Assembly: GCF_000953855.2 (NCBI RefSeq)
Contig: NZ_DF970247.1
Span: 1-33,277, forward strand
Direction of reading: 5' to 3'
Source of the DNA: Mizugakiibacter sediminis
Lineage (GTDB): Bacteria; Pseudomonadota; Gammaproteobacteria; Xanthomonadales; Rhodanobacteraceae
Length of the DNA: 33,277 nt
How positions within the stretch are numbered: position 1 is the first letter of the stretch; each line of letters begins with the position of its first letter. A program made the position numbers and the translations under genes. The notes beneath the pieces are model-generated. The model did no database searches. It worked only from the letters and a program-made list of their open reading frames with translations, and was not told the DNA's origin. Shown here piece by piece: positions 1 through 33,277 of the stretch.

Positions 1-154
1 GCATCGTCTCAAAGGGCAGTTACACAGTTCAAATTACAGACTCATCCGTGTCCGTGGCGTCTGCGTGATATACGCGTAGCGGAGCGGATCAGCAAGCCGC
101 GTTGCAGCACGGCGAGCCTCTCAGTCGCGAGCGAAAACGCAGGGCGGAATCCGC

Positions 155-208
155 GCAGCGGCTTCCGCCGCTGCCATGGGACGAGGGCCGCGGTTCGCGG
201 CCGCTCGT
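155..208 (-). terminator. Paired hairpins downstream of the S41 protease gene
   Basis: Two strong inverted repeats lie just past the protease stop codon. One is at 155-174 (8-bp stem, loop TTCC). The other is at 181-208 (7-bp core GGCCGCG/CGCGGCC, extended by ACGAG/CTCGT with one bulged base). No T-tract follows, so this may be a Rho-dependent or 3'-protecting structure rather than a classical intrinsic terminator. I see no gene in the rest of 1-235. Confidence 0.4.
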
Positions 209-235
209 ACAGGAAGAAGGGCGTGACGCGCGTGC

Positions 236-1552
236 TCAGTGCGCGTCGGGTGCCGCTGCCGGCTTGCCCAGCGCCATGCCCTTCAGCACGTGCAGCGCTT
301 CCGACAGCGCGTAGTCCTCGAGCGCCAGCGCGGCGCCGTCGCCGTCGCGGTGGCCGTCGTTCTCGTGGTCGCCCTTGAGGTGGTTGGGCAGGTCGCGTTC
401 GGAGCCGATCAGTTGCGGCGCCTCGTCGCGGTGGCTGACGGCGAGGTCGGCGAGGGCGATGTCGGGGGCGATGCCGGCGGCCTGGATCGAGGTGCCGGAC
501 GGCGTGTAGTAGCGCGCCGTGGTCAGCTTGACCGCGTGGTCGTCGTCCAGCGGCAGCACGGTCTGCACGGAGCCCTTGCCGAAGGTGCGCCGGCCCATGA
601 TCAGCGCGCGGTGGTCGTCCTTCAGCGCGCCGGCGACGATCTCCGCCGCCGAGGCGGTGCCGTTGTCGACCAGCACCACCAGCGGCGCGCCGTTCAAGAG
701 GTCGCCGGGCGTGGCGCTGAAGCTCAAATCGGCCTGCTTCAGGCGGCCCTTGGTGGTGACGATCACGCCGTGGTCGAGGAAGGCGTCGCTGACGCCGACC
801 GCGGCGGTGAGCAGGCCGCCCGGGTTGGAGCGCAGGTCGAGCACGGCGCCGCGCAGCGGGCCGTTCTTCTGCACCAGCGCCGTCAGCTTGCGGCGCAGGT
901 CGTCGGCGGTGTCGTCCTGGAACTGGCTGATGCGGATGTAGGCGTAGCCCGGCTCCAGCATGCGCGTCTTCACGCTGGCCACCTGGATGCGCTCGCGGGT
1001 GATCGTCAGATCCTCCGGCTTGACCGCGTTCTCGTGCAGGATGGTCAACGTGATCTTGGTGCCGGGCTCGCCGCGCAACTGTTTGACCGCCTCGTCCAGC
1101 GCGTCGGGATCGACCGGCTTGCCGTCGATGCGGGTGATGACGTCGCCGGCGCGGATGCCGGCGCGCTGCGCCGGGGTGTCGTCGATCGGCGCGACCACGC
1201 GCAGCTCGCCGTTCACCTGCAGCACCTCGATGCCGAGGCCGCCGTAGGCGCCGGTGGTGTCCTCGGTCAGTTCCTTCAGCCCGGCGGTGTCGAGGTAAGC
1301 GCTGTGCGGGTCGAGGCCGGCCAGCATGCCGCGGATGGCCGACTGCATCAGCGTCTTGTCGTCCACCTTGTCGACGTAGGCCTGCTTCACCAGCTCGTAG
1401 ATGCGGGTGAAGTTGCGGATGTCGTCGAGGTCGGGTTCGTCCGGCGCGGGCGCGCTGGCGGCCGCGGCCGGCTTGGCGTCGGCGGCGGGCGCGGCGGCGT
1501 GCGCGGCGGGGACGAGCAGCAGCAGGGCGAACAGCAGCGGTGAGATACGCAT
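236..1552 (-). CDS. S41 family C-terminal processing peptidase
   Basis: A 438-residue exported serine protease of the CtpA/Prc (tail-specific protease) family. It begins with a signal peptide (residues 1-20, ending AHA). A PDZ domain lies at about 100-185 and the S41 catalytic domain at about 190-370. The Ser/Lys dyad is visible as S301 in NGTASAAE and K326 in FGKGSVQ, with the conserved Q330. The C-terminal tail (about 390-438) is rich in Asp, His and Ala and is probably disordered. The start ATG at 1552 gives a clean signal peptide; an upstream in-frame ATG at 1747 would add 65 residues encoded by a palindromic repeat and is rejected. It lies downstream of envC in the same direction. An envC-S41 pairing suggests a shared role in peptidoglycan remodelling, by analogy with NlpD/Prc-type control of hydrolases. 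Substrate unknown. Confidence 0.93.
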   Translation of the reverse strand: MRISPLLFALLLLVPAAHAAAPAADAKPAAAASAPAPDEPDLDDIRNFTRIYELVKQAYVDKVDDKTLMQSAIRGMLAGLDPHSAYLDTAGLKELTEDTTGAYGGLGIEVLQVNGELRVVAPIDDTPAQRAGIRAGDVITRIDGKPVDPDALDEAVKQLRGEPGTKITLTILHENAVKPEDLTITRERIQVASVKTRMLEPGYAYIRISQFQDDTADDLRRKLTALVQKNGPLRGAVLDLRSNPGGLLTAAVGVSDAFLDHGVIVTTKGRLKQADLSFSATPGDLLNGAPLVVLVDNGTASAAEIVAGALKDDHRALIMGRRTFGKGSVQTVLPLDDDHAVKLTTARYYTPSGTSIQAAGIAPDIALADLAVSHRDEAPQLIGSERDLPNHLKGDHENDGHRDGDGAALALEDYALSEALHVLKGMALGKPAAAPDAH

Positions 1553-1583
1553 GGGAACGAGTCTCGGGGTGGTGCGTGGGGGC

Positions 1584-1589
1584 ATTATG
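1584..1589 (-). promoter_or_regulatory. -10 box for the S41 protease gene
   Basis: On the minus strand this reads CATAAT, preceded by GCG and followed by GCCCCC, 31 bases before the ATG. It matches five of six consensus positions. No good -35 is seen; the region 17-19 bases upstream falls inside the neighbouring palindromic element. Confidence 0.45.
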
Positions 1590-1598
1590 CGCCGTGCA

Positions 1599-1886
1599 AG
1601 GATGCCCTGGTCCATTCCGTGCAGACGGCATGATGTCCGGAAGGTTCGCAGGGTGTGTCGCACGGCGCCGCCCAGGCTGGCTGCCTGGGCAAGCCGCGCG
1701 GCGCAGGCTGCGGGCCTTCTGGACATCACCCCGTCATTCGACTTCAAAGGTTGGGGCCGACGCTGTCTGCCCGCATCTCTTCGGCGCGCCGGCTCGACAG
1801 ACGGCCAGTCTGCCTTCGCCGGCGCACCTGTGATCTGCAGGCAGACAGCGCCGGTGACGCCTGCACGGAATGGACCAGGGCATCCT
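1599..1886. mobile_element. MITE-like double-palindrome element
   Basis: The 333-base gap between envC and the S41 gene is filled by a symmetric non-coding structure. Its ends, 1599-1624 and 1861-1886, are perfect 26-bp inverted repeats. Between them sit two imperfect palindromes. The first spans 1624-1735 and has a perfect core hairpin (GCCCAGGC/GCCTGGGC). The second spans about 1757-1853, with outer arms at 1761-1771 and 1840-1850 and inner arms CAGAC/GTCTG. The right end touches the envC stop codon. Part of it recurs in shortened form at 13011-13086. The structure is seen directly; calling it a non-autonomous mobile element is inference, since no target duplication is evident. Confidence 0.6.
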
Positions 1887-3082
1887 CAATGCCGCGTCGC
1901 CAGCCAGGGCCGCGGATCGACCGGCTTGCCGCCCTGGCGCAGTTCGAAATACAGGCCGCGCGCGCCGTCGGCGCCGCTGCCGCTGGTGGCGATGGCATCG
2001 CCGGCGTTGACCCAGTCGCCGACCTCGCGCAGCAGCGACTCGTTGTCGCCGTACAGGCTCATCCAGCCGTCGCCGTGGTCGACGATGATCAGCATGCCGT
2101 AGCCGCGCAGCCAGTCGGCGTAGGCGATGCGGCCGTGCGCGACGGCGCGCACCGGCGTGCCGGGCTTGGCGGCGATCACCAGGCCGTGGCTGGCGGCGCC
2201 GCTGCGGTCGCGCGCGCCGAAGGCCAGCGCCAGCCTGCCGGCCAGCGGCCACGGCAGCCGGCCGCGCAACTGCGCGAACGGCTGGTCGGCGGGCAGCGCC
2301 TTCGGGATGTCGGCGAACACGTCGCGCAGGCGCTGCAGCAGCTGGTCGAGGTTCTGCGCGTCGCGCTGCAGCGCGGCGAGCTGCGCGCCCTGCGCCTTCA
2401 GCCGCGCCTCGGCCTCGGCCAGCAGCTTCTGCTGCCGCGCGCGCGCCTGCTCCAGCGCCTCGGCCTGGCGGGCGCGCTGGTCGCGGACGGTTTCGAGGGC
2501 GGCGCGTTCGGTCACGATGGAGGCTTGGACCGCGTCCAGGCGCGAAAGGTCCGCGGCCAGCGCCTGGATGCGCGCGACGCGGTCGCGCTGGAAGTAGCGC
2601 GAGTAGGCCAGCGCGCGGGCGATCCGCGGCAGATCCTCGCCGCCCAGCAGCAGACGCAGGTCCTGGCCGCGGCCCAGGGTGTAGGCGGCGCGCAGCAGGT
2701 CGGCCAGCGCGGCGCGCTGGTCGGCCAGGCGCCGCTCGATCGCCGCGCGCTCGTCCTGCAGGCGGTCGAGCGCCTGCTGTTTGGCCGCGACCGCCGCCTC
2801 GGCGTCGCGCAGCGCCCTGGCGGCGTCGGCCAGTTGCGCCGCCTGGCGCGCCAGCTCGGCCTCCAGGCTGTCGCGCGCGGCGCCGGCCTCGCGCTGCGCC
2901 TTGGCCAGCGCCTCGATCTGCGCGCGCACCTCCGTCAGCTTCTGCTTCGCCGCGGCTTCCTGGGCCTGGCGCTGAGCGTCGTCCTGCGCGGCGGCCTGCG
3001 CGGCGGCGAGCGCGAGCATGCCCGCGGCGGCGAGCGCGAGACGACGGAGCGGGGAGGTGCGACGACCGGACGGCGACGGCAT
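1886..3082 (-). CDS. envC: Murein hydrolase activator EnvC
   Basis: A 398-residue periplasmic protein. A signal peptide (about 1-32, with a long basic n-region) is followed by a long Ala/Arg/Glu-rich coiled coil (about 35-250) and a C-terminal LytM/M23 domain (about 285-395). The M23 zinc site is degenerate: the first motif is SHGLVIA without the Asp, and the usual HxH is YFE (378-380). That is the hallmark of EnvC, which activates the amidases AmiA/AmiB at the septum rather than cutting peptidoglycan itself. The length fits the family (E. coli EnvC is about 419). A -10-like CATAAT lies only eight bases before the ATG, so the transcript may be nearly leaderless, or the gene may be read through from the operon upstream. 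Confidence 0.92.
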   Translation of the reverse strand: MPSPSGRRTSPLRRLALAAAGMLALAAAQAAAQDDAQRQAQEAAAKQKLTEVRAQIEALAKAQREAGAARDSLEAELARQAAQLADAARALRDAEAAVAAKQQALDRLQDERAAIERRLADQRAALADLLRAAYTLGRGQDLRLLLGGEDLPRIARALAYSRYFQRDRVARIQALAADLSRLDAVQASIVTERAALETVRDQRARQAEALEQARARQQKLLAEAEARLKAQGAQLAALQRDAQNLDQLLQRLRDVFADIPKALPADQPFAQLRGRLPWPLAGRLALAFGARDRSGAASHGLVIAAKPGTPVRAVAHGRIAYADWLRGYGMLIIVDHGDGWMSLYGDNESLLREVGDWVNAGDAIATSGSGADGARGLYFELRQGGKPVDPRPWLATRH

Positions 3083-3090
3083 GCGCCGCG

Positions 3091-3096
3091 ATTATG
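3091..3096 (-). promoter_or_regulatory. -10-like box immediately before envC
   Basis: The minus strand reads CATAATCGCGGCGCATG, the final ATG being the envC start. If used, transcription would begin within a few bases of the start codon. The upstream gene ends at 3133, so the box lies in the 50-base spacer. Confidence 0.35.
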
Positions 3097-3132
3097 GCCT
3101 GCCCGCGCGATCGCCGGCGAGCGCGCCGCGCC

Positions 3133-3840
3133 TCAGGCGGCGGACGCGCTCCAGGCGCGCAGCGCATCCAGCGCCGCGTGCGCGTCCTCGGTCAGCCGGC
3201 GCGCCGCGGTCACGCCCTCGCCGCGCGCGGCATGCTCGATCGCCTCGGCCGCGCCGGCCAATGCGTGCGCGCCGACCAGCCGCGCCGCTGCCGTCTGCGC
3301 CGCCAGCAACTGCCCGGCCTCCTGCATCTTCAGGTCGGCGAGGAAGTTGAGGCGGGTGGTCACCGGATCGATCGCCGGATACAGCTCGGTGTCGGCGAAG
3401 CGGCCCAGCGCATGGATGTCCTGCGCCTGCAGGATCGCGCGCAGGCGCGCGCTGGCGCGGTCGGCGTCGCCGCGCGCGCGGGCGATCTCCTCGAGCAGGG
3501 CGCGCTGTTCCGGCGGCATGCTGCTGCGCTCGAGCTGCGTCCAGGCGGCGGCGATCGACGCCTGCGCGCGGTCCAGCACGGCCACGCCCTGCTCCCAGCC
3601 GAGCAGGTAGTTGCGCACGCGGAACGCGGTGTCGACCACGTCGAGGCCGTAGGCGTCGGACACCGCCTTGGTCGCGCGCAGGCCGGCCAGGGCGTCATCG
3701 TGCAGGTGCGTCAGCGCGGCGATCTCGGCGCGCTGGCGGTACTCGTCCAGCACGATCACGATGGCGCCGGTGGCGAGCAGCAGGCCGAACAGCCACAGCA
3801 GCTGCACGCGGATGCCGGGCGCGCGCCGCGCCGCGCTCAC
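3133..3840 (-). CDS. Membrane-anchored periplasmic four-helix sensor-like protein
   Basis: A 235-residue protein starting at GTG 3840. That GTG overlaps the TGA of the REC-EAL gene in a GTGA junction, implying translational coupling. A short basic N-terminus precedes one membrane helix (about 12-32, LLWLFGLLLATGAIVIVL). The rest is helical and resembles the ligand-binding four-helix bundle of chemoreceptors and hybrid kinases (4HB_MCP type), including a DTAFRVRNYLLGW segment. No second membrane helix, HAMP, kinase or methyl-accepting domain follows: the frame stops after an Ala-rich helix, 50 bases before envC. As built, it would be an anchored periplasmic domain with no cytoplasmic output. 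It could be a truncated receptor, or a partner for another sensor that controls the adjacent phosphodiesterase. Fold assignment moderate; function unknown. Confidence 0.7.
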   Translation of the reverse strand: MSAARRAPGIRVQLLWLFGLLLATGAIVIVLDEYRQRAEIAALTHLHDDALAGLRATKAVSDAYGLDVVDTAFRVRNYLLGWEQGVAVLDRAQASIAAAWTQLERSSMPPEQRALLEEIARARGDADRASARLRAILQAQDIHALGRFADTELYPAIDPVTTRLNFLADLKMQEAGQLLAAQTAAARLVGAHALAGAAEAIEHAARGEGVTAARRLTEDAHAALDALRAWSASAA

Positions 3841-5039
3841 TTCGGTTGCGGACGCCGCCACGCCTGCACGCGCTCCGCCAGCAGATGACCGGGCACGGCC
3901 ATGCCGATCAGCGCGCCCTGCGCGTGATCGCAGCCAAGCTCGGCCAGCATCTGCCACTCCTCGATGGTTTCCACGCCCTCGGCGATGCTGGACAGGCCGA
4001 GTTTGCGCGCGAGGTCGAGGCTGGCTTCGACCACCGCGCGCTTGCGCGGCTGGCGCGGCGCGCCGGCGACGAAGCCCTGGTCGATCTTCAGCTCGGTCAC
4101 CGGCAGGTGCGAGAGCTGCGCCAGCGAGGAGTAGCCGGTGCCGAAGTCGTCGATGCTGAGGCCGAAGCCCTTCAGGCGCAGCCGCGCCAGCACGTTCAGC
4201 GCGTGCGCGGCCTCGTCGATCACCGCGCTCTCGGTCAGCTCCAGCACCACCTCGCGCGGCTTCACGCCGGCCTCCTGCACGATCGCCTGATAACGGTCGG
4301 CGGCATCGGCGCGCACCAGGTTCAGCATGGAGATGTTCACCGACAGCTTGAGCTCCACGCCCTGCTGCAGCCAGCGCGTGCGCCAGGCGCAGGCGCGCGC
4401 CAGCACGCGTTCGGTGAAGCTGTCGATCAGGCCGCTGCGCTCGATCAGCGGCACGAAGCGCGACGGCGCGATCACCTGGCCGCGGTGCTGCCAGCGCACC
4501 AGCGCCTCGACGCCGCTGACGAAGCCGCTGTCGATCGCCACCTGCGGCTGGAACCACGGTTCGAACTCGTCCAGCGCCAGCGCCTCGGCGAGCGCCGATT
4601 CGGAGACGTCCAGCAGGCCCTCGTCGCGCGCCTGCTCGTCGTCCTGGTGGTACAGCGCCAGCACGTCGGCCAGCTTGGCCGCGGTCAGCGGTTTTTCCAG
4701 CGCGCCCAGCACGCGCAGGCCGCTGGCGCGGGCCACGGTCTGCACGGTGTTCAGCAGGGCGGGATCGAGCGCGGACAGCACCACCACCGCCTTGGCCAGC
4801 TGGCGGCTGGCGACGTGGCCGATCAGCTCGATGCCGTCCATCTGCGGCAGGTCGAGGTCGATCAGCAGCACGTCGGGCGGCGGCTCGGCGGCCGCCATCA
4901 CGCGCAGCGCCTCGTGGCCGTCGCCGGCCTCCAGCGTGCGTTCGACGCCGATCGTGCCCAGCAGCCGCAGCGCGATCCCGCGCTGGAAGGCATGGTCTTC
5001 CACGACCATCACGGAAAGCTGGTCGTACCGCGCGTTCAT
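3837..5039 (-). CDS. Response regulator with EAL phosphodiesterase domain
   Basis: A 400-residue cytoplasmic REC-EAL protein. The receiver (about 8-130) has the acidic pair near E14-D15, phospho-acceptor D61 in DLDLPQMDG, and K116. The EAL domain (about 145-395) keeps the catalytic set: E178 (EALVRW), N235, E270 (ELTES), D297/D298 (DDFGTGYSS), K318 (LKID), E354 (AEGVET) and Q374. An active c-di-GMP phosphodiesterase (c-di-GMP to pGpG), gated by phosphorylation, is therefore likely. After the conserved QG the usual aromatic stretch is replaced by ALIGMAVPG. It resembles RocR-type regulators. The cognate histidine kinase is not in the window; the next gene, translationally coupled, is the lone four-helix sensor. 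Confidence 0.92.
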   Translation of the reverse strand: MNARYDQLSVMVVEDHAFQRGIALRLLGTIGVERTLEAGDGHEALRVMAAAEPPPDVLLIDLDLPQMDGIELIGHVASRQLAKAVVVLSALDPALLNTVQTVARASGLRVLGALEKPLTAAKLADVLALYHQDDEQARDEGLLDVSESALAEALALDEFEPWFQPQVAIDSGFVSGVEALVRWQHRGQVIAPSRFVPLIERSGLIDSFTERVLARACAWRTRWLQQGVELKLSVNISMLNLVRADAADRYQAIVQEAGVKPREVVLELTESAVIDEAAHALNVLARLRLKGFGLSIDDFGTGYSSLAQLSHLPVTELKIDQGFVAGAPRQPRKRAVVEASLDLARKLGLSSIAEGVETIEEWQMLAELGCDHAQGALIGMAVPGHLLAERVQAWRRPQPK

Positions 5040-5137
5040 CGCGGATCCCCCTGTCCCAGGCGGCTACCTTACGCCGCTGCGCCCGCGGAGGGGTAGGGTA
5101 GGCACGGGCCGACGGGAGTCCGCCCCGGCCCGGATGC

Positions 5138-5143
5138 TAAAAT
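5138..5143 (+). promoter_or_regulatory. -10 box for the IorAB gene
   Basis: TAAAAT followed by CGACGATC, 35 bases before the ATG at 5179, in the divergent spacer between the REC-EAL and IorAB genes. Five of six consensus positions; no convincing -35. Confidence 0.5.
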
Positions 5144-5178
5144 CGACGATCTTTGCCCCCTGAAAACGGCCCGCCGCC

Positions 5179-8100
5179 ATGTCCGCGACCGCTCCCGCCC
5201 TCGACCTCGGCTACACGCTGGACGACAAGTACACGCGCACCGCCGGGCGCATCTACCTGTCCGGCGTGCAGGCGCTGGTGCGCCTGCCGCTGATGCAGGC
5301 CGCCCGCGACCACGCCGCCGGACTGAACACCGCCGGCTTCGTCTCCGGCTACCGCGGCTCGCCGCTGGGCGGCTTCGACCTCGAGCTGTGGCGCGCGCGC
5401 AAGCACCTCGCCGCCGCCCGCGTCGAGTTCAAGCCCGGCCTGAACGAGGACCTCGCCGCGACCATGGTCTGGGGCAGCCAGCAGGCCAACCTGTTCCCCG
5501 GCGCGAAGTACGACGGCGTGTTCGCCATGTGGTACGGCAAGGGCCCGGGCGTCGACCGCTGCGGCGACGTGTTCAAGCACGGCAACGCCGCCGGCACCTC
5601 GCCGCACGGCGGCGTGCTGGTGCTGGCCGCCGACGACCACGCCTGCCGCTCCTCCACGCTGCCGCACGGTTCCGAGCAGGAATTCGTCTCGGCGATGATG
5701 CCGGTGCTCAATCCGGCCGGCGTGCAGGACATCCTCGACATGGGCCTGCTCGGCTGGGCGATGAGCCGCTGGACCGGGCGCTGGGTCGGCTTCAAGACCA
5801 TCGCCGAGACGGTGGAATCCTCGGCCTCGGTGGAGGTCGACCCGCACGCGCGCGAGATCGTCGTTCCCGCCGACTTCGAGCTGCCGCAGGGCGGCCTGAA
5901 CATCCGTTGGCCGGATCCGCCGCTCGACCAGGAGCTGCGCCTGCACCAGTACGCGGTGGACGCCGCGCAGGCGTTCGCCCGCGCCAACCGCATCGACCGC
6001 GTGACGATCGACTCGCCGCGCGCGCGCCTCGGCATCGTCACCACCGGCAAGAGCTACCTCGACGTGCTGCAGGCGCTGGAGTTCCTCGGCATCGATGCGC
6101 GCATGGCCGCCGACATCGGCATCCGCGTCTACAAGATCGGCATGACCTGGCCGCTGGAGCCGCACGGCCTGCGCGCGTTCGCGCATGGCCTGGAGGACAT
6201 CCTGGTGGTGGAGGAGAAGCGCGCCTTCATCGAGTCGCAGATGAAGGAGTACCTCTACCACCTGCCCGGGCCGCGCCCGAGCATCGTCGGCAAGTACGAC
6301 GAGGCCGGCAACTGGATCCTGCCCTCGACCAGCGAGCTGACGCCGGCGCGCATCGCCCGCGTGATCGCGCAACGCCTCGGGCGCTTCTTCGCCAGCGAGG
6401 CGATCCAGCAGCGCCTGCGGTGGATCGCCGCGAAGGAGCAGGAGCTGGCGCTGCCGCGCGCCAACTTTCCGCGCGCCGCGCACTACTGCTCGGGCTGCCC
6501 GCACAACACCTCGACGGTGGTGCCCGAAGGCTCGCGCGCGCTGGGCGGCATCGGCTGCCACTACATGGTCACCTGGATGGACCGCCGCACCGACACCTTC
6601 ACGCAGATGGGCGGCGAGGGCGTCACCTGGTGCGGGCAGGCGCCGTTCACCGAAACGAAACACGTGTTCCAGAACCTCGGCGACGGCACCTACTTCCATT
6701 CCGGCTCGCTGGCGATCCGCCAGGCGGTCGCCGCCGGCGTGAACATCACCTACAAGATCCTCTACAACGACGCCGTGGCGATGACCGGCGGCCAGCCGGT
6801 GGACGGCACGCTCAGCGTGCCCGACATCGCCCGCCAGGTGCGCGCCGAGGGCGTGCAGACCATCGTCGTGATGAGCGACGACATCGGCAAATGGTCGAAG
6901 CCGGAGATCTTCCCGGCCGGCGTCGAGTTCGTCCACCGCGACGAGCTGGAGGCGGTGCAGAAGCGCCTGCGCGAGGTGCCCGGCGTCAGCGTGCTGATCT
7001 ACGACCAGACCTGCGCCGCCGAGAAGCGCCGCCGCCGCAAGCGCGGCAAGATGCCGGATCCGCCGAAGCGCGTGTTCATCAACTCGCTGGTCTGCGAGGG
7101 CTGCGGCGACTGCGGCGTGAAGTCGAACTGCGTCAGCGTGCTGCCGCTGGAGACCGAGTACGGCCGCAAGCGCGCCATCGACCAGTCGAATTGCAACAAG
7201 GACTTCTCCTGCGTCAACGGCTTCTGCCCGAGCTTCGTCACCGTGCACGGCGGCGGCCTGCGGAAGCGCGGCGGCAGCGCCGAGGCGGTCGATTTCGAGG
7301 CGTTGCCCGAACCGGCACCGCGCGGCGACCTGGCGCAGCCGTGGAACATCCTGATCACCGGCATCGGCGGCACCGGCGTGGTGACGATCGGCGCGCTGAT
7401 CGGCATGGCCGCGCATCTCGAGGGCAAGGGCGCGACGGTGCTCGACCAGACCGGCCTGGCGCAGAAGGGCGGCGCGGTGACCACCCACGTGCGCATCGCG
7501 CGCACGCCCGCCGACATCCACGCCGTGCGCATCGCCGCCGGCGAGGCCGACCTGGTGCTGGGCTGCGACATGGTGGTGGTCAACGACTACTGGTCGCTGT
7601 CGAAGATCCGCGCCGGCCGCACGCACGCGGTGCTGAACAGCTACGAGGCGATGCCGGGCACGTTTACGCGCCAGCCCGACCTCAAGTTCCCCGCGCAGCA
7701 GATCGTCGCCGCGGTGCGGCAGGCGCTGGGCGGCGCCGAACCGGACCTGCTCGACGCCACCGACCTCGCCACCGCGCTGCTCGGCGACTCCATCGCCACC
7801 AACCTGTTCGTGCTCGGTTACGCCTGGCAGAAGGGTCTGGTGCCGGTCGGCCGCGCGGCGCTGCTGCGCGCGATCGAGCTGAACGGCGCCGCGGTGGAGA
7901 TGAACAAGCGCGCGTTCGGCTGGGGCCGGCTGGCGGCGATCGACCGCGCGCGCGTCGAGCGGGCGGCCGGCGTCGGCGCGGCGTCGGCCGCGGCCGCAAA
8001 CGTCGCCGCGCTGCCGCTGGACGACCGCCGTCTCAGCCGTTCGCTGGAGGACGTGATCGAACGCCGCATGCAGTTCCTCGCCGGCTACCAGAACGCCCGC

Positions 8101-8697
8101 TACGCCGCGCGCTACCGCGCGCTGGTCGACCGCGTGCGCGCCGCCGAACAGCAGCGCGCGCCCGGGTGCAGCGGGCTCGCCGAGGCGGTCGCGCGCCACG
8201 CCTTCAAGCTGATGGCGTACAAGGACGAGTACGAGGTGGCGCGCCTGTACACCTCCGGCGAGTTCGCGCGGCAGATCCGCGAGACCTTCGCCGGCGACTT
8301 CAAGCTGCGCTTCCACCTGGCGCCGCCGCTGCTGGCGAAGAAGGACGCCGACGGCCATCTGCGCAAGGCCGAGTACGGGTCGTGGGTGTTCGTCGCGTTC
8401 AGGCTGCTGGCCGGCCTGCGCTTCCTGCGCGGCACGCCGCTGGACGTGTTCGGCCGCACCGCCGAGCGGCGCCTGGAGCGGCGGCTGATCGAGGACTACT
8501 TCGGCTGCGTCGAGGAGCTGATCGCGACACTCGATGCCGGCAATCACGCGCTGGCGGTGACCATCGCCTCGATCCCCGACGCGATCCGCGGCTACGGCCA
8601 CGTCAAGGAAGACCGCTACGCGCGGGCGCGCAAGCGCTGGGACGAGCTGATGGCGCAGTGGCGCCGGCCGCGCGGCGAGTCGGCGCGCGCGGCCTGA
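5179..8697 (+). CDS. Fused indolepyruvate ferredoxin oxidoreductase (IorA-IorB type)
   Basis: A 1172-residue fusion of the 2-oxoacid:ferredoxin oxidoreductase family, which converts arylpyruvates such as indolepyruvate to aryl-acetyl-CoA using thiamine diphosphate, CoA and ferredoxin. The N-terminal region carries GFVSGYRGSPLGGFD (about 53-67). C437/C440 (YCSGCPHN) and a TPP-binding stretch (about 450-550, with GGEG and DAVAMTGGQPVDG) follow. The ferredoxin-like part has C639, C642, C645 and C651 (CxxCxxCx5C). After it come only C672, C678 and C683 instead of a second regular motif. The gamma-type (IorB) domain starts near 722 with ITGIGGTGVV. Length fits the proteobacterial fused enzymes. 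It is a single-gene unit with its own promoter. Substrate is inferred from family only; branched-chain or phenylpyruvate are alternatives. Confidence 0.9.
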   Translation: MSATAPALDLGYTLDDKYTRTAGRIYLSGVQALVRLPLMQAARDHAAGLNTAGFVSGYRGSPLGGFDLELWRARKHLAAARVEFKPGLNEDLAATMVWGSQQANLFPGAKYDGVFAMWYGKGPGVDRCGDVFKHGNAAGTSPHGGVLVLAADDHACRSSTLPHGSEQEFVSAMMPVLNPAGVQDILDMGLLGWAMSRWTGRWVGFKTIAETVESSASVEVDPHAREIVVPADFELPQGGLNIRWPDPPLDQELRLHQYAVDAAQAFARANRIDRVTIDSPRARLGIVTTGKSYLDVLQALEFLGIDARMAADIGIRVYKIGMTWPLEPHGLRAFAHGLEDILVVEEKRAFIESQMKEYLYHLPGPRPSIVGKYDEAGNWILPSTSELTPARIARVIAQRLGRFFASEAIQQRLRWIAAKEQELALPRANFPRAAHYCSGCPHNTSTVVPEGSRALGGIGCHYMVTWMDRRTDTFTQMGGEGVTWCGQAPFTETKHVFQNLGDGTYFHSGSLAIRQAVAAGVNITYKILYNDAVAMTGGQPVDGTLSVPDIARQVRAEGVQTIVVMSDDIGKWSKPEIFPAGVEFVHRDELEAVQKRLREVPGVSVLIYDQTCAAEKRRRRKRGKMPDPPKRVFINSLVCEGCGDCGVKSNCVSVLPLETEYGRKRAIDQSNCNKDFSCVNGFCPSFVTVHGGGLRKRGGSAEAVDFEALPEPAPRGDLAQPWNILITGIGGTGVVTIGALIGMAAHLEGKGATVLDQTGLAQKGGAVTTHVRIARTPADIHAVRIAAGEADLVLGCDMVVVNDYWSLSKIRAGRTHAVLNSYEAMPGTFTRQPDLKFPAQQIVAAVRQALGGAEPDLLDATDLATALLGDSIATNLFVLGYAWQKGLVPVGRAALLRAIELNGAAVEMNKRAFGWGRLAAIDRARVERAAGVGAASAAAANVAALPLDDRRLSRSLEDVIERRMQFLAGYQNARYAARYRALVDRVRAAEQQRAPGCSGLAEAVARHAFKLMAYKDEYEVARLYTSGEFARQIRETFAGDFKLRFHLAPPLLAKKDADGHLRKAEYGSWVFVAFRLLAGLRFLRGTPLDVFGRTAERRLERRLIEDYFGCVEELIATLDAGNHALAVTIASIPDAIRGYGHVKEDRYARARKRWDELMAQWRRPRGESARAA

Positions 8698-8701
8698 GCG
8701 C

Positions 8702-9370
8702 TCAGGCCGCGTGCAATTGCGGGCCGGCCGCGGCCCGCGCGTGCGGCGTGGCCGGATTGTCGCCGGGCGCCGGCACCAGCATGTCGGCCAGCAGGTGCAG
8801 GCGCCGGCAGGCGCGCTGGCGCGCGGCGCGCACGTCCGCGTCGCCCTGCAGCAGGGCGAGGCGCAGCAGCGCGCGGTCGAGGCGCAGCAGCGCGCCGCCG
8901 GCGCACAGCGCGTCGCGGTGGTAGGTCACTTCGGCGTCGAGGTAGCGCAGTGCCTCCTCGGCCTGCTCGAGGAAGGCGTCGCGCTCCGGCACCCAGGCCA
9001 GGCCGGCGGCTTGCGCCAGCAGCGCGCGCAGCTCGCCGGTGCTGCGCTTCCACGCTGCCGGCGGGCAGGAATCGCAGGCGACCAGTTGCTTCAGCACGTT
9101 CATGTGCGCGAACGCCCGCAGCAGCAGCTGCTCGAAGGCGTCGGAGATGCCGGCCTCCGCCAGCATGGCGGCGATCTCGGGGTATTCCTCGGCCAGCGTG
9201 CACAGGCGTTCCACCGTCGCGCCGTCGACGATGCGCGCGTGTTCGCGGGTATCGGCGCAGGCGATGGTGAGGGCGATGCGCAACTGCCGCCACACCGGCA
9301 GGGCGTCGGGCCGACGGCTGGCGGCGATGGACGCCTGCGGTTCGGCGAGATCGTGAGGGACGCGGGTCAT
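8702..9370 (-). CDS. Hypothetical helical protein
   Basis: A 222-residue protein I do not recognise. It is almost entirely predicted alpha-helix, rich in Ala, Leu, Arg and Glu, with no membrane segment. There is a CDSCP pair in the middle and a Pro/Ala-rich tail. The start ATG at 9370 is backed by AAGGAG about nine bases upstream. An in-frame ATG at 9499 would add 43 residues resembling a weak signal peptide (MNKLVAAAVSAAVARV...), but it has no good ribosome site. The stop lies four bases from the convergent IorAB stop. No function can be inferred; the gene is divergent from an NRDE-family gene. Confidence 0.7.
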   Translation of the reverse strand: MTRVPHDLAEPQASIAASRRPDALPVWRQLRIALTIACADTREHARIVDGATVERLCTLAEEYPEIAAMLAEAGISDAFEQLLLRAFAHMNVLKQLVACDSCPPAAWKRSTGELRALLAQAAGLAWVPERDAFLEQAEEALRYLDAEVTYHRDALCAGGALLRLDRALLRLALLQGDADVRAARQRACRRLHLLADMLVPAPGDNPATPHARAAAGPQLHAA

Positions 9371-9676
9371 GGCGTGGGCTCCTTGCTCGGCGCATCGCCC
9401 TTGCGGTGCGCTCACCCCGGGAGCAGCAAGCGCTGTGCCAGCGCCGGCGCGCACGCGTGCCACCGCCGCCGAAACGGCCGCCGCGACAAGCTTGTTCATA
9501 GTCGATGTGACGGGCGTCCCATTTCGCGCCCCTCGCGGGCGAGGCCGGCCGCGCGGGGCGACAACCTTTGTTGCGATCGCGCGGCGCGTCCGGCGGCAGG
9601 TGACGCTGCGCGCCATGTCGACTGCCGGCCCGCGCGCCGCCGACAATGGCGGCATGCCGTCCCGCCGCCGCCCCGC
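9371..9676. other. Divergent intergenic region with hairpin
   Basis: About 306 bases separate two divergent genes. Visible are a GC-rich imperfect hairpin at 9527-9560 (11-bp arms with one mismatch, CGCCCC/GGGGCG at the ends) and a small CAAC/GTTG hairpin just after it. The plus-strand promoter is at 9618-9647. The minus-strand half could encode a 43-residue N-terminal extension of the hypothetical protein, but I judge it non-coding. Confidence 0.4.
9618..9647 (+). promoter_or_regulatory. Promoter of the NRDE-family gene
   Basis: A weak -35 TCGACT (9618-9623), an 18-base spacer and a -10 GACAAT (9642-9647) followed by GGCGGC. The start codon is 30 bases downstream. Confidence 0.45.
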
Positions 9677-10444
9677 ATGTGCCTGATCGCCGCCGCCTGG
9701 CAGGCGCACCCGCGCTGGCGCCTGCTGCTCGCGGGCAACCGCGACGAATACCACGCGCGCCCCGCGGCGCCCGCCGCGCGCTGGGACGACGCGCCCGAGG
9801 TGCTGGGCGGGCGTGACCTCGAGGCCGGCGGCACCTGGATCGGCGTCAGCGAGCGCGGCCGCGCCTGCGTGGTGACCAACTTCCGCGACCCGCGCGCCGA
9901 CCGCGGCGGCCGCTCGCGCGGCCTGCTGGCCGCCGAGTTCCTGCGCGCCGGCGCGTCGGCAGGCGCCTGGTCGGAGGCGCTGGCCGCGCGCGCCGCCGAT
10001 TACCGGCCGTTCAACCTGCTGCTGTTCGACCGCGACAGCGCGCGCTACGTCGGCAACCATCCGGCGACGCGCATCGCGCCGCTCGCGCCCGGCGTGCACG
10101 GCCTGTCCAACGGCCCGCTGGAGGCGCGCTGGCCGAAGAGCGAGCGCCTGACCGCGGCGCTGCGCGACTGGCTGGCGCGCGGCGAGGACGACTTCGCGCC
10201 GCTGTTCGCCGCGCTGGCCGACGACGCGCCGGCGCCCGACGACGCGCTGCCGCACACCGGCATCGACCTCGAATTGGAGCGCCGCCTGTCCGCGCCGTTC
10301 ATCCGCGGCGAGCGCTACGGCACGCGCGCCAGCACGGTGATCGCGTTGGCGCACGACGGCGGCGGCGTGCTGATCGAGCGGCGTTTCGGCGCCGGCGGCC
10401 GCGCCGACGGCGAGACCGTGCTGCGCTTCGTGACGCAGGCGTGA
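9677..10444 (+). CDS. NRDE (TANGO2-like) family protein
   Basis: A 255-residue protein beginning MCLIAAAWQ, with the family signature AGNRDEYHARP shortly after. The family name comes from this Asn-Arg-Asp-Glu motif, and a Cys at position 2 is typical. The remaining hallmarks (GGRDLEAGGTWIGV, VTNFRDP, LSNGPLEARWPK, YGTRASTVIAL) are all present, so the protein looks complete. TANGO2-like proteins are linked to haem or lipid handling, but the bacterial role is unsettled. The ATG at 9677 is chosen because the conserved Cys must follow the initiator; an ATG at 9654 is out of frame. No Shine-Dalgarno of note. Confidence 0.88.
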   Translation: MCLIAAAWQAHPRWRLLLAGNRDEYHARPAAPAARWDDAPEVLGGRDLEAGGTWIGVSERGRACVVTNFRDPRADRGGRSRGLLAAEFLRAGASAGAWSEALAARAADYRPFNLLLFDRDSARYVGNHPATRIAPLAPGVHGLSNGPLEARWPKSERLTAALRDWLARGEDDFAPLFAALADDAPAPDDALPHTGIDLELERRLSAPFIRGERYGTRASTVIALAHDGGGVLIERRFGAGGRADGETVLRFVTQA

Positions 10445-10451
10445 GGCCGCC

Positions 10452-12314
10452 TCAGAGCACGCGCGCGCCGCGGATCCAGCGGAACTTGCTGTCGAAACGG
10501 GCGTTTTTGCCTTCGACGCAGAACACCAGCGTGGTCGCCGGCAGCGCCACCGTCTCGACGATGCGCTGCTGCACCGCTGCGGCCTCGGCGGCGCGGCGCC
10601 GCCGCCACCACGGCGTGACGCGGAAGCCGAGCGCGTACAGCGGCCGTTCGGGCAGGTGCTTCACGCGCTTGCGCACCAGGTAGGCGCGGCGCGCGCCGGC
10701 GGCGGCGAGCGCCGCGCGCAGGTCGGCGACCGCCGGCGGCGCCAGATCGTGGCGCAGGAACTTGTCGTTGCCGCGGATCTGCGCGCGCTCGGCGCGCGCC
10801 GCTTCCAGCAGCGCCCGGCGTTCGCACAGGCGCGCGTGCCAATGGTCGGCGGCGGCGCGGTCGCCGCGACGCCAGTGGAAATCGCGCAGCGCCTCGGCGC
10901 CCGGCGCGATCGCCTCCTCGTCCAGCTGCATCGCGCGCTCGACCAGCGCCACGCCCGCGGCGTCGTCGCGTGCCAGCAGGCGCGTGCCGAGCGCGTAGCA
11001 CGTCGGCGCCGAGTCCGGCGCGCGCGCGTGCAGGGCGCGGAACTGCGCCAGCGCGGCGTCGGCGCCGGCGCCATAGGCTTCGTCGAGGCGCGCGCGTTCG
11101 AACGCTTCGTCGAGCGACAGCTCGCCCGTCTGCGCCGCGGCTTCCAGCGCCGCCAGCCGCGCGCGCCCCTCCTGCACCCGGCGGTAGTGCTCCTGCCAGT
11201 CGTGGCGGATGCGCTCCGCCCAGCGCGCGTCGAGTTCGGCGACCAGGCGCTCGCGCGCCGCGCCGAGCAGACGGTCGGCGCCCTCGCCTTCGCCGGGCGG
11301 GTTGAAGCGCGGCGCTTCGCCGACCGCCCGCAGGCGGTCGGCGAGGCAGGGGTGCGTGTCGTCGGCGGTGGTGCGCGCGGCCAGCGCGCCGTCCAGCCAG
11401 GCGCGCGCGGCGGTTTCGTCGATGGCGCCGCGCAGGCCGGCGCCCAGCCGGGCGAACGGCGCGAAGGCGGGCTGCGGCTGCTCGTCGGCCTGGCGGTGCA
11501 CGTCCGGCCAGTAGCGCTCGCCGAGGTAGCGGCCGATCACGCTGGTGCCGGTCAGCGCCTCGGCGACGGTGCGCGGCGAGGTCAGCCGCGCGGACACCGC
11601 GTCGGCTTCGTACTCGTTGGCGCGCGCCAGCGGGAAGGAGTAGGCGGCGAAATACGGCGCGTACCAGCGGAAGAACGGGCGGAACAGGAAGGAGCCGCGC
11701 TGGCCGGGCCGTTCCAGCGCGGCCTGCAGGCGCGCCCAGGCCATGCGCAGCCGGTAGATCTGGTTGCCGAAGCGCGCGTGGCCGCCGGCGAGGTGGCCGA
11801 ATTCGTGGGCGAGGATCGCCTGCAGCTGCGCCGGCGTGGTGCACTTCAGCAGCGGCAGGCCGAGCAGCAGGTAGTTGCGGTGCCAGCCGAACAGGCCGAG
11901 CCGCGGCACCTGCACCACCGCGGCGTTGAAGTCGTCGGTCAGCAGTACGCGGTGGAAGCACGGCGCGCGCAGCGCGCGGCGCAGGCGGTCGATGACGACG
12001 AACAGCTCGGGCGATTCGCGGCGGTCGAGCGCGATGCCCTTCGGCGCCTCGATCCGCACCCACAGCGCGCGCAGCACCAGCCACAGGAACGCGCCCAGCG
12101 GCAGGATCAGCTTGATCGCCAGCGCCTTCAGCCACAGCGTCGAGGCCAGCGAGGCCAGCACCAGCGCCGCCAGCGCCAGCAGCACGCCGGCGAGATAGCC
12201 GTAGCCGAGCAGCGCCAGCAACGCCACCCGCAGGCGGTAGGCGCGCGGCCGCTGCCGCGCCTGCGGCTCCAGGCGCGCGACCAGCGCCTCGAAAGCTTCC
12301 CGGGTGATGGCCAT
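10452..12314 (-). CDS. Membrane M48 family metallopeptidase with helical-repeat C-terminus
   Basis: A 620-residue integral membrane zinc protease. Hydrophobic helices lie at about 28-57 and 60-85. The M48 domain has the zinc site H170-E-F-G-H174 and a third ligand probably E234 in ANEYEADA. From about 320 onward the protein is a long soluble helical region with TPR-like spacing (YALGTRLLARDDAAGVALVERAM) and a basic C-terminus. M48 peptidases of this architecture (YcaL/HtpX relatives) act in envelope protein quality control, but the target here is unknown. The start at 12314 is preceded by a G-run (GGGGGG) about four bases upstream. The stop is seven bases from the convergent NRDE gene. Confidence 0.85.
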   Translation of the reverse strand: MAITREAFEALVARLEPQARQRPRAYRLRVALLALLGYGYLAGVLLALAALVLASLASTLWLKALAIKLILPLGAFLWLVLRALWVRIEAPKGIALDRRESPELFVVIDRLRRALRAPCFHRVLLTDDFNAAVVQVPRLGLFGWHRNYLLLGLPLLKCTTPAQLQAILAHEFGHLAGGHARFGNQIYRLRMAWARLQAALERPGQRGSFLFRPFFRWYAPYFAAYSFPLARANEYEADAVSARLTSPRTVAEALTGTSVIGRYLGERYWPDVHRQADEQPQPAFAPFARLGAGLRGAIDETAARAWLDGALAARTTADDTHPCLADRLRAVGEAPRFNPPGEGEGADRLLGAARERLVAELDARWAERIRHDWQEHYRRVQEGRARLAALEAAAQTGELSLDEAFERARLDEAYGAGADAALAQFRALHARAPDSAPTCYALGTRLLARDDAAGVALVERAMQLDEEAIAPGAEALRDFHWRRGDRAAADHWHARLCERRALLEAARAERAQIRGNDKFLRHDLAPPAVADLRAALAAAGARRAYLVRKRVKHLPERPLYALGFRVTPWWRRRRAAEAAAVQQRIVETVALPATTLVFCVEGKNARFDSKFRWIRGARVL

Positions 12315-12348
12315 GCGCCCCCCCACGCATTGCACGAGACCGGCGCGC

Positions 12349-12354
12349 AGTGTA
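12349..12354 (-). promoter_or_regulatory. -10 box for the M48 peptidase gene
   Basis: The minus strand reads TACACT followed by GCGCGCC, 34 bases before the start codon. Same TACACT box as before folE, rmuC and the DUF1993 gene. Confidence 0.45.
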
Positions 12355-12402
12355 CGGAGCGCGGACGCCGGCGGAAATGCGGCGGCCGCCGCGCGGCCGC
12401 GG

Positions 12403-12942
12403 TCAGCGCACCGTGCCGGAGACGATCAGCGGCGCGAGGTCGTAGCCCATCGCCGCGGCGCGCGCCTTGAGGTCCTCGAAGGTGGCGCGGTCGAGGCCGG
12501 GTTCGCGCGCGAGGATCCACAGGTGCTCGCGCGAAGGCTCGCCGACCATCGCCCAGCGGTAGCCGGGATCGAGCGCGATCACCCAGTAGTCGCCCCACAC
12601 GAACGGCAGGAAGCCGAGCCAGGACGGCGCGAAGCGCACCTCCAGTTCGGCCGGCGCGCCCGAGGGATCGGGGCGGCGCGCCACGCCGTCGGCCGATTTC
12701 ACGCTGCCGTCGGCCTTCACGCAGGTGTTGCGCACGCCGAGCGTGCCGTCCGGGTTGGCGGTGTAGGTGGCGGTGATGTCGCGCGCGCAGTCGCGCTCGA
12801 AGTAGAGCGGCAGGCGCGCGATCTCGTGCCAGCTGCCGAGGTAGCGCGCGATGTCGATGTCGGGGATCGCGCGCACCGGCTCGGCGGCGCGCGCGGTGCC
12901 GGCGGCGGCGGCGACGCAGAACACGGCAGCGGCGATACGCAT
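12403..12942 (-). CDS. Blc-type bacterial lipocalin
   Basis: A 179-residue exported protein. The signal peptide (about 1-19, cleavage near ARAA) is followed by the lipocalin barrel: GSWHEIARLPLYFERDC (first structurally conserved region, about 36-52), FLPFVWGDYWVIALD in the middle, and HLWILAREP toward the end. Blc-like lipocalins bind lysophospholipids or fatty acids in the envelope. Unlike E. coli Blc, there is no lipobox Cys at the cleavage site, so it is probably a soluble periplasmic form. The start at 12942 has GAGGAG eight bases upstream. It precedes the M48 peptidase gene in the same direction with an 88-base gap. Confidence 0.9.
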   Translation of the reverse strand: MRIAAAVFCVAAAAGTARAAEPVRAIPDIDIARYLGSWHEIARLPLYFERDCARDITATYTANPDGTLGVRNTCVKADGSVKSADGVARRPDPSGAPAELEVRFAPSWLGFLPFVWGDYWVIALDPGYRWAMVGEPSREHLWILAREPGLDRATFEDLKARAAAMGYDLAPLIVSGTVR

Positions 12943-13010
12943 CGCGGTCTCCTCGGAGCGACGGCGCCTATTGGCGTCCCGCGGCGGTGAACCCGCGATG
13001 AAGCCGCCGC

Positions 13011-13086
13011 CGGGCCTTCCGGGCATCGCGCCGTCATTCGATTTCGTGAGGCCGGCGCCGCCTGCGTAGAATGGACCGGACCATCC
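13011..13086. repeat. Shortened relative of the double-palindrome element
   Basis: Bases 13011-13045 match 1711-1745 at about 30 of 35 positions, including CCGTCATTCGA. Bases 13059-13086 match 1858-1885 at 22 of 28, including GAATGGACC. The two blocks are 112 bases apart in the envC-side element but only 13 apart here, so this copy looks like an internally deleted version lacking the second palindrome. It contains the -10 box of the next gene. The match was made by eye. Confidence 0.5.
13067..13072 (+). promoter_or_regulatory. -10 box for the SpmA/SpmB-type gene
   Basis: TAGAAT followed by GGACC, inside the shortened repeat, 62 bases before the start codon. Confidence 0.4.
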
Positions 13087-13134
13087 CCGACATCGGCGCG
13101 CGGCCGCGCCGGCCGCGGCGACGACGGGACGCGC

Positions 13135-14364
13135 ATGCTCGACAGGCTCTGGCTGGGCTTCTTCCTGACCGCCGCGGTCGCCGCGCTGGCGCACTGGCTG
13201 GTCGGCGGCGACGCGACGGTGTTCGCGGCGATGGTCGAAAGCCTGTTCGCCATGGCCAAGCTGTCGGTCGAAGTGATGGTGCTGCTGTTCGGCACGCTGA
13301 CGCTGTGGCTGGGGCTGCTGGGCATCGCCGAACGCGCCGGCGTGGTCGACGCGCTGGCGCGGCTGCTGGGGCCGCTGTTCCGGCGGCTGATGCCGGAGGT
13401 GCCGGCCGGCCATCCGGCGATCGGCCTGATCACGCTCAACTTCGCCGCCAACGTGCTCGGCCTGGACAACGCCGCCACGCCGATCGGCCTGCGCGCGATG
13501 CGCGAGCTGCAGACGCTCAATCCCAGCGCCGACACCGCCAGCAACGCGCAGATCCTCTTCCTGGTGCTGAACGCCTCCTCGCTGACCCTGCTGCCGGTCG
13601 GCATCTTCATGTACCGCGCGCAGCAGGGCGCGCCCGACCCGACGCTGGTGTTCCTGCCGATCCTGCTGGCCACCAGCGCCTCGACCCTGGCCGGCCTGCT
13701 CGGCGTGGCGCTGGTGCAACGCCTGAAGCTGTGGGATCCGGTGGTGCTGGCCTGGCTGGGCGGCGCGGCGTTGCTGCTGGGCGGCGCGATGGCGCTGCTG
13801 GCGGCGCTGTCGGCGACGGCGCTGGCGGCGCTGTCGTCGCTGCTGGGCAACCTCGTGCTGTTCGCGATCGTGATCGCGTTCCTGCTGGCCGGCGCGCGGC
13901 GGCGCGTGCCGGTGTACGCCTGCTTCGTCGATGGCGCCAGGCAGGGCTTCGACGTGGCGAAGGACCTGCTGCCCTACCTGGTGGCGATGCTGTGCGCGGT
14001 CGGCGTGCTGCGCGCCTCCGGCGCGCTCGACTACGCGCTGGACGGCATCCGCTACGTGGTGCACGCCGCCGGGCTGGACGCACGCTTCGTCGACGCGCTG
14101 CCGACCGCGCTGGTGAAGCCGTTCTCCGGCAGCGCGGCGCGCGCGATGCTGATCGAGACCATGCAGCACAACGGCGTCGACAGCTTCCCCGCGCTGCTCG
14201 CCGCCACCGTGCAGGGCAGCACCGAGACGACGTTCTACGTGCTGGCGGTCTATTTCGGCGCGGTCGGCATCCGCCGCGCGCGCCACGCCGTCGGCTGCGC
14301 GCTGCTGGCCGATCTCGCCGGCGTGCTGGCGTCGATCGCGGTGTGCTACCGCTTCTTCGGCTGA
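13135..14364 (+). CDS. Fused spore-maturation protein A/B family membrane protein
   Basis: A 409-residue polytopic membrane protein with two nucleoside-recognition (Gate) domains. The first (about 40-160) contains NFAANVLGLDNAATPIGLRAM, the signature of SpmA. The second (about 270-400) contains VKPFSGSAARAMLIE and VQGSTETTFYVLAVYFG, the signature of SpmB. In Firmicutes these are two proteins affecting spore core dehydration; in Gram-negatives the fused form is common and its transport role is undefined. About nine to ten membrane helices are apparent. The ATG at 13135 is chosen because the first membrane helix begins right after it; the ribosome site (GGGACGCGC) is weak. It is divergent from the lipocalin gene and convergent with the small membrane protein. 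Confidence 0.88.
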   Translation: MLDRLWLGFFLTAAVAALAHWLVGGDATVFAAMVESLFAMAKLSVEVMVLLFGTLTLWLGLLGIAERAGVVDALARLLGPLFRRLMPEVPAGHPAIGLITLNFAANVLGLDNAATPIGLRAMRELQTLNPSADTASNAQILFLVLNASSLTLLPVGIFMYRAQQGAPDPTLVFLPILLATSASTLAGLLGVALVQRLKLWDPVVLAWLGGAALLLGGAMALLAALSATALAALSSLLGNLVLFAIVIAFLLAGARRRVPVYACFVDGARQGFDVAKDLLPYLVAMLCAVGVLRASGALDYALDGIRYVVHAAGLDARFVDALPTALVKPFSGSAARAMLIETMQHNGVDSFPALLAATVQGSTETTFYVLAVYFGAVGIRRARHAVGCALLADLAGVLASIAVCYRFFG

Positions 14365-14371
14365 CGGCGGC

Positions 14372-14401
14372 CGCGTCGCCCGCCTGCAGGCAGGGGACGA
14401 G
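14372..14401. terminator. Possible hairpin between convergent genes
   Basis: An imperfect inverted repeat with outer arms CGTC/GACG and a CCTGCAGG core lies in the 46-base gap between two convergent stops. It has no T-tract. Low-confidence shared terminator. Confidence 0.3.
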
Positions 14402-14410
14402 GGGGCGGCT

Positions 14411-14611
14411 TCACTGCCGGCCCGGCCCGCGCAGCACGCGCGCGGGCAACAGCAGCAGGGCGCGCAGGAAGGCGAACACACCCTCGACGGCGATGCCGAG
14501 CAGGCGGAACGGCAACAGCAGCAGCCAGACCAGCGGATACAGCAGCAGCGCCAGCAGGGCCAGCGGCCAGCACGCCACCAGCAGCAGCAGCCACAGCAGG
14601 AAGGTCAGCAT
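14411..14611 (-). CDS. Small Leu-rich membrane protein
   Basis: A 66-residue protein, very hydrophobic from residue 2 to about 40 (runs of Leu with W, V and P), probably two membrane helices. It ends in a short basic tail (LPARVLRGPGRQ). I do not recognise a family. The start at 14611 is the first ATG before the hydrophobic segment; GAGA lies eight bases upstream. A -10-like TACGATGGCGC sits 40 bases upstream. A longer reading from 14695 would translate part of the hairpin repeat and is rejected. Confidence 0.6.
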   Translation of the reverse strand: MLTFLLWLLLLVACWPLALLALLLYPLVWLLLLPFRLLGIAVEGVFAFLRALLLLPARVLRGPGRQ

Positions 14612-14650
14612 CGGCGGTCTCGCGGGGCGCCGGCGTGCGGCGGATGCGCC

Positions 14651-14656
14651 ATCGTA
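14651..14656 (-). promoter_or_regulatory. -10-like box for the small membrane protein
   Basis: The minus strand reads CGCTACGATGGCGC, a one-base variant of the CGCTACACTGGCG motif seen before folE, rmuC and the DUF1993 gene. Confidence 0.4.
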
Positions 14657-14672
14657 GCGCCGTGCGGCGCGC

Positions 14673-14825
14673 TCAGCGCCTGTGAAAAAACTCACGTCCC
14701 GCGAGTTTTTTCAGTCGTGAATCCGGCGCATGTCCGGACTCACTCCCGCGCAGCGAGCGCTTGCGCGCCCGCTGCGCGCGAGCCGTCCATGGCTCGCCTG
14801 AGAGGCTGTTTTTCACAGCCTCTCA
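14673..14825. repeat. Hairpin-rich interspersed repeat, copy A
   Basis: 153 bp, closely similar in the same orientation to 17025-17182. Four hairpins in order: GAAAAAACTC/GAGTTTTTTC (14684-14712, perfect 10 bp); GCGCAGCG/CGCTGCGC plus an inner GCGC/GCGC (14748-14777); CGAGCC/GGCTCG (14779-14796); TGAGAGGCTGT/ACAGCCTCTCA (14799-14825, perfect 11 bp, T-rich loop). The two ends are also roughly inverted (CTGTGAAAAA type). The last three bases form the TGA stop of the DUF3014 gene, so it lies directly at that gene's 3' end. The outer hairpins flanked by A and T runs could act as bidirectional terminators. Confidence 0.85.
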
Positions 14826-15635
14826 GTGCGCCGGCAGCGTCTGCCCGGCCAGCGCCGCGCGGATCTCGCGCAGCTTGGCCTTGACCCGGGCCTCGTTGTC
14901 CGCGCCGATGCGGATCATCGCCTTCTGCCCGAACGAGCGCGCCTCCAGCGCCGGATCGGCGTAGGTGTAGTACACGTTCGGCTGCGCCAGCGCGACCGGC
15001 GGCTGGACGTCGGGCGCGGCCAGCAGGTGGTCGATCACCGCGATCAGGCGGTCGTTGAAATAGCCCTTGGGATAGCCGAGGTCGCGGTAGGCCTGCTGGA
15101 ACAACGGGTAATAGTGCACGTACCAGGCGACCGCCGCCTGCGTGTCGACCGCTTCCAGCAGGCGCACGTAGGCTGCATAGCGCGCGGCATTGCGCTCGGC
15201 GATCACGCGCCGGCCGTTCGCCTCGGCGGTCTGGAACGCGCCGGGCGGGGTGCGCAGCGGCAGGATGTTGTTGCCGATCTGCGGCCGCGGCAGCGCGTCG
15301 ATCGTGGCGACGATGCGCGGGATGATCGCCTGCGGCAGCAGCAGCGCCTGCAGGCCGTCGGCGCCGGGCAGCGCGGACAGCGACCGCAGCACCGCGTCGT
15401 CGCTGTCGGCCAGCGCGGGCAGCGGCGCGGTCGAGGCGGGCGCGGCGGCGACGCGCTCGATCGGATGCTGGACGGGCGGCGGCGCGGTGGTGGTCGGGGC
15501 CGGTGCCGCCGCGGTCGCCGGTGCGGCGGTCCGCGCCTTCTGCTGCGCGTGGTACAGCCAACCCGCGATCGCCGCCGCGAGCGCGATCGCGCCCGCGCCC
15601 GCGATCCACCATCCGCCAGAGCTTCGTTGGGCCAT
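14823..15635 (-). CDS. DUF3014 family membrane-anchored protein
   Basis: A 270-residue protein. It has one N-terminal membrane helix (about 9-27), a Pro/Ala/Thr-rich linker (about 33-75) and a helical DUF3014 domain (about 78-265). The domain shows LSALPGADGLQALLLPQAIIPRIVATIDALPR, the Y-rich YVHYYPLFQQAYRDLGYPKGYFNDRLI and YYTYADPALEARSFGQKAMIR segments. The function of the family is not known. It is probably periplasmic with an N-in anchor. The start at 15635 is backed by GGAG seven bases upstream. Its stop codon is the last three bases of repeat copy A. Confidence 0.88.
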   Translation of the reverse strand: MAQRSSGGWWIAGAGAIALAAAIAGWLYHAQQKARTAAPATAAAPAPTTTAPPPVQHPIERVAAAPASTAPLPALADSDDAVLRSLSALPGADGLQALLLPQAIIPRIVATIDALPRPQIGNNILPLRTPPGAFQTAEANGRRVIAERNAARYAAYVRLLEAVDTQAAVAWYVHYYPLFQQAYRDLGYPKGYFNDRLIAVIDHLLAAPDVQPPVALAQPNVYYTYADPALEARSFGQKAMIRIGADNEARVKAKLREIRAALAGQTLPAH

Positions 15636-15712
15636 CGTCAATCTCCGTGCGCCGGATCGAACGGGGGATTGGACGCGCCGGCCGGCGAATCGTTCCGCGC
15701 CGGCGCCGACCC

Positions 15713-16291
15713 TCAGCCGAATGGACTGACGCCGATCCAGCGCGCGTGCAGCCAGAACGCGAACGCCGCCCACGCCGCCGCGCCGATCACCAGCGCGCCG
15801 AGGTCGCCGGCGAGCGTGCCCGCCGGATAGGTGGTGCCGGCGATCCGGTCGCGGCGCCGCCACATCGCGTAGTCGCCGGCCGCCCACAGCAGGAACGCGC
15901 CGAACAGCAGCACGTCGTGCAGGGAACCGTTCGTCAGCAGGTGGCCGAGCGCCCACAGCGCCGTGCCCGCCAGCATCGGGTGGCCGAGTTTCGCCCTGAA
16001 ATGGTTGGCCGGCCCGCGCGCGGCGAAGAACAGCACCAACGCGGCCAGCGTGAACAGCGCGTTGACGTGCCGCGCCCAGGCCGGCGGGGCGTACAGCGGC
16101 ACCGGCTGCTGGCGGGCCTCGCCGAAGCCCCACACGATCAGCACGAAGCCGACGATCGACACCACGGAATACAGCGCCTTCCAGCCGCGCGCGCCGAGGC
16201 GCGCCAGCATGCGCGTGCGCCAGCCTTCCGCGTACATGCGCAGCGAGTGCGCGCCGAGGAAGATCGCCAGGCCGAGGATCAACATCGCCAT
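15713..16291 (-). CDS. NnrU family membrane protein
   Basis: A 192-residue polytopic membrane protein with about six helices. Family hallmarks are GAHSLRMYAEGWR near the N-terminus, HVNALFTLAALVLFFAARGP and the KLGHPMLAGTALWALGHLLTNGSLHDVLLFGAFLLWA segment in the middle. NnrU was described with nitrite/nitric-oxide reduction genes and is related to isoprenylcysteine-methyltransferase-like membrane enzymes (NnrU/MddA). No denitrification genes are in the window, so the role is open. The start at 16291 is chosen over the in-frame ATG two codons later because GGAG lies about nine bases upstream. It is in the same direction as the DUF3014 gene, 77 bases ahead of it. Confidence 0.88.
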   Translation of the reverse strand: MAMLILGLAIFLGAHSLRMYAEGWRTRMLARLGARGWKALYSVVSIVGFVLIVWGFGEARQQPVPLYAPPAWARHVNALFTLAALVLFFAARGPANHFRAKLGHPMLAGTALWALGHLLTNGSLHDVLLFGAFLLWAAGDYAMWRRRDRIAGTTYPAGTLAGDLGALVIGAAAWAAFAFWLHARWIGVSPFG

Positions 16292-16404
16292 GCTGCAGTT
16301 CTCCGGGAGCGGTACGGGCCTCGCGCGCAAGGGTCCGACAGGCGGCACCCGGCGCGCAAGTCGCGCCGCGGCCGGCCCGGGCGCGGGGCCGGCCGCGGCG
16401 GCGT

Positions 16405-16911
16405 TCAGAACGCGCCGATGAAGTCGGCCTTGCCCAGCTCCACGCCGCAGTGGCGCAGGATCGCGTAGGCGGTGGTGCAGTGGAAGAAGAAGTTGGGGAA
16501 CACGTAGTCGAGCAGGTAGGGCTGGCCCTGCAGCGTCAGCGGACCGCTGCGCCGCGGCACGGTGACGGTGCGCGCCTCGCTGCCGTCGATCTGCTCCGGC
16601 TTCAGCGAGTTCAGGAAGGCGATCGCGCGGTCCAGGCGCGCGTACAGCTCGGCGAAGCTGGTCTCGTTGTCCTCGAACCTGGGCGCTTCGATGGCGGCCA
16701 GGCGCGCGGCGCCGTTCTTGACCATGTCGGTGGCGATCTGCACCTGGCGGGTCAGCGGAAACATGTCGGGATACAGGCGCGTCTGCAGCAGCACCTCAGG
16801 CGCGAAGCCTTTCGCCTGCGCGTGCGCCTCGCCCTTCTTCAGCACGTGGGCGAGGTTGGCAAGCGCGCGCACGAACACCGGCACCGAAGCCTGGTACATC
16901 GAGAGCGTCAT
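16405..16911 (-). CDS. DUF1993 domain protein
   Basis: A 168-residue soluble protein covering the whole DUF1993 domain. Segments typical of it are TLSMYQASVPVFVRALANLAHVL at the start, LYPDMFPLTRQVQIATDMVKNGAARLA, and PNFFFHCTTAYAILRHCGVELGKADFIG at the end. The domain is a DinB-like four-helix bundle; biochemical role unknown. The start at 16911 has AGGAG eight bases upstream. A TACACT promoter box lies 56 bases upstream. Repeat copy B separates it from the MFS gene. Confidence 0.88.
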   Translation of the reverse strand: MTLSMYQASVPVFVRALANLAHVLKKGEAHAQAKGFAPEVLLQTRLYPDMFPLTRQVQIATDMVKNGAARLAAIEAPRFEDNETSFAELYARLDRAIAFLNSLKPEQIDGSEARTVTVPRRSGPLTLQGQPYLLDYVFPNFFFHCTTAYAILRHCGVELGKADFIGAF

Positions 16912-16967
16912 GTCGGACTCCTGTCGATACGGGGAAAGGGCGCGGCCGCACGGCCGCGCGACGCGCC

Positions 16968-16973
16968 AGTGTA
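16968..16973 (-). promoter_or_regulatory. -10 box for the DUF1993 gene
   Basis: The minus strand reads GCGCTACACTGGCGCG. The 13-base core CGCTACACTGGCG is identical before folE and rmuC. Confidence 0.5.
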
Positions 16974-17024
16974 GCGCCCGACGCCGGCGGCAGACGCGGC
17001 GGCCGGCGCGATCCGTCGCGGCGG

Positions 17025-17182
17025 TCAGAGCTTGTGAAAAAACTCGCGTCCAGTGGGTTTTTTCAGTCGTGAGTCCGGCACAGGTCCGGACTCACTCCCG
17101 CGAAGCAAGCGCTTACGCGCTCGCTTCGCGCGCGAGCCGTCCATGGCTCGCCTGAGAGGCTGTTTTTTTTCACAGCCTCTCA
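17025..17182. repeat. Hairpin-rich interspersed repeat, copy B
   Basis: 158 bp, the same element as 14673-14825. The corresponding hairpins are at 17036-17064 (one T.G wobble in the stem), 17100-17129, 17133-17150 and 17153-17182 (11-bp stem, loop enlarged to eight bases). In the second hairpin the C-G pair of copy A is an A-T pair here, a compensatory change. It ends four bases before the MFS stop codon, again at a minus-strand gene's 3' end. Confidence 0.85.
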
Positions 17183-17185
17183 CGC

Positions 17186-18421
17186 CTACGCCGGCTGCGG
17201 CACCGGCTGGCGCGCGACCCGCCGCGCCAGCAGCGCGCCCGCGGTCAGCAGCAGCGCGGACAGCAGGAACGCCGCGCCCGGCAGGTGCAGATCGGCGTAC
17301 GCGCCGATGAAGGCGGCGAACACCTGGGTGAACAGCGCCGGACCGAAGATGCCGGCGAGGCTGGCCAGGCTGGTGATCGCGCCCTGCAGGCGGCCCTGCT
17401 CGTGCGGGTCGACCTGGCGCGTCATCAGCGCCTGCGTCGACGGGCCGGCCAGGCCCCACAGCGCCAGCAGCGGAATGCCGACGAGGAACACCGGGCCGCT
17501 GGTGGCGAGCCCCATCACCGCGAAACCTGCTGCGCCGCAGACCAGGCCGATCAGCAGCGTGCGCCGCTCGCCGAGGCGCGGCACCAGCCGGCCGACCAGC
17601 CAGGCCTGCGTGAAGGCGTTGCACAGGCCGACCAGCGCCAGCGTGTAGCCGACCGCCTGCGCGCCCCAGCCGTAGCGGTAGTCGGCGTACAGCACGAACA
17701 CGCTCTGCAGCACGTAGTGGGCGAGGTTGGAGAGGAACACCAGCGTCGCCAGGCCGAACACCTGCGGATAGCGACGCAGCAGGAACAGCGAGCCGAGCGG
17801 ATTGGCGTGCGCCCAGTCGAAGCGCGCGCTGCGCCGCTCCGGCGGCAGCGCCTCGGGCAGGATGAACCAGCCGTAGCAGAAGTTGGTCAGCGCCAGCAGC
17901 GCCGCCGCCCAGAACGGCGCGCGCAGGTGCCAGTCGCCGAGGAAGCCGCCCAGCGCCGGGCCGACGATGAAGCCGATGCCGAACGCCGAACCGAGCAGGC
18001 CGTAGCTGGCGGCACGCTTCTCCGGCGGCGTGACGTCGGCGATGTAGGCGTTGGCGGTGGTGAAGCTGGCCGCGGTCATGCCGGAGATGCAGCGGCCGAT
18101 CAGCAGCAGCGGCAGCGTGCCGACCAGCGCCATGAACAGGAAGTCGATGCCGATGCCGAGGTTGGACAGCAGGATCACCGGTCGCCGTCCGTAGCGGTCG
18201 GACAGCGCGCCCTGGATCGGCGAGCACACGAACTGGATCAGCGCGAACAGCGTGCTGAACACGCCCACCCACATCGCCGCGCGCGCGACGCCGCCGCCGG
18301 CCAGCCGCTCGACCAGATGCGGCAGCACGGGAATGATGATGCCGAACGACAGGATGTCGATCAGCACGGTCACGAACACGAAGATCACCGCGGCGCGGCG
18401 CACGGGAGCGCTTAAGGACAT
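17186..18421 (-). CDS. TCR/Tet-type MFS transporter
   Basis: A 411-residue major facilitator with about 12 membrane helices. The N-terminal helix carries [17 protein letters not shown], typical of TetA-like antiporters. Motif A is intact in the loop between helices 2 and 3 ([14 protein letters not shown], 71-84), and the antiporter motif region ([21 protein letters not shown]) is present. It is probably a proton-coupled drug or small-molecule exporter; the substrate cannot be read from sequence. No TetR-type regulator is adjacent. The start at 18421 removes an Arg-rich upstream frame that has no membrane character. It is divergent from the molybdenum hydroxylase operon. Confidence 0.88.
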
Positions 18422-18473
18422 GGCGGGTCTCGGGGGCAGGGGATCGGGCGCCGGCTGGGGCCGCGAAGGCGCG

Positions 18474-18479
18474 ATTGTA
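18474..18479 (-). promoter_or_regulatory. -10 box for the MFS gene
   Basis: The minus strand reads TACAAT followed by CGCGCC, 52 bases before the start codon; five of six consensus positions. Confidence 0.45.
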
Positions 18480-18590
18480 CGGATTCGGCGCGGCCGCTGC
18501 GCGGCCGTTCGCCGGGCGATCCGGCCAGCGGCGCCACGGCCGCAGCGGCGCGGCCGCCGCCGCCGCGTGGCGGCCGCCGCGCCGCCGGCG

Positions 18591-18596
18591 TATGCT
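18591..18596 (+). promoter_or_regulatory. -10-like box for the Mo-hydroxylase operon
   Basis: TATGCT followed by GGCCGC, which would leave a leader of about 140 bases before the start at 18739. The long leader makes this assignment uncertain. Confidence 0.3.
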
Positions 18597-18738
18597 GGCC
18601 GCATGCGTCCGCGCGCCCGCCGCCGCCGCAGTCCCGCCCCGCGGCTGTCGCCGCACCCCTCGTAGCGTGCCTTTCCGTCCGCGGCCCCGCCGCGCGCGGC
18701 GGGCCGCCTCGTCCTCGCCGTCGTCGCAGGGAGGTCCC

Positions 18739-19203
18739 ATGACCACGCTCAAGCTCAACGGCCGATCCGTCGACACCGATGCCGCGCCCGACACCCCGCT
18801 GCTGTGGGTGCTGCGCGACCACCTCGGCATGGTCGGCACCAAGTTCGGCTGCGGCGCCGCGCTGTGCGGCGCCTGCACGGTGCATCTCGACGGCGAACCG
18901 GTGCGCTCCTGCGTGACGCCGCTGTCGGCCGCGGCCGGCCGCGCCGTCACCACCATCGAAGGCGTCGACGGCAAGGTGGCGGCGGCGGTGCTCTCCGCCT
19001 GGGATGCGATCCAGGTGCCGCAGTGCGGCTACTGCCAGCCGGGCCAGGTGATGAGCGCGACGGCGCTGCTCGCGCGCAACCCGCGGCCGAGCGACGCCGA
19101 GATCGACGCGGCGATGCAGGGCAACCTGTGCCGCTGCGGCACCTACCCGCGCATCCGCGCCGCGATCCACGCGGCCGCGCGGAGACTGGAGGGCGGCACA
19201 TGA
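18739..19203 (+). CDS. (2Fe-2S)-binding subunit of a molybdenum hydroxylase
   Basis: A 154-residue electron-transfer subunit with both [2Fe-2S] sites of the xanthine-oxidase family. The plant-ferredoxin-type cluster uses C38, C43, C46 and C58; the second, in the helical domain, uses C96, C99, C131 and C133 (CGYC...CRC). It has no signal peptide, so it would be exported by piggy-backing on the Tat-targeted partner. The start at 18739 is backed by GGGAGG five bases upstream. Its TGA overlaps the ATG of the next gene (ATGA), indicating coupled translation. It resembles the small subunit of isoquinoline 1-oxidoreductase. Confidence 0.93.
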
Positions 19204-21350
19204 ACGCGCAGATCGATCTCTCCCGCCGGCGTTTCCTCAAGGTTTCCGCGCTGGCCGGCGGCGGCCTGCTGCTGGGTTTCCGCCTGGCGCGGGGCGCGGA
19301 GCGTCCGCCGGCGCAGGCGCTGGCGCAGGCCAACGGCGACCTCGCGCCGAACGCGTGGCTGGCCGTGCGCGGCGACGGCGGCATCCGTTTCGTCTGCCCG
19401 CGCAACGAGATGGGCCAGGACGTGTTGACCTCGCTGGCCATGCTGCTGGCCGAGGAGCTGGGCGCGGCGCCGCGGCAGATCGAGGTGCTGCAGGCCGAGG
19501 TCGATCCGGCCTACGTCAACGGCCTGCTGGGCGCGCAGATCACCGGCGGCAGCACCAGCGTGCGCGACGCCTGGGACAAGCTGCGCCAGGCCGGCGCCAC
19601 CGCGCGCGTCATGCTGGTCGCCGCCGCCGCCGCGCAGTGGCAGGTGCCGGCCGCCGAGTGCACGGTCGCCGACGGCGTGATCCGCCACGGCAACAAGCAA
19701 CTGCCGTTCGCCGCGGTCGCCGCGGCGGCGGCCAAGCTGCCGGTGCCGGCGGAAGTGCCGCTGAAGCCGCGCGCGCAGTTCGGCGTGATCGGCAGGCCGC
19801 TGCCGCGCCTGGACGGCGCCGCCAAGTCGCGCGGCCGCGTGCTGTACGGCATCGACGTCGCCGCGCCCGACATGTTGTACGCCGCGCTGCTGCCGTGCCC
19901 GGTGCTCGGCGGCAGGCTGGCGCGCTTCGATGCTGCCGCTGCCGAAAAGCGCCCGGGCGTGCGCAAGGTGGTGGCGATCGACGACGGCGTGGCGGTGCTG
20001 GCCGACCACTGGTGGCAGGCGCGGCAGGCGCTGGCCGGCCTCGAGGTGGAATGGGACGAAGGCCCGGCGGCGACGCTCGACAGCGCGGCGATCCAGGCCG
20101 CGCTGGAAGCCGCGGCCGAGCAGCCGGGCGCGGTGGCGAAGCAGGCCGGCAACGCCGCCGCCGAATTCGCCAAGGCGAAGCCGATCGAGGCGCGCTACAC
20201 CGCGCAGATGCTGGCGCACGCCACGCTGGAGCCGCAGAACTGCACGGCGCGCGTCGGCGGCGACGGCGTCGACGTCTGGGTCAGCACGCAGTTCCCGCAG
20301 GGCGCGCGCGACATCGCCGCGAAGGCGGCGGGCGTGAAGCCGGAGCAGGTGCGCATCCACGCGCAGTTGATCGGCGGCGGCTTCGGCCGGCGCCTCGAGG
20401 TGGACTTCGTCGGCCAGGCGGTGGCGATCGCCAGGGAGGTGGCGGGCAAGTCGGTCAAGCTGATCTGGACGCGCGAGGACGACGTGCGCCACGACTTCTA
20501 CCGACCGCCCTCGCTGCACCTGATGCGCGGCATCATCGCCGACGGCCGCGTGCGCGCCTTCAGCCAGAAGATGATCTCGCCGTCGATCACCGCGCGCATG
20601 TTCCCGGACGCGGTGAAGGACGGCATCGACGCCTTCATGGTCGAGGGCGCGGCCAACCTCGTCTACGACATCCCGCACCTCGACCTGCGCACGGTGATCC
20701 AGGAGGTCGGCGTGCGCGTCGGCTACTGGCGCTCGGTCAGCAACGCGCTGAACGCGTTCGCCATCGAAAGCTTCGTCGACGAGCTGGCGCACGCCGCCGG
20801 GCGCGATCCGGTCGCGTTCCGCCTGGCCATGCTGGACCGGCAGCCGCGCCAGCGCGCGGTGCTGGAACGCGCGGCGAAGGAGGCCGGCTGGAAGACGAAG
20901 CCGGCGCGCGGACGCGCCTTCGGCTGCGCCTCGATGGAGTGCTACGACACCCACGTCGCGCTGGTCGCGCAGGTCGCGGGCGGCGCCGGCCGCGTCAAGC
21001 TGGAGCGGCTGACCTTCGCCGTCGATCCGGGCATCGCCGTGCATCCGGACCAGGTGATCGCGCAGATGCAGGGCGGCGCGGTGACCGGGCTGATCGGCGC
21101 GCTGCGCGGCAAGATCACGATCAAGGGCGGGCGCGTCGAGCAGTCCAACTTCCACGACTTCGCCATTCCGCGCATCGCCGAGGTGCCGCCGATCGACGTG
21201 CACGTCATCGAGGGCGGCGACAAGCCGGGCGGCATCGGCGAGGTCGGCGTGCCGCTGGTGGCGCCGGCGATCGCCAACGCGGTGTTCGCGCTGACCGGCA
21301 CGCGCATCCGCGCGCTGCCGCTGGCCGACGGCGGGGTGGCGTTCGCCTGA
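19200..21350 (+). CDS. Molybdopterin-binding subunit, isoquinoline 1-oxidoreductase beta type
   Basis: A 716-residue catalytic subunit of the xanthine-oxidase family. A Tat signal ([19 protein letters not shown], from residue 8) marks export to the periplasm, as for the IorB/aldehyde oxidase subfamily. Molybdopterin-cytosine-dinucleotide contacts include [15 protein letters not shown] and the [22 protein letters not shown] segment (about 390-410). The active-site Glu is E681 in GGIGEVGVP. It hydroxylates N-heterocycles or oxidises aldehydes; the substrate is unresolved. No FAD subunit, cytochrome subunit or MocA-type cofactor gene is adjacent, so those would lie elsewhere. The stop is three bases from the convergent GGDEF gene. 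Confidence 0.9.
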
Positions 21351-21353
21351 GAT

Positions 21354-22571
21354 TCAGTCGTCGTCGGCCACGGTCGCCGGCGCCGGCGACACGGCGGCGT
21401 CTTGCCCGCCGTCGGCGGCGACCACGCGGTTGCGGCCGGCGCGCTTGGCGGCGTACAGCGCGCGGTCGGCGCGGTGCAGCAGGTCCTCCAGGCCGCCATC
21501 GCCGGGCTGCAGCGCGGTGACGCCGATCGACACGGTCAGCGCGTGCGGCTGGCCCGCCACCGTGAGCGCATCGGCGGCGATCGCCGCGCGCACGCGCTCG
21601 GCGGTTTCCAGCGCGGCCGCCGCGCCGGTGTCGGGCAGCAGCGCGACGAACTCCTCGCCGCCGAGGCGGCCGAGCACGTCGCTGGCGCGCAGCGCGCGCT
21701 GCAGGCGCGCGACCAGCGTGCACAGCACGCTGTCGCCGCCGGCGTGGCCGAACTGGTCGTTGACGCGCTTGAAGTGGTCGGCGTCGATCAGCAGCACGGC
21801 GAACTCGCGGCCGTGGCGCACGGCTTCGGCGATCATGCGCCGCGCGTGCTCGGCCAGCGCGCGCCGGTTGGCGATGCGGGTCAGCGGGTCGATGCGGGCC
21901 ATGCGCGCCAGCTCCGACTGCGCGGCCTCGTTGTAGAGCAGCAGGAAGCCCACGCTGGCGAGCAGCGGCTCGATCATCAGCACCAGCGTGTTGACCTCGT
22001 CGGCCAGGCACGGCGCGAGGTCGATGCCGGCGCCGAGCGCGGCCAGGTCGGCGGCCAGCACGCGCCAGCCCATGCTCGCCACCACCAGCAGCATCATCAG
22101 CAGGATCACCCGCCGCCCGGGCGAACCGCCGCGGCCGAAGCTGTCCCGCAGCGGCCAGATCAGTTGCAGCGAGAACGCCGTCGCGGCGAGGCCGAGCGCG
22201 TTGATGCGGCCGACGTAGCTCGGCTGCAGCCGGGTGAACCAGGCGATCGCCAGCGTGGTGAGCAGCGCCGTCGTCCACAGCAGCGCGCGATGCTGCGGCG
22301 CGCCGCACATGATGCGCAACGTGCGCGTTGCTTCGGCGAAGCCCAGCACCAGCAGGCCGTTGCCGGCGATGCGCACGAAATCGGCATTGAAGAAGGCGTG
22401 CTGGCGGAACAGCATCCAGCCGGCCGCCTGCAGCAGCAGGGACGCCACCCAGACGTGCACGCTGCGCCGCGCCGGCCCGACGTAGCCGCGCGTGGCGAAC
22501 ACCAGCGTCGCCGCCAGCATCGTCGCCTGCGTCGACCCCATCAGCGCCGCCGTGGGGATGTCGAACGGCAT
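21354..22571 (-). CDS. Membrane diguanylate cyclase (GGDEF), paralog 1
   Basis: A 405-residue protein with about six to seven membrane helices (residues 8-215) followed by a GGDEF domain (about 225-385). The active site is GGEEF (304-308), with a product-inhibition site RASD (295-298) at the canonical five-residue spacing. DADHFKRVNDQFGH and YAAKRAGRNRV are intact, so it should make c-di-GMP from two GTP. The membrane part is not a sensor domain I can name, but it is shared with the second GGDEF gene at 27317-28594: both begin M-x-x-D-x-PT and have ARRS.xVW..SLLLQAA. The start at 22571 has AGGGGGG three bases upstream. Confidence 0.92.
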   Translation of the reverse strand: MPFDIPTAALMGSTQATMLAATLVFATRGYVGPARRSVHVWVASLLLQAAGWMLFRQHAFFNADFVRIAGNGLLVLGFAEATRTLRIMCGAPQHRALLWTTALLTTLAIAWFTRLQPSYVGRINALGLAATAFSLQLIWPLRDSFGRGGSPGRRVILLMMLLVVASMGWRVLAADLAALGAGIDLAPCLADEVNTLVLMIEPLLASVGFLLLYNEAAQSELARMARIDPLTRIANRRALAEHARRMIAEAVRHGREFAVLLIDADHFKRVNDQFGHAGGDSVLCTLVARLQRALRASDVLGRLGGEEFVALLPDTGAAAALETAERVRAAIAADALTVAGQPHALTVSIGVTALQPGDGGLEDLLHRADRALYAAKRAGRNRVVAADGGQDAAVSPAPATVADDD

Positions 22572-22610
22572 GAGCCCCCCTGTTGGCCCATCGCACCGGG
22601 ATGCGCGCGG

Positions 22611-22638
22611 AGCATAACGGCGAAGCGGGCGCGCGCAA
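22611..22638 (-). promoter_or_regulatory. Promoter of GGDEF paralog 1
   Basis: Minus strand: -35 TTGCGC (22638-22633), a 16-base spacer, -10 TATGCT (22616-22611) followed by CCGCGCGC. The start codon is 39 bases on. Confidence 0.45.
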
Positions 22639-22642
22639 CGTG

Positions 22643-22706
22643 ACGGCCGGCGGCGCCGGCCGTCGTTCGACAGATGTTCACGATTGCCGGCCGCGGCGCG
22701 GCCGGC
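22643..22706 (-). terminator. Tandem GC hairpins downstream of folE
   Basis: Two perfect 9-bp stems with three-base loops: GCCGGCCGC/GCGGCCGGC at 22686-22706 and ACGGCCGGC/GCCGGCCGT at 22643-22663. They begin four bases after the folE stop. There is no T-tract. They sit immediately upstream of the promoter of the next minus-strand gene. Confidence 0.5.
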
Positions 22707-22710
22707 CCGC

Positions 22711-23316
22711 TCAGGCGTGATTGTCGATGTCGATGAAGCGCAGGAACTCGGCGCGGGTGCGCGCGTCGTCGCGGAACGCGCCGAGCATCTGGCTGGTGAT
22801 CATGGACACGCCGCGCTTGTGCACGCCGCGCGTGGTCATGCACTGGTGCTGGGCGTCGATCACCACCGCCACGCCGCGCGGCTGCAGCACCTTGTCGATG
22901 CAGTGGGCGATCTGCGCGGTGAGCTTTTCCTGCACTTGAAAGCGGCGCGCGTAGGCGTCGACCACGCGCGCCAGCTTGCTGATGCCGACCACCTTGTCGG
23001 TGGGCAGGTAGCCGACGTGGGCGCGGCCGATGATCGGCGCCATGTGGTGCTCGCAGAACGACTCGAAGTGGATGTCGCGCAGCACGATCATCTCGTCGTA
23101 GCCGGCGACCTCCTCGAAGGTGCGGCCGAGGTATTCGGCGGGGTCGATCGCGTAGCCGGAGAACCAGTCGCGATAGGCGTCGACCACGCGCCCGGGGGTG
23201 TCGAGCAGGCCCTCGCGCGCCGGGTCCTCGCCGGCCCAGCGCAGCAGCGTGCGCACCGCCTCCTCGGCGGCTTCGCGGGTGACGGCGGCCGGCGCGACCT
23301 TCTTGTTCTTCGCCAT
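22711..23316 (-). CDS. folE: GTP cyclohydrolase I
   Basis: A 201-residue enzyme that converts GTP to 7,8-dihydroneopterin triphosphate, the first step toward tetrahydrofolate. Zinc ligands of the FolE1 type are present: C88 and H91 in [10 protein letters not shown], and C159 in [44 protein letters not shown] is the conserved core. Length fits a bacterial homodecameric enzyme. The start at 23316 has AGGAG seven bases upstream and a TACACT promoter box 29 bases upstream. The first eight residues (MAKNKKVA) are a short basic tail. Confidence 0.97.
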
Positions 23317-23345
23317 GATCGACTCCTGCAGGGGGCGGACGCGCC

Positions 23346-23351
23346 AGTGTA
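23346..23351 (-). promoter_or_regulatory. -10 box for folE
   Basis: The minus strand reads GACGCTACACTGGCGCG; the core CGCTACACTGGCG is shared with rmuC and the DUF1993 gene. It lies just past the rmuC stop. Confidence 0.5.
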
Positions 23352-23366
23352 GCGTCCCGCGCGGGT

Positions 23367-24752
23367 TCAGCCGATGCCGTCGTCGTCGCCGGCTTCGGCG
23401 TCGTCGGCAGCGGCCAGCGCGTCGCCGAGCAGCGCCTGCGCCTGCTCGCCGGGCAGCGACTCGACCTCGCGCAGCCTGCGCTGGATGGCGCGGGTGCGCA
23501 CGCCGGTCGCCTCGATGTGGTTGCCGGCCTCTTCCAGCTTCTTCTTCACCTTGGCGAGCACGGCGCCGAACTTGTCGAACTCGGACTTGATCGCGCCGAG
23601 CAGCAGCCAGACCTCGCTGGAGCGCTTCTCGATCGCCAGCGTGCGGAAGCCGGCCTTCAGGCTGGTGAGGATCGCGGTCAGCGTGGTCGGTCCCGCCACG
23701 GTGACGTGCAGGTCGCGCTGCAGCGCATCGAACAGGCCCGGTCGGCGCAGCACCTCGGCGAACAGGCCTTCGGTGGGCAGGAACAGGATGGCGAAGTCGG
23801 TGGTGTGCGGCGGCGCCACGTACTTGTCGCGGATGCGCCGCGCCTCCTCGCGCACGCGGCGCTCCAGCGCCTGGCCGGCGGCGGCGGCGGCGTCCGGATC
23901 GGCGCGCTCCTGCGCATCCTGCAGGCGCTGGTAGTCCTCCAGCGGGAACTTGGCGTCGATCGGCAGCCAGACCGGTTCGCCGTCGCGCTCGCCGGGCATG
24001 CGCACGGCGAACTCGACGCGCGCGTCGCTGCCGGGCCGGGTGGCGACGTTGGCGGCGTACTGGTCGGCGGTGAGGATCTGCTCGAGCAGCGCGCCGAGCT
24101 GCACCTCGCCGAGGATGCCGCGCGTCTTCACGTTGCTCAGCACGCGCTTCAGGTCGCCGACGCCGGTGGCCAGCTCGCGCATCTCGCCCAGGCCGCGCTG
24201 CACCGCCTCCAGGCGCTCCGACACCAGCCGGAACGACTCGCCGAGCCGCGCCTCCAGCGTCGCCTGCAGCTTCTCGTCGACGGTGGCGCGCATCTTCTCC
24301 AGCTGCTGCGCGTTGTCCTGCTGCAGCGCCTTCAGCTGCGCATCCAGCGTGCCGCGCATCTCCTGCAGGCGCTGCTGGTTGTGCTCGGCCAGCGCCGCGA
24401 GGCGCTGCTGCAGCGTGTCGGCGAACTGCTGCATGCCGCGGTCGGTGCGTTCGGCCAATTGGTCCATGCGCTTGCCGACGCCCTCGATGCGCTCGTGCTG
24501 GCGCGCGTTGGCGGCGTCGAGCTGCTGCTGCACGTGGCCGCGGAACTGCTCGAACGACTGCGCCAGCTCGCCGCGCCCGGCGCGCTGCTCCTCGCGCAGC
24601 GCGCGCTCGATGCGGTCGCTGTCGGCGCGCAGCGCTTCCAGCCGCGCCGCCAGCGCGGCGTCGCCGCGGCCGCGCAGCAGCGCGACCAGCTGCAGCGCCA
24701 GCACGGCGAGCACGGCGACGGTCAGGACGGCGAGCAGGGCGGCGGCGGACAT
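23367..24752 (-). CDS. rmuC: DNA recombination protein RmuC
   Basis: A 461-residue protein. It has an N-terminal membrane helix (about 3-26), a long coiled coil (about 30-205) and the RmuC nuclease-like domain (about 210-430). Hallmarks are [54 protein letters not shown] and [30 protein letters not shown]. RmuC limits inversions at short repeats in E. coli and has been linked to anti-phage defence. The C-terminal tail is acidic ([12 protein letters not shown]). The start at 24752 has GGA eight bases upstream and a TACACT box 28 bases upstream. Confidence 0.95.
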
Positions 24753-24780
24753 ATGCGGGATTCCGGCGGCGGATGCCGCC

Positions 24781-24786
24781 AGTGTA
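24781..24786 (-). promoter_or_regulatory. -10 box for rmuC
   Basis: The minus strand reads GCCGCTACACTGGCGGC, in the 46-base gap after the ArsR-like gene. It has the same 13-base core as the folE and DUF1993 promoters. Confidence 0.5.
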
Positions 24787-24798
24787 GCGGCAGCCGTC

Positions 24799-25413
24799 TC
24801 AGATGCTGCGCCGGCCGCGCCGCGGCGCCGCAGCGCGGCGCGCGGGCCGCGCCGCGACCGGCGCCAGCACCCAGGTCAGCGACAGCAGGCGGTCGCGGCG
24901 CGGAGCGCGCGGCCGGCGCAGCAGTTCGCCGAGGCGCAGCAGCAGACGGTTGATCTCCTCGAGCTCCGCGGCGCCGACCCAGCCCTTGGTGCGCGACGCC
25001 CACAGCGCGCGGCGCGGCCCTTCGACGGCGACCGCAGGGTCGCCCAGCGCGGCGCCGAAATCGCGCCCGGCGATGCGCAGCATGCCGGCGGCGACGCGCG
25101 CCACCGCGCGCGCGTTGGCGGTGGCGCCGGGGCGGTAGCGCAGCCGCAGGCGCGCGCCGCCGCTGCGCGTGCGGTAGCGCCGGCCGTCGCCGTCGGTCGG
25201 CAGTTCGTCCAGCAGGCCGCCCGCGGCCAGCAGGCGCAGGTGGTAGTAGAGGCCGTCGGCCGGCCGCCCCAGTTGCGCGGCGATCGCCGCCACCGGCGCC
25301 TCGCCGCCCAGCGCCTCCAGGGTGTCGACGATCTCCTGACGGATCGGCGAGGCCAGCAGTTCGACCTCGCGCGGGTGCTCCAGTTTGCCGTCGTGGCGCT
25401 CGCGCCGTGCCAT
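24799..25413 (-). CDS. ArsR-like winged-helix transcriptional regulator
   Basis: A 204-residue protein. The N-terminal winged helix-turn-helix spans about 14-72: REVELLASPIRQEIVDTLEAL, then helices PVAAIAAQLGRPADGLYYHLRLLAAGGLL and a wing with TDGDGRRYRT. The middle (about 95-165) is helical and the C-terminus is a basic Arg/Pro/Ala tail. There is no Cys-based metal site of the classical ArsR kind, so it may sense something else through the C-terminal region. It is divergent from the tandem retropepsin gene across an AT-rich spacer with a 6-bp inverted repeat, so autoregulation and control of that gene are plausible. Confidence 0.82.
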   Translation of the reverse strand: MARRERHDGKLEHPREVELLASPIRQEIVDTLEALGGEAPVAAIAAQLGRPADGLYYHLRLLAAGGLLDELPTDGDGRRYRTRSGGARLRLRYRPGATANARAVARVAAGMLRIAGRDFGAALGDPAVAVEGPRRALWASRTKGWVGAAELEEINRLLLRLGELLRRPRAPRRDRLLSLTWVLAPVAARPARRAAAPRRGRRSI

Positions 25414-25429
25414 CGGTTGGCTTGCCTTG

Positions 25430-25455
25430 TTTGAAATTTGCGATCATTCTTCAAA
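25430..25455. promoter_or_regulatory. AT-rich divergent control region with inverted repeat
   Basis: TTTGAA (25430-25435) and TTCAAA (25450-25455) form a 6-bp inverted repeat with a 14-base spacer, in an AT-rich island unusual for this window. A minus-strand promoter fits here: -35 TTGCAA at 25474-25469, 17 bases, -10 AAGAAT at 25451-25446, overlapping one arm. It is a candidate operator for the adjacent ArsR-like regulator. Confidence 0.45.
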
Positions 25456-25500
25456 ACACGACCTTCCTTTGCAAGCGCCGCGCGGCGCCAGGTTACGAGC

Positions 25501-27357
25501 ATGAAACGAACGACGATGCGCCTCCTCGCCGCCGCGGCCGCCCTGCTGCTGGCGGCGGCCGCCTGCGCGGAGGACGCCGGCGCGCTGCTGGCGCGCTACA
25601 AGGCGGCCAGCGGCGGCGCGCGCTGGGACGCGGTGCAGGCGATCGCCTCCCGCGGCACCCTGCGGGCCGGCGGCCTGTCCGGCCCGATCGCCACCCTGGA
25701 GGACCTGCGCGGCGGCCGCCACGCCAGCCGCTACACGCTGGGCCGCCTCGAGGGCGCCGACGGCTACGACGGCCGCACGGCGTGGGAGCAGGATCCCGGC
25801 GGCGAAGTGGCGCGGCTGGACGGCGCCGAGGCGATGGCGCGGGCGCGCACCGAAGCCTGGCTGACCGCGCGCGCCTACTGGTATCCGCAGCGCGGCGCCG
25901 CGCGCTACGGCGCGGTGACGACGCGCGAGGCGGACGGCCGCCGCTACGCCGTGGTCGAGGCGACGCCGGAAGGCGGCGCCGCGGTCGCGCTGTGGTTCGA
26001 CGCGGCCAGCGGCCTGCTGGCGCGCACCACGCAGAAAGTCGGCCAGAACGTGCTGACGGTGCGCTACGAGGACTGGCGCGCGGTCGACGGCGTGCGCCTG
26101 CCGTTCCGCAGCGTCAGCGACCGCGGCGATCCGCGCAGCCGCGTCGAGGTGGCGCTGACGCAGGCGCGTCTCGATCCGGCGCTGCACGAGGCCGATTTCG
26201 CCATGCCGCAGGCGCCGGCTTCGCGCGCGCGCATCGCCAACGCCGCCGCCGTCACGCGCGTGCCGTTCGAGCTCGTCAACAACCACATCTACGTGCGCGC
26301 CGAGGTGGACGGCAAGCCGGTGCGCCTGCTGGTCGACACCGGCGGCTTCAACCTGCTGACGCCGGCCGCGGCGAAGCGCCTCGGCCTCGCCGCCGAGGGC
26401 AAGCTGCTGGCGCAGGGCGTGGGCGAGAAGGGTGGCGACGTCGCGCTGGCGCCGGCGCGGTCGCTGCGCGTCGGCGACGCCGTGCTGGAGCGGCCGGTGA
26501 TGTACGTGATCGACCTCGGCGCGCTGGGCGCCGTCGAGGGCCTCGACTTCGACGGCCTGGTCGGCTTCGAGATGTTCAGCCGCTTCGGCGTGCGGATCGA
26601 CTATGCGCAGCGCGAGCTGGTGCTGAGCGAACCGGCGAAGTTCGCGCCGCCGGCCGGCGCGCGGGCGATCCCGTTCACGCTAGAGGAGCGCATCCCGGTG
26701 ATCGCCGGCACGCTGGACGGCACGCCGCTGCGCATCAGCGTCGACACCGGCTCGCGCGCGTCGCTGACCTTCCACGGCCCGTTCGCGCGCGCGCACGGCC
26801 TGGCCGAGCGCTACGGCGCGGCGCCGGAGAGCGTGGTCGGCTGGGGCGTGGGCGGACCGTCCTACGGCCGCCCGCTGCGGCTCGGCACGCTCGACCTGGG
26901 CGGCATCGACGTGCCCGGCATCGCCGCCGACATCTTCACCGGGACGAAGGGTTCGTTCGCCAATCCCGATCTCGACGCCAACCTCGGCGGCGGCGTGCTG
27001 AAACGCTTCACGGTGGCCTTCGACTACGCGCAGCGGCGCATGTACCTGGCGCCGAACGCCGACTTCGCGCGGCCCGACCTCTACGACCGCAGCGGCCTGT
27101 GGCTGCTCGGCGACGGCGCCGCGCTGAGGGTCGGCGCGGTGGCGCCGCAGAGCGCGGCCGCGCGCGCCGGCCTGCGCGCGGACGACCGCCTGCTGGCGAT
27201 CGACGGCGTCGCCGTCGCCACCCGCACGCTGGCCGCATGGCGGCAGCGCCTGCGCGAGCTGCCGGCGGGCACGCGCCTCGCCGTGCGCTACGCGCGCGAC
27301 GGCCGTGCGGCCGAACTCACCCTGACACTGGCCGATCAGATCCCGCCGCCGCGTTGA
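25501..27357 (+). CDS. Exported tandem retropepsin-like protein with PDZ domain
   Basis: A 618-residue protein with an unusual domain order. A signal peptide (about 1-23, ACA at the end) is followed by a LolA/LppX-like beta-rich region (about 25-235). Two aspartyl-protease halves follow: VRLLVDTGGFNLLTP with D279 and LRISVDTGSRASLTF with D415, each followed by hydrophobic strands and a GFEMFSRF or GGGVLKRF motif. A C-terminal PDZ domain spans about 525-605 (VGAVAPQSAAARAGLRADDRLLAIDGV). Two DTG motifs in one chain mean the active site could form within one molecule, as in pepsin. The start at 25501 is chosen for the signal peptide; an ATG at 25516 is an alternative, and neither has a strong ribosome site. 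Probably periplasmic; substrate unknown. Confidence 0.85.
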   Translation: MKRTTMRLLAAAAALLLAAAACAEDAGALLARYKAASGGARWDAVQAIASRGTLRAGGLSGPIATLEDLRGGRHASRYTLGRLEGADGYDGRTAWEQDPGGEVARLDGAEAMARARTEAWLTARAYWYPQRGAARYGAVTTREADGRRYAVVEATPEGGAAVALWFDAASGLLARTTQKVGQNVLTVRYEDWRAVDGVRLPFRSVSDRGDPRSRVEVALTQARLDPALHEADFAMPQAPASRARIANAAAVTRVPFELVNNHIYVRAEVDGKPVRLLVDTGGFNLLTPAAAKRLGLAAEGKLLAQGVGEKGGDVALAPARSLRVGDAVLERPVMYVIDLGALGAVEGLDFDGLVGFEMFSRFGVRIDYAQRELVLSEPAKFAPPAGARAIPFTLEERIPVIAGTLDGTPLRISVDTGSRASLTFHGPFARAHGLAERYGAAPESVVGWGVGGPSYGRPLRLGTLDLGGIDVPGIAADIFTGTKGSFANPDLDANLGGGVLKRFTVAFDYAQRRMYLAPNADFARPDLYDRSGLWLLGDGAALRVGAVAPQSAAARAGLRADDRLLAIDGVAVATRTLAAWRQRLRELPAGTRLAVRYARDGRAAELTLTLADQIPPPR

Positions 27358-28594
27358 GCGGGGCGCCGTCCGCCGCGGCGCCCGCGCGCGCCGCCGGGTT
27401 GCCGGCGTGCGTGTCGGCCGCCGGCGCGTCGCCGATGGCGACGACGCGGTTGCGGCCGGCGTGCTTGGCGGCGTACAGCGCGGTGTCGGCGCGCTGCAGC
27501 AGGGCGTCGAGGTCGGCGTCGCCGGTGCGGTAGACGGCGACGCCGATCGACAGGGTGAGCGCCACCTCCGAACCGTCGGCCCGCAGCGGCGCCATGGCGA
27601 CGGTTTCGCGCACGCGCTCCGCGACCTCGCGCGCCTCGGCGACGCCGGTCGTCGGCAGCAGGATCACGAACTCCTCGCCGCCGGTGCGGCCGATCAGGTC
27701 GCTGGCGCGCAGGGTGCGCTGCATGCGCGCGACCAGTGCGCACAGCGCCGCGTCGCCGACGCCGTGGCCGTAGCGGTCGTTGACGCGCTTGAAGTGGTCG
27801 GCGTCGACCATCAGCGCGGAGAACGGCCGGCCGTCGCGCTGCGCGGCGGCGATCAGCCGCGCGGCGTGCTCGGCCAGCGCGCGGCGGTTGTTGACGCCGG
27901 TGAGCGGATCGACGCGCGCCAGCCGGCGCAGTTCGGCGTGCGCGGTCTCGTAGTAGAGCAGCAGGAACGCCGCGCTGGCCAGCGCCGGCTGCAGGCTCAT
28001 CAGCACCAGGTGCGCCAGATCGGCGGCGCGCGCCTGGAACATCGAGACGGGCGGACGCTCCGCCAGCGCCAGTTCGACCAGCCGCCAGACCTCGATGCCC
28101 ACCACCGCCAGCATCACCAGCATGGTGACGCGGTAGGCGAGATGGCCGTGGCGCAGCCAGGCGCCGCGCAGCGGCCACAGCACGGTCAGCGCGAATGCGG
28201 CGATGCCGGTGCAGAACACGTAGACGCGCGCGGCGTAGTCGGGCTGCACGATCTGGAACCAGACGATGCCGGCGACGACGGCCGCGCCCAGCGCCAGCAT
28301 GCGCCACTGGCGCGCCGGCGCGCCGGTCAGCATGCGCAGCGCGTACGCGCCGAGGCCGAAGGCGCTGACCAGCATGGCATTGACCACCGCGCCGAACGGC
28401 GGGTACTCGGGATGGCCGGCGGCGAACGGCGTGACGATCCACGCCGCCGCCTGCAGCAGCAACGAGACGATCCATACGCGCAGGCTGCGCCGCGCCGTGC
28501 CGGCGAAGGCGCCCATCACCATCCACAGCAGCACGCCCATCGCCAGGGTCTGGATCCATCCCAGCGCGATCACCGTGGGTAAGTCGATGTGCAT
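27317..28594 (-). CDS. Membrane diguanylate cyclase (GGDEF), paralog 2
   Basis: A 425-residue protein built like the one at 21354-22571: about six to seven membrane helices (8-215), then a GGDEF domain (about 228-390). The active site is GGEEF (305-309) with inhibitory RASD at 296-299. An Ala/Gly/Pro-rich tail of about 35 residues follows. The membrane part shares the PT start, ARRSLRVWIVSLLLQAA and the conserved WPLRxxxxR segment with paralog 1, so the two arose by duplication or are a lineage-specific family. The start at 28594 has GGAGG seven bases upstream. The last 41 bases overlap the 3' end of the convergent retropepsin gene. Confidence 0.9.
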   Translation of the reverse strand: MHIDLPTVIALGWIQTLAMGVLLWMVMGAFAGTARRSLRVWIVSLLLQAAAWIVTPFAAGHPEYPPFGAVVNAMLVSAFGLGAYALRMLTGAPARQWRMLALGAAVVAGIVWFQIVQPDYAARVYVFCTGIAAFALTVLWPLRGAWLRHGHLAYRVTMLVMLAVVGIEVWRLVELALAERPPVSMFQARAADLAHLVLMSLQPALASAAFLLLYYETAHAELRRLARVDPLTGVNNRRALAEHAARLIAAAQRDGRPFSALMVDADHFKRVNDRYGHGVGDAALCALVARMQRTLRASDLIGRTGGEEFVILLPTTGVAEAREVAERVRETVAMAPLRADGSEVALTLSIGVAVYRTGDADLDALLQRADTALYAAKHAGRNRVVAIGDAPAADTHAGNPAARAGAAADGAPLNAAAGSDRPVSG

Positions 28595-28730
28595 CCGCGC
28601 CCCTCCGCAGCTACGCATCCCTGGCGATGCAGGACCGATACCAGCTTAGGGCATCGGCATCCGCGCTGCAGGCGGGAACCGTGACGGCGTTCCGCTGCGG
28701 TTACCCTCGTTCACCGCGTGCGGCGCGCCT

Positions 28731-29186
28731 TCAGGCGCGGCCGCCGGCCACGCGCAGCACCAGCCAGGCCAGCAGCGCCAGCACGTCGACGCCGATGCGC
28801 GTGCCGTAGGGCGCGGCGCCCAGCAGGCCGACCAGCCAGCCGTGCGACAGCCCGCTGACGTGCAGCGACCAGGCCGGCGGCCAGGCGAAGCCGGCCAGCA
28901 CCAGCACGGCGGCGCCGACGTGCACCGCATAGCTGACGATGCCGCTGCTCAGCACCGGCACCTGCGCGAGCTGCACCCAGCGCGACCAGCGCAGGCCGCG
29001 CTCGCTGCCGGCGATCAGCAGCACGCCGGCGACGAGCGCCCAGGCGAAGAACAGCGCGGCGACCGCCGCGGCGACGATCGCCAGCGGCGCGCGCAGGCCG
29101 GACAGCCGGTGCACGGCCGCCTCGAGGCCGAGTGCACCGCCCACGATTTCCAGCACGCCCACCGCCCGCAGCAGCCATTCGCGCAT
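28731..29186 (-). CDS. Hypothetical four-helix membrane protein
   Basis: A 151-residue integral membrane protein with about four hydrophobic helices (about 5-28, 33-62, 75-102, 120-147). I do not recognise the family. The segments VGVLEIVGGALGLEAAVHRLSG and LLIAGSERGLRWSRWVQLAQVPVL are the most distinctive. The start at 29186 follows a GGGGA ribosome-like site ten bases upstream, and a -10-like TACCATCGCGCG lies 30 bases upstream. The gene appears to be monocistronic, between srkA and the second GGDEF gene. Confidence 0.72.
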   Translation of the reverse strand: MREWLLRAVGVLEIVGGALGLEAAVHRLSGLRAPLAIVAAAVAALFFAWALVAGVLLIAGSERGLRWSRWVQLAQVPVLSSGIVSYAVHVGAAVLVLAGFAWPPAWSLHVSGLSHGWLVGLLGAAPYGTRIGVDVLALLAWLVLRVAGGRA

Positions 29187-29215
29187 CGTCGTCGTCCCCG
29201 TTCGCAAGGCGCGCG

Positions 29216-29221
29216 ATGGTA
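29216..29221 (-). promoter_or_regulatory. -10-like box for the hypothetical membrane protein
   Basis: The minus strand reads GCTACCATCGCGCG, of the same general form as the TACACT boxes, 29 bases before the start codon. Confidence 0.35.
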
Positions 29222-29231
29222 GCAGGGCGCC

Positions 29232-29257
29232 GCGGCCGCGGCTTCAGCCGCGGCCGC
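29232..29257 (-). terminator. Perfect 12-bp palindrome downstream of srkA
   Basis: GCGGCCGCGGCT and AGCCGCGGCCGC flank a TC, giving a very stable GC hairpin 50 bases past the srkA stop. A GGGCC/GGCCC pair lies closer to the stop. There is no T-tract. Probable 3' end structure of the thioesterase-srkA operon. Confidence 0.45.
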
Positions 29258-29307
29258 AGAAAGCGGCGCGGCGCCGGGCCGGTGCGGGAAGGGCTTCGGC
29301 CCCGGGC

Positions 29308-30255
29308 TCAGGCCAGCGCCTCGGCGGCCTCGCCGAGATCGGCGACGTGCTGCTCCCACCAGCGCGCCTCGGCGGCGAAGGGGAACGCCGCGGGAAAGGC
29401 GGGATCGGCCCAGCGCGCGGCGATCCAGCCGGCGTAGTGCAGCAGGCGCATCGCGCGCAGCGCCGGCACCAGCGCCAGCTCGGCGGGATCGAAGTCGCGG
29501 AACTGCGCGTAACCGTCCAGCAGCGCGTCCATCGCCGCGGCGTCGGCGGCCAGCATCCACAGGTCCTGCACCGCCGGGCCCATGCGCGCGTCGTCGAGGT
29601 CGACGAAATGCGGGCCGGCGTCGGTCCACAGCACGTTGCCCGGATGGCAGTCGCCGTGCAGGCGCAGCGTGCGCAGCGGGCCGACCGCGGCCTGACGCGC
29701 GGCGATCGCCGCGTCGAGGCGCGCGCCGGCGGCGCGATAAGCGTCGGCGAGGCGCGCCGGCAGCAGCGGCGAGGCCAGCACCGCCTGCATGGGCGCGGCG
29801 ACGAAGGCGGCGCGGTCGAGCGCGCCGCGATGGCGGAACGGCGCGCGCGCGCCGACCGCGTGGATGCGCGCGATCAGCCGGCCCATCCACTCGAGGTGTT
29901 CACGCGACTCCAGCATCGGCGCGCGCCCGCCGCGGCGCGGATACAGCGCGTAGCGGAAGCCGGCGTGCGCGAGCAGGCTGCGGCCGGCGAAGACCAGCGG
30001 CGCCACCACCGGGAGGTCCGCCTCGGCGAGTTCGCGCGCGAAGGCGTGCTCTTCGTCGATCGCCGCGTCGCTCCAGCGCGCCGGCCGGTAGAACTTGGCG
30101 ACGACGAAGCCGCCGTCCTCGAGGCCGGCCTGATAGACGCGGTTCTCGTAGCTGTTCAGCGCCAGCAGGCGGCCGTCCGGACGCAGGCCCGTCGCGGCCA
30201 CCGCGTCCAGCACCAGGTCCGGCGACAGGCCGGCGTAGGGCGCGGCCGCGCTCAC
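29308..30255 (-). CDS. srkA: Stress response serine/threonine kinase SrkA (RdoA/YihE)
   Basis: A 315-residue cytoplasmic kinase of the APH/choline-kinase fold. The nucleotide-binding N-lobe has ALNSYENRVYQAGLEDG and VAKFYRP (Lys at 54). The catalytic loop is LHGDCHPGNVLW (D202, N207) and the metal-binding motif HFVDLDDARMGPAVQDLW (D219). This pattern matches the E. coli SrkA group, implicated in protection from stress-induced death. The start is GTG at 30255, overlapping the TGA of the thioesterase gene in a GTGA junction; the conserved LSPDLVLDAVA follows directly, so no longer start is needed. Confidence 0.92.
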   Translation of the reverse strand: MSAAAPYAGLSPDLVLDAVAATGLRPDGRLLALNSYENRVYQAGLEDGGFVVAKFYRPARWSDAAIDEEHAFARELAEADLPVVAPLVFAGRSLLAHAGFRYALYPRRGGRAPMLESREHLEWMGRLIARIHAVGARAPFRHRGALDRAAFVAAPMQAVLASPLLPARLADAYRAAGARLDAAIAARQAAVGPLRTLRLHGDCHPGNVLWTDAGPHFVDLDDARMGPAVQDLWMLAADAAAMDALLDGYAQFRDFDPAELALVPALRAMRLLHYAGWIAARWADPAFPAAFPFAAEARWWEQHVADLGEAAEALA

Positions 30256-30704
30256 GTCGCCGCCGCGCGCGTGCCGACCGCCTGCGTTGGCACCACGGCC
30301 ATGGTCAGGCGCGCGATGCACACCAGCGCGCCGTCCTCGCGCTCGATGCGGATCTCCCACACCTGCGTGGTGCGGCCGAGGTGCAACGGCCGCGCGGTGC
30401 CGGTAACCGTGCCCGCGCGCACCGCGCGCACGTGGTTGGCGTTGATGTCGAGGCCGACCGCGACCTCGCGCGCGGGGTCGAGGGTGAGCAGCGCCGCGGT
30501 GCTGCCCAGCGTTTCCGCCAGCGCCACCGAGGCGCCGCCGTGCAGCAGTCCGAACGGCTGGTGCGTGCGCGCTTCGACCGGCATGGTGCCGCGCAGGAAA
30601 TCCGCGCCGATCTCGGTGATGCGGATGCCGAGCGCCTGCATCATGGTGTGCTCGCTCCAGCCGTTGACGCGGGCGAGGTCGGTGTCCTGTTTCCACAGCG
30701 GCAT
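30252..30704 (-). CDS. Hotdog-fold thioesterase (YdiI/EntH/PaaI-like)
   Basis: A 150-residue acyl-CoA thioesterase-like protein. HQPFGLLHGGASVALAETLGSTAA (48-71) holds the conserved H55 and the catalytic E64, as in the YdiI (MenI) and EntH subgroup. VGLDINANHVRAVRAGTVTGTA follows. The first residues (MPLWKQ) also match that subgroup. The likely reaction is hydrolysis of an aromatic or acyl-CoA; a menaquinone role is not supported by the context. The start at 30704 has CGGAG eight bases upstream. It is the first gene of an operon with srkA, with overlapping stop and start codons. Confidence 0.9.
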   Translation of the reverse strand: MPLWKQDTDLARVNGWSEHTMMQALGIRITEIGADFLRGTMPVEARTHQPFGLLHGGASVALAETLGSTAALLTLDPAREVAVGLDINANHVRAVRAGTVTGTARPLHLGRTTQVWEIRIEREDGALVCIARLTMAVVPTQAVGTRAAAT

Positions 30705-30735
30705 GGCGCGGCTCCGGGCGGGGGGCGGAACGCGC

Positions 30736-30741
30736 ATTCTC
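30736..30741 (-). promoter_or_regulatory. -10 box for the thioesterase-srkA operon
   Basis: The minus strand reads GAGAAT followed by GCGCG, 31 bases before the start codon, in the divergent spacer. Confidence 0.4.
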
Positions 30742-30791
30742 GGCGCCGGGCGCCGCCGGCGCGACGGTTCCGGCGCGAGGCCGGTTTCGGC

Positions 30792-30797
30792 GACAAT
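30792..30797 (+). promoter_or_regulatory. -10 box for the 2Fe-2S reductase gene
   Basis: GACAAT followed by GCGCGCC, 26 bases before the GTG start. Same box as upstream of the NRDE gene. Confidence 0.45.
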
Positions 30798-30823
30798 GCG
30801 CGCCTGCCCCTGCGGACGGACCC

Positions 30824-31882
30824 GTGCCGTTTACCGTCACCCTCGAGGCCAGCGGACGCCGCTTCGGCGTCGCCGCCGGCGAAACCGTGCTCGAGGCCGC
30901 GCAGCGCGCCGGCCTCGCCTTGCCGTATTCCTGCCGCGCCGGCGTGTGCGGTTCGTGCAAGGCGGTGCTGCTGCAGGGGCGCTGCGCGTACCCGCGCAAC
31001 CCGCCCTCGGCGCTCAGCGCCGCCGAGCAGGCGCGCCACGCCGTGCTGCTGTGCCAGGCGGTGCCGGCCAGCGATCTGGTGATCGCCGCGCGCGAGGTCG
31101 CCTCGGTGGAGGACATCCCGCGGCGCACGCTCGATCTCGCCGTCACCGCCAAGGACGTGCTCGCCCCCGACGTGGTGCGGCTCGAGCTGCGTCCGGCCGA
31201 CGGCACGCGCCTGCGCTGGCTGCCCGGCCAGTACCTCGACGTGCTGCTGGACGGCGGCAGGCGCCGCGCGTTCTCCATCGCCAACGCGCCGCACGACGGC
31301 GCCGCGATCGAACTGCACGTGCGCCACGTCGCCGGCGGCGGCTTCACCTCCTACGTGTTCGACACGCTGCGCGTCGGCGAGCGCCTGCGCGCGGAGGGGC
31401 CGCTCGGCACCTTCGTGCCGCGCGAGGACTCCGAACGCCCGGCGATCCTGATGGCCGGCGGCACCGGCTTCGCGCCGGTGAAGGCGATCGTCGAGCACTT
31501 CCTGCATCTCGGCACGCGCCGGCCGCTGCACCTCTACTGGGGGGCGCGCGGCGCCGCCGACCTCTACCTGCGCGCGCTGCCGGAACGCTGGGCGCGCGAG
31601 ACACCGACGCTGGGATTCACGCCGGTGCTGTCCGATCCCGAGGAGGCGGCGCGCGCCGGGCTGCGCGCCGGCCTGGTGCACGAGGCCGTGCTCGAGGACC
31701 ACCCCGACCTCGCCGGCTACGACGTCTACATGAGCGGCCCGCCGGCGATGATCGACGCCGGCCGGCGCAGCTTCGTCGACGCCGGCCTGCCCGAGGAGCG
31801 GCTGTACTACGACTCGTTCGACTACGCGCCGGACGTGCTGGCGCAGATCCTGCGCAACCGCGCCGGCATCCACGGCCTGTAG
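30824..31882 (+). CDS. 2Fe-2S/FAD/NAD reductase (CDP-6-deoxy-delta-3,4-glucoseen reductase-like)
   Basis: A 352-residue electron-transfer flavoprotein. The N-terminal plant-type ferredoxin domain has C37, C42, C45 and C77 (YSCRAGVCGSCKAVLL). An FAD-binding barrel follows, with RAFSIANAP (R148-S151) after LPGQYLDV. The NAD(P) domain has AGGTGFAPVKAI (211-222) and the C-terminal YYDSFDYAP motif. It is usually annotated after the AscD/E3 enzyme of 3,6-dideoxysugar synthesis, but no nucleotide-sugar genes are nearby. A general NAD(P)H-dependent reductase feeding an oxygenase or flavin is at least as likely. The start is GTG at 30824 (GGACGGACCC upstream); the ferredoxin strand FTVTLEASG begins right after. 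The stop is four bases from the convergent membrane-protein gene. Confidence 0.87.
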   Translation: MPFTVTLEASGRRFGVAAGETVLEAAQRAGLALPYSCRAGVCGSCKAVLLQGRCAYPRNPPSALSAAEQARHAVLLCQAVPASDLVIAAREVASVEDIPRRTLDLAVTAKDVLAPDVVRLELRPADGTRLRWLPGQYLDVLLDGGRRRAFSIANAPHDGAAIELHVRHVAGGGFTSYVFDTLRVGERLRAEGPLGTFVPREDSERPAILMAGGTGFAPVKAIVEHFLHLGTRRPLHLYWGARGAADLYLRALPERWARETPTLGFTPVLSDPEEAARAGLRAGLVHEAVLEDHPDLAGYDVYMSGPPAMIDAGRRSFVDAGLPEERLYYDSFDYAPDVLAQILRNRAGIHGL

Positions 31883-31886
31883 CGCT

Positions 31887-32300
31887 TCAGCGCTGCAGCG
31901 CGGTGCCGCCGAGTCCGAACATCGCGCCGACGTAGACCACCGCCGCGATCGCCAGCAACGGCAGGCTGAGCCCGGCCAGCGCGGCGAACACGCCCGCTTC
32001 GAGCAGCGTGCCGGCGATGCCGGCGGCGCCGTGCGGGCGCAGCAGCCGGGCCGTCGCGACGACCGACGCGGCGAGCGCGCCGAAACCGAGCAGACCGAAG
32101 GCGAGCCAGGCGGGGGCGTCGCCGTCGGCCAGCAGGTCGGCGCCGAACACCAGCAGCACCGCCGCGCCGAGGATCGGCGCGAACAGCGGCATGCTGAAGT
32201 GGCGGCGGCCGTGGCGCTGCTCGCACCAGGCGTCGAACTTGGCGAGCGCCAGCAGGCCCAGCAGCGAGACGACCAAGGCGGCGGCGAGATCCAGCAGCAT
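31887..32300 (-). CDS. Hypothetical four-helix membrane protein
   Basis: A 137-residue membrane protein with about four hydrophobic helices (about 3-19, 40-57, 65-86, 100-130). It has a polar loop FDAWCEQRHGRRHFSMP between the first two. I do not recognise a family. The start at 32300 has GGAAGG six bases upstream, which decides it over an in-frame ATG at 32333. It follows hemY in the same direction with an 86-base gap. Confidence 0.72.
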   Translation of the reverse strand: MLLDLAAALVVSLLGLLALAKFDAWCEQRHGRRHFSMPLFAPILGAAVLLVFGADLLADGDAPAWLAFGLLGFGALAASVVATARLLRPHGAAGIAGTLLEAGVFAALAGLSLPLLAIAAVVYVGAMFGLGGTALQR

Positions 32301-32386
32301 GGGAAACCTTCCGTGGAATCCGGTGTGCATGGACGAACATGCTCGTACAAACGCGCGCGGCGCGCAACGCGCCGGCGTCGCGCGGC

Positions 32387-33277
32387 TCAGCGCGCCGGCT
32401 TGCCGCCGAAGCCCGGCAGGCGCGGCACGCCGTGCTCGTCGCGTTCCTCGACGGCGATCGGACGCGTGTCCATGCGGCCCGGACGTGCGGACAGCGGCTC
32501 GGTCGACTCGCCGCGCGCCAGCCGCATCGCGTTGCGGTAGCAGCGCGCCGCCGCGGCGGGGTCGCCCTGGCCGGTGCAGGCATCGCCCAGCGTTTCCCAC
32601 GCGGCGGCGCTCGGTTCCAGCGCGACCGCGCGTTCGAGGAAATCCTGCGCCTTGCCCCACAGTTTCAGACGCACGCAGATGCGGCCGAGCGCGGTCAGCA
32701 GTACGGCGTCGTTGGGGTGCGCGGCCAGCCAACTTTCGGCGCGCTTCAGGCGGGCATCGAGATCGTCGCCGGCGATGTCGCCGTAGGCGGCGACCAGCAG
32801 CGGATCCCAGCCGCGGCGCAGCGCGCTCTCCACCTCGTCCATCGCCGCCAGCGCGGCGCCGTGCCGCGAGGCGGCGCGCGCGTAGGCGGCGATCACCGTC
32901 GGCACCTGCCGCTGCGCGCGGCCGAGCCCGGCCCACAGCGTGTTCAGCGCGGCGGCGTCGGGCGCGGCGGCGATGGCCGCGGCCAGCACGCGCGTCTCGA
33001 GATCGGCGTAGCCGCGCGCCCCCAGCGCGCCGCTCTGCCGCAGCGGTTCCAGCGCGCCGCGCGCGCGCTCGGTGCGGCCGGCCAGCAGCGCCGCCTCGGC
33101 CAGTTCGCGCCAGCCGGCCGGCGGCAGCTTGCCGGCCTCCGCTTCCGGCACCAGCAGCGCCAGCGCGTCGTCGGCGCGGCCCTGGCGGCGCAGGATGCGC
33201 GCGCGCAGCACGCGCGCCGCCTGCGGCGCGTCCTGCGTGGCCTCGTCCAGCATTTCCAGCGCACGCTCCGGCTCGCC
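32387..33277 (-). CDS. hemY: Haem biosynthesis-associated TPR protein HemY (3' part)
   Basis: The reading frame enters from the right edge and covers 296 codons of the C-terminal part plus the stop; the N-terminus with its membrane segments lies outside the window. TPR-like repeats run throughout: ARVLRARILRRQGRADDALALL, LAEAALLAGRTERARGALEPL and LLTALGRICVRLKLWGKAQDFLERAVALEPSAAAWETLGDACTGQGD. The order and the conserved AHPNDAVLLTALGRIC fit HemY of the gammaproteobacterial hemDXY cluster (not protoporphyrinogen oxidase). The end DEHGVPRLPGFGGKPAR is also typical. HemY's exact function is unsettled; a scaffold for haem enzymes is proposed. Confidence 0.88.
   Translation of the reverse strand, partial: GEPERALEMLDEATQDAPQAARVLRARILRRQGRADDALALLVPEAEAGKLPPAGWRELAEAALLAGRTERARGALEPLRQSGALGARGYADLETRVLAAAIAAAPDAAALNTLWAGLGRAQRQVPTVIAAYARAASRHGAALAAMDEVESALRRGWDPLLVAAYGDIAGDDLDARLKRAESWLAAHPNDAVLLTALGRICVRLKLWGKAQDFLERAVALEPSAAAWETLGDACTGQGDPAAAARCYRNAMRLARGESTEPLSARPGRMDTRPIAVEERDEHGVPRLPGFGGKPAR

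Follow-up and report, generated by a model that had tools for sequence, protein, structure and literature searches.

The two repeats found in the window, a stretch of 33,277 nucleotides of the Mizugakiibacter sediminis genome, are non-autonomous transposable elements (MITEs) with a conserved fold. Taking the evidence together, we think it probable that they are transcribed as 3′ untranslated regions, carry CsrA/RsmA-binding loops and serve as decoys and/or act at the ends of their host mRNAs.

Both elements are read on the minus strand of the window. Copy A (14673..14826) is bounded by a CTGA on either side (14826-14823 and 14676-14673), while copy B (17025..17183) has GTGA at its 5′ end and CTGA at its 3′ end. 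The two are 86% identical and share one orientation, and their ends, imperfect inverted repeats, lie within a base of the original prediction, which had also described them as roughly inverted and placed at gene ends. The latter is correct as well. The first CTGA of copy A (14826-14823) gives the gene upstream its stop codon context: the element contains the TGA with which a DUF3014 gene on the minus strand ends (14823..15635; PF11219 and coding test of the frame). Only a few bases separate the start of copy B from the preceding TAG stop of an MFS transporter gene, also on the minus strand (17186..18604; PF07690). Both copies are absent from the syntenic places of a genome of the same genus (G001), although the exact base of the empty site is not fixed for copy B, and they are therefore insertions. 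Given that the genome has about ten close copies and that G001 lacks both elements, the pair is not a chance resemblance.

Like a MITE, the element is non-coding, is bounded by inverted terminal repeats and occurs in many dispersed copies. Within the order 75 of 299 genomes contain matches to the family, and within the class 16 of 274, with at least 150 in the richest genome. The copies examined were the top-scoring matches, and for two genomes (G528 and G539) most of the listed matches were taken. Matching 4-bp duplications flank 12 of 15 copies with both ends found in G039, 13 of 19 in G047 and 16 of 18 in G056, and just 3 of 19 in G049; 8 of the 79 copies in this test had no recognisable end. 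For the CTGA type the duplication test does not discriminate, because the 4-mer is constant. A resident IS5-family transposon shares the ends of the element in G039 and G047, and in G320 the ends of such a transposon resemble those of the second element type present there. The dispersed copies, empty sites, duplications and matching IS5 ends in relatives bear out the predicted mobile, MITE-like unit, and the element is almost certainly mobile. The M. sediminis genome gave no match to PF05598 or PF01609, and no resident IS5 transposon with CTGA-type ends was found in it. G528 likewise had zero PF01609 matches, no DDE_Tnp_1 gene was found in M. sediminis, G528 or G491, and at 12 loci elsewhere no CTGA-type end lay beside a DDE_Tnp_1 gene. 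Carriage by plasmids or phages was considered and dropped, a blastn search with copy B giving zero matches in both the plasmid and the phage collection searched. No Rfam family matched the window at the gathering threshold, nor did cmscan of nine element loci give any Rfam match at E up to 1, TwoAYGGAY (RF01731) included. We found no description of the family in the open PMC literature on CsrA/RsmA RNAs, MITEs, stop-codon insertions or repeats of these bacteria.

Four hairpins per copy had been predicted, but unconstrained folding finds five in both copies A and B (z-scores of -11.1 and -8.7, respectively) when the element is read on the minus strand of the window. On this strand hairpin 1 spans 14798..14826 in copy A, where it holds the left end repeat, and 17153..17182 in copy B. 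It is followed by hairpin 2 with the conserved loop AUGGAC (14778..14797; 17132..17151) and by the long hairpin 3, with a GCAA loop in copy A (14748..14777) and GUAA in copy B (17099..17130). Hairpin 4, of the conserved GUCCGGACAUGYGCCGGAC type in copy A, occupies 14713..14747 and 17066..17098. Hairpin 5 has GGA in its apical part and the right end repeat in its stem in copy A (14684..14712), and UGGAC in its apical part in copy B (17035..17065). The reported compensatory change from C-G to A-T is real and is located in hairpin 3, where copy A is the odd one of nine complete copies in its own genome; pairing is indeed kept through a wobble, in hairpin 4 of copy A. Across lineages, 26 of 41 stem pairs of the four core hairpins show two-sided changes, that is, covariation. 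Of the 31 cores found, 28 entered alignment A2, which excludes L034 and the two L039 cores; several loci whose matches were short or partial yielded no core.

G.T mismatches exceed A.C mismatches in the stems (102:52 and 80:36), also when counted by element type (24:9 and 61:32); for one of the counts, 7 of 97 aligned matches that were opposite-strand, second or truncated hits were dropped. This excess points to the minus-strand reading of the window as the folded strand. Covariation, conserved loops and the excess of G.T all agree with the proposed selection on folded structure, which very likely acts on the folded strand of the element.

Two of the loops, ANGGA in hairpin 2 and NGGA in hairpin 5, correspond to the CsrA/RsmA motif. 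The GGA is kept while the neighbouring bases vary (199 rows, including some second hits). Within genomes GGA was changed at 5 of 330 positions and other loop bases at 31 of 880, a difference that is not significant (p = 0.086). All 27 element genomes examined possess csrA, which says little since this gene is so common. RsmU, a 3′-UTR RNA of Xanthomonas, has been described to bind RsmA, and a change of all four GGA motifs is reported not to have abolished RsmA binding or the phenotype (PMC7694677), so that GGA alone is no proof of a site. The chances that the element RNA would bind CsrA/RsmA are about even.

As to the predicted 3′-end element, its position was strikingly confirmed for the CTGA type, whereas a service to the host gene is putative and the other end types show no strand preference. 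CTGA-ended elements of M. sediminis and some relatives begin exactly at an in-frame TGA stop on the same strand in 74 of 79 copies examined, a count that overstates the independent events because several copies of G528 and G539 are orthologous insertions with the same flanks, and that relies on a crude coding test of the frames (open codons and third-position G+C excess). In one of the CTGA-type sets 6 of 44 rows lack a TGAGAGG-like end, and in the other 9 of 40 rows have another end type; one of the 31 counted in that 40-row set (L435) truly belongs to that other type, which gives a cleaner figure of 28 of 30. In comparison, the share of non-coding CTGA, CTGAG and CTGAGC sites that are stop codons is 0.24-0.62 in the window and in Rhodanobacter loci. 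YTAR-ended copies at stop codons lie both ways (8 sense, 12 antisense), and CTGA keeps one orientation relative to the element in every copy of its type. The stop-codon precision of the CTGA branch exceeds what the target sequence alone explains. A selenocysteine-type hairpin after UGA was considered and dropped, as the length of the A-run in hairpin 1 differs between copies (5 to 8) and the reading frame is not preserved.

The repeats might be plain IS5-type MITEs without an RNA role, with palindromes kept at the DNA level by cruciforms or by template switching that repairs imperfect ones; YTAR and CTGA would then lie at stops because they contain stop triplets and other insertions were purged. 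The 4-bp duplications and other MITE features, the lack of strand preference in the YTAR types and the non-significant conservation of GGA within genomes are in line with this. However, strand-neutral processes would give equal numbers of G.T and A.C, whereas G.T is about twice as common, the conserved GGA with its free neighbours is left unaccounted for, and the background share of stops among CTGA-type sites is far from 74 of 79, which makes this explanation rather unlikely. An mRNA 3′-end element, acting as a terminator or as a barrier against 3′ exonucleases and with loops that CsrA does not recognise, would fit the stable fold, the sense placement of the CTGA type at the stop codon and the T-rich 3′ arm in which hairpin 5 of the M. 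sediminis copies ends. In many relatives, though, this hairpin is not followed by a T run, and the two conserved GGA loops are again unexplained, so we regard this as improbable. A terminator scan detected none within the elements, and no promoter-like sites were found near the copies.

The fixed orientation of the CTGA type would also arise without selection if it were moved by a single-strand HUH/Y1-like enzyme, with CTGA as an asymmetric target beside an end hairpin. Y1_Tnp genes are present in 12 of 16 genomes searched, and the three genomes without a DDE_Tnp_1 gene, together with the constant orientation of CTGA, speak for such an enzyme. Against it, a CTGA-type end was matched at just 2 of 30 Y1 loci, the match in M. 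sediminis (L491) was judged to be chance when read, the Y1 gene there is accompanied by separate hairpins of the GTAG type, and the restriction to stop codons is not explained; the other match (L504, in G320) is some 1.3 kb away from the Y1 gene. We consider this route unlikely. REP/REPIN sequences mobilised by a RAYT are dispersed palindromic repeats, as is this short element, and a REP-like nature had been suggested. We rejected it as highly improbable: the element has no GTAG tag beside a hairpin, is with about 155 bp longer, and the single Y1-type gene of the genome is flanked by different hairpins. The IS5-matching ends and 4-bp duplications in relatives identify the element as a MITE and not a REP.

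As for known regulatory RNAs, CsrB, RsmY and RsmZ are each encoded by one gene under a promoter of its own, unlike the element, which recurs at the ends of many genes. These sponge RNAs share with it GGA in hairpin loops, the CsrA motif as given in PMC4333381. The same text presents TwoAYGGAY RNA (RF01731) as a predicted CsrA-binding RNA with two hairpins carrying CsrA-type AYGGAY loops; the element resembles it in its loops but has five hairpins, is mobile, and its two loops of this kind, an AYGGAY-type and an NGGAN loop, are widely separated. RsmU of Xanthomonas campestris, from the same order, is like the proposed role in being a 3′-UTR RNA that binds RsmA, but is processed from one mRNA at a single locus (PMC7694677). 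IS5-family MITEs, as described in PMC10969869, are similarly short and non-coding; their ends are inverted, they carry 4-bp duplications, and in some genomes a cognate IS5 transposon is present. The element differs from them in its conserved multi-hairpin core, in regulator-type loops that are kept as the ends change, in being G+C-rich and in the strict location of the CTGA type at stop codons. QMITE of Coxiella burnetii can also end genes and fold when transcribed, but has other ends and another motor, and CsrA loops are not mentioned in the available portion of its description (PMC5896051).

On our preferred reading, a MITE with RNA cargo, the element would be transcribed together with the upstream gene and become its 3′ untranslated region, in which the ANGGA hairpin 2 and the NGGA hairpin 5 would bind CsrA/RsmA. 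Through this binding, the dispersed copies could serve as decoys, influence where the host mRNA ends and how stable it is, or do both. Bacterial MITEs are usually regarded as transposon debris. This family keeps its fold and regulator-type loops across many lineages while the transposon ends change. We tentatively propose that a gammaproteobacterial transposable element family carries a CsrA/RsmA-binding RNA as cargo and that one of its branches is delivered specifically to sense UGA stops, with dozens of unrelated mRNAs per genome possibly forming a distributed decoy for this global regulator. As far as we know, transposition directed specifically at stop codons would be a novelty, and should the RNA indeed bind CsrA/RsmA, a global regulator would be tuned by how many copies of a selfish element the genome carries.

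Copies A (14673-14826, minus strand) and B (17025-17183, minus strand) are insertions. The one same-genus genome compared (G001) keeps the flanking genes in synteny and lacks both copies. Copy A starts with the TGA stop of a DUF3014 gene, and the empty site in G001 carries a single CTGA that serves as the stop of this gene, with 45 extra bases slightly downstream. At copy B, which adjoins the stop of an MFS gene, the sites agree within a few bases; an alignment gap lies there and the insertion base is known only approximately. The genes surrounding the copies are ordinary, and the NnrU gene between them (15713-16291) is absent from the syntenic place in G001.

When the own genome was searched with copy A at the DNA level, 12 matches were found, namely nine complete copies, two half copies and one short palindromic shadow. 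The complete copies other than copy A are 86-90% identical to it, and the two half copies, located at contig ends, are probably a single copy that the assembly divided. With a covariance model of the core, 21 matches reached E ≤ 0.001, a number that takes in more distant members and opposite-strand shadows. A tandem pair of distant family members was also seen in this genome (G000:C10:6703-6970; loci L051 and L053).

We read copies A and B and aligned them with each other. The element is best read on the window minus strand, here named the R strand. Its 5′ end is CTGA followed by hairpin 1, which is formed by the left end repeat. Hairpin 2 has the loop AUGGAY, hairpin 3 a loop of the GUAA/GCAA type and hairpin 4 reads GUCCGG-ACAUGYG-CCGGAC, whereas hairpin 5 bears an NGGAN tip on an A-rich/T-rich stem and is followed by CACARGCKCTGA at the 3′ end. 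The original prediction had counted four hairpins, but unconstrained folding of the two copies gave five, with energies 11.1 and 8.7 SD below shuffled sequence. The compensatory change it described does exist; it lies in hairpin 3, where copy A deviates in both arms from the remaining complete copies of the genome.

Searches of the own genome, with its nine complete copies, and of related genomes placed the repeat well beyond two copies. Relatives were found by DNA search in 16 of 61 genomes. Within the order, a covariance model (R1; 125 positions, built from 28 sequences) had matches in 75 of 299 genomes, spread over 36 of 85 genera, and within the class in 16 of 274 genomes; these counts include the own genome and were made with strict filters and with 11 or 12 scored candidates for each genome, and the weakest hits lay near E = 0.001. 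Twelve genomes picked for having copies gave from 4 to at least 150 R1 matches each, and three Rhodanobacter-group genomes 50, 24 and 15, counts to which opposite-strand shadows may contribute. Scanning named genomes with a pattern yielded at least 116 stretches, and the genera among the matches listed were Rhodanobacter, Dyella, Fulvimonas, Rehaibacterium, Aquimonas, Pseudomarimonas, Lysobacter and others. No match to copy B was found in plasmid and phage collections. Tandem arrays of the core with a period of ~130 bases were observed in the related genome G039 (G039:C1:3397626-3398270 and 3364891-3365277; five and three units). A second Rhodanobacter repeat type (genomes G528 and G539; loci L434, L438, L458, L459, L461, L462, L463, L466, L468 and L435) has the common core but starts with extra GGA hairpins (GGCATGGATGCC, GCAGGAGC).

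By the applicable tests the family is a MITE, a non-autonomous transposable element. This bears out the mobile unit proposed originally, given the empty sites in G001, the dispersed copies and the matching end 4-mers in the related genomes G039, G047 and G056. In these three the 4-mers, mostly YTAR, differ among copies and agree within a copy: they match in 12/15, 13/19 and 16/18 copies with both ends found, respectively, against shuffled means of 2.8, 4.0 and 8.9, and none of 10000 shuffles was as high. A further genome, G049, did not follow this pattern (3/19 versus a shuffled mean of 4.6). IS5-family transposases (NF033581) occur in G039 (18 DUF772 matches) and G047 (one DUF772 match), and their transposons are bounded by YTAR and have ends nearly the same as those of the element. 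The G047 transposon sits at a CTAG inside an element copy, adjoining hairpin 2 (L180 on G047:C11, about 1280). The DUF772 search of G056 and G049 gave no match. In genome G320, the ends of an IS5 transposon resemble a second element type present there. The same core with different ends was found within G320 and within genome G524, indicating that the core is older than one end set or has been passed between sets.

The window copies belong to a type with CTGA ends. No DDE_Tnp_1 gene was found in the own genome, G528 or genome G491, and none of 12 DDE_Tnp_1 loci from other genomes had a CTGA-type end. Y1 transposase gene loci showed an end-like match in 2 of 30 cases, one in the own genome and one in G320. 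The former (L491, G000:C60:5373-5708) was judged to be chance; it is the single Y1-type gene of this genome, and its flanking GTAG-tagged hairpins are unrelated to the element. In the latter (L504, G320:C1:353503-356724) a CTGA-type end-like sequence at about 210-226 is followed by other palindromes, and a weak Y1 transposase match lies ~1.3 kb away.

The YTAR targets contain TAA or TAG, and a crude coding test found the stop of a real-looking gene at 8/71 left and 12/74 right ends, in both orientations, with 1-3 in each control frame; the link to stop codons is modest and without strand preference. The rule is far stricter for the CTGA type. Here the starting TGA terminates, in frame, a coding-like reading frame that lies upstream on the same strand in 74/79 copies: 9/10 own copies, 37/38 from G455, G539, G528, G408, G560, G320 and G209, and 28/31 further ones from G528 and G539, where several copies are orthologous and independent insertions are therefore fewer than copies counted. 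For the other two frames, copies that passed this test numbered 0 and 2 in the set of 38 and 0 and 1 in the set of 31. Among non-coding CTGA/CTGAG/CTGAGC sites the stop share was 0.41-0.62 in the window, 0.24-0.50 at seven Rhodanobacter loci and 0.11-0.18 at 97 named loci, so that target preference and gene avoidance are insufficient to explain 74/79. Moreover, the 5′ CTGA is nearly invariant (42/43) while the 3′ CTGA has decayed (27/42 identical), as expected if only the 5′ one is a working stop.

The suggested selection on folded structure was supported by covariation. In 28 sequences (27 distinct), 91.9% of 1090 cells formed a standard pair, a figure favoured by deriving the structure from those same sequences, compared to 34.0-40.1% for slid partners. 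Two-sided changes affect 26 of 41 core pairs, and 0/500 shuffles reached any of the observed measures. With every pair-genome-type combination counted a single time, G.T mismatches exceeded A.C by 102 to 52 in an alignment containing the model's own sequences (A3) and by 80 to 36 in copies outside the model (p = 5e-5); the ratio was 24:9 for genomes with the YTAR type (p = 0.014) and 61:32 for those with the CTGA type (p = 0.0035), all p-values being optimistic as the genomes are related. A G.T mismatch of the R strand reads as A.C on its complement; the excess is therefore better explained by a folded R strand, whether RNA or single-stranded DNA, than by a cruciform or palindrome correction.

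The CsrA/RsmA motif is described as GGA in a hairpin loop (PMC4333381). Among 199 aligned rows, the 178 hairpin 2 loops of standard length read A-N-G-G-A-Y (G, G and A 92-98% each) with a free second base (T 107, G 40, C 19, A 12), and 180 hairpin 5 loops read N-G-G-A-N (94-98%) with a free last base. In two alignments GGA was present in 94/110 and 76/90 hairpin 2 loops and in 102/110 and 81/90 hairpin 5 loops, compared to 0/110 and 1/90 for hairpin 3 and 2/110 and 0/90 for hairpin 4, counts favoured by a model trained on such loops. csrA is present in each of the 27 genomes with elements that were examined, which is a weak test.

The fold might still benefit the element alone, given that the YTAR types lack a strand preference and that, within single genomes, GGA showed no significant advantage in conservation over the other loop bases (5/330 versus 31/880, p = 0.086). 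The latter result counts against the CsrA/RsmA reading and suggests that constraint may act on source copies instead of each copy. RsmU, a 3′-UTR RNA of the same order, binds RsmA, although this binding persisted when all four GGA motifs were changed (PMC7694677). The core has the behaviour of a fold that is selected on one strand and carries two CsrA/RsmA-type loops, and we infer that the element RNA is a candidate CsrA/RsmA binder.
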